DNA from: a virus
IMG/VR virus record: IMGVR_UViG_3300009494_000007
Location: 1 to 43,617 of that record
Length of the DNA: 43,617 nucleotides
Reading direction: 5' to 3' (one strand)
The notes below the pieces were generated by a model. That model had not been told where the DNA came from. It ran no database searches and was given only the letters and a program-made list of their open reading frames with translations. This document shows, in pieces, positions 1-43,617 of this stretch (position 1 is the first letter of the stretch; every line of letters begins with the position of its first letter). Made by a program: the position numbers and the translations under genes.

Positions 1-322
1 GCACAACCGCGTCGCCGTATACAAACCATTTGAAATTCATATCCCGCGCCACGGACTCAGCCCGCTCATCAAGCAACACATCCAGCTCCGCCCATTGGTC
101 TGGCGACAGCGTCCAGTCGAGCAGCAATTTCACCAGCGGCACGCCGACTGCGGCCGCTACCCGCGCCGCCGCCAGCACTTTGGGCTGCCGCTCCCCACGG
201 GTGTACTCCCACAACGCCGTCGGTGACACGTCGGCCGATTTCGCCAGTGCGTTGACAGACTGGCCAGTGGCTGCAATGGCAGCCCTCAGATTGTGCGCAA
301 AAATACTCAATTCTTCGTTCAT
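1..322 (-). CDS. XRE-family transcriptional regulator, paralog 1 (partial, C-terminus beyond window)
   Basis: The gene starts at ATG 322 and runs off the left edge after 107 codons. It opens with MNEELSIFAHNL, followed by a helix-turn-helix of the Cro/CI (XRE) type at about residues 8-60 (motif SVNALAKSADVSPTALWEY), so it should bind DNA as a small repressor. It sits one base after the stop of paralog 2 (TGA-G-ATG), and that paralog's last codons (CAGGAGGAG) provide its ribosome-binding site. It is a mosaic: the N-terminus matches paralog 2 (324-779), while the recognition-helix region matches paralog 3 (4243-4692). The target is unknown; the dyads described elsewhere in the window are candidates. 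Confidence 0.8.
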   Translation of the reverse strand, partial: MNEELSIFAHNLRAAIAATGQSVNALAKSADVSPTALWEYTRGERQPKVLAAARVAAAVGVPLVKLLLDWTLSPDQWAELDVLLDERAESVARDMNFKWFVYGDAVV

Positions 323-323
323 C

Positions 324-779
324 TCACTTCTCCTCCTGCGGACGGGTGATCAGCGTCATCGTCCAGGAGGCGTCATCGAATCGCGAGAGGTCGGCGAGCG
401 TCGCGCCGCCAATGCGTCTACAGGCGCACCCGGCGCAGACCCACGACTCCCCCATCGGCACAACCGCGTCGCCGTATACAAACCATTTGAAATTCATATC
501 CCGCGCCACGGACTCAGCCCGCTCATCAAGCAACTCGTCCAGCTCCGCCCACACCTCTGGCGACAGCGTCCAGTCGAGCAGCAATTTCACCAGTGGCACG
601 CCGACTGTGGCCGCAACCCGCGCCCCCGCCAGCAACTGGGGCTGCCGCTCCCCGTCACGATATGCCGCCAACGCCGACGGGGACACGTCGGCCGATTTCG
701 CCAGTGCGTTGACAGACTGGCCAGTGGCTGCAATGGCAACCCTCAGATTGTGCGCAAAAATACTCAATTCTTCGTTCAT
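324..779 (-). CDS. XRE-family transcriptional regulator, paralog 2
   Basis: 151 aa. Residues ~8-60 form a Cro/CI-type helix-turn-helix (NALAKSADVSPSALAAY). The ~90-residue C-terminal part is shared with the paralogs (ARDMNFKWFVYGD, then LSRFDDA-WTMTLITRP) and has no function I recognise. The recognition helix differs from paralogs 1 and 3 (SALAAYRDG versus TALWEYTRG), suggesting a different operator. The ATG at 779 is preceded by GGAG inside a 6-bp hairpin (786-800), which could limit translation. The gene lies downstream of a small paralogous protein (832-1134) and is followed immediately by paralog 1, so the two are probably co-translated. Confidence 0.85.
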   Translation of the reverse strand: MNEELSIFAHNLRVAIAATGQSVNALAKSADVSPSALAAYRDGERQPQLLAGARVAATVGVPLVKLLLDWTLSPEVWAELDELLDERAESVARDMNFKWFVYGDAVVPMGESWVCAGCACRRIGGATLADLSRFDDASWTMTLITRPQEEK

Positions 780-785
780 CTCACA

Positions 786-800
786 GGCTCCTTCGGAGCC
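786..800 (-). promoter_or_regulatory. Hairpin burying the Shine-Dalgarno of the regulator at 324-779
   Basis: On the minus strand the leader reads GGCTCC-GAA-GGAGCC, a 6-bp stem with a 3-nt loop. Its 3' arm contains the GGAG that lies 8 nt before the ATG at 779. A near-identical structure (GCTCC-GAA-GGAGC) precedes paralog 3 at 4700-4712. Conservation in front of two paralogs suggests translational control, although both could simply be copies from the same duplication. Confidence 0.5.
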
Positions 801-831
801 GCGCTTCGGCGGCCCCGACTTTGTGTGCTTT

Positions 832-1134
832 CTATCGGCGCTCTACCGCCCAAGCCCGCCCCCGCCAAATCTGGAACACGACCTCGTTGACACGGAGGTC
901 GTGTTCCTCATCAGTGTCGCCGACAGGATCGGTGATGATGTTCCTGTCATTGGCGCTGCGGAGATCAATGACAATTTCCGCTCCGGGGTATTCGACGACC
1001 AATTTATCATGGATAGCCCACATCAGATTATCCAGGCTCCAGTCGATATTGTATTTATCCGCACCATCTGGCCAGAAAATACTACCCTCACTCATTTCAA
1101 CTTTGATTACCCACCCATCGTATTTCCCGCCCAT
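832..1134 (-). CDS. Small duplicated protein of the MGGKYDG family, copy 1
   Basis: 100 aa, function unknown. The protein has an N-terminal beta-strand pattern (KYDGWVIKVEMSEG), a central helix (LMWAIHDKLVVEYPGAEI), an acidic D/E stretch (DTDEEHD) and a C-terminal strand around QIWRGRAWA. Close paralogs lie at 5065-5358, 5494-5805 and 5941-6252, with a divergent one at 4745-5068. I chose ATG 1134 because GAGGAGG sits just upstream and the copy at 5941 also begins here (MNGKYDG). An upstream in-frame ATG would fall inside the conserved leader. No enzymatic motif is visible; a small phage-specific binding or inhibitor protein is conceivable but unsupported. Confidence 0.75.
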   Translation of the reverse strand: MGGKYDGWVIKVEMSEGSIFWPDGADKYNIDWSLDNLMWAIHDKLVVEYPGAEIVIDLRSANDRNIITDPVGDTDEEHDLRVNEVVFQIWRGRAWAVERR

Positions 1135-1270
1135 CTCACTCCTCCTCGTTGATGTTAATTGAATGCTGTTCGCCGGGCGCATTGCCCGTTGCCCGCTCCC
1201 CGCCCCGTGGAGGCCAGCACTGTGGAGAGCTATCGGGGCCGCATCGAGCGGCCCCAACTTGCGTTTTCTC
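1135..1270 (-). repeat. Conserved ~136-bp leader repeat, copy 1 (hairpin 1235-1255)
   Basis: A non-coding leader upstream of the gene at 832-1134. It contains a perfect 8-bp stem GGGGCCGC/GCGGCCCC with a 5-nt loop at 1235-1255, beginning exactly 101 nt from the start codon. Near-identical copies, with the same 101-nt hairpin-to-start distance, precede the paralogs at 5358 and 5805. No T-run follows the hairpin on the minus strand, so it looks less like an intrinsic terminator than like an RNA regulatory element or a stabilising processing hairpin. Confidence 0.7.
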
Positions 1271-1669
1271 CTATCGACCCCGCGCACAACAGTGCGGACA
1301 CGTCCACTCCTCATCAATCTGCGGCTCTGACTCGCCAGCCAACCAGAGAACCGTTACCGTTTGCGTTTCGCCAGTGGGACAGGCGATATGTGTCTCGTAC
1401 TCCTCGCCGATTTCTCCTACCGTCTCATAGCGTCCCCAACAGCGCACTGTAAAATCGACCTCTGTGGCGACTGTCGCAACGATGCGGCGGTGACTATCCC
1501 ACGAATGAGACGAACAGCGCTCAATCATTAACGCCCTCTCGTCTGCGATTTCCTGGCGGGCCTCGGGCAGCGTCATCGGGCCAGACACATCTGCATTTTG
1601 CCAGGGTATCTCGCGCTCATCGCCAAATGCCGAACTAATATACTGTACCAAAAAGTGTTTCTTTTCCAT
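1271..1669 (-). CDS. Hypothetical early protein with C-terminal CPHC motif
   Basis: 132 aa, not recognised. It begins MEKKHFLVQYISSAFGDE at ATG 1669, behind a purine-rich GAGGAGAGAG site. The middle is helical (LPEARQEIADERALMIERC) and the C-terminus has a WTCPHCCARG cluster that could bind a metal. It is the first gene after the strong promoter at 1718-1746. The same promoter block drives a different gene (5941-6252) further right, so this gene was joined to, or left behind by, a duplicated promoter cassette. It is followed by leader copy 1. Confidence 0.65.
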   Translation of the reverse strand: MEKKHFLVQYISSAFGDEREIPWQNADVSGPMTLPEARQEIADERALMIERCSSHSWDSHRRIVATVATEVDFTVRCWGRYETVGEIGEEYETHIACPTGETQTVTVLWLAGESEPQIDEEWTCPHCCARGR

Positions 1670-1717
1670 CTCTCTCTCCTCGGTTATCTGGGATTTTCTC
1701 AATCCCTCATTAACCAC

Positions 1718-1746
1718 AGTATACCACAAACAGGACGCCCTGTCAA
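1718..1746 (-). promoter_or_regulatory. Consensus sigma70-type promoter, copy 1
   Basis: On the minus strand TTGACA (1746-1741), a 17-bp spacer and TATACT (1723-1718): an almost perfect housekeeping promoter reading into the gene at 1271-1669. The block is duplicated at 6301-6329. Just upstream lie palindromic GGTACC and GGAATTCC elements at about 1756-1776 and the dyad at 1795-1816, so it is probably repressible. Confidence 0.85.
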
Positions 1747-1794
1747 TAGTTTTTGGTACCAATTCCCGGAATTCCCAAAACTCGTTTGGCTCCC

Positions 1795-1816
1795 ATATAG
1801 TACCTGCGTACTATAT
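1795..1816. promoter_or_regulatory. 22-bp dyad operator ATATAGTAC-CTGC-GTACTATAT, copy 1
   Basis: A perfect 9-bp inverted repeat around a 4-nt centre. The same sequence recurs at 6378-6399, and an imperfect version (one mismatch in 8-bp arms) lies between the divergent promoters at 8874-8893. It overlaps the stop codon of the gene at 1811-2398 and lies about 50 bp upstream of the -35 of the promoter at 1718-1746. The size and symmetry suit a dimeric helix-turn-helix repressor such as the XRE proteins encoded nearby. This assignment is inference. Confidence 0.7.
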
Positions 1817-2398
1817 GGCCTCCCACCGCTCCAACTCCGCGCGTACCTCTGGAAGTACCCGCTCGCGGTTTGACGCCACCACCGCCAGCATACCCGCTGC
1901 ACCAGCAAGCCACCGCCCGCGCGCCGACCCCCGCGCGCTTTCGATGGCCGCCAGCGCGCGCCCCTGTTCGAGCGTCGCTGGATTTGTGACTCCGAGCGCC
2001 TGCTGCTGCATCGTTGAACCATCCAGGACGAACGCGCCGGTGGGGGTTTCGATTACGGAGACGCCGCGCCCCACGCGCGTGACATTCCTGGCATACCGCA
2101 ACGCATACACCGACACCGCCGCGCTTCCGGTCAACAGCACGACCGACACGCCCAGGGCCCCGGTTGTTATAAGCGCGGTCAGGCCCCCCACCCTGACCGC
2201 GTGAAGATCATTTGCAACATCGAGCGCCTGAGTTTCGCGGGCTGTGCGCGCGTTGTTGCGCGCATCAATCCAGCGGCTCGCGGCCCCAGACATCGGGCCA
2301 CATACGACCGAGGCCACGATCAGAGCGCACACGACCAACGTTATCGCGGCGTTCGTGTCCAGCGCGGGAATGCGCACGCGGGGGCGGGGGAGTTTCAT
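1811..2398 (-). CDS. Predicted membrane protein
   Basis: 195 aa, function unknown. A short basic N-terminus (MKLPRPRVRIP) is followed by a hydrophobic segment at about residues 15-38, a charged loop and helix (WIDARNNARTARETQALD), a second long hydrophobic segment at about 68-98, and a cytoplasmic-looking tail with a weaker hydrophobic stretch near 165-178. Start ATG 2398 lies one base after the previous stop, with AAGGCGGC as the ribosome-binding site. The last residues WEAI* are encoded within the duplicated promoter/operator block and are shared with the unrelated gene at 6394-6693. A cell-envelope or superinfection-exclusion role is possible but unproven. Confidence 0.65.
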   Translation of the reverse strand: MKLPRPRVRIPALDTNAAITLVVCALIVASVVCGPMSGAASRWIDARNNARTARETQALDVANDLHAVRVGGLTALITTGALGVSVVLLTGSAAVSVYALRYARNVTRVGRGVSVIETPTGAFVLDGSTMQQQALGVTNPATLEQGRALAAIESARGSARGRWLAGAAGMLAVVASNRERVLPEVRAELERWEAI

Positions 2399-2399
2399 C

Positions 2400-2930
2400 T
2401 TAGCCGCCTTTGTGCCCACGATATTTCCCGTGCCATACGTGGCTCATAATACCTGGCTCCCAGTCGCATTCGCCATCATAATCCCGCTCGTTCAGATATG
2501 AACAGCCGCCACAGAATGCCATTCCGCCTTCAAAAAATTCGAGGTGCATCGAGTGCTGTGGGAATTTCACAGCCAGCGCCTCGATCACCGGAATAGGCGG
2601 AGCCCACGCTGTGTCAAAAACCAGATGTTCATCTTCTATATGAACATCACCGGCGCCCCACATAGCGCCCCAGTGCTCGCGGCACCACCGATTGCCGCCG
2701 CTGCTATATCCGTCCCTGGTATCACCCCACCGAGCGACAAACTCCGCCCGGCCGTCTTCGGAGAGACACCGGCCGTCAACGCTTAGCCGCCAATCGGCGT
2801 CGAGCTTGGCGAACCTGGCGGGATACGGGATGAGGCGGTTGAAATCGAACCCGCTCCCCATAAACTGCATCACGTCAGCCAGCGCCGCATCATCATCGAA
2901 ATACAGCTCGTTTCGGCAGCAGTTCGGCAT
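2400..2930 (-). CDS. YubB/Api92-like (DUF1281 family) protein
   Basis: 176 aa. The opening MPNCCRNELYF, a central NRLIPYPARF, the pattern NRWCREHWGAMWGAGDV, then FDTAWAPPIPVIEALAVKFP and a final FEGGMAFCGG match a protein family common on phages and plasmids (YubB/Api92-like, ferredoxin-like fold) whose biochemical role is not established. ATG 2930 overlaps the previous stop (TAATG), with GGAGGA just upstream. The family's accessory distribution suggests a conjugation- or phage-associated role. The call rests on motif order only. Confidence 0.75.
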   Translation of the reverse strand: MPNCCRNELYFDDDAALADVMQFMGSGFDFNRLIPYPARFAKLDADWRLSVDGRCLSEDGRAEFVARWGDTRDGYSSGGNRWCREHWGAMWGAGDVHIEDEHLVFDTAWAPPIPVIEALAVKFPQHSMHLEFFEGGMAFCGGCSYLNERDYDGECDWEPGIMSHVWHGKYRGHKGG

Positions 2931-3685
2931 TAACTTCCTCCTGTGGTTTTGCGCATCACCCGGCGCGCATATTGTTGCGAGCACGCGCACAGGTTCGCCA
3001 GAGTTTCAGCGTGAGTTTCGCCACCAGAAACCAGGCGCGAAACACAAACGGCTTTTGTTTCGTCGACGCGGGTTTGTTTCGCGCCTGGTTCGTTTTGAAG
3101 CTCGTCAGGTTCGCGCCCGGTTTCGTTTGTTTCGCCTGAGATTCGCTCGGGGGTTCGGAGTTTCACACCCGGTTCGCCTGAAGTTCGTTTTTGCTTCGCG
3201 CCTGGTTCGTCGCCGGTGCTCGGAGGTTCAAGAAGCAACGATTGGGCGAACCCGATAAACGCGCCCAGCAACGGCACGAACGCGGCGGAAACTAACGCCA
3301 CCCACTGCGCATCTGCGCCCTCGATGGCTGGCATAACAAGCAACAGCTGACGCCAAGAGAAAAACCAGCTGTAAAATACCACCACGCCCTCGCACGCCAA
3401 CAGATAGCGCGCCAGTTTGTGCCGCTTTGTCCCTGCACTACTTGTGCGGATCAGGACGCCATAATAAAACATCACAACCATTCCCGCCGCGTCAGTGGTG
3501 GTGTTGAGCAGATATCCAGCCCAGGCCCAGGCGTTCCACCGGGCCATATACGCGCCGTCAATCCCCGACGACGACAACATCAACGACGCCCCGAAAAACC
3601 AGAGCGCATTTTTGTATAACGCGCTCCGGGCCGCGCGAAGCGCCCTAGCCACAATCCACGTTCGCAAGGCGCGCGGCGATTGCAA
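2930..3685 (-). CDS. Four-helix membrane protein with C-terminal helix-turn-helix-like tail
   Basis: Up to 251 aa. The N-terminal ~150 residues contain about four hydrophobic segments (around ALWFFGASLML, AGYLLNTTTDAAGMVVMFYY, LLACEGVVVFYSWFF and WVALVSAAFVPLLGAFIG). A charged linker follows with repeats of EPGAK(Q/T)(K/T)R. The last 25 residues (ETLANLCACSQQYARRVM) resemble a helix-turn-helix. The layout recalls membrane proteins of phage and plasmid accessory loci, but no function can be assigned. The true start may be GTG 3652, which overlaps the upstream stop, giving 240 aa. The linker DNA carries a 16-bp inverted repeat (3029-3090). Confidence 0.65.
   Translation of the reverse strand: MQSPRALRTWIVARALRAARSALYKNALWFFGASLMLSSSGIDGAYMARWNAWAWAGYLLNTTTDAAGMVVMFYYGVLIRTSSAGTKRHKLARYLLACEGVVVFYSWFFSWRQLLLVMPAIEGADAQWVALVSAAFVPLLGAFIGFAQSLLLEPPSTGDEPGAKQKRTSGEPGVKLRTPERISGETNETGREPDELQNEPGAKQTRVDETKAVCVSRLVSGGETHAETLANLCACSQQYARRVMRKTTGGS
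3029..3090. repeat. 16-bp perfect inverted repeat inside a coding linker
   Basis: AACCAGGCGCGAAACA at 3029-3044 is repeated in inverse orientation at 3075-3090. A further direct copy of the right arm's core (TTCGCGCCTGGTTCGT) lies near 3196-3210. The copies encode EPGAK-type linker repeats of the membrane protein at 2930-3685. The repeats could mediate deletion or expansion of the linker, or form an mRNA hairpin. Confidence 0.65.
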
Positions 3686-4241
3686 TCAGGTCGTGGTTGA
3701 GATACTCGCGAATAGCATTTATCTCGTCCACCATATCGATGACCTCCGCGCTCGACAATCCGCCGCGCGCTTCGTCTTCCGCCGTCTCTCCGCTATGTGC
3801 CACCCACTCGCGGGCAGCGGTCACGGAGATGAGGGAGTCGGCGGGGGCAACGGTGTTGGGAAAACCACAAACATCGGCAACGCGGCCACCGCCATACGTA
3901 TACCAGCAATCCTCGTTAAAAACCGGCGCGTCAGTGTCTTCGTACATCCACCACCCCCCACATTCTCGCGCCACATCGCGCGCCAACCACATCGGAGCCC
4001 AACCCATCGCCGTCTCAACCGCGTCCGCAATTCGCACCACCCTAGCGGCTGGGATTGCGTGTGGCCACGGGGTGGGGGCGAGAAGTGCGTTTAGACGCGC
4101 GATCTCTTGATTCGCCCTCTGGAGCTCGGTCGCCATCTCCGCGTTCTCGGTTTTTAGCGCCGCGCATTTATTGTTCAGTTCGATGACGCGTCGAACCCAG
4201 TGATCTCGATCAAACCTCATTGCATCCAACCTGTTCCCCAC
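3645..4241 (-). CDS. Coiled-coil protein with shared WWMYED domain, paralog A
   Basis: 198 aa, function unknown. Residues ~18-55 form a coiled coil (LNNKCAALKTENAEMATEL). A domain shared by three genes in this window follows: PWPHAIPAARVVRIADAVE, then LARDVARECGGWWMYEDTD, then SLISVTAAREWVAHSGETAEDE. A helical tail ends the protein. Paralogs are at 8954-9523 (plus strand) and 41369-41989 (minus strand). GTG 4241 is taken as the start because the paralog at 41989 begins with the same GTG-encoded MG(N/K)(R/K)LDA and has no ATG at the later position. The upstream gene's stop is one base away. Confidence 0.7.
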   Translation of the reverse strand: MGNRLDAMRFDRDHWVRRVIELNNKCAALKTENAEMATELQRANQEIARLNALLAPTPWPHAIPAARVVRIADAVETAMGWAPMWLARDVARECGGWWMYEDTDAPVFNEDCWYTYGGGRVADVCGFPNTVAPADSLISVTAAREWVAHSGETAEDEARGGLSSAEVIDMVDEINAIREYLNHDLIAIAARLANVDCG

Positions 4242-4242
4242 G

Positions 4243-4692
4243 TTACACCCCCTGCGGACGGGTGATTAGCGTCATCGTCCAGGGGGCGTCATCAAATCGC
4301 GAGAGGTCGAGTGTCGCGGTTCTAATGTACACATAATCGCCGCCAGGGCAGACCCACGAAGCCGTCATCGGCACAGCCGCGCGATCGTATACAAACCATT
4401 TGAAATTTTTATCCCGCGCCACGCACTCGGCCCGCCCACCCCGCAGCTCGTCCAGCGTCGCCCACTCCTCTGGCGACAGCGTCCAGTCGAGCAACAGATA
4501 CGTCAGCGGCACACCGACCGCGACCGCAACCCGCGCCGCCGCCAGCACTTTGGGCTGCCGCTCCCCACGGGTGTACTCCCACAACGCCGTCGGGGACACG
4601 TCGGCCGATTTCGCCAGTGCGTTGACAGACTGGCCAGATGCGGCAATAGCGACGCTCAGATTGTGCGCAAAAGTTTCCAATTCTTCGTTCAT
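4243..4692 (-). CDS. XRE-family transcriptional regulator, paralog 3
   Basis: 149 aa. A Cro/CI-type helix-turn-helix lies at residues ~8-60 (NALAKSADVSPTALWEYTRG), followed by the same C-terminal extension as paralogs 1 and 2 (KNFKWFVYDRAAVP, LSRFDDAPWTMTLITRP). In paralog 2 the cysteine cluster in this tail reads CAGCAC; here it is reduced to one cysteine. ATG 4692 has GGAG inside the hairpin at 4700-4712. It lies at the head of a pair with the coiled-coil gene 3645-4241, separated by a single base. It is likely a DNA-binding repressor; its target is not known. Confidence 0.85.
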   Translation of the reverse strand: MNEELETFAHNLSVAIAASGQSVNALAKSADVSPTALWEYTRGERQPKVLAAARVAVAVGVPLTYLLLDWTLSPEEWATLDELRGGRAECVARDKNFKWFVYDRAAVPMTASWVCPGGDYVYIRTATLDLSRFDDAPWTMTLITRPQGV

Positions 4693-4699
4693 CTCACAA

Positions 4700-4712
4700 G
4701 CTCCTTCGGAGC
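4700..4712 (-). promoter_or_regulatory. Hairpin burying the Shine-Dalgarno of the regulator at 4243-4692
   Basis: On the minus strand GCTCC-GAA-GGAGC forms a 5-bp stem. The GGAG of its 3' arm is the ribosome-binding site of ATG 4692. It is the counterpart of the 6-bp hairpin at 786-800. Confidence 0.5.
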
Positions 4713-4744
4713 CGTCGCGCTGACCGGCCCCAACTTTGTATGCG

Positions 4745-5068
4745 TTACGGACCGATCGGACTGACGGCGTCGAGTCCCACCCAGGCGCTCGCCTCACGAA
4801 CTCGTTTCACGATGTCCTCGACCCAGGGACTCAAAACGACGTCAGCGCAATTGTACCCATCGAGGGCAACGAATCGAGTTGTATTGCTGAATAGTTGAAT
4901 AAACACCGTCGCGCCTGGAAATTGACTGCACAGGGCGTGTCTGATTTTGTTTTTCAGGTGCACCTGTGATATCCGTTGCTCGTTGGCGGTAACTCGACAC
5001 AATCCCGACAGGTCAAAAACCGCGGCGCTGTCCAGCTCCACGATGATGGCGTATTCATGGTACATCAT
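4745..5068 (-). CDS. Divergent relative of the MGGKYDG small-protein family
   Basis: 107 aa, unknown function. It begins MMYHEYAIIVELD and keeps the family's pattern of strand, helix ending in QFPGATVFIQL (compare EYPGAEIVINL in the neighbours), and a C-terminal W-containing segment. Overall similarity is low, so this is an old duplication. The ATG at 5068 overlaps the upstream paralog's stop (ATGATGA arrangement), indicating translational coupling with 5065-5358. No catalytic motif was seen. Confidence 0.65.
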   Translation of the reverse strand: MMYHEYAIIVELDSAAVFDLSGLCRVTANEQRISQVHLKNKIRHALCSQFPGATVFIQLFSNTTRFVALDGYNCADVVLSPWVEDIVKRVREASAWVGLDAVSPIGP

Positions 5069-5358
5069 AGCCGCACCGCCCAGTCCCCGTCCTGCCAAAT
5101 CTGGCCCACGAATCCGTTGACACAGAGACCGTGCTCCTCGTCAATGTCGCCATCGGAATCAACAACGACATCCCTGTCATTGATGCTGTGAAGATTAATG
5201 ACAATTTCCGCTCCGGGGTATTCGGCGGTCAATTTGGCCCTAATCATCGAGGATAATTTGCCAAAACTTCTGGTGACATCCAAATTATCATCTGGCCCAA
5301 AAATTCCGTCTTCGCTCATTTCAACTTTGATTACCCAACCGTCATATTTCCCGCCCAT
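5065..5358 (-). CDS. Small duplicated protein of the MGGKYDG family, copy 2
   Basis: 97 aa, unknown function. It has the strand motif KYDGWVIKVEMSEDG, a helix before AEYPGAEIVINLHSIND, an acidic DSDGDIDEEHG stretch and a C-terminal FVGQIWQDGDWAV. Its second half is nearly identical to copies 3 and 4, while the segment at residues 20-45 (DDNLDVTRSFGKLSSMI) differs, suggesting diversification of one face. It follows leader copy 2 and has GAGGAGG before ATG 5358. Confidence 0.75.
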   Translation of the reverse strand: MGGKYDGWVIKVEMSEDGIFGPDDNLDVTRSFGKLSSMIRAKLTAEYPGAEIVINLHSINDRDVVVDSDGDIDEEHGLCVNGFVGQIWQDGDWAVRL

Positions 5359-5493
5359 CTCACTCCTCCTCGCTGATGTTAATTGAATGCTGTTCGCCGA
5401 GCGCATTGCCCGTTGCCCGCTCCCCGCCCCGTGGAGGCCAGCACTATGGAGAGCTGTCGGGGCCGCATTGAGCGGCCCCAACTTTGTGTTACG
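5359..5493 (-). repeat. Conserved leader repeat, copy 2 (hairpin 5459-5479)
   Basis: Second copy of the leader described at 1135-1270. The 8-bp GGGGCCGC/GCGGCCCC hairpin lies at 5459-5479, again 101 nt from the start codon. It fills the gap between paralogs 3 and 2. The near-identity of non-coding DNA implies recent duplication or continuing gene conversion. Confidence 0.7.
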
Positions 5494-5805
5494 CTACGAA
5501 CGCTCTATCGCCCAATCCGCCCAAACCCCCCCCTGCCAAATCTGAATCACGAACCCGTTGACACAGAGACCGTGCTCCTCGTCAATGTCGCCATCGGAGT
5601 CAACAACGACATCCATGTCATTGATGCTGTGAAGATTAATGACAATTTCCGCTCCGGGGTATTCGGCGGTCAATTTATCATGAATGGCCCACATCAGATT
5701 GTCCAGGCTCCAGTCGACATTGTATTCATCCGTACCCTCTGGCCCGAAAATCCCATACTCGCTCATTTCAACTTTGATTACCCACCCATCGTATTTCCCG
5801 CCCAT
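5494..5805 (-). CDS. Small duplicated protein of the MGGKYDG family, copy 3
   Basis: 103 aa, unknown function. Starts at ATG 5805 behind GAGGAGG. Compared with copy 2 it keeps the WSLDNLMWAIHDKL helix seen in copy 1, but shares the DSDGDIDEEHGLCVNGFV tail with copy 2. It is therefore a mosaic of the two types. It lies between two leader repeats in a tandem array. Confidence 0.75.
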   Translation of the reverse strand: MGGKYDGWVIKVEMSEYGIFGPEGTDEYNVDWSLDNLMWAIHDKLTAEYPGAEIVINLHSINDMDVVVDSDGDIDEEHGLCVNGFVIQIWQGGVWADWAIERS

Positions 5806-5940
5806 CTCACTCCTCCTCGTTGATGTTAATTGAATGCTGTTCGCCGGGCGCATTGCCCGTTGCCCGCTCCCCGCCCCGTGGAGGCCAGCACTATGGAGAG
5901 CTGTCGGGGCCGCATCGAGCGGCCCCAACTTTGTGTTACG
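5806..5940 (-). repeat. Conserved leader repeat, copy 3 (hairpin 5906-5926)
   Basis: Third copy of the ~136-bp leader, with the same hairpin at 5906-5926, 101 nt upstream of ATG 5805. See 1135-1270. Confidence 0.7.
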
Positions 5941-6252
5941 CTACGAGCACTCTATCGCCCAATCCGCCCAGTCCCAGTCCTGCCAAATCTGGCCCACGAA
6001 TCCGTTGACACTGTGGCCGTGCTCCTCGTCAATGTCGCCGTCAGGATCGGTGATGATGTTCCTGTCATTGGCGCTGCGGAGATCAATTGCGATTTCCGCT
6101 CCGGGGTATTCGACGACCAATTTGTCTTGGATAGCCCGCGCCAGATTGTCCAGGCTCCAGCTGACATTGTATTTATCCGCACCATCTGGCCAGAAAATCC
6201 CGCCCTCGCTCATTTCAACTTTGATTTCGTAACCGTCGTATTTCCCGTTCAT
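5941..6252 (-). CDS. Small duplicated protein of the MGGKYDG family, copy 4
   Basis: 103 aa, unknown function, starting MNGKYDGYEIKVEMSEGG at ATG 6252. It is the first gene behind the duplicated promoter at 6301-6329 and lacks the leader repeat found before copies 1-3. The 5' untranslated region instead matches that of the gene at 1271-1669 almost base for base. It shares LRSANDRNIITDP with copy 1 and the acidic DIDEEHGHSVNGFVGQIW tail with copies 2 and 3. Confidence 0.75.
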   Translation of the reverse strand: MNGKYDGYEIKVEMSEGGIFWPDGADKYNVSWSLDNLARAIQDKLVVEYPGAEIAIDLRSANDRNIITDPDGDIDEEHGHSVNGFVGQIWQDWDWADWAIECS

Positions 6253-6300
6253 CTCTCTCTCCTCGGTTATCTGGGATTTTCTCAATCCCTCATTAACCAC

Positions 6301-6329
6301 AGTATACCACAAACAGGACGCCCTGTCAA
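6301..6329 (-). promoter_or_regulatory. Consensus sigma70-type promoter, copy 2
   Basis: TTGACA (6329-6324), a 17-bp spacer and TATACT (6306-6301) on the minus strand, identical to copy 1 at 1718-1746. It drives the array 5941 to 4745 and probably genes beyond. The duplicated block extends from about 6254 to 6413, including the operator and the last codons of the upstream gene. Confidence 0.85.
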
Positions 6330-6377
6330 TAGTTTTTGGTACCAATTCCCGGAATTCCCAAAACCCGTTTGGCCCCG

Positions 6378-6399
6378 ATATAGTACCTGCGTACTATAT
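6378..6399. promoter_or_regulatory. 22-bp dyad operator ATATAGTAC-CTGC-GTACTATAT, copy 2
   Basis: A perfect copy of the dyad at 1795-1816, in the same position relative to its promoter (about 50 bp upstream of the -35) and overlapping the stop codon of the gene at 6394-6693. Confidence 0.7.
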
Positions 6400-6693
6400 G
6401 GCCTCCCACCACCGGTCGTCAAATTCCCATACCTCGCGGTTGGCCTGCTCCCACGCGGGCTGATCTCCGCGCGCGCCAAACTCCACTCGGCGCGCCGATG
6501 CGTGCACCAACGCGGCTTCAATTTCGGCGAGCGTTGCGCCTGACTTCCGTGCCACGTTATAGCGCACCCGCGTTCGAACCGCGTTGAGTGCGAACGGCAG
6601 GAAATCGAGGCCGCCATCGGGGCGGCTGGCGCAGGGTGCCAGCCTGCCACCGTCCCGATATCGCGTCTTATTCGCTGGCGTTTTACCTCCCAT
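6394..6693 (-). CDS. Hypothetical early protein
   Basis: 99 aa, not recognised. Begins MGGKTPANKTRYRDGG and contains FLPFALNAVRTRVRYNVAR and a helix around ATLAEIEAALVHASARRVEFG. It ends WWEAI*, the final residues being encoded by the duplicated promoter block. The start is uncertain because only a weak ribosome-binding site (AGGGG, distant) precedes ATG 6693, which lies about a dozen bases after the upstream stop. Confidence 0.55.
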   Translation of the reverse strand: MGGKTPANKTRYRDGGRLAPCASRPDGGLDFLPFALNAVRTRVRYNVARKSGATLAEIEAALVHASARRVEFGARGDQPAWEQANREVWEFDDRWWEAI

Positions 6694-6707
6694 TTGATCT
6701 GTAGCCC

Positions 6708-7064
6708 CTACTCGCCCGAGACGACCGGGGCCACGAGTTTGACAACAACAGACGCCGCGCCACGCGTACATTCTGGCACCAACTTCAACTCGGTGCAGAT
6801 CGCCCTCCAATTCGGCGACGGCGTTGGCGTGTGGCGCGCAACGACCTCTGGGGCAACATTAATACAGGCCTCGGCGTAACGATACGACGCCCGTCCCTTT
6901 CTATACGACGCCCGTACGTTACCCACGACCACAGTTTTGCCCATCTCCAGCACCGCGCTCTCAATTTTTGTGCGCAGCGCATCCGCCTTCCGCTGCATCC
7001 TGTTGGCCCTCCACTGCGCCTTCGCGTACGCCAACATCGTTTCTGCCAATTCATTCGCGCTCAC
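6708..7064 (-). CDS. Phage protein, possibly Gp157-like
   Basis: 118 aa. The N-terminal helix carries many K/R/Q residues (LAYAKAQWRANRMQRKADALRTKIESAV). Next come LEMGKTVVVGNVRASYRKGRASYRYAEA and a C-terminal domain ending VVKLVAPVVSGE. The helix-then-GxVxAxYxxGRxxYxY pattern resembles small phage proteins often found beside recombination genes and sometimes labelled Gp157-like; the match is by eye. GTG 7064 is preferred because GGAGGGG lies just upstream. It follows the RecT-like gene in the same operon, which fits a recombination or replication accessory role. Confidence 0.6.
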   Translation of the reverse strand: MSANELAETMLAYAKAQWRANRMQRKADALRTKIESAVLEMGKTVVVGNVRASYRKGRASYRYAEACINVAPEVVARHTPTPSPNWRAICTELKLVPECTRGAASVVVKLVAPVVSGE

Positions 7065-7116
7065 AGTTCCCCTCCATCCATTGATATACCCGCCTTTAAA
7101 GCCGTCGGGATTTCGA

Positions 7117-8475
7117 TTACTCCTGCACCACAAACCACCCGAGTTCGGCGTTGAGCCACGCCTGCGCGTCATCGGCGCTTTTGCCTTGTTCGACACCGCT
7201 AACGGCGATGGTAATTTTGACGCGCGCGCTTGCCGGGTTCGACGGCGTGTCTCCTGGCAACCGTATCCCCGACTTCCGCACGCGCTCAACCAGCGCGTTG
7301 GGATAATCGCCGCTTCCGGCAAACCACTCCGGGAGCCCATCGCCGCCCGCCTCGATTGCCGTGTCTGGCATCGGCTCAATGCGCGTGATGTTTTTCCACT
7401 GCCCCGTTGTCTCAAAATACACGCGGGCCAGAAACGGGCGGCTATCCCCAACGTTTGCCAACTGGGCCTTCGTAGCGGTTTCGGCCAACCACGGCGCGGC
7501 TTCGAGCAGCCCCGTACGCCCCCTGAACCAGCGCAGCACGGGCCACTGTCGCCCGGCCTCCATCAAGCCGAGGTAATTTTTGCCGCCCTCTGCCTGCGGC
7601 TTACACACCTGCACGGCGATGATGTCGATGTACCCGTCACCGCCAGATACCTGAGGGTGCGCTGCGGCTTCGCGCGCTGGCGGCCCGCCCTCCGAAGACG
7701 AGTCCCCGACGGGGGAGCCGTCGGGGCCGTCGCCGTTAGTTACCGCATTCAGCGGTAACGCGGGCGACTCAACGATGGCGCCTGTGGTGTGGATGTGCCC
7801 GTCCGGTTGATCAGAAACACCTGGCGCCGCCGGACGCTGCGAGGAGATGTATTGTTCAATTGTCAATGGACGCGTTCGCATCGATACGATCTCAGCCCGA
7901 CTCGGCATCCCGAAGGCGCACCGATACGCATCAACGAGGGCCCGTTTCCGCACTTTCCACGATTTGCTGCGCCCCTTCGGGGCGAAATATTCCTTGGAGT
8001 ATTCCTCCCAACTCGCAACACCAAGCCCCGTAACCTCAAACATTTCCCGCGCCTTATCCACGCCGAAGTACTCCGCCGCCTGCATCATCCGATCAAAATT
8101 TGCAATCATCACAAATCGCGCATAATACGCGACGCCTGTCTCCAACAACCCCTCCTCTCGTAATATGGAACAACCCAGCCGAGAATATTTCGGCTCCGTG
8201 TGCTCGCCTTTGAATTTTTTAACCCATTCAGCCATCAGCGTATACGCAGGCATGACCTGTATCACGCCGCGCCCGTCTTTCCAAATTTGAACCTCATATT
8301 GATTGAGGGGGTCAAACCCCAGAGACAGCGCCTTTCTGAGCGCCAACCCAACCTCCTGGCTGTTCATTTTGCGCGCCCACGGCGCGAGCGATGTCGCCAC
8401 GTTGTGCCACTGCGCCAAACCCTCCTGCGTGTAACCAATCATCGCCGTTCCCGTCTTTATTGTTTCCGTAGTCAT
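7117..8475 (-). CDS. RecT/Bet-like single-strand DNA annealing protein
   Basis: 452 aa. Residues ~40-85 carry the RecT/Bet hallmark VGLALRKALSLGFDPLNQYEV followed by WKDGRGVIQVMPAYTLM, and later MFEVTGLGVASWEEY and SKSWKVRKRALVDAYRCAFG. These families bind single-stranded DNA and anneal complementary strands during phage recombination and repair. Here a ~200-residue C-terminal region follows (linker with VGDSSSEGG, then YIDIIAVQVCKPQ and ITRIEPMPDTAIE), longer than in a typical RecT. No partner exonuclease was seen. ATG 8475 follows the previous stop by one base with GGGAGAG upstream. Confidence 0.75.
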   Translation of the reverse strand: MTTETIKTGTAMIGYTQEGLAQWHNVATSLAPWARKMNSQEVGLALRKALSLGFDPLNQYEVQIWKDGRGVIQVMPAYTLMAEWVKKFKGEHTEPKYSRLGCSILREEGLLETGVAYYARFVMIANFDRMMQAAEYFGVDKAREMFEVTGLGVASWEEYSKEYFAPKGRSKSWKVRKRALVDAYRCAFGMPSRAEIVSMRTRPLTIEQYISSQRPAAPGVSDQPDGHIHTTGAIVESPALPLNAVTNGDGPDGSPVGDSSSEGGPPAREAAAHPQVSGGDGYIDIIAVQVCKPQAEGGKNYLGLMEAGRQWPVLRWFRGRTGLLEAAPWLAETATKAQLANVGDSRPFLARVYFETTGQWKNITRIEPMPDTAIEAGGDGLPEWFAGSGDYPNALVERVRKSGIRLPGDTPSNPASARVKITIAVSGVEQGKSADDAQAWLNAELGWFVVQE

Positions 8476-8476
8476 T

Positions 8477-8812
8477 TTAACTCTCCCTGGGGCTGTAGGC
8501 CCCGCTAATTTCCATAGCCCGTCGTCTGTCCGCCACTTGACGGCGGCGCTCTTGCGACGCCCGGCTATCCAAAAAATCCATATAACGCGCGCACTCGGCC
8601 GGGGGCATTCGACAGGTTACGCACAGTTTTCCGCTCCCGTCTGGACAAACCGCACCCCTCCGCCCGCGTACGCTGTGTCGATTTGCCTGAACGTCCACAT
8701 CGCGGGCCAGCCGCTCGGCGGCCTCGCGATCTGGGTTGACGTGCTCCGTACCCCGTGAGTCTGTAATCACCCCCTCCCCTGATTTTCCAAGTCGCGTGTC
8801 GAATATAGTCAT
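8477..8812 (-). CDS. Small cysteine-motif protein, first gene of the leftward operon
   Basis: 111 aa, function unknown. Contains VCPDGSGKLCVTCRMPPAEC, a four-cysteine cluster that could bind zinc, flanked by charged helices (DREAAERLARDV and SQERRRQVADRRRAME). It is the first gene behind the leftward promoter at 8847-8875 and immediately precedes the RecT-like gene, so it may be an early regulatory or DNA-binding protein. The ATG at 8812 has GGGGG upstream. Confidence 0.65.
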   Translation of the reverse strand: MTIFDTRLGKSGEGVITDSRGTEHVNPDREAAERLARDVDVQANRHSVRGRRGAVCPDGSGKLCVTCRMPPAECARYMDFLDSRASQERRRQVADRRRAMEISGAYSPRES

Positions 8813-8846
8813 AGGCGCCCCCTTGTGTTATTCGAACTGTATCCAC

Positions 8847-8875
8847 AGTATAGCACAAACGAACGGGGTTTCATA
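8847..8875 (-). promoter_or_regulatory. Leftward early promoter (strong -10, weak -35)
   Basis: On the minus strand TATACT at 8852-8847 is embedded in TTTGTGCTATACTGTGG, almost the same as in the two duplicated promoters. The -35 position (8875-8870, TATGAA) is poor and overlaps the dyad at 8874-8893, so the promoter may be tightly regulated or need activation. Confidence 0.65.
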
Positions 8876-8893
8876 TAGTACAAGAGTCCTATA
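8874..8893. promoter_or_regulatory. Operator between divergent promoters (TATAGTAC-AAGA-GTCCTATA)
   Basis: A near-perfect dyad (7 of 8 arm positions pair, 4-nt centre) of the same family as those at 1795 and 6378. It overlaps the leftward -35 (8870-8875) and abuts or overlaps the rightward -35 (8892-8897). A single bound repressor could therefore block both directions, an arrangement typical of phage switch regions. Confidence 0.65.
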
Positions 8894-8920
8894 GACACGC
8901 CGAACGATATATGTTATGAT
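8892..8920 (+). promoter_or_regulatory. Rightward early promoter
   Basis: TAGACA (8892-8897), a 17-bp spacer and TATGAT (8915-8920): five of six bases match at both boxes. It reads into 8954-9523, whose ribosome-binding site AGGGAGG lies at about 8943-8949. Confidence 0.75.
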
Positions 8921-8953
8921 GTAGATAACGTTCAATTTAGCAGGGAGGCGATT

Positions 8954-9523
8954 ATGAGCGAGAAGGTGATGACGATAAGGGGCCTGGACAATCTCCGGGA
9001 ATCACTCGATCGGCGGCAACGGTACGCAGACGACATACTCAGCAACCAGAGGGTGCGCGAATTGGAGTACAAACGACACCTGCGCGAGCTACTGGCCACC
9101 AGTGAGCGGGCGCGCATTGCAGACCACGTTTCAACGGACGAGCAGAACGCAGTGCGAAGGGAACTTCAGGAGGCGAATCAAGAGATCGCGCGCCTAAACG
9201 CGCGTCTAAATGCACTTCTCGCCTCCACCTCGTGGCCACACGCAATCCCAGCCGCTAGGGTGGTGCGAATTGCGGACGCGGTTGAGACGGCGATGGGTTG
9301 GGCTCCGATGTGGTTGGCGCGCGACGTGGCGCGAGAATGGGGGGGCTGGTGGATGTACGAAGACATCGACACGCCGGTTTTTAAGGAGGGGCGCTGGTAT
9401 ACGTATGGCGGTGGCCGCGTTGCCGATGTTTGTGGTTTCCCTGACACCATCGCCCCCGCCCACTCCCTCGTCTCCGTGACCGCCGCCCGCGAGTGGCTCG
9501 CTTGCAACAAGGAGGCGGTATGA
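8954..9523 (+). CDS. Coiled-coil protein with shared WWMYED domain, paralog B
   Basis: 189 aa, unknown function. A distinct N-terminal ~75 residues, highly charged and helical (GLDNLRESLDRRQRYADD, YKRHLRELLATSERAR), replaces the coiled coil start of paralogs A and C. From LQEANQEIARLNARLNALL onward it is close to paralog A: PHAIPAARVVRIADAVE, LARDVAREWGGWWMYEDID, SLVSVTAAREWLA. It is the first rightward early gene. The domain swap suggests that the WWMYED part is the functional core and that the N-terminus gives partner specificity (inference). Confidence 0.75.
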   Translation: MSEKVMTIRGLDNLRESLDRRQRYADDILSNQRVRELEYKRHLRELLATSERARIADHVSTDEQNAVRRELQEANQEIARLNARLNALLASTSWPHAIPAARVVRIADAVETAMGWAPMWLARDVAREWGGWWMYEDIDTPVFKEGRWYTYGGGRVADVCGFPDTIAPAHSLVSVTAAREWLACNKEAV

Positions 9524-10059
9524 ACCGATTTCAGGACAAAGACGGGGGGTGGCTGAGCGGGCAGTCGCTGGCGGATGTAATAGTCGAGCACGTCGGCGAA
9601 TTCAACGCCACGCGCGATAAGTTCCCGATGTGGACACCGCGCCTATGGAGAACGGATATGCGTTATATGTGTCTCCCCGGCGTAAATTTTCGGAACGCGA
9701 ATCTGCGAAGCGCCGACTTGCTACGCGCAGACTTGCGGGGCGCAGACTTGCGCGGCACGTGTCTGGCTGACACCAACCTCCTTGGCACAAAACTACGCGG
9801 CGCGCATCTGGAGGATGCAGACATCGAGTTTTCGGGCGGTTTCCCACTGTGGTGTGGTTCGTTCGACATCATCACTGGAATACAAATCGAGGCTCAGGAG
9901 GCATATCACACACTGCGGCGATGCCCAAACTACGCCACGATGACCGACGAACAGGCCGAAATCCTGCGTACCGCCCGGCGCGCGATGATCCCCGTCGCCA
10001 ACCTATGGAACGGGATCGAGACGCACGACTTACGCCGGATTAGCGAGAACGATGTTTAA
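9520..10059 (+). CDS. Pentapeptide-repeat protein
   Basis: 179 aa. Residues ~48-95 hold about nine A(D/N)LXX-type pentapeptides (NFRNANLRSADLLRADLRGA and onward), predicted to form a short right-handed quadrilateral beta-helix. Flanking regions are an N-terminal helix (SLADVIVEHVGEF) and a C-terminal helical segment (TDEQAEILRTARRAMIP). Some pentapeptide proteins mimic DNA and protect gyrase, but most phage examples are uncharacterised. The ATG at 9520 overlaps the upstream stop (ATGA), so it is co-translated with paralog B. Confidence 0.8.
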   Translation: MNRFQDKDGGWLSGQSLADVIVEHVGEFNATRDKFPMWTPRLWRTDMRYMCLPGVNFRNANLRSADLLRADLRGADLRGTCLADTNLLGTKLRGAHLEDADIEFSGGFPLWCGSFDIITGIQIEAQEAYHTLRRCPNYATMTDEQAEILRTARRAMIPVANLWNGIETHDLRRISENDV

Positions 10060-10078
10060 CGAAATCCCCACCCCGCGC

Positions 10079-10107
10079 TTGACATTTGGCGCGGGGTGGG
10101 GTATACT
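10079..10107 (+). promoter_or_regulatory. Consensus sigma70-type promoter for the replication genes
   Basis: TTGACA (10079-10084), a 17-bp spacer and TATACT (10102-10107). This matches the best promoters of the window. It transcribes the structured leader at 10108-10285 and then the initiator and dnaB genes. Confidence 0.85.
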
Positions 10108-10285
10108 GATGATACCAGTTGGATGAGGGGCCGACACCCCCCGCGACTCCAACGAATTAACAGGCAGGTCACGAAATATCCGAGCCCCTGAGCTTATGTC
10201 AGGTGGTTTTGGTTGCGAGCATCATGTCAACGTTGCCCGCGCCGTGACCGCCGAGGCCGCCTGACATAAGAGCGGGGGCTTTCTG
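10108..10285 (+). ncRNA. Structured leader RNA or small ncRNA ahead of the replication genes
   Basis: Two elements follow the promoter. The first (10118-10153) pairs GTTGGA with TCCAAC around an inner GGGG/CCCC stem. The second (10183-10280) is a long helix: AGCCCC with GGGGCT, a UG/CG pair step, tandem A-G/G-A mismatches, then CTTATGTCAGG with CCTGACATAAG (11 bp). It encloses 56 nt that may fold further. TTTCTGTTT follows, so the 3' end resembles an intrinsic terminator. It could be a riboswitch-like attenuator, an antitermination target or a free small RNA. No known class was recognised. Confidence 0.6.
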
Positions 10286-10307
10286 TTTATCATAAGTGGG
10301 AGGGAAA

Positions 10308-11270
10308 ATGATTATAAAACAAGGGCGCTACGAAGCGGGTGCATTTTACATTTCGCCGAAGTCCATCCCGGAAAACACCGCTCTTTCCTGGAAGGCAAAA
10401 GGCATTTTGAGTTACCTCCTGAGCCGTCCTCCAAATTGGGAAATGAGCACGACCGATCTAGCGCGTCGGTCATCCGACGGTATGGACGCAGTACGATCCG
10501 GGATAGCCGAACTGGAGCTCGCCGGGTACATCGTGCGAGGCCGCGAGAATGACGCCTCCGGACGGTTTGTTTGGGTAAGCCGCATTTACGACTCCCCCAT
10601 CGACGCTAACAAACGCAGTCGCCCGGATGACAGAAAACAACCTCAGCCATCTACGGAAAACCCATCTATGGAAAACCCATCTATGGAAAATCCACAGGGT
10701 AATAATAATAATTCCAATAATAATGATTTAATAACCTCTGGGAGTTCTCAAAATCCAACACCCCCAATCGCCGCAAAAGGCAATGAGCTTTTCACGGAAC
10801 TTTTTGGCCCACCTTCGGAACAACGCCCGCGCCGCGACCACACTGACATTGATGCTCGTAATCGGGGGATAGCCTCTGCCATCGCCGGATTTTATGAAGA
10901 CAATGGCGCTGCGCCCTGGGTTCGGGCTGGCGGTGAACGCATCACGGCTCGTGACGGTATCTCTGAATTGGCGCTGAGGCGTGTGCACTGGACATTAACT
11001 GACGCCGGGATAGCTCCGCCGAACAGTGACGCCGGGTGGAAAACGTGGCGGCCTATGCTGGTGGCTATTTTCCAGGAGACGGGTGGCGATTGGTCGGCAG
11101 TGCAGCGCGCCGCGCGGGAGATACATCAAAAAGGCCCTTATGCAGGAAAACCCCCAAACTGGCATAACATAGCCCGCGTCGCCGTCGGTGCGCAAAAGGC
11201 GACCCAAAGCGCTATCCCGGATGACTTGGTTGCCGTGAGCGTAGACGATTTTTTTGGAGGTGCATCGTGA
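10308..11270 (+). CDS. Phage replication initiator with N-terminal winged helix
   Basis: 320 aa. Residues ~15-90 form a winged helix-turn-helix typical of phage replisome-organiser and DnaD-like proteins (LSWKAKGILSYLLSRPPNW, TTDLARRSSDGMDAVRSGI, AELELAGYIVR). A low-complexity linker at ~110-150 is rich in Pro, Ser and Asn and has MENPS repeats. The C-terminal domain (GWKTWRPMLVAIFQETGGDW) may contact the helicase. The start is ATG 10308, behind GGGAGGG; an upstream GTG would lie inside that site. dnaB follows with a GTGA overlap. The linker DNA holds iteron-like repeats and an AT-rich tract (10647-10734), as in lambda O. Confidence 0.8.
   Translation: MIIKQGRYEAGAFYISPKSIPENTALSWKAKGILSYLLSRPPNWEMSTTDLARRSSDGMDAVRSGIAELELAGYIVRGRENDASGRFVWVSRIYDSPIDANKRSRPDDRKQPQPSTENPSMENPSMENPQGNNNNSNNNDLITSGSSQNPTPPIAAKGNELFTELFGPPSEQRPRRDHTDIDARNRGIASAIAGFYEDNGAAPWVRAGGERITARDGISELALRRVHWTLTDAGIAPPNSDAGWKTWRPMLVAIFQETGGDWSAVQRAAREIHQKGPYAGKPPNWHNIARVAVGAQKATQSAIPDDLVAVSVDDFFGGAS
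10647..10734 (+). other. Probable replication origin: three 15-bp iterons plus AT-rich tract
   Basis: CCATCTAYGGAAAAY repeats three times at 10647, 10662 and 10677 with an exact 15-bp period; each contains the small dyad CCAT-CT-ATGG in its later copies. About 10 bp downstream an AT-only-like tract (10701-10734, AAT repeats) would melt easily. The arrangement inside the initiator gene parallels the lambda O/ori design. This is inference from layout. Confidence 0.6.
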
Positions 11271-12616
11271 GCGACGACCGGGTATTTTATAACACCGGCA
11301 AAAACCAGGTACCCAACGATCTCGACGCAGAGTGCGCCGTGTTAGGCTCTATCCTGATAGACCCGCAAAAAATTCATTTGATTGCCCCGATACTTCGCGC
11401 GGCTGATTTTTACTCTCTGAGGAACGTTTATGTTTATGAGGCCCTAGTAGCCATCGAGGCGCGCGGCGACCCCATCGATTTTGTAACCGTGATCGGCGAG
11501 CTATCCGCCGCGGGGCGACTTGAAGCCGTGCGCGGTGCCGTATACATTTCCGAGCTCGTCGACTCTGTGGCCTCGGCGCTCAATATCGAATCATACGCCC
11601 GGCGGGTTGCCGATTGCGCAACCCGCCGAGACCTACTTGGGGCGGCCACGAAAGCCGTGAAGCTGGCATACGACGAAAGCCGCCCGCTTTCTGAGGTGGT
11701 GGTCGGAGCCGAGGCCGCTATTTATGCGGTGCGCCGTGACGACGCAGCGTCGGCCCTCAAATCGGCAGCCGTCGCCAGTCGTGACCTGTCAGAGCTGTTC
11801 GACAGAATCCGAGCTGGCGATATGGACGCCGGAATACACTGTGGATATGATGACATCGCCAGGCGCCTGATGCTGCGCCGCCAGGAGCTCACTCTTATCG
11901 CGGCTCGCCCCGGCGTGGGCAAAACCGCACTTTTGCTTAACATTGCGCTGAAAGTGGCGACTCAGGGTCGCCGGGTGCTGTTTTTTAGCGCCGAGATGAG
12001 TTATCTTCAGCTGTGGAAGCGCGCACTCCGCACCCTGGGCGTGATGAATCATCCGCCGTCGGCGCGCGATAGCGATCTGCCCGGCATCGCCGATGGGTTG
12101 AAACAACTGGCCGGATTGCCGCTTTATATCGATGACACGTCGCGCATCGGCGTTGTCGATATGCGATCGCGGGCGATTCGGGTGGCCTCCGAGCAGCAGA
12201 TTGACCTAATTCTCTGCGATTATGTACAGATAATGAAACCGCCTCCAGGGATGCGGCGAGCACAGCGTTACGAGGAGGTCGGCGCGATTTCTTTGGCAAT
12301 CCGCGACCTGGGCCGTGAGCTGGATTGTCACGTGATGGCTGGCGCTCAAATCGCCAGAGATAGCGCACACCGCGAGCCGGTATTGAGCGATCTTCGAGAA
12401 AGTGGGTCGCTGGAACAGGATTCCGATAACGTACTTTTTCTGCATCCGATCGATAGCGGCAACGCCACGCAGCAATTCGTGGAGGCCATCATTGCCAAAC
12501 AGCGCAACGGCCCATCGGACGGCCCATCGGACGTTCGAGCGGTGCTGGCCTGGCACCCACGGCGCACCGCGTTCACGACGGCCAAGCGGCGGCGGCCCGG
12601 TACCAGCGTACTATAG
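11267..12616 (+). CDS. dnaB: Replicative DNA helicase (DnaB family)
   Basis: 449 aa, the usual DnaB length. The N-terminal helical domain (PNDLDAECAVLGSILIDP, residues ~16-33) precedes a RecA-type motor. Walker A is ARPGVGKT (213-220), Walker B ends DLILCDYVQIM (~313-323), the sensor glutamine lies in AGAQIARDS (~358-365), and the characteristic LSDLRESGSLEQDSD is at ~373-387. It would unwind DNA at the fork as a hexamer, loaded by the initiator encoded upstream. GTG 11267 overlaps the initiator's stop. No primase gene was seen, so the host DnaG is probably used. Confidence 0.95.
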   Translation: MSDDRVFYNTGKNQVPNDLDAECAVLGSILIDPQKIHLIAPILRAADFYSLRNVYVYEALVAIEARGDPIDFVTVIGELSAAGRLEAVRGAVYISELVDSVASALNIESYARRVADCATRRDLLGAATKAVKLAYDESRPLSEVVVGAEAAIYAVRRDDAASALKSAAVASRDLSELFDRIRAGDMDAGIHCGYDDIARRLMLRRQELTLIAARPGVGKTALLLNIALKVATQGRRVLFFSAEMSYLQLWKRALRTLGVMNHPPSARDSDLPGIADGLKQLAGLPLYIDDTSRIGVVDMRSRAIRVASEQQIDLILCDYVQIMKPPPGMRRAQRYEEVGAISLAIRDLGRELDCHVMAGAQIARDSAHREPVLSDLRESGSLEQDSDNVLFLHPIDSGNATQQFVEAIIAKQRNGPSDGPSDVRAVLAWHPRRTAFTTAKRRRPGTSVL

Positions 12617-12642
12617 ACGCCGCGGCGGGCGTGTGGTACAAT
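12614..12642 (+). promoter_or_regulatory. Promoter with operator half-site behind dnaB
   Basis: TAGACG (12614-12619), a 17-bp spacer and TACAAT (12637-12642). The -35 overlaps GTACTATAGAC (from 12608), the same junction of right operator arm and -35 box found at 8886-8897. The left arm keeps only GTAC (12600-12603). A perfect TATAAT lies at 12654-12659 without a matching -35. Confidence 0.5.
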
Positions 12643-12688
12643 GAGTTAGATGATATAATGGCCGCGATGTTGGCGGCAGGGGGGGGTG

Positions 12689-12955
12689 ATGACCGTTTAC
12701 GCATACGTTACGAATGAACGCGCGCCGCAATCCGGAGACCTGGACACACGCATCCAGGAGGCCACCGCATTTCATTGTCGCCGCCTGGGGTGCAAGCCAA
12801 CGCACGCGCGCATCGTCTATGGCGCGTGGCCCGATGCGACTCCGCTAATGTGCGGTTTAACGGTGACTGGCGGTGGAAATCAACCGCGTCACGTGGTGGT
12901 ATGGAACGAGAAGTCGAGCGCACCGTTGGCGATGGTGCAAGGGAGTTTGCTATGA
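12689..12955 (+). CDS. Hypothetical protein
   Basis: 88 aa, not recognised. MTVYAYVTNERAP is followed by a helix around DLDTRIQEATAFHCRRLG and two strand-like segments (HARIVYGAWP, HVVVWNEKS). ATG 12689 is preceded by a G-rich ribosome-binding site, and an ATGA overlap couples it to the next gene. Probably a small replication-region accessory protein. Confidence 0.65.
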   Translation: MTVYAYVTNERAPQSGDLDTRIQEATAFHCRRLGCKPTHARIVYGAWPDATPLMCGLTVTGGGNQPRHVVVWNEKSSAPLAMVQGSLL

Positions 12956-13323
12956 GCGATGAACAAAACGGGCCGCGTATTGGAGTGGCCTCCGGGATAA
13001 CCGTTGTGTGGTGTCCAGATGACCGCGTCCTTGGCATACCGCTGTACGGCGTGGGCGCGCAGTTTCTGCGTCAAGATTTTACGCAATCGTTTTTGCCGCC
13101 CTCGCTTGATGACCCCGATCAGGCGCCTGTCTTTCCCAACGGCCTGACGGTCGCCTTACGCGCGCCTGAGTTTTCGCGTAACTGGGACGAGCCGCCCATT
13201 GAAATGACTGTGATAAACCACCGGCTCATAGCCGAAGACGGTCGGGCACTCGTGGCTCGCACCAGTAACGGAGCCACGCGGGGATCAGCCACGACGGCCT
13301 CGCTGCAATGGGTGCCAGAGTGA
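12952..13323 (+). CDS. Hypothetical protein
   Basis: 123 aa, not recognised. Mostly beta-strand-like (GVASGITVVWCPDDRVLG, GVGAQFLRQDF, IEMTVINHRLI) without catalytic motifs or membrane segments. The start overlaps the upstream stop (ATGA). It sits between dnaB and the nuclease-like gene. Confidence 0.65.
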   Translation: MSDEQNGPRIGVASGITVVWCPDDRVLGIPLYGVGAQFLRQDFTQSFLPPSLDDPDQAPVFPNGLTVALRAPEFSRNWDEPPIEMTVINHRLIAEDGRALVARTSNGATRGSATTASLQWVPE

Positions 13324-13384
13324 GTAGTGGGCCTGACCCGGCCTGGCACGCGTGGATGAATTATCGGGTTCAGGGGAGGTTGTT

Positions 13385-13783
13385 TTGAGCAGCATACACG
13401 AAGCGACATTTTTACGCGACTGGCGCCTGTTGGCTCCGCGCGATCTCGTAGAGACAGTTTCGGCTGAATACCATTTTGCACGTGTGGTCGTGGGTGATGC
13501 CCCGCATCCTCCGACGCGCCCTGGAGTACGGGCGCGCTTGCGGGCGGCTGGCCTGAGCGACGCGCGGTTTGATTTTGCATTCCCCTGTGCAATGCTTGCA
13601 GTGGAGATTGACGGCGGGCAATGGGCACCGCGTGGTGGGCGACACGCCAGCGACGGCGACCGGGAGAAACTCAACACCGCCGCCGTGCTGGGGTGGCGCG
13701 TGCTCAGATACTCACCGGCACAGCTCGGGGATCCCACGCGCGTGGTTGCCCAGATAGTGGCCGCAATACGGGCGGCGCTATGA
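13385..13783 (+). CDS. PD-(D/E)XK-like nuclease (DUF559/Vsr-like fold)
   Basis: 132 aa. The core ARFDFAFPCAMLAVEIDGGQW, followed by GGRHASDGDREKLNTAAVLGWRVLRYSPAQL, follows the restriction-endonuclease-like pattern of DUF559/Vsr-type proteins: D in the first strand, EID in the second, then a helix with basic residues and a strand LGWRVLR. Such phage proteins may process recombination or replication intermediates. I prefer TTG 13385 because GGGGAGG is well spaced before it; GTG 13352 would add 11 residues. It is overlapped by the next gene (ATGA). Confidence 0.7.
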   Translation: MSSIHEATFLRDWRLLAPRDLVETVSAEYHFARVVVGDAPHPPTRPGVRARLRAAGLSDARFDFAFPCAMLAVEIDGGQWAPRGGRHASDGDREKLNTAAVLGWRVLRYSPAQLGDPTRVVAQIVAAIRAAL

Positions 13784-13980
13784 GTCGTCGTCAGGAGCAA
13801 CCGTCGCCACACGGTACTGACACTCGCATTGCGTTTCCCGCTGACGTTTATCGGGGCTGGTTGAGGCAGCATAAATCTGAACACTCCGCCCGCCGTAGGC
13901 GCTGGCGGTGGGCAATAGATGAGCTAGAGATGCGGGGGGGGCGCTTGACGGCGGACGTTTTTTGTGCTAAGATGAAATGA
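13780..13980 (+). CDS. Small basic hypothetical protein
   Basis: 66 aa. It starts with an ATGA overlap behind the nuclease-like gene. A basic patch (HSARRRRWRWAIDELEMRGG) suggests nucleic-acid binding. Its last codons coincide with the promoter at 13945-13973. Confidence 0.55.
   Translation: MSRRQEQPSPHGTDTRIAFPADVYRGWLRQHKSEHSARRRRWRWAIDELEMRGGRLTADVFCAKMK
13945..13973 (+). promoter_or_regulatory. Promoter for the lysis/late region
   Basis: TTGACG (13945-13950), a 17-bp spacer and TAAGAT (13968-13973), about 40 bp before the holin-like gene. The -35 is good and the -10 moderate. Confidence 0.6.
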
Positions 13981-14014
13981 GATAAATTGAATTAACCCTA
14001 TGGAGGTCTATCAA

Positions 14015-14398
14015 ATGAAACGCTTCGCTATTTTCGTGCTCGCCGTTGTTGCCTTGCTGTTGGCTATCCCCGTTGATGCCGCCGCGCTGCCTGATGCGGC
14101 CCCGCCCGATGGGGACATCACGGCGCTTGTTCTGTCCACGCTGGTTGGAGCCGGTCTTTCGATGGCGGCTTCGTATCTCCCCGGTTTTTCGCCGTGGTTT
14201 GAGGGGCTGGATGGTATTTACAAACGCTTGGTTTTGTTGGCCGGGCTGTTGGTTGCCGCCGTCGGTATCGGCGGGCTGGCGTGTAGCGGGCTGTATGATG
14301 TGGGCGTGGTTTGCAACCAGGTGGGCATCACCGCTGTCGTTGAGGCGTTCATCGGCGCGGCGATTGCGAACCAGGCCACGTATATCGTGACGAAGTGA
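14015..14398 (+). CDS. Holin-like membrane protein
   Basis: 127 aa. A signal-like N-terminal helix (MKRFAIFVLAVVALLLAIP) is followed by two further hydrophobic segments (~ALVLSTLVGAGLSMAASYL and RLVLLAGLLVAAVGIGGLA) and a weakly hydrophobic C-terminal helix (AVVEAFIGAAIANQATYIV). Size, topology and position two genes before an M23 peptidase suit a holin. TGGAGG precedes ATG 14015. An envelope protein without holin activity cannot be excluded. Confidence 0.65.
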   Translation: MKRFAIFVLAVVALLLAIPVDAAALPDAAPPDGDITALVLSTLVGAGLSMAASYLPGFSPWFEGLDGIYKRLVLLAGLLVAAVGIGGLACSGLYDVGVVCNQVGITAVVEAFIGAAIANQATYIVTK

Positions 14399-14718
14399 GC
14401 GCCGACCTGGAGCAAATTAATATCGTGGTCAGGGCCGACCGCGCAAACCCGGCCCACTTGATCGTGAGCGATACGGACGGGCACGAGCTGGTGCGTCTTC
14501 GAGTGCCCGCGTCTGAACCAGAAGTAGAGTGGCGGCGCATCGAGGCCATCTCGTGCACCGCTTCATATGAGCGCGCGTGGGAAAAGCTACTTTCTCAGGC
14601 GTCCCCCATTTGTACCGTTCGTTTTGTGCGAACAACGGATACTCCAGAGGCCCGCCAGGCCAACATCGCCAGTGTGCTCATTTCGTGCGTACACAATGAG
14701 GGGGCCGCTGATGACTGA
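14395..14718 (+). CDS. Hypothetical protein between holin-like and M23 genes
   Basis: 107 aa, not recognised. A beta-rich start (EQINIVVRADRANPAHLIVSD) is followed by a helix with paired aromatic and charged residues (ASYERAWEKLLSQAS). GTG 14395 overlaps the previous stop, and the C-terminus overlaps the M23 gene, which supports a role in the lysis operon. Confidence 0.6.
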   Translation: MSADLEQINIVVRADRANPAHLIVSDTDGHELVRLRVPASEPEVEWRRIEAISCTASYERAWEKLLSQASPICTVRFVRTTDTPEARQANIASVLISCVHNEGAADD

Positions 14719-15331
14719 GCGTGGGCCTCTCTATGCGCCCATCAACCGCCAGGAGGTTTTTCTACCTCCCGGTCATCGCGTTGACATTACCGGCCCCGGC
14801 GGGTTGCGCCTAATGCGCATCATCTCCGGGATGCCGTCCGTTTCTGAGTGGGCATTGCCGGTTGGCGAGCCTGGTTATCCGCCAGCGAGTTGGTACGTTG
14901 CTCAGGGTCACAATCCGGCAGTTCACACCGGGATTGATATTAACCTGGACGAGGGCGAGCGCGGCGACATTGAGCGACGGTTGGGCCTGTCGGTTTTCGC
15001 CATCACCTCGGGCGTCGTGACTCACGTGGCTGCGAATTGGTACGGGGTCGGTATGGTTGTAGTTCAGCACGAACACGCGGGAGAGCGACTATGGGTACGT
15101 TATGCCCATATCACCCCCTGCGTTACAGTTGGTAGCGCCGTAAGCGTGGGCGACAAACTGGGCCCGTTTGCCAATTGGCGAACCGGCGACCATTTGCATT
15201 TTGATATGGCCCACACCAGGTTTACCACCGAATGGCTTGCCCGGTCTGTGGATTGGGTCGATCCCGGCGAGGTGCTGCGTGAGCACATCGATCCTGATCT
15301 CGTTGACTCGATGTACAGGGTTGGCGACTGA
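14711..15331 (+). CDS. M23-family metallopeptidase (endolysin candidate)
   Basis: 206 aa. The LytM/M23 zinc site is present: HTGIDIN (H72, D76) and the terminal HLHF (161-164), with the core strand pattern SGVVTHVAANWYGVGMVVVQHE, then LWVRYAHI and VGSAVSVGDKLGPF. These enzymes cut peptide cross-links in peptidoglycan. An N-terminal ~65-residue region has no signal peptide, so export would rely on the holin. It could instead be a virion-associated lysin, but its position beside the holin-like gene favours lysis. Confidence 0.85.
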   Translation: MTERGPLYAPINRQEVFLPPGHRVDITGPGGLRLMRIISGMPSVSEWALPVGEPGYPPASWYVAQGHNPAVHTGIDINLDEGERGDIERRLGLSVFAITSGVVTHVAANWYGVGMVVVQHEHAGERLWVRYAHITPCVTVGSAVSVGDKLGPFANWRTGDHLHFDMAHTRFTTEWLARSVDWVDPGEVLREHIDPDLVDSMYRVGD

Positions 15332-15362
15332 GACGTTGCGATAGGGCGCGAAGAGGGCGGAT

Positions 15363-15533
15363 ATGACCACGAATATGATTTGTGAAAAATGTTGGGCCGA
15401 TGCGTACCAGCAGGGTTTGGAAACCGAGTTGTCGCAGTACCGGTGTTATTTGATTCTGCTGGATGAGCGCCATGGCGCCAATTGTGAGTCAGTGCGAGGG
15501 GAATGTATAGAGACGCCGCTCGATGATGACTAA
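15363..15533 (+). CDS. Small Zn-ribbon-like protein
   Basis: 56 aa: begins MTTNMICEKCWADAYQQG and contains two further cysteines in the second half (GANCESVRGEC) besides one in YRCYLILL. The CxxC pair plus later cysteines suggests metal binding. The ribosome-binding site is GAGGGCGG upstream of ATG 15363. Comparable tiny CxxC proteins are frequent in phages; the function is unknown. Confidence 0.6.
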   Translation: MTTNMICEKCWADAYQQGLETELSQYRCYLILLDERHGANCESVRGECIETPLDDD

Positions 15534-15545
15534 CGGAGCCGAATA

Positions 15546-15890
15546 ATGGAAATCACCCCCGAGGGCGTTACAACAACGTTGGCAATTTTAGCCGCCGCTG
15601 TCTCTGTGTTTACGGCAATCACTGCCGCAAGCCGTGGGCGCGTGGACAAATTGGCAAAAATCATCGACGGTTTAGACGCCGAAAACGACCGCCTTCGGGA
15701 GGAGGCGATTGTGCTCAGGAGATACGTGAGCGTGTTGCTGGATGCGCTCCGTGAATTGGGGGCGACGCCACCGCCCCCGCCGTGGATTGCGCTGGACGAC
15801 GACGACACTCCCAACGTGTGGGACTGGGTGGTTGCGCGGACTGACGGGATCACCAGAAACGCGAAGCGGCCAGAGAGGCGCGATGGATGA
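15546..15890 (+). CDS. Single-pass membrane protein with coiled coil (spanin-like?)
   Basis: 114 aa. One hydrophobic helix (TTLAILAAAVSVFTAITAA, ~10-28), then a coiled coil (LAKIIDGLDAENDRLREEAIVLRR is the core, ~36-70), a proline run and an acidic C-terminus. The topology resembles inner-membrane spanins or membrane-anchored scaffolds, and it closes the lysis block. No outer spanin was identified. It overlaps the methyltransferase gene start by 8 bp. Confidence 0.55.
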   Translation: MEITPEGVTTTLAILAAAVSVFTAITAASRGRVDKLAKIIDGLDAENDRLREEAIVLRRYVSVLLDALRELGATPPPPPWIALDDDDTPNVWDWVVARTDGITRNAKRPERRDG

Positions 15891-16659
15891 GCTGGCTCTA
15901 TTTGCCGGAGCGGGTGGGGGGCAGCTCGCCAGTCAGTGGCTCGACGGACACCGTACCGTCTGCTATGTCGAGCGCGACCCCGATTGTGTTAGCTGCCTTA
16001 AGGCCCGGATTAGAGATGGGCTACTCGACGACGCCCCGATTTGGGATGACGCCAGAACATTCGACGGGAAACCCTGGCGTGGACGAGTGGATATCATCTC
16101 TGCCGGTTTCCCCTGCCAGCCGTTCGCAGCCGGTGGAAAACAGCGAGGATCAGACGATCCGCGAAATGCGTGGCCTGCGACCATTCGCATTATTAGAGAG
16201 GTTCGGCCCAAATGGGTTTTTTTGGAAAACTCCCCAAGGTTGCTTTCATTTCACAAACGGGGGGAAACGCCGCCATACATTCAGCAAATCGTCGGAGAGT
16301 TGGCCCAGGCGGGGTATGTGGGACAGTGGGGGTGCCTATCGGCTTACGCCCTGGGAGCAGACCACAAACGGGCGCGGCTGTGGATTGTTGCCCACGCCGG
16401 TGGCGCAGGACGGTCGGGGTTTCTATGTGATAACGGCAAAAGTTGCCCTGAAGAGGGTGACGTCCAACGAGCACCAGTCGTCTTGGATGGCGTATGGAGC
16501 CGTTTATCACGGATGGAAGCGCTCCTGGGCGAACCCTCGGTTTTCAGAAATGATGATGGGCTGGCCCGCCGAGTGGACAGGCTTAGAGCCGCTGGACAGG
16601 GCCAGGTTCCTGTTGTGGCTTCAGCGGCGTGGAAACTTTTGTCGGGCATAGAGGGGTGA
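15883..16659 (+). CDS. DNA cytosine-C5 methyltransferase (Dcm family)
   Basis: 258 aa. Motif I is LALFAGAGGG (4-13). The catalytic motif IV is AGFPCQPFAAGG (74-85) with Cys78. Motif VI is FLENSP (113-118) in place of the usual ENV, motif VIII is around HKRARLWIVA, and motif X is AGQGQVPVVASAAWKLL near the C-terminus. It should methylate cytosine in phage DNA, probably against host restriction. It is short, with a minimal target-recognition region. Its start ATG 15883 and the nested ATG 15887 share one ribosome-binding site, and almost the entire gene is overlapped by the second frame at 15887-16651. Confidence 0.9.
   Translation: MDELALFAGAGGGQLASQWLDGHRTVCYVERDPDCVSCLKARIRDGLLDDAPIWDDARTFDGKPWRGRVDIISAGFPCQPFAAGGKQRGSDDPRNAWPATIRIIREVRPKWVFLENSPRLLSFHKRGETPPYIQQIVGELAQAGYVGQWGCLSAYALGADHKRARLWIVAHAGGAGRSGFLCDNGKSCPEEGDVQRAPVVLDGVWSRLSRMEALLGEPSVFRNDDGLARRVDRLRAAGQGQVPVVASAAWKLLSGIEG
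15887..16651 (+). CDS. Overprinted second-frame protein, MTase-associated phage family
   Basis: 254 aa, read +1 relative to the methyltransferase over 765 bp. It is not a random frame. It shows the motif order of a phage family known from stand-alone genes, as I recall it: N-terminal MSWLYLPERVGGSS, then SRFG-like TPRFGMTPEHST, WKTPQGCF, SWPRRGMWDSGGAYRL, GRGCGLLPTPVAQDG, and NPRFSEMMMGWPAEWTGLE. That family is often annotated as methyltransferase-like, but it lacks the SAM motif and its function is unknown. The ATG lies 4 nt after the methyltransferase start. Expression is not proven. Confidence 0.65.
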   Translation: MSWLYLPERVGGSSPVSGSTDTVPSAMSSATPIVLAALRPGLEMGYSTTPRFGMTPEHSTGNPGVDEWISSLPVSPASRSQPVENSEDQTIREMRGLRPFALLERFGPNGFFWKTPQGCFHFTNGGKRRHTFSKSSESWPRRGMWDSGGAYRLTPWEQTTNGRGCGLLPTPVAQDGRGFYVITAKVALKRVTSNEHQSSWMAYGAVYHGWKRSWANPRFSEMMMGWPAEWTGLEPLDRARFLLWLQRRGNFCRA

Positions 16660-16664
16660 TAAAT

Positions 16665-16763
16665 ATGGCAATTTTGGTGATCCTCCACGACGCCGCGCAC
16701 GTGTCGTGGCTCCCGGAGTTTGGGCGCCACGACGTTAGGGCGATGGCCGGGCGGTGTTCATAG
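16665..16763 (+). CDS. Possible 32-aa peptide
   Basis: MAILVILHDAAHVSWLPEFG and onward to RCS*. ATG 16665 follows GAGGGG with good spacing and the stop overlaps the next gene's start region (16754). It is short, and nothing but position and ribosome-binding site supports it. Confidence 0.35.
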   Translation: MAILVILHDAAHVSWLPEFGRHDVRAMAGRCS

Positions 16764-17572
16764 TGCGCGGGGCGGAGATTGTTATCAACGAGTGGCGCGA
16801 TCCGGTGCGCCTGATACTGGTTGGTGATTTGCACTTGGGCCACGCGGCCACGGATGAAAAAATGATCGCGGCCACCTGTGCCCAATTGGAGGAGCCGCGC
16901 ACATATTGGGTGAACCTCGGGGACACGATTGATGCGATAAACCGCGCTGACCCGCGCTTTGATCCACGTTCGTGCGCTGAGTGGATCGGCGTTCGAGATT
17001 TGGCCGACATAGCCGGGGCGCAGATTGCGCGCTATCGCCATTACTTTGGGCGACTTGGTGGAACGTGCCTGGCGTCCGTTATCGGCAACCACGAAAGTGC
17101 AATCCAAAAACACAGCGAGCGCGACGTGTACGGGGCGCTCAATCAGGCCATCGGGCTGCCGGAGCCGCGCGCGCTAGGATTGTCTGGATTTTTGCGGCTT
17201 CGTTTCCGCCGCGTATTGAGCAGCGGGAAACACCAAGACACCTGGACGCAAACCCTATATCTGCATCACGGGTTTGGCGGTGGGCGGTTGATGGGAGCCA
17301 AGGCGATCAAATTGGAGCGTCTTCCGGCCTCGTATCGGGCAGATATTTATGCCATCGGGCACACGCACTCGAAGTTGGCATTTTCAAAAACCATCACTTC
17401 GCTGCCTTCCAGGGGGACACGGATTGAGGAGCGCGCAGTGTGGATGATAAACACGGGGGCCTATTTGGGCCTGGCCGCATATGCAGAGGCGAAAGGGTAT
17501 TCGCCCCAAGCGCGCGGCCCCGTGATGCTGACGTTTCATCCGTCTGAGCGGCGCGTGGAGGTGACATTGTGA
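16754..17572 (+). CDS. Calcineurin-like metallophosphoesterase
   Basis: 272 aa. The metal-binding motifs occur in order: GDLHLGH (24-30), LGDTID (55-60), IGNHES (110-115), LHHGFGGGR (~178-186) and IGHTHS (~203-208). These enzymes use two metals to cleave phosphoester bonds in nucleotides, RNA or proteins; the substrate here is unknown. GTG 16754 is the likely start (ATAG-GTG context with a weak G-rich site). It sits between the methyltransferase pair and a glycyl-radical-type domain, so nucleotide or DNA-modification chemistry is a reasonable guess. Confidence 0.85.
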   Translation: MFIVRGAEIVINEWRDPVRLILVGDLHLGHAATDEKMIAATCAQLEEPRTYWVNLGDTIDAINRADPRFDPRSCAEWIGVRDLADIAGAQIARYRHYFGRLGGTCLASVIGNHESAIQKHSERDVYGALNQAIGLPEPRALGLSGFLRLRFRRVLSSGKHQDTWTQTLYLHHGFGGGRLMGAKAIKLERLPASYRADIYAIGHTHSKLAFSKTITSLPSRGTRIEERAVWMINTGAYLGLAAYAEAKGYSPQARGPVMLTFHPSERRVEVTL

Positions 17573-17811
17573 CAGAAAGGCAGGTGACGCATTGGGTCGC
17601 TGGCGTCTGTGAACATTGCGGCGGCGAATTAATCGCAAACGGAACAACGGTGACGTGTTCTGGCTGTGGACACGCGGTCGAGATCGGCATCCCGTGCGAG
17701 GTGTACTCGCGCATTGTCGGGTACCTGCGCCCGGTGCAAAACTGGAACGTTGCCAAGCAGCAGGAGTTCGAAGATCGCAAAACTTTTGAGGCGGCGCTCG
17801 ATGATACGTGA
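17569..17811 (+). CDS. Stand-alone NrdD C-terminal-like glycyl radical domain
   Basis: 80 aa. Two CxxC pairs (C14/C17 and C30/C33) form a probable zinc site, followed by C43 and YSRIVGYLRPVQNWNVAKQQ with Gly51. This matches the C-terminal domain of class III (anaerobic) ribonucleotide reductase, where the Zn site precedes an RVxGY glycyl-radical loop and a WNxGKxxEFxxR tail. The large catalytic part of NrdD is absent from the window. It could be a spare part repairing a cleaved host NrdD, by analogy with GrcA/YfiD for pyruvate formate-lyase, or a domain reused for another role. GTG 17569 overlaps the upstream stop. Confidence 0.7.
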   Translation: MTERQVTHWVAGVCEHCGGELIANGTTVTCSGCGHAVEIGIPCEVYSRIVGYLRPVQNWNVAKQQEFEDRKTFEAALDDT

Positions 17812-17821
17812 GGGGGCCACT

Positions 17822-17911
17822 ATGATTCTGGTTTGGGCATTAGGCGCCATTGCCGTGATCCTCTCCGTTGCGTGCGCTTTTTTCTCGTTTTGGTGGGTGG
17901 TCTCGTTGTGA
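17822..17911 (+). CDS. 29-aa single-pass membrane peptide
   Basis: MILVWALGAIAVILSVACAF followed by FSFWWVVSL: essentially one transmembrane helix. GAGGGGG lies upstream of ATG 17822 and the stop overlaps the next GTG start, consistent with a genuine translated unit. Confidence 0.5.
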   Translation: MILVWALGAIAVILSVACAFFSFWWVVSL

Positions 17912-18231
17912 ACACGTGGCGAAGCGGCGAAGATACGGCACGGTATCATCGCGAGATTGCGCGATGGGCAACTCGGGCGCTTGGCAATACGCGCCGGGAG
18001 CGGCGACTGCGTAGAATTATACGCGCGCATTTTGGGAGATGCCCGTTGTCTGCTGCACCCGTGCCCGGCTGGGCGGTGACCTACAATTCTTTTTGCGGGG
18101 ATGTAATGAGCCTGCGAATTGACAGCAGCGGTATAGCTGCTAGGGTGCGCTTGGTGCCAGAAAGCGCCATAGGCACGGCGCGGGTACTGCTCGCATTTGC
18201 GCGCCATCTTCGCGTCAGGGGGTTGTTATGA
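17908..18231 (+). CDS. Basic hypothetical protein
   Basis: 107 aa. A strongly basic first half (ARWATRALGNTRRERRLRRI) is followed by a strand-rich second half (SLRIDSSGIAARVRLVPES). GTG 17908 overlaps the previous stop and the next gene starts by ATGA overlap. Function not recognised; it may bind nucleic acid. Confidence 0.55.
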   Translation: MNTWRSGEDTARYHREIARWATRALGNTRRERRLRRIIRAHFGRCPLSAAPVPGWAVTYNSFCGDVMSLRIDSSGIAARVRLVPESAIGTARVLLAFARHLRVRGLL

Positions 18232-18401
18232 GCACAGATTATGTTTGCATCTCGACTGACGCGCTTACTTGCCCCGATTGCGGCGGCGTGGTAATGTGTT
18301 GCGCGGGCCGGTGTTGGTGTTCGTCCTGCGAGCGCGACGTCCTCCTGAATGACATTATCGAGGGCGTTGACGGGTATGACGATTTGTGGGAGGATACCTG
18401 A
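18228..18401 (+). CDS. Small zinc-ribbon protein
   Basis: 57 aa. TCPDCGGVVMCCAGRCWCSSC carries CxxC plus several more cysteines, a zinc ribbon or knuckle. The C-terminus is acidic (GVDGYDDLWEDT). The start overlaps the upstream stop and the stop overlaps the ParB-like gene (TGATG). It may regulate or accompany the neighbouring DNA-acting proteins. Confidence 0.6.
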   Translation: MSTDYVCISTDALTCPDCGGVVMCCAGRCWCSSCERDVLLNDIIEGVDGYDDLWEDT

Positions 18402-18979
18402 TGGCTAAAGAAATCAATGACATCGCCGATTTGACGCCCGATCTACACAACGCCAACCGGGGCACTGAGCGCGGGCAGTATATGATTGACCACAGCATTG
18501 GACAATACGGGGCCGGTCGCTCGATCCTGGTCGATGCCGACGGGAACGTGATTGCCGGGAATAAAACGTTACAAGCCGCCGCCGACGCCGGGCTCCCCAT
18601 CGTCGTGGTCAAAACCGCCGGGGAAAGACTTGTGGTTGTGCAACGCACCGATCTTGACTTATTGAGCGATGACAAGCGCGCGCGCTTGCTGGCGTATGCC
18701 GACAACCGGTCAAGCGAGGTTGGGCTCGAGTGGGATGCCGAGCAGGTGGTGGCGGATCTCGCCGGGGGCTTGGGCTTAGACGGGCTTTTTATGGACTTCG
18801 AGTTGGAGAAAATAGGCGCGATGGCGGATATAGCGGGGGAAATTGACGACCCCGGCGCGCAGATTGATTTGCCAGAACAATGGATGATATTGGTCGAGTG
18901 CTCTGGTGAGCAGGAACAAGTTACGCTCCTGCTCGATTTTGCAACTAGAGGGATTGTATGCCGAGCTTTGATATCGTAA
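18401..18979 (+). CDS. ParB/sulfiredoxin-like domain protein
   Basis: 192 aa. The first ~130 residues follow the phage ParB-like nuclease-domain pattern: MIDHSIGQYGAGRSILVDADGNVIAGNKTL is the core, then VVVQRTDLDL, LLAYADNRSSEVGLEWDAEQV. In free-standing phage genes this fold is often found beside methyltransferases, where it may bind, nick or hydrolyse nucleotides; the role here is unknown. The C-terminal ~50 residues (FMDFELEKIGAM and beyond) are unique. It overlaps the ABC-GNAT gene by 22 bp, indicating coupled expression. Confidence 0.8.
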   Translation: MAKEINDIADLTPDLHNANRGTERGQYMIDHSIGQYGAGRSILVDADGNVIAGNKTLQAAADAGLPIVVVKTAGERLVVVQRTDLDLLSDDKRARLLAYADNRSSEVGLEWDAEQVVADLAGGLGLDGLFMDFELEKIGAMADIAGEIDDPGAQIDLPEQWMILVECSGEQEQVTLLLDFATRGIVCRALIS

Positions 18980-20097
18980 AACAAATTGCGGTTAATAGAA
19001 CCCCCAGGGTTATGCAACTGGAGGGCATTTTTGACATTGAGGCGGAGAGACACAGTAGCGAGCGCTGGACAGATTCGTTTGAGTTTCCGAACGAGTGGAG
19101 CGTTGGGGCAATTGTTGGGCCTTCTGGTTCTGGCAAAACCACGGTGGCCAGAGAGATTTTTGGCGACGGGATGGCGGGAGAGTGGACGTGGTCGGCAGAG
19201 AAAAGCGTTTTGGACGACTTCCCGCAGGATATGGGCATCAAGGAAATTATTGGCCTGTTGTCGTCTGTCGGGTTTTCTTCGCCGCCCTCCTGGATGCGCC
19301 CCTTTCGCGTTCTTAGTAACGGTGAAAAATTTCGTGTTTCAATGGCGCGCACACTAGCGGAATTGCCCGATATAGCCGTCGTGGATGAATTTACCAGCGT
19401 TGTAGATCGTACCGTGGCGCAGATGGGCAGCGCCGCAATTCAGAAAACTGCCCGGCGTCGTGGTCGCAAATTTGTAGCCGTCAGTTGTCATTACGATATT
19501 TTAGATTGGCTGGAGCCGGATTGGGTGTATCAACCTCACACGCGGGAGTTTTACAGCGGGAGGTATCTTCATCGTCGCCCGCAAATCGACATTGAGGTTA
19601 GGCGCGTGCATCACGCCGCGTGGAAATTATTCAGGGAGTATCATTATTTGAATAGCGGCATAAACAAGTCGTCAAGGTGCTTTGTCGGGCTTCTTTCTGG
19701 CGCTCCGGTAGTTTTTGCCGCCGTGCTTCATTTTCCTCATCCGTCCAGCCGTATGATAAAACGCGAGCACCGCGTAGTTTGTCTTCCAGATTATCAAGGC
19801 GTTGGCATCGGAGGCGCTATGAGTGCCTACGTCGGCTCCGTGGTAACCGCGCTGAATTATCGATATTTGTCTATTACGAGTCATCCTGCGATGGTTGGGA
19901 GTCGCAATTTGTCGGCTAATTGGAAAATGACAGCGCTTCCCAATCGAACAACAAAGGCGATATTAAGTGGGGGACTTGACGCGACCGCCAGCGGGAAAGG
20001 CGCCGGTAGGGCTCGGCGATTGCGGGCGACGTTTGAATACGTTGGCGCGCGGCTTGACAGAGATGAGGCCAAGAAAGTATGGGATGGCGACGACTGA
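18958..20097 (+). CDS. ABC-type ATPase fused to a GNAT/Mom-like acetyltransferase
   Basis: 379 aa. The N-terminal ATPase has Walker A GPSGSGKTT (54-62), ABC signature LSNGEKFR (119-126), Walker B DIAVVDEF (138-145) and the H-loop His178. There is no membrane partner, so this is a soluble ABC ATPase of the DNA- or RNA-acting kind. The C-terminal ~150 residues are a GNAT fold: WKLFREYHYLNSGI, FVGLLSGAPVVFAAVL, the acetyl-CoA loop YQGVGIGGA (279-287) and YRYLSITSHP. The YHY start recalls phage Mu Mom, which modifies adenine in DNA. A base-modification role is therefore plausible, but the substrate is not shown. Confidence 0.8.
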   Translation: MPSFDIVKQIAVNRTPRVMQLEGIFDIEAERHSSERWTDSFEFPNEWSVGAIVGPSGSGKTTVAREIFGDGMAGEWTWSAEKSVLDDFPQDMGIKEIIGLLSSVGFSSPPSWMRPFRVLSNGEKFRVSMARTLAELPDIAVVDEFTSVVDRTVAQMGSAAIQKTARRRGRKFVAVSCHYDILDWLEPDWVYQPHTREFYSGRYLHRRPQIDIEVRRVHHAAWKLFREYHYLNSGINKSSRCFVGLLSGAPVVFAAVLHFPHPSSRMIKREHRVVCLPDYQGVGIGGAMSAYVGSVVTALNYRYLSITSHPAMVGSRNLSANWKMTALPNRTTKAILSGGLDATASGKGAGRARRLRATFEYVGARLDRDEAKKVWDGDD

Positions 20098-20180
20098 GCG
20101 TAATGTTTTGAGCAACCCGTGCTCTAAAATAAAAATGATTGCCTTTGCGCTAATTTGCAAAAACCAACGGAGGGGTAGAA

Positions 20181-20561
20181 GTGCCATCGTATAGGGCGCG
20201 CGATTTTATAGCCGCAATTCCGGGGAGTGCCGGTATTATCTCAACGATTGCCCAGCACGTCGGTTGCGCGTGGCATACAGCCAAAAAGTGGACTGATGAC
20301 TCTCCCACGGTCAGGGCCGCTTACCTCGATGAATGTGAAAAAGTTACAGATATGGCCGAGGGCGTGGTGCTCCGGTCAATCAAAAAGGGCGATGTACACA
20401 CGGCTAAGTGGTACCTTACGATGAAGGGGCGTGAACGCGGCTATGCCAAAACAGAGCGGCGCGAGGTGGGGGGACTGGACGGCGAGGTGCTCAAAGCCTA
20501 TGTAACCATTTCCCCGGATGACTGGAGCGACGGTGACGACACCGACAACGGCGACGTTTAA
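20181..20561 (+). CDS. Terminase small subunit (putative)
   Basis: 126 aa, immediately before the large terminase and overlapping it. An N-terminal helix-turn-helix (IISTIAQHVGCAWHTAKKW, ~18-38) would bind the packaging site. A central helix (AYLDECEKVTDMAEGVVLRS) and SIKKGDVHTAKWYLTMKGRERGY are typical of small terminases. GTG 20181 has GGAGGGG upstream. The ~85-bp gap before it (20098-20180) contains no clear promoter. Confidence 0.75.
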   Translation: MPSYRARDFIAAIPGSAGIISTIAQHVGCAWHTAKKWTDDSPTVRAAYLDECEKVTDMAEGVVLRSIKKGDVHTAKWYLTMKGRERGYAKTERREVGGLDGEVLKAYVTISPDDWSDGDDTDNGDV

Positions 20562-21897
20562 CCCGCTGCCCTGGCAAGTTACCGCCTGGCGCGACAAGTC
20601 GCCGGTGATGCTATTAACGGGCAGCGCTGGCGGCGGGAAGAGCCGGCTCGCTGCCGAAAAAGTACACGGATATTGTCTCAAATATCCAGGGACGGCAGCG
20701 CTTATGATGCGCAAGGCCCGTCAATGGTGCTCAAAATCCATCATCCCGTTTTATCTAGAGACCGTCATCGGGGCGGATAGCCGTGTAAGGCTCAACCGGG
20801 GCACGGGTGTTTTTCATTACTACAACGGTAGCACGGCCTACATCGGGGGGATGCACGGGGCAGAACAGCGCGAGGCCGTGCGTTCCATTGGCGGGGCTGG
20901 GGGTCTGGACATAGCGTGGTTGGAAGAAGCCAACGCTTTCAGCCGCGATGACATCGGCGAGGTTTTTGCCCGTATTCGCCACACCGCCGCGCCCTGGCAG
21001 CAGGTGATTGCCACGACCAATCCGGATGCTCCGACTCATTGGATTTACGCCGATCTTATGCAGGGCGGAAGTGCATCGGTTCATCTTTCTCGTGCGTCCG
21101 ACAATCCGTACAACTCAGATGGATATGCGGCGAATCTTGAAAGGCTCACGGGCGTGTTGTATGATCGGCTGGTCCTTGGCCTGTGGAAGGCGGCGGCGGG
21201 TGCGGTTTATGCGTACGATCCTACAGTTCACCTCCTCGACTCATTCGAGGTGCCACCGGACTGGGCGCGATACCGCACGATCGATTTTGGGTATACCAAC
21301 CCGTTTACGTGTCAGTGGTGGGCGGCGGATGGCGATGGGAGGCTCTTTCTCTACCGGGAATTGTACCAGACGCGGCAGCTCGTAGAGGATATGGCCAGGC
21401 AAATCGTGGCTCTGTCCGAGGGCGAGCGCATCTTGTTCACGGTCGCCGACCACGACGCCGAAGATCGTGCCACCCTGGAGCGTTACGGGGTGCCGACGAT
21501 AGCGGCGAAAAAGACGATCTCGCCGGGTATCCAGACGGTGGCCCAGAGATTGGTGATTCAGGGCGACGGCAGGCCGCGCTTGTTTATAATGCGTGGCGCG
21601 CTGATTGAGATCGACGTCGCGTTGGTTGAGGCCCGGAGGCCAACGTGCCTACAGGAGGAGCTGCCCGCCTACGTATGGCCCCAGGGCGTGGATGGAAAAC
21701 CAAACAGGGAGGCGCCGGTGAAATCGAACGATCACGGGTGTGACGGGATGCGGTATTTGGTGATGGAATTGGACGGTGGCGGCGCGCCAGCGGCGGGCCT
21801 TCCGCCGCGCAAACTTGACACCGCCGGGATGCAGGCGGGCAGAAAACAGAGGGGGAGGAGATGGCAAAAAAGCAACCGCTTGTATGGCGAGTCTTAA
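20518..21897 (+). CDS. terL: Terminase large subunit
   Basis: 459 aa. ATPase domain: Walker A GSAGGGKS (35-42), Walker B LDIAWLEEA (130-138), followed by ATTNP coupling motif (~165-169). RNase H-like nuclease domain: IDFGYTNPF with Asp256, VADHDAED with Asp311/Asp313, and SNDHGCDGMRY with Asp405/Asp409 as metal ligands. It pumps and cuts the phage genome during packaging into the prohead through the portal encoded next. The start overlaps the small subunit by 44 bp, and the C-terminus overlaps the portal gene by 37 bp. Confidence 0.95.
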   Translation: MTGATVTTPTTATFNPLPWQVTAWRDKSPVMLLTGSAGGGKSRLAAEKVHGYCLKYPGTAALMMRKARQWCSKSIIPFYLETVIGADSRVRLNRGTGVFHYYNGSTAYIGGMHGAEQREAVRSIGGAGGLDIAWLEEANAFSRDDIGEVFARIRHTAAPWQQVIATTNPDAPTHWIYADLMQGGSASVHLSRASDNPYNSDGYAANLERLTGVLYDRLVLGLWKAAAGAVYAYDPTVHLLDSFEVPPDWARYRTIDFGYTNPFTCQWWAADGDGRLFLYRELYQTRQLVEDMARQIVALSEGERILFTVADHDAEDRATLERYGVPTIAAKKTISPGIQTVAQRLVIQGDGRPRLFIMRGALIEIDVALVEARRPTCLQEELPAYVWPQGVDGKPNREAPVKSNDHGCDGMRYLVMELDGGGAPAAGLPPRKLDTAGMQAGRKQRGRRWQKSNRLYGES

Positions 21898-23462
21898 CCG
21901 CATTCGCCAGGGTCATTGGCGGCGAGCGCGCCGTTGAGTACGTGAACAACAGCCCGGAAGATGAACCGCCGAGCGGGGGTCTCCGGCGTTACGGCTATCA
22001 AAGAGCCACTCAACGCGGGTATGAACCCATCGTGGACTGGATTTCGAATGTGACTTCTGCGCGTGACGCCTGGCAACGGAACCCGGTTGCGCAGCGGGCC
22101 GAGGAAATCAAGGTGGGCTATATTTGGGGCAGCGGTGCGCAAATCATCGCCGAAGACGAAGCCCTCGCCGACATTGCAACTGACTTTTGGGCGCGCAATC
22201 GCCTGGCGTCGGTAATGCCTGGATTGATTGCCGCGTGGTCACGATATGGCGCGCTGGTTATGCCCGCGTTTGTTAGGCAGTCTGACGGCGCGATCACGCT
22301 GGCATATCACGACCCGTCGGCCATCGATAGCGTGATATTACACCCCGACAACGCGCTAGAGCGCTGGGCCGTGGTTATCAAACCGGCTGCCAGCGCGGAC
22401 GCCTGGATGGAGGCGCAAGGCACTCTTGTATACCGCATCGTCAGAAAACAACGCGGGATTGCGGAGCCGGAGCGTGTCGAGACGCTACGCGAGCCAGCAG
22501 GCTTCTGGAAATCATCCCTTACGCTCGACGATTCTGAGCAACTAGTGACCGCAGAGCAGGCGAGGCTGGAGCCGTGGGAATTGCGAATGCTTCGAGAATT
22601 CGGGCTTGGTGCCTATAGTGGCACGTGTCTATACCTGACCAAAAACGCCGACCCTAACCAGGGGCTGGGGCGCTCCGACCTACTGCCGGTGATCGATTGG
22701 CTCGGCGGCCTGGATGACATTCTGTGGGCGATGGTTGAGCGCGAGAAGTATGCTGGATTTTACGCGTTTGACGTGGAGATAACCGGAGCCGATACGGAGA
22801 AGCTTCAGGAACGCGCGAGCGAAATAGCGCGTTGCCCGCCGGAGCGCGGTACCGTGAACCTGCATAACGAGAAAGAAACCTGGAATATGTTTCTTCCCGA
22901 CCTCAAACAAGCCGCCAGTATCGAGGCATATAAGGCGGTTTTTGGGCACGTATGGGGTGGGCTAGGCTTCCCGGTGTCCTGGTATTCGCGCGGCGATGAA
23001 ACCAACCGCGCCACCGCCCAAGCCCAGGGCGACCCAACGTGGCGATCTTTGCAAATGGAGCAATCGGCGATTGCGGCCTTGCTCGCCGAGATACTCGAGT
23101 TTGCTCGAGATCAGGCGCACATTGCCGGGGCCCTCCCCTATACTGAGCCACCGGACATTCGCGCTGAGTTACCCCCGATGGTTGTGTCCGATACGGTCGC
23201 AATGTCAAGCGCGTTTTCTGCTGCTATGAGCGCGGTGCTGACCGCCCTGGATGCAGTGCTCATCACGCGGCACGAAGCAGCCGAGATAGCCGCAAAACTC
23301 GCAGGGGCCTTTGGCGTTGATATCGACCTGAGCCGCGCTGAGCTTGACGCGCCGCATCGCCCGCTAACCGCGATGCCCGGCGTACTGTCGGTACAAGAGT
23401 CGGTTGAAGTGCGCCCCGTCCCACTGTTTGGCGACGCGGCGTTACCCGGAGGTGATGCGTGA
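21861..23462 (+). CDS. Portal protein
   Basis: 533 aa, after the terminase. Features of the DUF1073/phage-portal type: WQRNPVAQRAEEIKVGYIWG near the N-terminus, a stem region (LPVIDWLGGLDDILWAMVEREKYAG), and a helical crown (LQMEQSAIAALLAEILEFARDQA). It forms the dodecameric ring through which DNA enters and leaves the capsid. GGGGGAGG precedes ATG 21861. Confidence 0.85.
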   Translation: MAKKQPLVWRVLTAFARVIGGERAVEYVNNSPEDEPPSGGLRRYGYQRATQRGYEPIVDWISNVTSARDAWQRNPVAQRAEEIKVGYIWGSGAQIIAEDEALADIATDFWARNRLASVMPGLIAAWSRYGALVMPAFVRQSDGAITLAYHDPSAIDSVILHPDNALERWAVVIKPAASADAWMEAQGTLVYRIVRKQRGIAEPERVETLREPAGFWKSSLTLDDSEQLVTAEQARLEPWELRMLREFGLGAYSGTCLYLTKNADPNQGLGRSDLLPVIDWLGGLDDILWAMVEREKYAGFYAFDVEITGADTEKLQERASEIARCPPERGTVNLHNEKETWNMFLPDLKQAASIEAYKAVFGHVWGGLGFPVSWYSRGDETNRATAQAQGDPTWRSLQMEQSAIAALLAEILEFARDQAHIAGALPYTEPPDIRAELPPMVVSDTVAMSSAFSAAMSAVLTALDAVLITRHEAAEIAAKLAGAFGVDIDLSRAELDAPHRPLTAMPGVLSVQESVEVRPVPLFGDAALPGGDA

Positions 23463-23686
23463 GCGAGACAGGGGCGAATACGTCCTTGCGCGTGCAACAG
23501 ACAGGAGCAGAGATCGAGCGGCTGTTGGCAGACAGCGGTTGTACGATGGTGGTCACCGCCGCGCTGTCGCGCCCCGGAATAACCGTGGATATATCTGACA
23601 ACCTCCGCGCTGGTGGTGTGCAACTGAGCATCGCCATTATTCCCATTCAGGCGCCAGACGGAGACCCCCCCCGTGCCGACGCCTAA
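23459..23686 (+). CDS. Small hypothetical protein between portal and MuF genes
   Basis: 75 aa. GTG 23459 overlaps the portal stop, and the end overlaps the MuF gene. It has strands around CTMVVTAALSRPGITVDIS and VQLSIAIIPIQA. No known family was recognised; it may be a portal-adjacent assembly factor. Confidence 0.55.
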   Translation: MSETGANTSLRVQQTGAEIERLLADSGCTMVVTAALSRPGITVDISDNLRAGGVQLSIAIIPIQAPDGDPPRADA

Positions 23687-24587
23687 AGCGCTCTACACTG
23701 CCGCGCTTAATCAATCCATCGCCCGCTACGGCTCGATGGAGGACGCGACATTGCGCGAGATCACGCAGCTACTCAAAACCACGCGCGCCCAAATTGCCGA
23801 GCAGATGGCGCAAGCTGGTGACGGAGGCCCGCTACGGTTACGCCAACTTCAGGGCAACATCGACGCGCTGATTATCGATTTCGAGCAGCGCGCCACCGAC
23901 GTCGTGCAGGCCTCCCAATCCGATGCCTACGAGTTCGGTGCCGAGGGCGCGGTGAAACCACTTCTTGCGTTGGGTACGCCGGGGGTGGCGTACCTCAAAC
24001 CGAGCGCGGCGACACTCAATGTGCTGCTAGACTTTAGCGGCGATCTTATCACGGGCATCACCTCAGACATCCGCCAGGCCGTGAACATCCAAATCCGCCA
24101 AGCCGCGCTTGGTCAAATCACCCCCATCCAGGCCGCGCGCACTATCTCAGCCGCGTTTGGTGGCCTGAGTAAAATCAACGGGAAAACCGTGGCGACTGGC
24201 ATCACGGCAAAGGCCGAGCGGGTGATGAGAACGGAGCTTCAGCGGGTTTACAATTTGAGCAACTTCTCGCAGATGAGCGCCAGCGCCGAGGTGGTGCCGG
24301 GGCTGCTAAAACGCTGGATCGCAACCGTAGACGGCAAAACGCGCGAAAGCCATCTTCGCATTCATAACGAGACGCGCATTATGCCGATACCGTTCAACCA
24401 GCCATATATTCTACGAACTCCGGGGAAGGCGGCCGCCGCCCTGATGTACCCGCTCGATCCATCTGGGCCCGCGCACGAAACGATTAACTGTCGCTGTACA
24501 CAAGCCACCATTCACCCCGCTGTCGGCGTCATAGGCAGCCCGCTGGATGGCAGAATCGCGGCTGAACTCAAACGGCGCGCCGCTTGA
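23673..24587 (+). CDS. MuF-like head morphogenesis protein
   Basis: 304 aa. The C-terminal third has the SPP1 gp7/Mu gpF signature: LLKRWIATVDGKTRESHLR, then PFNQPYILRTPGKAA and the ending GPAHETINCRCTQA. The N-terminal two-thirds are helical (ALYTAALNQSIARYG, LRLRQLQGNIDALIIDFEQR). Such proteins bind the portal and are packaged in small numbers in the head. No C-terminal toxin domain is fused here. GTG 23673 follows a C-rich stretch with no strong ribosome-binding site, so expression may be coupled to the overlapped upstream gene. Confidence 0.85.
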   Translation: MPTPKALYTAALNQSIARYGSMEDATLREITQLLKTTRAQIAEQMAQAGDGGPLRLRQLQGNIDALIIDFEQRATDVVQASQSDAYEFGAEGAVKPLLALGTPGVAYLKPSAATLNVLLDFSGDLITGITSDIRQAVNIQIRQAALGQITPIQAARTISAAFGGLSKINGKTVATGITAKAERVMRTELQRVYNLSNFSQMSASAEVVPGLLKRWIATVDGKTRESHLRIHNETRIMPIPFNQPYILRTPGKAAAALMYPLDPSGPAHETINCRCTQATIHPAVGVIGSPLDGRIAAELKRRAA

Positions 24588-24612
24588 CGGCACCGTAAAA
24601 ATGTGATAATAT
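24584..24612 (+). promoter_or_regulatory. Candidate promoter in the capsid block
   Basis: TTGACG (24584-24589) with TAATAT at 17-bp spacing (24607-24612), or an extended -10 TGTGATAAT at 24602-24610. It would refresh transcription of the capsid gene. Moderate support only. Confidence 0.45.
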
Positions 24613-24628
24613 GAAGGATAGGATTCTT

Positions 24629-24769
24629 ATGACAAAAGTGAGCAGGGTCGGATTTACTTGGACAGGCCAACCGCCAGCAGTTCGGCGATTGCCTACTCCC
24701 TCGCGTCGCAGCAAGCCGCCGAAACCGCGCCCGCCGGGCCTACCGATTGACCCGATGCCCGCGCGATGA
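24629..24769 (+). CDS. 46-aa Pro/Arg-rich peptide
   Basis: MTKVSRVGFTWTGQPPAVRR and onward through PPKPRPPGLP. Low-complexity and basic. An alternative in-frame start lies at 24611. The ATGA overlap with the next small reading frame is the main support. Confidence 0.4.
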   Translation: MTKVSRVGFTWTGQPPAVRRLPTPSRRSKPPKPRPPGLPIDPMPAR

Positions 24770-24906
24770 AAAAAGTTTGGGCGGCCAAACTTTTGCGTCG
24801 CATACTTGGACTAACTCCGGGGGTGTGGCTCGTCATTTTGACTGTGAGTGATGCGAGTGCTTCGTGGGCCGTTCACCCGTTGGGCAAAAACGAGGGAGCC
24901 GACTAG
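24766..24906 (+). CDS. 46-aa peptide with hydrophobic segment
   Basis: Begins MKKVWAAKLLRRILGLTPGV with a hydrophobic stretch GVWLVILTVSDASA. It could be a small membrane peptide. There is no strong ribosome-binding site, but it overlaps the previous frame by ATGA. The rest of the 24588-25035 interval holds the promoter candidate and the hairpin at 24973-25013. Confidence 0.35.
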   Translation: MKKVWAAKLLRRILGLTPGVWLVILTVSDASASWAVHPLGKNEGAD

Positions 24907-24972
24907 GCGCATCTCGTAACATAACACGCACCGCCCGTCCGCCATAGCGGGCAAAGCGCCAGGAACTCGAAA

Positions 24973-25013
24973 ACACGGCGCAGCTGGGATTAAAAACCCC
25001 GGTTGCGCCGTGT
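24973..25013 (+). terminator. Hairpin before the capsid gene (terminator or mRNA stabiliser)
   Basis: ACACGGCGCA (24973-24982) pairs perfectly with TGCGCCGTGT (25004-25013), with a second inner stem of G-rich and C-rich sides around an A-rich loop. Only TCTTGTT follows, a weak T-run. The start codon of the capsid gene is about 20 nt downstream, so the structure might also protect or tune this mRNA. Confidence 0.55.
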
Positions 25014-25035
25014 CTTGTTATATCGGAGGTGGAGT

Positions 25036-27504
25036 TTGTCATATTCGAATGTACCAAAATCCAAATGGGGCGCAATGGACGCCTGTGTCTCGGAGGTACA
25101 ATCTGACTCAATTGATAAAGAGCGCGCGCGCGCCATTTGTTACGCCTCGGTTGTCGGCGAGGAAAACTTGGCGCAGGCCATAAGCGAAAGCAAGGCCGCG
25201 CTGGCGCGCGCCTTCGAGCGTGTCACTTTCCGTGGCCGTCTTACGGAGAGCAAAAAAACCGGCTCCATTTGGGAGGTGGTTTTGATGGGCCCCGGAGACG
25301 GCGTGCCCGTTGAGATCGATGGGCAGCGCTATCTCGCCAGCAAAAACGGGCGCTTGTACTGGATTCCGGGATTGCGGGAATGTGCCCCTATGTTTGAGGG
25401 CGTCAAAGTTTTCGACAACCACCTCACCAACTCGGAGTTTGAGGAACGCGGGGGGATGCGCTCGGTTATGAGCGAGGCTATCGGGGTGCTGAAAAACGCA
25501 CGCATCGAGGGCGACGAATTACGCGCCGAGCTGCGAGTAATTGATAGCGCCGCCCGCGCGAAATTGCTCAACGCCTACGATCTCGACGTACTGGATGACA
25601 TTGGACTGAGCGTGGACACTGACGTCGTACCCGGCCCGACAGTGATATACAACGGACGGAGCGCAAAAACCGTGACCGGGTTTATGGCGGTTTTTAGCGT
25701 CGACTTGGTCGCACATCCCGCAGCCGGTGGCGGTTTCCGCCGCCTCGTAGCAGCGGAAACTTTAATCCACTCACGACAGGGAGATAATGCAATGGAACTC
25801 ACCGAAGAACAACTGGACTACATCGCAACGGCTCTTGCCGAGCGCGCAGAGCGGGAGGCTGTAGACACAGAAGAACCCGGCGCGGAATTGGACGCTGAAG
25901 GCGCGGCGCAAGCCGTGGCTGATGTGGTGGCCGACGTTGCCGCCGAGCCCATCCCGGAGGACGTAACTCCGGAAGAGGCGGCTCGGGCCGTGGCTGATGT
26001 TGCGCGGGCCGTGGCCGATGACGTGGCGGGAGACGCCGCCGAGGGTGAAGAGGAAGGCGAAGAAGAGGAGGAGGCGGCGGCGGATATTAAGCGCCGGATG
26101 GAGCGGCTTGAATGTTCACTTCAGCTGCGCGACGCACTGGACGCCGCGCGGCTGCCAGTTGCAGACCGGCGCATTATCGAGGCGGCCTTTGGGGGCCGCG
26201 TATTCACGGAGGCAGTTTTGAAGACGACCATCAAACGAGCGAAAGAGGCCCAGGCGATCCGCGACCCTAGTGGACGTGCGAGGGGGGCCGGTGGTGGGCG
26301 AGTTGTTGGCCCGTCCGACGTAGATAAAAAGGAGCTTGGCCTTATGCGCCTGGTAATGGGCAAGCGCGCATTCGAGGGCCTGGCGGATCGCAAGGAGGGC
26401 TATGTTGCCGAACGGGTACCGGAGTCATATCGTTCGTGGACCAAGGCCGGAAAACCGAATTACGGCGAAGGTTTCTATGGCACTCGTGACTGGATGCGGG
26501 CCTTGTTTGGCTTTATGCCCCGGATCGGAGATCATCGCACCTATGAGGCGATGAGCACGTCCAGCCTGTCTACCGCTGTCAAAAACACGGTGAACATCGT
26601 GCTGGCGAATGATTATGCCCGCCGCGAGGAGTGGTGGCTCCCCATTGTGGAGGAGCACGAAGTTGACACAATCGATGATATGACTCTTGCGCGCGTGTTT
26701 GGGCTAGACGCCCTGAGCGTGGTGGAGGCGGGAGGCTCCTATACAGAATTCAATTTTGCTGACGAAGAGGAAACAGCTTCGTTTGTAAAAAACGGCAACC
26801 ATCTTGCCATTAATATGGAAACCCTGATGAGCGATAAACTGGGCGTCACCACGATGCAAAACATCGGAAAGCGCCTAAGCGCCACTTGGTATAACACTTT
26901 GAGTGACTATGTCGGCGGCGTGTTCACGACCAACACCGCCACCGGGCCGGTTCTCAGTGACACCGGCGCGTTGTTTAACAGCACCGCCGTGGGGTCAACC
27001 GGCGGGCACGCCAACCTATTGACAACCGCCCTGAGCTATACGGCGTGGGACGCGGTCAATGTGGCGATGATGAACCAAACCGATCAGCCGTTGGGAGCCG
27101 GTCGCAAGTTAGCGATGGAAAATATCGCCAAATATTTACTTGTCCCCGTGGGCCTGCGGACGACTGCGCTGCGCATTCGTAACAGCGAGAAACAACCCGG
27201 CACCGCCAACAACGACGATAACCCATATTACCAGGGGTTTGAGGTGATCGTTGTGCCCACTTTCACCGACGCCAACGATTGGGCGGCAATGGCTGACCCG
27301 GCAATCAACCCGTCCATTCACCTCGTTTTCCCCACCGGGAATCGCGTGCCTCAAATCTTTGCCGCAACCAGCGAGACCGAAGGCGCGATGTTCACCAACG
27401 ACGCTCTGCGCTACAAAGTTCGTTTGATGACCTTCCGGGTTTCCTCCACCTACCCCGTGGCCCCCGTGTCCGACTGGCGGCCACTTCACAAGAGCAACGT
27501 TTAG
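25036..27504 (+). CDS. Protease-scaffold-major capsid protein fusion
   Basis: 822 aa. Three parts follow each other. Residues ~1-250 look like a prohead protease (GMRSVMSEAIGVLKNARIE, LRVIDSAARAKLLNAYDLD, DDIGLSVDTDVVP, FSVDLVAHPAAGGGF). Residues ~253-370 are an extremely acidic Ala/Glu-rich scaffold-like region. Residues ~420-822 are the major capsid protein (IGDHRTYEAMSTSSLSTAV, VFPTGNRVPQIFAATSE, ending PVSDWRPLHKSNV). TTG 25036 is chosen because GGAGGTGGAG is well spaced before it. ATG 25792 (residue 253) has AGGGAG upstream and may start a shorter scaffold-capsid product. Such fusions must be cut to release coat protein. Confidence 0.8.
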   Translation: MSYSNVPKSKWGAMDACVSEVQSDSIDKERARAICYASVVGEENLAQAISESKAALARAFERVTFRGRLTESKKTGSIWEVVLMGPGDGVPVEIDGQRYLASKNGRLYWIPGLRECAPMFEGVKVFDNHLTNSEFEERGGMRSVMSEAIGVLKNARIEGDELRAELRVIDSAARAKLLNAYDLDVLDDIGLSVDTDVVPGPTVIYNGRSAKTVTGFMAVFSVDLVAHPAAGGGFRRLVAAETLIHSRQGDNAMELTEEQLDYIATALAERAEREAVDTEEPGAELDAEGAAQAVADVVADVAAEPIPEDVTPEEAARAVADVARAVADDVAGDAAEGEEEGEEEEEAAADIKRRMERLECSLQLRDALDAARLPVADRRIIEAAFGGRVFTEAVLKTTIKRAKEAQAIRDPSGRARGAGGGRVVGPSDVDKKELGLMRLVMGKRAFEGLADRKEGYVAERVPESYRSWTKAGKPNYGEGFYGTRDWMRALFGFMPRIGDHRTYEAMSTSSLSTAVKNTVNIVLANDYARREEWWLPIVEEHEVDTIDDMTLARVFGLDALSVVEAGGSYTEFNFADEEETASFVKNGNHLAINMETLMSDKLGVTTMQNIGKRLSATWYNTLSDYVGGVFTTNTATGPVLSDTGALFNSTAVGSTGGHANLLTTALSYTAWDAVNVAMMNQTDQPLGAGRKLAMENIAKYLLVPVGLRTTALRIRNSEKQPGTANNDDNPYYQGFEVIVVPTFTDANDWAAMADPAINPSIHLVFPTGNRVPQIFAATSETEGAMFTNDALRYKVRLMTFRVSSTYPVAPVSDWRPLHKSNV
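25778..25794 (+). promoter_or_regulatory. Internal ribosome-binding site and ATG for scaffold-capsid product
   Basis: AGGGAG about 8 nt before an in-frame ATG at 25792, exactly at the junction between the protease-like and acidic regions. Protein would begin MELTEEQLDYIATAL. This recalls nested scaffold starts such as Nu3 within lambda C. Inference. Confidence 0.5.
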
Positions 27505-27507
27505 GCG

Positions 27508-28560
27508 ATGAATGATATGAAGAAATTTAACAACACCTTGAAAGTTTTACAGACCGCCGCGTTGATCCTGATCGCCCTGGCGTTGATGTTCCCGCGCCTT
27601 CCTGTCGCCGTACAAACGATGGCAGAGGGCGACTCGAATTTCACCAACCTGGTGGCCTCTGGCGACATCACGGCGGGTGATGATCTGACCGTCGGGGATG
27701 ATGCCAGCGTAGGGGGTGAACTCACCGTTACCGGCACGTTCGCGCCTTCGGGGGTGGCGACCCTGGCGACCCTCGTTGTTTCCGGAACATCTGATCTGGT
27801 CGGGGACGTATCCAGCAGCACGGGGGCGGTGACTATCACCGACTCCCTCAACGTCACCGGCACCGTAGACCTTGACAACACGCTCAACGTAGACGGCAAC
27901 GCCACGCTCAACGGGACGCTCGATCTGGACGGGAATCTTACCAGCGGCACGGGGGCGGTGACTATCACCGACTCCCTCAACGTCACCGGCACCGTAGACC
28001 TTGACAACACGCTCAACGTAGACGGCAACGCCACGCTCAACGGGACGCTCGATCTGGACGGGAATCTTACCAGCGGCACGGGGGCGGTGACTATCACCGA
28101 CTCCCTCAACGTCACCGGCACCGTAGACCTTGACAACACGCTCAACGTAGACGGCAACGCCACGCTCAACGGGACGCTCGATCTGGACGGGAATCTTACC
28201 AGCGGCACGGGGGCGGTGACTATCACCGACTCCCTCAACGTCACCGGAGCCGCAACGTTTGCGGCCCTACTTTATCCGTCATTCGCCAACGAGACCATCA
28301 CGGATGGGGAGACGCTCACGGCCACCGTCACCGTGTACGCCCTGGATAGTGCCGGGGCCGTTACGATGACCCTGGCCGCGTCAGGAACCGAGGGCCAGCT
28401 GCTAATTCTTATCGGAGACGACGCCAACAACATCACCATCAACGACACCAACGTGCGCACCAACGACGGCGGTGTGCAGGTCATCGGGCAGTATGATGTG
28501 ATAATGTGGATTTACCAGGATTCTGAATGGGTTGAGGTTGCAGAGAGCAACAATAGCTAG
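27508..28560 (+). CDS. Membrane-anchored or signal-bearing repeat protein
   Basis: 350 aa. A hydrophobic N-terminal helix (LQTAALILIALALMF, ~16-30) precedes a region of beta-strand repeats. The core is three 43-aa units (AVTITDSLNVTGTVDLDNTL then NVDGNATLNGTLDLDGNLTS) encoded by identical 129-bp DNA repeats plus a partial fourth. The C-terminal ~100 residues (ETITDGETLTATVTVYALDS; IGQYDVIMWIYQDSEWVEV) form a cap-like domain. The repeats suggest a beta-helical or trimeric stalk on the virion, perhaps a head fibre since it follows the capsid gene. The start is four bases after the capsid stop. Confidence 0.65.
   Translation: MNDMKKFNNTLKVLQTAALILIALALMFPRLPVAVQTMAEGDSNFTNLVASGDITAGDDLTVGDDASVGGELTVTGTFAPSGVATLATLVVSGTSDLVGDVSSSTGAVTITDSLNVTGTVDLDNTLNVDGNATLNGTLDLDGNLTSGTGAVTITDSLNVTGTVDLDNTLNVDGNATLNGTLDLDGNLTSGTGAVTITDSLNVTGTVDLDNTLNVDGNATLNGTLDLDGNLTSGTGAVTITDSLNVTGAATFAALLYPSFANETITDGETLTATVTVYALDSAGAVTMTLAASGTEGQLLILIGDDANNITINDTNVRTNDGGVQVIGQYDVIMWIYQDSEWVEVAESNNS
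27821..28245 (+). repeat. Tandem 129-bp repeats (three full, one partial)
   Basis: Units start at 27821, 27950, 28079 and 28208, an exact 129-bp period (43 codons). By eye the units are identical, and the fourth breaks off after about 38 bp. The identity at DNA level indicates recent expansion and likely copy-number variation between relatives. Confidence 0.9.
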
Positions 28561-29126
28561 TGAAATCCATCGCCTACGTCACCGCCAAAGCCGCGCCGGT
28601 TGTGAGCACGTTCATCACAAACGTGCTCACGTCCCCGCCGCTTGAAGATGAAACGATTAGCCTGGCCGCCTTTAGCGGGGCCAGATTTATCTATTTTCGT
28701 CTCCACGAAACTCCGGGGATCCCGTGGCTTTGGTTCGGCGAGGCGGCGAATGGAGACACCCCCACCGCGTTCCGAGTAACGCAGATCGAGCAAATGCAAA
28801 TCGCGGGCGCGGTGGTGGTTATCGGGAACTGCTACGGGGAAGGCTCGCAGTTTGTTAGCGAGTTTTACCGCGCCGGGGCGTCGGCGGTCATCGCGGCCCC
28901 CGGGGAAAATTACGGCGGGAGTGTATCCCGCGAGGGTGCCGACGTGCTGGCTGCGTGGATATTGGCGGGATTGCGTTTTGGATTGCCGCCAGGATTCGCG
29001 CTTGCAATTGCGCGGGTACGGGTCGCCCTACAGATTGGGCGGCGCGGGTTGGACAAGAACCGCGTGGTTAAAGTTGCCGCCGACACCCTGCAATTTAAGA
29101 CACAACCAAAGGAGAATTTTCAATGA
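28560..29126 (+). CDS. Unknown protein with possible caspase-like (CHAT-like) features
   Basis: 188 aa. GTG 28560 overlaps the upstream stop. The central segment VVVIGNCYGEGSQFVSEFYRAGASAVIAAPG resembles the Cys-bearing strand and following helix of CHAT/caspase-fold peptidases, with Cys91 and an earlier His49 (FIYFRLHETPG) in the order H then C expected for the dyad. The helix DVLAAWILAGLRFGL also fits. Sequence similarity is faint. It may instead be an inactive structural relative used in the head region. The C-terminal tail is basic. Confidence 0.4.
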   Translation: MKSIAYVTAKAAPVVSTFITNVLTSPPLEDETISLAAFSGARFIYFRLHETPGIPWLWFGEAANGDTPTAFRVTQIEQMQIAGAVVVIGNCYGEGSQFVSEFYRAGASAVIAAPGENYGGSVSREGADVLAAWILAGLRFGLPPGFALAIARVRVALQIGRRGLDKNRVVKVAADTLQFKTQPKENFQ

Positions 29127-29491
29127 ACGAGCGACTTCTTGCGATTACCGTTCCGAACGTTTACCCAGGAGCGGCGGCAAAACTCGGCGCCAATTATATA
29201 TACTGGATGGCTCAGTTTGATATGACCATTGTTGGGGTTAGCGCGGCCCCATCTGCCGACGAAGCGTCCGGCTCCATCGACATCAACGACGACGGCAGTG
29301 GCGTTATCACCGCTGTGGGTTGCAGCGATCAGGATGTACCCGGCGAGTGGCAGGCCTCCGGGTATGGCGGTACCAACACCCCCGTATATGTAGAGGCGGG
29401 GTCAAAAATGAGCATCGACGCAAACTCGTTTGAGAACGGCATCCAGGCAGCGATTGTTATTTACGCGCTGGTTGGAGAAACCACCGGGTAG
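29123..29491 (+). CDS. Putative virion structural protein
   Basis: 122 aa. AAAGGAG lies before ATG 29123. Beta-rich (LLAITVPNVYPGAAAKLGA, ASGSIDINDDGSGVITAV, KMSIDANSF) with no catalytic motif. Position between capsid and connector genes, a strong ribosome-binding site and a hairpin directly after the stop suggest an abundant decoration protein. Not recognised by family. Confidence 0.5.
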   Translation: MNERLLAITVPNVYPGAAAKLGANYIYWMAQFDMTIVGVSAAPSADEASGSIDINDDGSGVITAVGCSDQDVPGEWQASGYGGTNTPVYVEAGSKMSIDANSFENGIQAAIVIYALVGETTG

Positions 29492-29505
29492 ACAAACACA
29501 CAATT

Positions 29506-29532
29506 AGGGGGAGGGGTACAACTCCTCCCCCT
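29506..29532 (+). terminator. Strong hairpin after the decoration-like gene
   Basis: AGGGGGAGG (29506-29514) pairs perfectly with CCTCCCCCT (29524-29532). No T-run follows, so it may protect the 3' end of a highly expressed message or be a partial terminator. Confidence 0.55.
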
Positions 29533-29549
29533 GGCTTGGGGGGGGAATT

Positions 29550-29822
29550 ATGGAAGCAAAAGGGCGATTTGCAGAATGGTTTGACGTTCGCCTCGACCGC
29601 GTTATCAACTTCCGCATAGAGGGCGGCGACGCCGTTGGGATTATAAATTACGGCATCGAGGGGTGTAAAAAGCGGCGGGTCAGCCTCGATCTTATCGCCG
29701 CGCCCGTTCATCTCAACGCCACACCCGCCGCGCTGCGCCTCATCGAGGAATACGCCGTTGACGTGGCGCAGTTTCAGGGGTGTGACCGTGTTACAGTTCA
29801 CGACGTCAGGGGGGTGATTTAA
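29550..29822 (+). CDS. Hypothetical protein in head-connector region
   Basis: 90 aa. Starts MEAKGRFAEWFDVRLDRVIN behind a G-rich site, with strands (VGIINYGIEG) and a helix (PAALRLIEEYAVDVAQF). The next gene's ATG overlaps its stop. Function not recognised. Confidence 0.55.
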   Translation: MEAKGRFAEWFDVRLDRVINFRIEGGDAVGIINYGIEGCKKRRVSLDLIAAPVHLNATPAALRLIEEYAVDVAQFQGCDRVTVHDVRGVI

Positions 29823-30097
29823 TGATAGGGCCAATGTCTCCAAAACATCTGGCGGCGTCCGGCGCTATCAAAGCCGGGCCGGGCGCGCTTTTTGCGTTGA
29901 CCCTAACCGCCGTGGGAGCCAATGCCACCGCCGTCGTCTATGACAATACGTCGGCGGCCGGTACTGTTATCTGGAAGTTGGCGGCGTTGGATGGCACAAG
30001 CAATACCGTCTCCCTGCCCAACGGCGCAGCCTTTGGCGTCGGGGCATACGCGGCTCTTACCGGAGCAGGCGCGACTCTGAGCGCGAGCTGCGCCTAA
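29822..30097 (+). CDS. Small beta-rich structural protein
   Basis: 91 aa, rich in Ala, Gly and Thr: GPGALFALTLTAVGANATAV, VYDNTSAAGTVIWKLAAL. The pattern resembles small head-decoration or stopper-type proteins frequent next to connector genes. It starts by TAATG overlap. Confidence 0.5.
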   Translation: MIGPMSPKHLAASGAIKAGPGALFALTLTAVGANATAVVYDNTSAAGTVIWKLAALDGTSNTVSLPNGAAFGVGAYAALTGAGATLSASCA

Positions 30098-30099
30098 CG

Positions 30100-30852
30100 A
30101 TGGCCGCCTACACGATGGCCGTGATGCTGGCCCAGGTTGACGTGCTAACTCAGGCCAACGACAACGACATAGCCGAAGCCGACCGCGAGGCGGCCATCCG
30201 CGCGGCGCTAGAACATTATAGCCGTGATTTCCCCCGCCAGTATGCGGCCGACTACACCGGCGACGGCGGGCGGTATTACGTGCTGAATGACACGGCCCTC
30301 ACGGATTGGGCTGACGGTTTCTCGCGCATCGTGCGCATCGAATACCCAGCCGAGGCAATCAGCGATGACGGCGCGCCGCAATACCTCGATCGCACCGACT
30401 GGGATCAGGATTATTTTGTAGAAGAGGGCACGGAACGAGCGCGCTATCTATACCTGCCCAGCCACTCCCCCGCAAGCACGGAGGCGATGCGCATCACCTA
30501 CACCATCCCCTACACGTTCACGGGGTCGGGGGCTGAAGAGGCCACCGACATCCCGTCTCAGAATTTTTACGCATTCTGTAACCTCGCCTCTGCCTACACG
30601 TGCCGAGTTATCGCCTCCAAATATAGCAAAATCGGCGATTCGACCCTCACCGTGGATAGCGCCAGTCACACAACGAAGGCGCAAGAGTTTGCCTCGCGGG
30701 CGCGTGAGCTTCAGACATTCTACCGTGAACAAATGGCGCTTCCTGACCCAGGCCAGGGCCAGGGGGCCGAGGCCGCCGCCGCCACGTTTGTGGATATCGA
30801 AACTGCACCCTCATACAGCGGGCGCGGCTGGCTCTACCACAGCAGGAGATAG
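30100..30852 (+). CDS. Head-tail connector (adaptor-like) protein
   Basis: 250 aa. An N-terminal helix bundle start (DREAAIRAALEHYSRDFP) is followed by a strand region (FSRIVRIEYPAEAI, MRITYTIPYTFTG) and a helical segment (FYAFCNLASAYTCRVIASKY) ending with long helix ARELQTFYREQMALP. Arrangement and position suit a gp6/gp15-like adaptor that docks under the portal. Assignment is by position and helix pattern. Confidence 0.6.
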   Translation: MAAYTMAVMLAQVDVLTQANDNDIAEADREAAIRAALEHYSRDFPRQYAADYTGDGGRYYVLNDTALTDWADGFSRIVRIEYPAEAISDDGAPQYLDRTDWDQDYFVEEGTERARYLYLPSHSPASTEAMRITYTIPYTFTGSGAEEATDIPSQNFYAFCNLASAYTCRVIASKYSKIGDSTLTVDSASHTTKAQEFASRARELQTFYREQMALPDPGQGQGAEAAAATFVDIETAPSYSGRGWLYHSRR

Positions 30853-30853
30853 C

Positions 30854-31378
30854 GTGGTTCTAAAGTTCGACATAGACGTCAGTGAGTTAGTTCCATTTAT
30901 GCGCGCGCTGGGCGCTGCTGACAAAGGCGTTGACCGCACAATTGAGAACGCCCTCGTTGCCGTGCTATCGGCGTTTCAGCAGGCGATCCTCGGACGCACG
31001 CCGGTGGGGGCTACGGGCGTGCTACGCTCCAGCCTCCAACCCGAAATCAGGCGCAATCCGTCGGGTGACGAACTGATCGGAGAATTGCTTTTTCAAGCTC
31101 CCTACGCCGAGGCCGTGGAAACCGGCGACCTGCACGGAGAATTTCCGACGCCCGCCGAGTTGGAATTATGGGTGGTGCGGAAATTGGGCGTGGCTTCTGG
31201 AAAGGCGGCTGTGAGCGCATCGCACGCCGTGGCCGCGTCTATCAAAAAGAAGGGCGGCATTCGCGCCGCCCGAATGGTTCAAGACGGCGTCGCCGCCGCG
31301 CGCTCGGCTGCTGAGGATATTTTTAGCGGCTTGGCGGATGACATCGCCGCCGAGATGCAAAAGGAATTAAACAAATGA
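30854..31378 (+). CDS. HK97 gp10-like head-tail joining or tail-completion protein
   Basis: 174 aa. The central FQQAILGRTPVGATGVLRSSL, then FQAPYAEAVETGDL and PTPAELELWVVRKLG match the HK97-gp10/minor tail family pattern. GTG 30854 lies one base after the upstream stop with AGGAGA upstream. It overlaps the next gene by four bases. The C-terminal helix (DIFSGLADDIAAEMQKEL) is typical. Confidence 0.7.
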   Translation: MVLKFDIDVSELVPFMRALGAADKGVDRTIENALVAVLSAFQQAILGRTPVGATGVLRSSLQPEIRRNPSGDELIGELLFQAPYAEAVETGDLHGEFPTPAELELWVVRKLGVASGKAAVSASHAVAASIKKKGGIRAARMVQDGVAAARSAAEDIFSGLADDIAAEMQKELNK

Positions 31379-32925
31379 CCTTCCCCTTCACCTCAGTTCT
31401 GGATGCATTCACCCGTAGCGACGCTGTCACGCTGGGAGACTCCTGGGGCGTGGTGACGGGATACTCCCCCCTATTGGTAGATACGAACGCGGCGGGATAC
31501 AGCAGCTATCCGGCGTTTCAATATTATGCCACGTCCCAAGATCGCAATCAAGAAGTTTACGCGACCGTAAAAAACACGTTGGCGACCGTCGGCGATGTGG
31601 TCTTTTTGGGTCTTCGTCTTACGAATCCCACAACGTCGCCGGACGGCTACCGCATTGAGTTTCGGCAGCTGGGTGGCGCGATCAGTGCCTATCTAGTGCG
31701 CGAGGGCACGGGGGATGTAAACGCAACCGCTCTGAGCCTCGGCGTGACCGCCTTCACCTCCGGCGACAAAATCGGAGCCACCGCGCAAGGCACCGTGATC
31801 AGGGCGTTTTTCTACAACAGCGCGGCGACGGTTCCCGCGTGGGCCGAGGTGGGCAAATGGACATCGGCGACGCATCAGGCGAACGGGTACATCGGCGCTG
31901 GGTTTCGCAGCACCGCCGGGAATTGCGCGCCAGTCACGCTCGCAGTTAGCGCTGCGACTATCCCCATCAATGTGTTTAGCGGCGTTGAGGGTGGCGCAGA
32001 ATTACGAACTGCCACGTGGAACGGGCGTAGCGCGGTGTATACAATCAGCACACAATCGACGCGCGACCATACCATCTTAGGTTCGTCGGTGGCCCTCGGG
32101 GAATTTTCTGACCCCTACCTGACTGGTACATTTGTGGCCGCCACGGATTACACGCTCCACGTGGAGATCGAGGACGTGTCATACGCAGAGGCTCGCGGGC
32201 CAAACTGTCGGGTATCAACCCTGACCGATGACGACACAGTAACCGCCGCCACGACCACGGTGGATTTCACCGGCCCCACCGGGCCGGGGAATTGGGATTT
32301 GTTTTATATCCGCATTGACACGCCACACGCCGCCGACCTGGACACAAGTTCACTCGCAGGCACGTGGCGCGTGACGGTGTTGCCTCGCGCCTGCTCCCTA
32401 AGTGCGGTCGCGCTGCTGGATGACTTCGGCGGCGGTTACTCGCAGGCGGCCCGCGAAGACGCGATCAGAACCGATATTCAAGACGTGCTCGACACCATCG
32501 GTGACCTCGGAGCCAACGTGTACAACTACGAGCGCTGGGCTGTGCATAACGATGACGTTTTGGCTTTGGCGATGGAGTCAGTGGACGGCACCAACAGGCT
32601 GCGCATTTTCTGGCTCAAATTGGACTCCATCACCCCGGAGATGATGACGTTCCAGGATGGCGCCGCGGGCGGCTACTTGCGCAATTATGCCTACCGCGTG
32701 CGCGGATGGGTGGGGCTGAAAGACGACGACGCCACGGAGTTGGACGCGGTGGCGCTGGGCGGCGATCTTATAGACGCCCTAGACGGCGCGACCACATTGC
32801 ACGACGGGCAAAACTATTATCACGCCACGCCCGCCACGCTGCTCATCCCGGAGCCGCGTCTTTTCTCCGGCTATTTATCGCACTATGTTGAGGTGAGTTT
32901 GACTGTGAGTGATTGGAATGCGTAA
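31375..32925 (+). CDS. LamG-like adhesion domain fused to tail-terminator-like domain
   Basis: 516 aa. Residues ~1-195 resemble a concanavalin/LamG-like lectin sandwich (DAFTRSDAVTLGDSWGVVTG, YRIEFRQLGGAISAYLV, ANGYIGAGFRSTAGNCAPVT). A middle beta domain covers ~200-340. The C-terminal ~150 residues (REDAIRTDIQDVLDTIGDLG, VYNYERWAVHNDDVLALAM, RLRIFWLKLD, HYHATP-type region) look like a siphophage tail terminator in the position expected for that protein. A sugar-binding module attached to the neck would be unusual. Confidence 0.6.
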   Translation: MTFPFTSVLDAFTRSDAVTLGDSWGVVTGYSPLLVDTNAAGYSSYPAFQYYATSQDRNQEVYATVKNTLATVGDVVFLGLRLTNPTTSPDGYRIEFRQLGGAISAYLVREGTGDVNATALSLGVTAFTSGDKIGATAQGTVIRAFFYNSAATVPAWAEVGKWTSATHQANGYIGAGFRSTAGNCAPVTLAVSAATIPINVFSGVEGGAELRTATWNGRSAVYTISTQSTRDHTILGSSVALGEFSDPYLTGTFVAATDYTLHVEIEDVSYAEARGPNCRVSTLTDDDTVTAATTTVDFTGPTGPGNWDLFYIRIDTPHAADLDTSSLAGTWRVTVLPRACSLSAVALLDDFGGGYSQAAREDAIRTDIQDVLDTIGDLGANVYNYERWAVHNDDVLALAMESVDGTNRLRIFWLKLDSITPEMMTFQDGAAGGYLRNYAYRVRGWVGLKDDDATELDAVALGGDLIDALDGATTLHDGQNYYHATPATLLIPEPRLFSGYLSHYVEVSLTVSDWNA

Positions 32926-33967
32926 AATTCTGATAGCCTACCCCGGCCCGACTCACAGTACATTCGATGTGGCGACGGGCTATGACAAGGCGCTGCGCAG
33001 CATAGGGCATAGCGTGGTAAGTTTTCAATACCATAACTACATCCGTTTTTACTCCGAGTCGCTATCCAACTGGCGGGGACTTGGATTGACGACGTACGCC
33101 GGGGGCGAACAAGACGCCTATATTTTGGCCTCTGAGCGGCTGGCGCTTCACGTGGTGGATTTCGTGCCTGACGTGGTGTTGATCATCAGCGGGGTCGAAT
33201 TGCATAAGCGCGCCTACGATCTCATTGCCCGTCTTCGGGTTCCTATGATCTTGCTATGCACGGAAAGTCCGTATCAAGATGCACAGCAGATCAGGGTGGC
33301 TACGCTGGGACACGCCTCGGCGATTTTGACCAACGAGCGCAATAGCGCCGAGGCTCTTGCATCAGCAACGAATCTTCCGGTGCGTTACCTTCCCCACAGT
33401 TATGACCCAGAGCGACATCGCCCCGGCCTCGTAACTCAGGGGCCGACATCATCCGTGTTTTTTCACGGTACGCTGTGGCCCGAGCGCGCGGAGATGCTGG
33501 ACGGGCTCCGGGATATACCGGGGGCCGCCATTTCTGGATGGGATATGCGCGGGGTCAACGAGCAGCGCGACGGCGACTATATCGATAACGAAGAGCTGGC
33601 GGCGCTCTATCGGAGCGCGGTTATATGTGTGAATCATCACCGCCAAATGCGACTAAAACCGGGCGATCAGATAACCGCCGGAGACGCCTGGAGCCTGGGC
33701 CCACGCGCCTACGAGATTGCAGCGTGTGGCGGCTTCCAGGTATGCGATAACACGCGCGGCGAGCTCAGGGCCGTGTTCGGCGGCAGCGTGCCAACATACG
33801 ACACCGCCGCCGAATTGCGCGCGCTGGTTGTGCGCTACCTGGCCGACTCAGATGAACGGGCACGCCTGACCGCGCTTCAAGGCGCAGCGATGCGCGGGTG
33901 TACTTTTGATAATCGGGCGGCCGACATTGTCGCCCCCCTAATTGAGGAGGTTTGCAATGGCAGATGA
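32918..33967 (+). CDS. CgeB-like glycosyltransferase (GT-B fold)
   Basis: 349 aa. N-terminal Rossmann half: MRKILIAYPGPTHSTFDVAT, then FVPDVVLIISGVELHKRAYD. C-terminal half with the family's nucleotide-sugar binding pattern: GDAWSLGPRAYEIAACGGFQ, DNTRGELRAVFG and a final ADSDERARLTALQG with TFDNRA. It would transfer a sugar to a protein or other acceptor. It lies between the tail terminator and tail tube genes, so a virion-protein target is plausible. ATG 32918 overlaps the upstream stop; GTG 32909 is an alternative. Confidence 0.8.
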   Translation: MRKILIAYPGPTHSTFDVATGYDKALRSIGHSVVSFQYHNYIRFYSESLSNWRGLGLTTYAGGEQDAYILASERLALHVVDFVPDVVLIISGVELHKRAYDLIARLRVPMILLCTESPYQDAQQIRVATLGHASAILTNERNSAEALASATNLPVRYLPHSYDPERHRPGLVTQGPTSSVFFHGTLWPERAEMLDGLRDIPGAAISGWDMRGVNEQRDGDYIDNEELAALYRSAVICVNHHRQMRLKPGDQITAGDAWSLGPRAYEIAACGGFQVCDNTRGELRAVFGGSVPTYDTAAELRALVVRYLADSDERARLTALQGAAMRGCTFDNRAADIVAPLIEEVCNGR

Positions 33968-34355
33968 TAGAGCGATTCACGGGAAAAACGCCAAGATTAT
34001 TATCGACGGGACGGATCTCGAAGGGCCAAACGCGTGGGACATTTCCCTTTCTACTGACGCGGTAGAGACGGACGATTTTGGCGATGTCTGGAAGGCCAAC
34101 GTGCCGGGCATTTCGTCGGCTTCTGGCAGTATTTCCGGCTGGCAGTGGCAAAACAAACGCGTGCTAATGGACGCCGTCACCGGGCAGGCGGCCCTGACTA
34201 TTTTTCTGTATCCCGACTCCGACGACCTCACGAATTATTGGACGTGCTCCGCCGTGTTCGGCGGCTACTCTGGCAGCGGCAGCACTAGCGCGGCGGTGGC
34301 AGGCAGTGCGACTTGGGTATCTGATGGGACGCTCACCGCAACGGGATTTGCATAA
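33957..34355 (+). CDS. Major tail (tube) protein
   Basis: 132 aa with GAGGAGG well placed before ATG 33957. GKNAKIIIDGTDLEGPNAWD, ISLSTDAVETDDFGDVWKA, SISGWQWQNKRVLMD and ALTIFLYPDSDD form the strand pattern of siphophage tail-tube proteins, which stack as hexamers around the tape measure. It lies directly before the frameshifted chaperones and tape measure, the canonical order. Confidence 0.75.
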   Translation: MADDRAIHGKNAKIIIDGTDLEGPNAWDISLSTDAVETDDFGDVWKANVPGISSASGSISGWQWQNKRVLMDAVTGQAALTIFLYPDSDDLTNYWTCSAVFGGYSGSGSTSAAVAGSATWVSDGTLTATGFA

Positions 34356-34738
34356 TGGCTACGGCAAAAAGATTTAGCAGGTTTATCGAAGTGCGCGCCA
34401 CCGAAGATGAGGAAATTCACGAACTCCGGCCAGATGGCGTGGTGAAGTTTCGGCGCGTGCTGAAACGGAAACCGTGGTTTCAGTTGGTCGGCGCAATGGA
34501 TGCGCTCGGCAAAATCTTCGACGGTGAGCGGGTGGATATTCGCCTGATGGAGTCTGCGCTAGAGGCGGCTATGCCCATCATAGCGCAGTGCATCACGGGG
34601 TGGAACTGGGTCGACCTGGATGACGAAAGGCCGCTCTCCCCGACGGCCACCACCATCACCAATGAACTTAGTCCAATCATCGAGCAGGTTTGGCTCATCA
34701 CCGCTGCGAGTGAGGCGTATTTCAACGAAAAAAACTGA
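34355..34738 (+). CDS. Tail assembly chaperone (gpG-like), upstream product
   Basis: 127 aa, starting at the TAATG overlap with the tail tube gene. Helical C-terminal half (VDIRLMESALEAAMPIIAQ, ELSPIIEQVWLITAASEAYF). Its final codons GAA AAA AAC TGA contain a canonical slippery heptamer. The protein should coat the tape measure before tube polymerisation. Confidence 0.8.
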   Translation: MATAKRFSRFIEVRATEDEEIHELRPDGVVKFRRVLKRKPWFQLVGAMDALGKIFDGERVDIRLMESALEAAMPIIAQCITGWNWVDLDDERPLSPTATTITNELSPIIEQVWLITAASEAYFNEKN

Positions 34739-35031
34739 TTGACGCGGTATACCGGCAACGATACGAAAACGGGCCGCCGGTGGCGGAGTTGCTGGAATAT
34801 CGCGCGCTCTCAGAATTTGGGTGGACTCAGCACGATTACGACGAAGCCGATCAGGTGCGACTTGGGCGCGTGATGACCGCGATCAGCGTGGCGCGCGCGT
34901 TGGAGCACTCGGACAGCGGCGCCACGTTGAGCGATGGTGAAAGTGAGCTTCTGGGCCGCGTCCTGGATGGGCAAAAATCCAGCGTCTCCGGAAACCTGGG
35001 CGCATTTGCGACGGCCATACGGGGGGAGTGA
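34355..35031 (+). CDS. Frameshifted tail chaperone (gpGT-like) made by -1 slip at 34729-34735
   Basis: After a -1 slip on A-AAA-AAC the ribosome continues from 34735 as LIDAVYRQRYENGPPVAELL, then YRALSEFGWTQHDYDEADQV, and ends at 35031, adding about 98 residues. The downstream frame is open across the junction and contains the T-domain pattern (helix, W, helix) expected for gpGT. A hairpin CCGCC-GGT-GGCGG lies about 40 nt downstream. The arrangement immediately before the tape measure gene is conserved in siphophages. A separate GTG start at 34780 is less likely. Confidence 0.8.
34729..34735 (+). promoter_or_regulatory. Programmed -1 frameshift site A-AAA-AAC
   Basis: The heptamer is in the correct X-XXY-YYZ register with the upstream frame (GAA AAA AAC), followed directly by the zero-frame stop TGA at 34736. 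Confidence 0.85.
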
Positions 35032-35034
35032 TTA

Positions 35035-36438
35035 ATGGCAAATGTTGGCGTTATCATCACGGCGAAAGAACAAATCTCGGCGGCGACGCGCAAAGCCGCC
35101 GCTTCTTTGCGTGGCCTGTCGTCGGGTACCAGGAAGCTGGCGAGGGCATTTACCAAAGTGCGCGGGGCCGCTGGCGCCGCGGTCGGTGCAATCAAGTCGG
35201 TTGCCTCACGTGCGATGGGGGCGGCTAAAATCCTGGGGGGGGTGCTGCTCGGCGCGGTCGTGGGCCTGGTGGGAGTTTTCTCGCTGCTGAAAAATGGTCT
35301 CGGCGCAATGCGAGAAAGCGTCGAGCGAGTAACGGAGGGTAGCGGTGGCGGGGGGATGGCTGGGGCAATGGACGCCGCCGCCGAGTCAAGCGAACAGATG
35401 GGTTCGTCTGTCGCTGCCACCGCTGCCGCCCTCGATGACGCGGGGCGCAAAATAGATATCACGCTCGGTGCATTTGGCGCCGTGGGGGCCGGGTTTACGC
35501 AACGCGCCGGGGCCGCGCTCGAGGATACCAAAACGATGGCCGACAAAGCGACGGCGGCAGCGGGCGCGGCGACGAAGTCGCTTGGCGACGCCGACTCTGC
35601 GTTGGGCGGTACCTCCGTGCGTCTCTCAGATTTCGGCGCGGCGTTGGACAGGATCGCCGCATCGTTCCAGGGGGCCAAAGACAAAATTATGGTCGCTATC
35701 GCCGGGGCGCTCACTCCAGCGTTGTTGGAGTTTGCTGGCATCCTCGAAGGCCCGGCATTTCAAAAATTCGTGGATATGCTAGCCAACGAATTAGCCGAGG
35801 CTGCCGAAGACGTTTCGGACTGGCTCATCAATACCGGCATCCCCGCGTTCGAAGATTTCCTGGAAGCGGTGGAAAACTCCGGGGGTGTGCTGAAATTCAT
35901 CGAGGGGCAGTGGCGCGAGTTTAAGCGAAAACTAAACGTCATTCTGCTGGGCATCGCCGCCATAATTATCTTGCCCATTGAAAACATTGTCAGGGTGTGG
36001 GGGAAAAACTGGCGCGACCTGAAATGGATTGTGTCAACGTCGATCCAGATGCTAAAGGACAAATTCAGGGAGCTGTCAGAAAGAGTCAATGGGATTTTTA
36101 TGGACATCGGGGACGCGCTCGCCAACCCGTTCGCGCACCTGGAGGACATAGTCAATTCGGTGTTTGAAATTATTAGAGGGGGACTCGGCAGACTACCGCC
36201 GTGGTTTTTGAAAATCATCGGCGGCTTCGGGGGTAGCGATGATGGCGGCGGCAGCGGAGGTGATTGGGAAGCTCAAAGCGCGCGAGACCCTGGCGGGCGA
36301 AACGGGACGGGCGCGCAGATTAATGTTTATGTCAACGCGCCACCCGGCTCGAACCCGCGAGCATTTGGGGCCGGGGTCGCTAACGGAATGTTACAGGAAC
36401 TCAGACGGCGCGGCGGGCGCGTGCCCACGCTGGCATAG
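35035..36438 (+). CDS. Tail tape measure protein
   Basis: 467 aa, short for this class. Long helices and hydrophobic segments: AKILGGVLLGAVVGLVGVFS (~67-86), LNVILLGIAAIIILPIENIV (~302-321). Gly/Ala-rich helical middle, and a C-terminal Gly-rich segment leading to INVYVNAPPGSNPRAFG. At about 0.15 nm per residue the tail would be near 70 nm (rule-of-thumb inference). Start follows a G-rich ribosome-binding site. Confidence 0.8.
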   Translation: MANVGVIITAKEQISAATRKAAASLRGLSSGTRKLARAFTKVRGAAGAAVGAIKSVASRAMGAAKILGGVLLGAVVGLVGVFSLLKNGLGAMRESVERVTEGSGGGGMAGAMDAAAESSEQMGSSVAATAAALDDAGRKIDITLGAFGAVGAGFTQRAGAALEDTKTMADKATAAAGAATKSLGDADSALGGTSVRLSDFGAALDRIAASFQGAKDKIMVAIAGALTPALLEFAGILEGPAFQKFVDMLANELAEAAEDVSDWLINTGIPAFEDFLEAVENSGGVLKFIEGQWREFKRKLNVILLGIAAIIILPIENIVRVWGKNWRDLKWIVSTSIQMLKDKFRELSERVNGIFMDIGDALANPFAHLEDIVNSVFEIIRGGLGRLPPWFLKIIGGFGGSDDGGGSGGDWEAQSARDPGGRNGTGAQINVYVNAPPGSNPRAFGAGVANGMLQELRRRGGRVPTLA

Positions 36439-36448
36439 AGGGGGACAG

Positions 36449-37597
36449 ATGATAGTTTTTGGCTTTGCGGACGATTTTAATGATCTTGGAGAGACGCTGA
36501 CCGGCGACAATCCATTCGCCACCAACGTCCGGCAGTCGCTCCCGAAGTCACGCTCACCAGTAACGCAAAAAGTCGGCGGCGCGTCGGGAGTTTTTGACTA
36601 TTACGGGGATGCCGCCTGGCCGACCAACGCCTATACGTTATCGCTGACGTTTGACCTGCGAGGATATACCGCCGCAGACGCAGAGGAGCGTGCGCGGGAG
36701 CTTATTGATGATTTGGTACTCAAAGGCCGATCCCGGCTGTGGTTTGTTTCGCAGGACGATTACAGCAGCGAGATGCACGGCTCCATTGTCACAAACCCGA
36801 CGGTGGGCACGATTTCCGGCACCGTGCGCGAAGGCGTGTCGCCGATCAATTCGCGCGTTACCATCGAAAATAGCGCCGGGGATATAATCCGCTCCATAAG
36901 CGGAAACGCCGCCGGTGGCTACTCCGTTACTGCCCCCCCAGGAACATACACCGCCCGCGCTCGCTACTGGAGAACCGATAGCCAAATATACGGCGAAGTC
37001 ACGCGCACCGGCATCGCCGTTACGGCTGGCAACACCACCTCCGGGCAAGATTTGACCCTCGCCACCAATGCGGTGACTCGTACCCACAGATGGGCGTGGG
37101 CCAAACTGACGGCAGCTGATGAACCCATCGCCATTCACGGCGATCCGCGCGCCGTGCAAATGTCCCTCGAATTCACGATGACCGAGGGCGTGATGTACAG
37201 CGGTCACGAATACGCGATTGAGAAACTCGAGGCCGCTGCCAAAACGTTTGACCTTGCGATGATCGGCACGGCCAACGCGCCGCTATCTGTATGGCTGGCG
37301 GCGAGCGGGGGGAATGCAATCACCGCCTCGCGCCTGACCAACGATGACGCGAGCACTTACGTGAATTATGCCGGCTCAATCGCCTCCGGGAAGCGGCTCA
37401 AAATTGAGAGCGACGCCTACAGTGTCAAAAATGACGACGTGGCGGATTATGCAAACCTGAGTGTGGCAACTGGGCAGGTACTGTGGGCATACATCGAACC
37501 GACGACAGGCGGTTCGCAGCAATTCACGCTCTCGCTAACTCAGGCCGTAGAAGATTACGTGCTCAACCTGGCTTATCGCGATGTGTACGAGTTATGA
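36449..37597 (+). CDS. Distal tail (Dit)-like protein with inserted Ig-like repeat domain
   Basis: 382 aa. The N-terminus (MIVFGFADDFNDLGETLTGD, QKVGGASGVFDYYGDAAWP) and YTLSLTFDLRGYTAADAEER recall distal tail proteins that cap the tube. Residues ~118-200 form a carboxypeptidase-regulatory-like beta sandwich (TISGTVREGVSPINSRVTIE, GGYSVTAPPGTYTARARYW). The C-terminal part contains MSLEFTMTEGVMYSG and a beta domain. AGAGGGGGAC precedes the start; the end overlaps the next gene by ATGA. Confidence 0.65.
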   Translation: MIVFGFADDFNDLGETLTGDNPFATNVRQSLPKSRSPVTQKVGGASGVFDYYGDAAWPTNAYTLSLTFDLRGYTAADAEERARELIDDLVLKGRSRLWFVSQDDYSSEMHGSIVTNPTVGTISGTVREGVSPINSRVTIENSAGDIIRSISGNAAGGYSVTAPPGTYTARARYWRTDSQIYGEVTRTGIAVTAGNTTSGQDLTLATNAVTRTHRWAWAKLTAADEPIAIHGDPRAVQMSLEFTMTEGVMYSGHEYAIEKLEAAAKTFDLAMIGTANAPLSVWLAASGGNAITASRLTNDDASTYVNYAGSIASGKRLKIESDAYSVKNDDVADYANLSVATGQVLWAYIEPTTGGSQQFTLSLTQAVEDYVLNLAYRDVYEL

Positions 37598-39087
37598 GCG
37601 CGCGCGTCTTCGTCATCGATGTGTATGACGGCACCCCCGCCCTACAGGGGGAGGGGCCACTTCCTGACATCCTGAGCGTGACGGTCACCGAGGAGCTAGA
37701 CCGCGCTGGGCAAATTACCGCCGTCATCCCGGCGACTGACGCGCGGGCCCAGGCGCTTCTGGCTAACGATTACGAGCTGCGCGTCAGAACGCCTAACGGG
37801 CAGGTGGCCTCTGGGCTCATTCAGACGTTTACGAAGTCTACCCAGAACGGCGTGCCGGTTTACGTCGTGTCTGGCACCGACCGACTGGGAGAGTTGAACC
37901 ACCTCACGACCGGGTATAACCGCCGCTATAACAACCAGGCAACTGAGGCCGTTATCATCGGCGCGACCGGCACCGCTTATTCGTTGCTGGCTGACACTGG
38001 GTGGAGCGCGGGCGGCATTTCAATCGAGGCCGATTATACGCCCTGGACAATCGCCCTTGATGGAACAACGCGCCTGGCGGCCCTGATTCAGTTGGCTACC
38101 GAGATAGGCCATCATTTCCGGGAAGGTTCCACGGCTCGCTCGCTCGATTTTGGGGTCTTCGGAGCCGACAGCGGCTATCGGTTGCTGAATATGCACCGGG
38201 CAACGGTGGCGGCTGAATCCACGGACGATGTGGCTTTTGTGGGCGATATACAGGTAGATACGATTTCCGCCGACATCGAAAACCGGCTCTTCCCATTGGG
38301 CGCGAATCGGTTTGATATGCGCGATGCGCCCACAACAATCACCGACATTCTCGCGCGAGAGGCTCGGGGCCTATCGGGGTTCGCCACCACCAACGACGCT
38401 CAGGCGGCGGCGGGGCAGGCGGTCATCCCAGTTACGGCAACCACGGATGGCACGCGCTCAATGCGGGTCGGTGAAGAGGTGTGGGTCGGGGACGCTACCG
38501 ACTGGACGGCGTCCCACGAATGCGGCGTTATTCTGAGCATTTCCGCCGGCGTATCCATCACGTTGACCGACGACCTGGTAAACACGTATGCCATCGGGGC
38601 GAGCGTGCTACAGCGTCCGCAGTTTTACATAGAGAATGCCGCGAGTCAGGCTGCCCACGGAGTGCGCGAGGGCTGCCCTCAATTCCCGTGGATCGGGTTC
38701 CAAAGTACGGCGGTGGATTCTGACATTCAAGCCGCCTTTGCAAACACGCTGTACGAGGCGGCAAAGGCGCGGCTGGCGCGGTATAAAGACACCTATGCGG
38801 CGTATGCCGTCCCGTATGCGGCGGGCATTCCACACGATCTACGAGTGGGGCAAAAAATCCGCCTGACATATCACGGCGCAATGGGGAGTTCAAGTGGCGC
38901 CTACTATCTCAACGTAGATGCCGATCTGTACGTAATGAGCATCTCACGCGCGTGGGTGGCGTCGGGGATTGGGCACGCCGACGGGCTGACTTCACTGACG
39001 CTCGCCAGCGTTGACCGACCAACGCCGATTAACGCCAGCTTGGTGTTGTACAACCTCGATACATCCCGCTGGGTGGGGCTGACATAG
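37594..39087 (+). CDS. Tail tip/baseplate hub-like protein
   Basis: 497 aa. Opens MSARVFVIDVYDGTPALQG, with VTVTEELDRAGQITAVIP and YELRVRTPNGQVASGLIQT, the pattern of phage tail-associated hub proteins (gp27/Gp37-like). Later come TRLAALIQLATEIGHHFREG, a strand-rich domain (VGEEVWVGDATDWTASHECG) and a C-terminal ISRAWVASGIGHADGLTSLT. It would link the tail tube to the receptor-binding protein. No peptidase motif was seen. Confidence 0.7.
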   Translation: MSARVFVIDVYDGTPALQGEGPLPDILSVTVTEELDRAGQITAVIPATDARAQALLANDYELRVRTPNGQVASGLIQTFTKSTQNGVPVYVVSGTDRLGELNHLTTGYNRRYNNQATEAVIIGATGTAYSLLADTGWSAGGISIEADYTPWTIALDGTTRLAALIQLATEIGHHFREGSTARSLDFGVFGADSGYRLLNMHRATVAAESTDDVAFVGDIQVDTISADIENRLFPLGANRFDMRDAPTTITDILAREARGLSGFATTNDAQAAAGQAVIPVTATTDGTRSMRVGEEVWVGDATDWTASHECGVILSISAGVSITLTDDLVNTYAIGASVLQRPQFYIENAASQAAHGVREGCPQFPWIGFQSTAVDSDIQAAFANTLYEAAKARLARYKDTYAAYAVPYAAGIPHDLRVGQKIRLTYHGAMGSSSGAYYLNVDADLYVMSISRAWVASGIGHADGLTSLTLASVDRPTPINASLVLYNLDTSRWVGLT

Positions 39088-40835
39088 TGGCAACCAGAAC
39101 CACAGTTCCCGTCCCCGCCACCGCTGTCATCACCGGCGGCGGCGTGGCCTACTTCATTGACGGGAAACCGATCAATTCGGCGCTAACAGAGATCAACATT
39201 GAGGATTTAAGCGGCTACACCCAGGGGTACATTATTCGAGGCGGCGTGGTAGATTGGGAGGCATACGCTGCTAACGATGACGGGGAAATCTTGATCGGCG
39301 ATGGGAGCGACATCAACAGCGTGGCGGTTTCGGGCGACGTGACGCTCGTCAACACCGGGGCCGTGACGGTGAACCAGGTTGACGACGGGACAGGGGATAA
39401 GTTTACGATTGCGCTGGATGCCAATCGTTCGCTTTCATTGTCTGGCGGGTCTCCGACCATCACCGGCGGGGGAACGTTGGCCCTCGGCGGCTTTACGCTC
39501 ACAGTTGAGGCGGCCGGTCGTATTAACCAGGACGTAACGACTGACGGCGGCCCCACATTTGCTAACGTGTATCTCGCTGACGGCGCATTCGTTGGTGTAT
39601 CTGGCGGGGCGGGTTGGACGTTTGATGACGCTGGCGGAGACGTCACCACAAGTGCAAAAGTTGGCATCGGAAAAATCGTGCCTGGCTATGCGCTGGACAT
39701 TGGAGGCTCGGCGACAATCGGCATACGATACGACTCGTCGGCTCACGCATACATCAGGGCTGATGCCGCGGCCGGATTTCAGGCTGCCTTCAGCCTGGCC
39801 GAAAACAATACACAGCGAGGTATTTTTGTTTACGATACCGGCGCGAATTTGATGTCCATCGGTACGTCAGAAACCGGCGCGCAAATACAAATTATGGCTG
39901 GCTTTTGGTCGGAGGCCATTCGCATAAACGGCAGTGGCGATGTGGGCATCGGCGAAGTGTTGCCCGACCGGCGCCTGCACGCCACAGAATCAGATGCGGT
40001 CACGGCGGCGATAACATACGTCCAACGCATCACCCACGAAACCAGCGGTACGGCAGCAGCCGGGTTCGGAGCAGGCATTGAGGCCGAGCTCGAAAGCACA
40101 ACCACAAACCGGCTGGCAGGCGCGCTTTCTTGGGAGTGGGGCGTAGCAACCGACGCTATCCGTGCCAGCGAGGGCGCACTGAGCGCGTATTACATCGGCG
40201 CGGAAGAGACACCCGTCGAGTGGTGGGCTGACACTGATGGGGGGCACGCCGGTTTTGGCGACCGCGCTGGCGGTCACTATACCGAGGTGAAACCGGACGG
40301 CGAGATTGTGCGACACGGCGACGCTCGCACCGAAAATGATGTGTGGGTTTCGGCCGCTGGCATTAAGGCGCCAGGATCAAAGCCGGCGACTTTTGTTGAA
40401 CTTGGACTCGACGGCGCTTGGAGTTATTCTGACGAGGGGATCGCGGCTAATCAGCAGCAAACGAGCGCGCAGTTGCGTGTGGCCCGGCGAATGGATCGCA
40501 CGGTGGCCCCAACGTTTTGTGTGGGATGGTCGGCTGACGGAATTAGCCCCGGAGATGTCAAATGGCAACTGGAGCTACTTTGGCGCAGCGAAAACGAGGA
40601 TATGACCGCCGCCGCCGAACAAACACTGACGGTGGTGGATACCGCATCCGCCACGTCAAACGGCCTCAACATAGCCACAATCACGGGGATCAACGCGCCT
40701 AGCACAACTGACGCCTGTCTGACCGTGCGCCTAACGCGGCTATCGGCTGATGCCGCCGACACGATTTCCGACAGCGCCGAACTTATTGGCGTAATGTTGT
40801 CTTTCACTGCCGATAAACTCGGCACACCGTTATAG
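39087..40835 (+). CDS. Tail fibre / receptor-binding candidate
   Basis: 582 aa. The N-terminal attachment region (YFIDGKPINSALTEINIEDL) leads to beta-repeat segments (LSLSGGSPTITGGGTLALGG, VGIGKIVPGYALDIGGSATI, INGSGDVGIGEVLPDRRLHA), resembling tail-fibre shafts. The C-terminal ~120 residues form a distinct beta domain (VELGLDGAWSYSDEGIAANQ, WQLELLWRSENEDMTAAAEQ) likely to face the receptor. GTG 39087 shares a base with the previous stop. It is the last large structural gene. Confidence 0.7.
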   Translation: MATRTTVPVPATAVITGGGVAYFIDGKPINSALTEINIEDLSGYTQGYIIRGGVVDWEAYAANDDGEILIGDGSDINSVAVSGDVTLVNTGAVTVNQVDDGTGDKFTIALDANRSLSLSGGSPTITGGGTLALGGFTLTVEAAGRINQDVTTDGGPTFANVYLADGAFVGVSGGAGWTFDDAGGDVTTSAKVGIGKIVPGYALDIGGSATIGIRYDSSAHAYIRADAAAGFQAAFSLAENNTQRGIFVYDTGANLMSIGTSETGAQIQIMAGFWSEAIRINGSGDVGIGEVLPDRRLHATESDAVTAAITYVQRITHETSGTAAAGFGAGIEAELESTTTNRLAGALSWEWGVATDAIRASEGALSAYYIGAEETPVEWWADTDGGHAGFGDRAGGHYTEVKPDGEIVRHGDARTENDVWVSAAGIKAPGSKPATFVELGLDGAWSYSDEGIAANQQQTSAQLRVARRMDRTVAPTFCVGWSADGISPGDVKWQLELLWRSENEDMTAAAEQTLTVVDTASATSNGLNIATITGINAPSTTDACLTVRLTRLSADAADTISDSAELIGVMLSFTADKLGTPL

Positions 40836-40845
40836 GGGAGGGGTT

Positions 40846-41130
40846 ATGAGTGGGACTTTCGGAACGCGCAGTGATTTTATCACCAACGTTCGCCAGGCAG
40901 CAACAAAGCAGCTAGAGCTGGCAGCCGAGTTTGCGGCGCTGCGTGCTCAGTGGGATCGGGGGATGAACAACGCGCTGATTGATGCCGCAGGGGAGGGGCA
41001 GGGCGACTTCGAGGGGGCCAACGAGGGGTTACACAGAGCCGACATCACGGCGGTAATGACCACAGAGGCAAACTTGGTCACGTGGCTGCTGGCCGGGAAC
41101 GGGACGAACCTGGAGAAGGTTCGCTCGTAG
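40846..41130 (+). CDS. Small late protein following the tail fibre
   Basis: 94 aa. Helical: FITNVRQAATKQLELAAEFA, ALRAQWDRGMNNALIDAAGE, and ITAVMTTEANLVTWLLAGNG. GGGGAGGGG precedes ATG 40846. It may be a fibre chaperone or virion accessory protein; not recognised. It is the last rightward gene before the terminator. Confidence 0.65.
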   Translation: MSGTFGTRSDFITNVRQAATKQLELAAEFAALRAQWDRGMNNALIDAAGEGQGDFEGANEGLHRADITAVMTTEANLVTWLLAGNGTNLEKVRS

Positions 41131-41164
41131 GTTACCGAGCGGCAACGCGGTAACACAAGAGAAG

Positions 41165-41188
41165 CCCCCGGCCGTTGCGCGCCGGGGG
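41165..41188. terminator. Terminator hairpin between convergent gene blocks
   Basis: CCCCCGGC (41165-41172) pairs perfectly with GCCGGGGG (41181-41188); TTACTTG follows on the plus strand. It lies between the rightward late genes and the leftward genes, so it may serve both strands. The following 180 bp to 41368 hold only an Arg-rich frame on the minus strand that I do not call. Confidence 0.75.
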
Positions 41189-41368
41189 TTACTTGCTCTC
41201 TCTGGCAAACCTATCGACAATTTCGGTTATCTCGCCATCGTCCGGTGCAGCTGCGCCGAGGGCGAGGAACGCTACCGCAAGATGCGAGTCTTGTCAGGCG
41301 GAAACTCGGCGAACGCACCCGGGCTCCAGCACGCGACGACCTGCGGAGCGATGTAAATTCCGCACTCA

Positions 41369-41989
41369 TCATTTCGCCTTTCGCCAGGCGGCATCTAGCT
41401 CAATTGCGTCGGCTTCGTTTCCAACAAAGGCGCGCTTGGCCAGCGCGCGCCGTGCGATTCGCTCAATCGTGGCTGGATTCGCGTCATTTGCAACTTCATC
41501 CAGAATAGCGATCAACGCATTCAACAATACGAACTCCGCTCGCTCGTCTTCCGCCGTCTCTCCGCTATGTGCCACCCACTCGCGCGCGGCGACGACGGAG
41601 ATGAGGGAGTTCGCGGGGGCGACATCAGCCCTGGGGAGGTCAACATCGATGTTGACCTCCAGGCAGTTACCGAGTGCAGACCAATAGCCCGTGTCAAAAA
41701 CCGGCTTGTTGGTATCTCCGTACACCCACCAGCCCCCCCATTCTCGCGTCACATCGCGCGCCAACCACGTCGGAGGCCACCCGTACCTCACCTCGATCGC
41801 ATTCGCAATCCTGACCACCTCTGCGGCTGGGATTGCGTGAGGCCACGGGATAGGCTCAACGGCCCCCCGGAGCTCGGTCGCCATTTCCGCGTTCTCGGTT
41901 TTTAGCGCCTCGCACTTTTCCTTCAATTTGCGCGCGCGCCAACGCCAATAGTCTCGCCTCCCTCTGATTGCATCCAGCTTCTTCCCCAC
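41369..41989 (-). CDS. Coiled-coil protein with shared WWMYED domain, paralog C
   Basis: 206 aa. Begins MGKKLDAIRGRRDYWRWRAR, then coiled coil (KEKCEALKTENAEMATEL), PWPHAIPAAEVVRIANAIEV, TWLARDVTREWGGWWVYGDT and LISVVAAREWVAHSGETAED, with a helical tail. Its shared tract with paralog A is nearly identical in DNA around the coiled coil and around WVAHSGETAEDE. GTG 41989 follows GGAGGTGTAAC, which encodes the end of the upstream gene and its stop. Function unknown. Confidence 0.7.
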   Translation of the reverse strand: MGKKLDAIRGRRDYWRWRARKLKEKCEALKTENAEMATELRGAVEPIPWPHAIPAAEVVRIANAIEVRYGWPPTWLARDVTREWGGWWVYGDTNKPVFDTGYWSALGNCLEVNIDVDLPRADVAPANSLISVVAAREWVAHSGETAEDERAEFVLLNALIAILDEVANDANPATIERIARRALAKRAFVGNEADAIELDAAWRKAK

Positions 41990-41990
41990 G

Positions 41991-42536
41991 TTACACCTCC
42001 TCGGTGTCAGTAGATTTTACCAAATTTTTGCCACCAAAAAGTATCTCTCTCAATAGCGTTGGGTGATAATTCGTATACTCCAGAGCCAAGAGCTGGTGTT
42101 TATCGGTCAGCAATTGGCGAAATTTTGTTTCATATCGACTGATGGGCGCGTTATGAAAATGCCCGTGGATGTTAATGTCAAATTGCCCGGAACTTTTCAC
42201 GGGATGGTGACTTAGCAACGCGCGTGTTTCGCCCACCCTTACGGTCACCGACTCGCCCACGAACTCCCACCCGTGCTCCAGGTACCATTCGCGTAGTCGG
42301 TGGTCGTGATTCCCACGAATCAGCCACCGATGAGCGCCCAGGGTGGATAGCGCAATTTGCTGGCTCCAATGCGCGTCCTCTTTGGTGCAAATGTCTCCCA
42401 GGTGAATGAGTACATCGCCGCTCTGAACAGCCCCGAGATTGTCGAGAATGCGTCGCCCAAAATCGATTGGTCGTCCGCAATATTTGATGACTCTATCATC
42501 TCCAAAATGCGTATCAGTTGTCAGCCAATATTTCAT
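41991..42536 (-). CDS. Calcineurin-like phosphoesterase (phage type)
   Basis: 181 aa. Motifs in order: TDTHFGD (7-13), LIHLGDI (43-49), LIRGNHDHR (~72-80), LLSHHPV (~107-113) and NIHGHFHN (~122-129), the full two-metal phosphoesterase set. Distinct from the enzyme at 16754-17572. Ends NLVKSTDTEEV; the codons for TEEV include the GAGGAGG that serves the next gene. The ATG at 42536 overlaps the small upstream gene's stop. Confidence 0.88.
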   Translation of the reverse strand: MKYWLTTDTHFGDDRVIKYCGRPIDFGRRILDNLGAVQSGDVLIHLGDICTKEDAHWSQQIALSTLGAHRWLIRGNHDHRLREWYLEHGWEFVGESVTVRVGETRALLSHHPVKSSGQFDINIHGHFHNAPISRYETKFRQLLTDKHQLLALEYTNYHPTLLREILFGGKNLVKSTDTEEV

Positions 42537-42682
42537 CCCTTATTCTCCAATTTTGTGGTGTTTTTTTGATACCCTCCCGTTTCCCAGCATACCAGGATGG
42601 CCACGATAAACAGCAGGGGGATTGCCGCACCGGGTTCCAAAATCAACGTGATGATGCACATAATAATCAGCAACGCTCGCAT
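42533..42682 (-). CDS. 49-aa membrane peptide
   Basis: Begins MRALLIIMCIITLILEPGAA and continues IPLLFIVAILVCWETGGY, giving two hydrophobic segments around a Pro-Gly turn, with a polar KNTTKLENKG tail. GAGGAGG is well spaced before ATG 42682 and the stop overlaps the phosphoesterase start (ATGA). It could be a holin-like or exclusion peptide, but nothing confirms this. Confidence 0.65.
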   Translation of the reverse strand: MRALLIIMCIITLILEPGAAIPLLFIVAILVCWETGGYQKNTTKLENKG

Positions 42683-42683
42683 T

Positions 42684-43617
42684 TTACACCTCCTCGGTGT
42701 TAGCAAACTCAGATCGCCGCTTTTGCAGCAGCGTCACAAAACTCGCCGTACAAATCTTCCGACCCATTGCCCCGGCGCGCTCGAAATACGCCCCAGGGAA
42801 CTGCGCCAAAAACTCCACCACCTGTGCCCGCGTGAACAACGGGCCGAGGGCACGCTTTACGGCGTGGGCGCTCATCGATGCGCCCGCTGTCACCGCGTAA
42901 TCGATGAAACCGAGCCATTGTGCATCTGTCCAATCTGGCGTTCGGACGTATCCGCCATCATCATCACGGATGAACACGGCACGTCCTGCCGGCCGCTGCG
43001 GGGATGATGCGGGTTGATCTTGGCCGAGGGGCCCCTCCTGAAAACCCTCGGTTTGTATCCATTCGCGCCCGTCTGAGAACGGATCAAGCGCGGCATCCTG
43101 AATGTACTCTGCCGGCTTCATCTCGCCGTCACTCAAACCGGGTCGTGAGATTTCGCGCACCCCGCGCCACCACAGATAGCGCGCGGGCAGCGCCCACACG
43201 GCAGGCAGCCCGACGGCAACCAGCCAGCGCAGTGACGCCCAGCCTCCGCCGATGGGCCGTCCCATCAATGCGCCATCTGCCCGATACCAGCAGATTGATG
43301 GCTCCCCCATACAGCCCCATCGAACGTTGGGCCACGCGCCCATATACCAAAACAGCGACAAAACGCCACCCAGCATCGCAACGGCCAGAGCGGGCACGCG
43401 AATGCGCGGCGACGCCAGGCGCACGACGGTCAACACGCCACCTGTAACAGCCAGCCATTGACCAACGCGCGGCCCCAGCAGCAGCGCAGACAGCCACGCA
43501 ACGACCAACGTGATGACGCCCACGCCCACCAGCGTCCAAAGCCACGCCGCCGGGAGCTGTAAATCGGATTCCTTCGTCTCCCGGTGGTAGCCTGCTAACC
43601 CGCCCAGCCCCCTCAGC
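42684..43617 (-). CDS. Membrane protein with cytoplasmic domain (partial, N-terminus beyond window)
   Basis: The frame is open to the right edge, so the start lies outside; GTG 43529 is only an internal possibility. The visible N-terminal part has hydrophobic segments (AAWLWTLVGVGVITLVVAWL, GQWLAVTGGVLTVVRLA, ALAVAMLGGVLSLFWYMGAW, RWLVAVGLPAVWALPARYLW), then a charged linker (EISRPGLSDGEMKPAEYIQD) and a soluble C-terminal domain (WTDAQWLGFIDYAVTAGA, LFTRAQVVEFLAQFPG). Ends FANTEEV*, overlapping the ribosome-binding site for the next gene. Function not recognised. Confidence 0.7.
   Translation of the reverse strand, partial: LRGLGGLAGYHRETKESDLQLPAAWLWTLVGVGVITLVVAWLSALLLGPRVGQWLAVTGGVLTVVRLASPRIRVPALAVAMLGGVLSLFWYMGAWPNVRWGCMGEPSICWYRADGALMGRPIGGGWASLRWLVAVGLPAVWALPARYLWWRGVREISRPGLSDGEMKPAEYIQDAALDPFSDGREWIQTEGFQEGPLGQDQPASSPQRPAGRAVFIRDDDGGYVRTPDWTDAQWLGFIDYAVTAGASMSAHAVKRALGPLFTRAQVVEFLAQFPGAYFERAGAMGRKICTASFVTLLQKRRSEFANTEEV

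Follow-up and report, generated by a model that had tools for sequence, protein, structure and literature searches.

A phage C5-cytosine methyltransferase gene with a conserved, overprinted second frame that probably encodes a partner subunit

The methyltransferase locus and its second frame

The stretch of DNA analysed here, referred to as the window, is the 43,617-base virus record IMGVR_UViG_3300009494_000007. Its genes include those for a DnaB-like helicase, a terminase, a portal and a head protease, a set which indicates that the source is a tailed phage. Also encoded are a pentapeptide-repeat protein (PF00805; positions 9493-10059) and a bactofilin-like protein (PF04519; 27508-28560). 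The feature under study is a methyltransferase frame, F1, together with a second frame, F2, which lies entirely within it at +1 phase, codon position 1 of F2 falling on position 2 of F1; F3 denotes the third frame of the same strand (Table 1). The next gene downstream of F1 (16754-17572) matches phrog_7339 (DNA repair exonuclease) and is followed by a small protein (17569-17811) matching the C-terminus of anaerobic ribonucleotide reductase (PF13597).

Table 1. Features of the F1/F2 locus in the window
Feature	Position	Strand	Basis
F1, C5-cytosine methyltransferase catalytic polypeptide, 258 aa, motifs I-VIII and X, short variable region	15883..16659	+	PF00145, E 7e-30; phrog_363, 2.5e-52; matches to M.HhaI and M.HaeIII
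F2, overprinted +1-frame polypeptide, 254 aa, putative second subunit (variable region and motif IX)	15887..16651	+	Open in 76/80 relatives; phrog_1008; hhalign to actinophage beta, 99.4%
AGAGAGG, Shine-Dalgarno-like, could serve both starts	15872..15878	+	Sequence; use presumed
Double start ATGGATG (F1 ATG 15883, F2 ATG 15887)	15883..15889	+	Pattern [A/G/T]TG-N-ATGAG[CT]TGG opens 168 related loci
F1 motif I, FAGAGGG, overlapping the F2 start region MSWLYLPER	15901..15921	+	Sequence
F1 motif IV, catalytic PCQ	16111..16119	+	P77 and C78 invariant in the relatives' alignment
F1 motif VI, ENS	16225..16233	+	E115 and N116 invariant
F1 motif VIII, RARLWIVA	16369..16392	+	R163 and R165 invariant
F2 LLPTP element	16385..16399	+	Occurs more than once in longer relatives; shares the catalytic-domain frame in actinophages
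Segment where F2 constraint outweighs F1 constraint (F1 codons 176-226)	16408..16560	+	Substitution pattern, four-fold sites, amino acid identity
F2 tail NPRFSEMMMGWPAEWT, putative motif IX equivalent, overlapping F1 DDGLARRVDR	16532..16579	+	hhalign through actinophage C-termini
F1 motif X, GQGQVP	16594..16611	+	Near-invariant in relatives

The methyltransferase motifs that the initial annotation had read in F1 (FAGAGGG, FPCQPFAAGG, ENSP and, near the end, QVP) are all present, and F2 is, as it had described, open for 254 codons, its start codon separated from that of F1 by 4 nt (ATGGATGAGC). What could be recovered of the ribosome-binding site that both frames had been said to share is the Shine-Dalgarno-like sequence itself, its use for either start being presumptive. 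A Shine-Dalgarno-like 4-mer also precedes the start in 139 of 168 related loci.

In F1, motifs I, IV (PCQ), VI (ENS or ENV), VIII and X occur all in order, and they are near-invariant among its relatives. The PF00145 match covers only model positions 4-162 of 324, and the F1 polypeptide has neither a target-recognition domain (TRD) of normal length nor motif IX. The spacing between motifs VIII and X is 70 aa in F1, with a median of 90 in 123 relatives and a value of 135 in M.HhaI (reference sequence of length 327, as in the PDB).

F2 matched PHROG families only: phrog_1008 (E 1.9e-13), which 81 of 84 relatives also match, phrog_26627 (4.8e-7) and PHROG 35493. No match to F2 was found among the Pfam and NCBIfam models, nor did its profile match PDB sequences or Pfam. 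An AlphaFold2 model of F2 alone, with 84 relatives in the alignment, reached a pLDDT of 54, and only residues about 210-252 were confident.

Both frames are open and under purifying constraint

Relatives were drawn from viral contigs by F1 alignment alone, F2 having no role in the choice, and the 80 best loci were taken. The expected number of stops was obtained by synonymous-codon shuffling within each gene, with the ends trimmed. In the window gene F2 has no stops when 4.4 were expected (P=0.001), and F3 has 13 against 11.4 expected. Across the 80 loci, 7 internal F2 stops were counted versus 335 expected, a depletion of about 48-fold which holds also in genes of 43-50% G+C; F2 was fully open in 76 of these loci and began with MSW exactly 4 nt past the F1 start in 57. 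Of the four loci that are not fully open, two (L098 and L100) have an F2 starting about 27 codons later, one (L114) is a rearranged form and one (L121) a frameshifted copy. F3 showed no depletion (1005 stops, 904 expected), and the controls were flat, both for 217 other genes on the same contigs (2324 stops, 2292 expected) and for 24 ordinary C5-methyltransferases, mostly from unselected Pseudomonadota genomes (213 stops, 229 expected); the few open control methyltransferases were either very GC-rich or belonged to genomes picked on the basis of F2. Note that the loci derived with F2 gave 126 stops against 527 expected, most of the 126 being natural F2 ends, and that some of the F1-chosen loci recur among them, so the two sets are not independent samples. 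The synonymous shuffles, F3, the flank genes and the ordinary methyltransferases together rule out chance or composition as the cause of the open frame.

We then asked how the two frames vary, using 16 independent pairs that share flank genes, with the flank genes of the same pairs as the control. Differences at codon positions 1, 2 and 3 were 0.23, 0.16 and 0.62 in the flank genes and 0.38, 0.19 and 0.43 in the methyltransferase. Four-fold sites coding for the same amino acid had changed at a rate of 0.138 in F1 versus 0.286 in the flank genes, a conservative comparison given that the flank set may include spurious ORFs. Within F1 codons 176-226 the position differences became 0.54, 0.24 and 0.22, and the four-fold change fell to 0.065 versus the same 0.286. 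Since position 3 of F1 is position 2 of F2, and position 1 of F1 is position 3 of F2, this segment varies like a gene read in F2.

Amino acid identities led to the same picture. In 51 independent pairs, F2 identity over F1 codons 176-226 was 0.63-0.73 and F1 identity 0.42-0.61; outside this segment F1 was more conserved than F2. The F2 identity also exceeded the value obtained when changed codons were redrawn among synonyms (0.63 vs 0.49, 0.73 vs 0.61). These regional identities indicate that F1 constraint dominates over motifs I-VIII and X, and F2 constraint over the variable region. Because the N-terminal half of F2 overlies the conserved F1 core, part of the F2 conservation, including FSETWP.WGM, is a shadow of F1. 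The FSETWP.WGM.R.G element, a +1 shadow of the F1 sequence GYDA.W, was accordingly dropped as independent support for F2.

From this sequence comparison, both frames are open and under purifying constraint. The dual coding over about 765 bp that had been proposed for this gene is thus strongly supported, by the stop counts with their flat controls and by the reduced four-fold change. The dual-frame test suggested with it, on aligned relatives, gave reduced synonymous change and an F2-type rate pattern at codons 176-226, and the relatives do not introduce the F2 stops that would have spoken against it.

Distribution of F2 and its module in fused and split relatives

An F1 methyltransferase underlies F2, always in the same phase, in 98/98 viral loci, in 80/80 loci from bacterial or archaeal genomes and in about 45 further phage or plasmid loci. 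No F2 homologue outside a methyltransferase gene was found in the 178 viral and bacterial/archaeal loci or in the further phage and plasmid records. The initial annotation had taken F2 for a phage family known from independent genes; on the contrary, every relative examined (over 200 loci) overlies F1 in the same phase. The absence of F2 homologues outside methyltransferase genes, one half of what it had named as refuting its reading, thus holds, yet dual coding is not thereby refuted.

The independent look of F2 comes from gene callers, which annotate it instead of F1, and from PHROG 1008. F2 is listed in place of F1 in a Vibrio phage (AUR97051.1) and a Stenotrophomonas phage (WWO60469.1); some phages have F1 annotated, others F2, and a few have both ('g55 internal gene'). 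PHROG 1008, 26627 and 35493 appear to be the F2 (+1-frame) product or its tail, and the PHROG 1008 label 'DNA methyltransferase' spreads into phage annotation, for instance that of WWO60469.1. We found no account of this dual coding or of the F2 family in the open-licence papers searched.

The arrangement is found conserved across hundreds of phages; it is widespread among phages and prophages of many phyla, with loci in Vibrio, Acinetobacter, Pseudomonas, Paenibacillus, Lacticaseibacillus, Bacteroides and archaea, among others. A second type of F2, starting with LTLFP, occurs in phages of Paenibacillus and other Firmicutes (43-62% G+C); the methyltransferases on which it is overprinted are of canonical size and form a different branch, and it starts about 60 codons inside F1. 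Two archaeal MAG contigs, one assigned to Poseidoniaceae and one to another Euryarchaeota genome (L206 and L257), carry the overprinted pair and possibly represent archaeal viruses or proviruses.

The F2 module was also found outside the overprinted layout, in the methyltransferases of actinophages, and only the part of F2 near or downstream of motif VIII is homologous to these enzymes. In the mycobacteriophages Silvy (gp53) and mcgavigan, the catalytic domain, the F2 module and motif X follow one another in a single ORF, with the module between motifs VIII and X. In the Corndog-type Mycobacterium phage YungJamal, gene 7 stops directly after motif VIII, and gene 6, at +1 phase and with a 209-bp overlap, consists of the F2 module and then motif X; hhalign of the F2 profile against gene 6 gave 99.4% (E 5.8e-21, 145 columns). 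Eidsmoe 83/82 and Wile 75/74 are split in a like manner at +1 phase, with overlaps of 50 and 11 bp and motif X in the second gene. Among related viral-contig loci, 20 are single-ORF and 5 are split in +1 phase. Moreover, in two loci grouped in the tree with the neighbours of the window gene (L114 and L129), the F1 frame ends past motif VIII, and MGWP and motif X are both encoded in the F2 frame. The description of F1 and F2 as two known families is therefore misleading: in actinophage methyltransferases the catalytic domain and the C-terminal module of F2 share one reading frame, so that F2 appears to be a further part of that enzyme.

F2 ends in the block MG[WF]P..W, which appears to correspond to motif IX. 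By hhalign, the F2 tail matched the actinophage C-terminus (96.8%, E 2.8e-10), and the actinophage C-terminus matched motifs IX-X of ordinary methyltransferases (86.7%, E 4.4e-6). When compared directly with motif IX of ordinary methyltransferases, the F2 tail gave no significant match (0.7%), and its identity as motif IX goes solely by way of the actinophage intermediates. The predicted structure of L431, a single-ORF relative, matches both M.HhaI and M.HaeIII overall, with a modest TM-score (about 0.5) and an unconfident linker; it shows only that an F2-like module forms part of a methyltransferase with the usual layout.

A maximum-likelihood tree built on the catalytic domain has a branch with 100/99 support that parts 20 ordinary enzymes from all 80 F2-type methyltransferases, which comprise overprinted, split and fused forms. 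The F2 module may have a single origin in this clade.

Some single-ORF mycobacteriophage genes (L396, L400-L412 and others) have a +1 open frame of 100-200 codons with a FSETWPTSGMTRNG-like element over motifs VII-VIII, which persists although the F2 module is fused in frame downstream. Single-ORF mycobacteriophage genes likewise have the FSETWP.WGM.R.G element open at +1.

A probable two-polypeptide methyltransferase and the alternatives

Our results make it probable that the locus encodes one two-polypeptide C5-cytosine DNA methyltransferase. F1 would be the catalytic polypeptide, with motifs I-VIII and X, and its VIII-to-X interval leaves little room for a normal target-recognition domain. 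F2, starting 4 nt later, would be translated as the partner that binds F1 and reads the DNA target, contributing the variable (target-recognition) region together with the motif IX element. Both polypeptides would associate into an active enzyme, most likely one that methylates the phage genome, and an anti-restriction purpose is suggested since phage methyltransferases commonly counter restriction. The layout of a start codon, one base and an ATG could let one ribosome-binding site serve both frames and thereby fix the subunit ratio. That the second product acts with the methyltransferase had been raised in the initial annotation, and it gains support at the sequence level from the F2 module standing at the VIII-to-X position in single-ORF relatives and from motif X lying in the F2 frame of split ones.

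M.EcoHK31I is a known two-polypeptide C5-methyltransferase, specific for YGGCCR. Its small polypeptide reportedly comes from a different reading frame that overlaps the gene for the large one. By its published description, the large subunit has motifs I-VIII and X, and motif IX is in the small polypeptide (PMC3404938), a distribution close to the one that we propose for F1 and F2. The predicted TRD of M.EcoHK31I was assigned to its large subunit (PMC3404938), so this precedent does not give F2 its proposed role in target recognition; F1 keeps a 70-aa variable stretch between VIII and X, and constraint in that stretch follows F2. The window pair differs from M.EcoHK31I in an overlap that spans nearly the whole gene, in starts separated by 4 nt, in an F1 variable region that is short, with the conserved variable region in F2, and in the wide spread of the arrangement across phages and prophages from many phyla. 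M.AquI consists of two polypeptides with the break in the variable region (PMC3404938), resembling the YungJamal, Eidsmoe and Wile gene pairs and L114/L129; in contrast to its small subunit, which has motifs IX-X, it is F1 that retains motif X in the window, and the pair is fully overprinted. The actinophage methylases share with the window a homologous catalytic domain and the F2 module, whereas there the module shares its frame with motif X and either continues the catalytic domain as a fusion or overlaps it by only 11-209 bp. The F2 family itself is what PHROG 1008 and the 'g55 internal gene' of a Paenibacillus phage (YP_009598579.1) represent; their annotation, as a methyltransferase or an internal gene, explains neither how the frames relate nor what the product does.

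Other readings of F2 were weighed against this one. F2 could be genuinely overprinted and have a separate function, for example as a regulator, an inhibitor or an anti-restriction factor carried in the methyltransferase gene. This would suit its lack of Pfam, NCBIfam and PDB matches and its mostly unstructured model, and also four loci that retain an intact F2 with one F1 stop each (TGA in L036 and L193, TAA in L185, TAG in L217; just past motif VIII in L185 and L217), which could reflect either a use of F2 of its own or decay. We nevertheless consider it unlikely, since F2 is never found away from F1, its module sits inside the methyltransferase and is joined to motif X in the single-ORF and split actinophage enzymes, and motif X is carried by the F2 frame in L114/L129. 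It is also quite improbable that F2 has no initiation of its own and that a +1 ribosome shift inside F1, near motif VIII, yields one fused catalytic-plus-F2 polypeptide. The first 170 F2 codons are open and stop-poor, which is needless for a shift at motif VIII; the F2 ATG lies exactly at +4 in most loci, often directly after an in-frame TGA (fourth base A in 151 of 168); and the F2 of the Paenibacillus type starts well inside F1. These features outweigh, in our opinion, what speaks for such a shift: the existence of single-ORF fusions of the same modules, the +1 phase of nearly all overlapping forms and the confinement of actinophage homology to F2 near and downstream of motif VIII.

Finally, F2 might be an untranslated shadow, its open frame resulting from the F1 amino acid sequence, base composition or codon bias and its conservation being copied from F1. 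F2 does contain motifs that mirror conserved F1 ones (MSWLY from ELALF, GM.R from GYDA), and high-G+C genes often have a long second frame, but the stop depletion against synonymous shuffles, present also at moderate G+C and with flat controls, as well as the slow four-fold sites of F1 and the F2-like rates over codons 176-226, make this reading scarcely credible, and as the main cause it is already contradicted.

Turning back to the two-subunit enzyme, we lean on balance towards extending it to a large clade of phage C5-methyltransferases, in which a catalytic subunit and a subunit with the TRD region and motif IX would be encoded in two frames of the same DNA, in layouts ranging from in-frame fusion via short overlap to full overprinting. 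If so, splitting by overprinting could be traced stepwise along this series, which forms a natural test of how enzymes are split and how overprinting evolves. To our knowledge, bacteria and their phages very rarely have whole genes that overlap on the same strand and are conserved across phyla, and the product of most known overlapping genes has no relation to the host gene; at this locus, one stretch of DNA appears to encode two pieces of one enzyme. This would explain why these phage methyltransferases seem too short for a recognition domain, and why phage databases hold a 'DNA methyltransferase' family devoid of methyltransferase motifs. Annotators have so far recorded the conserved arrangement as duplicate genes or as genes with no relation to each other; to annotate such enzymes or predict their recognition sites, both frames would have to be used.

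Two further loci depart from the common layout. A Bacteroides finegoldii plasmid (NZ_OY725930; L395:1269-2378) has two in-frame TGA codons in F1, at positions where its relatives have Trp, and an open F2; either TGA recoding or a decaying copy would account for them. In L330:1709-2743, a frameshift puts the F1 N-terminus in frame with F2 and creates a chimeric ORF, which is either an assembly error or a real fusion.
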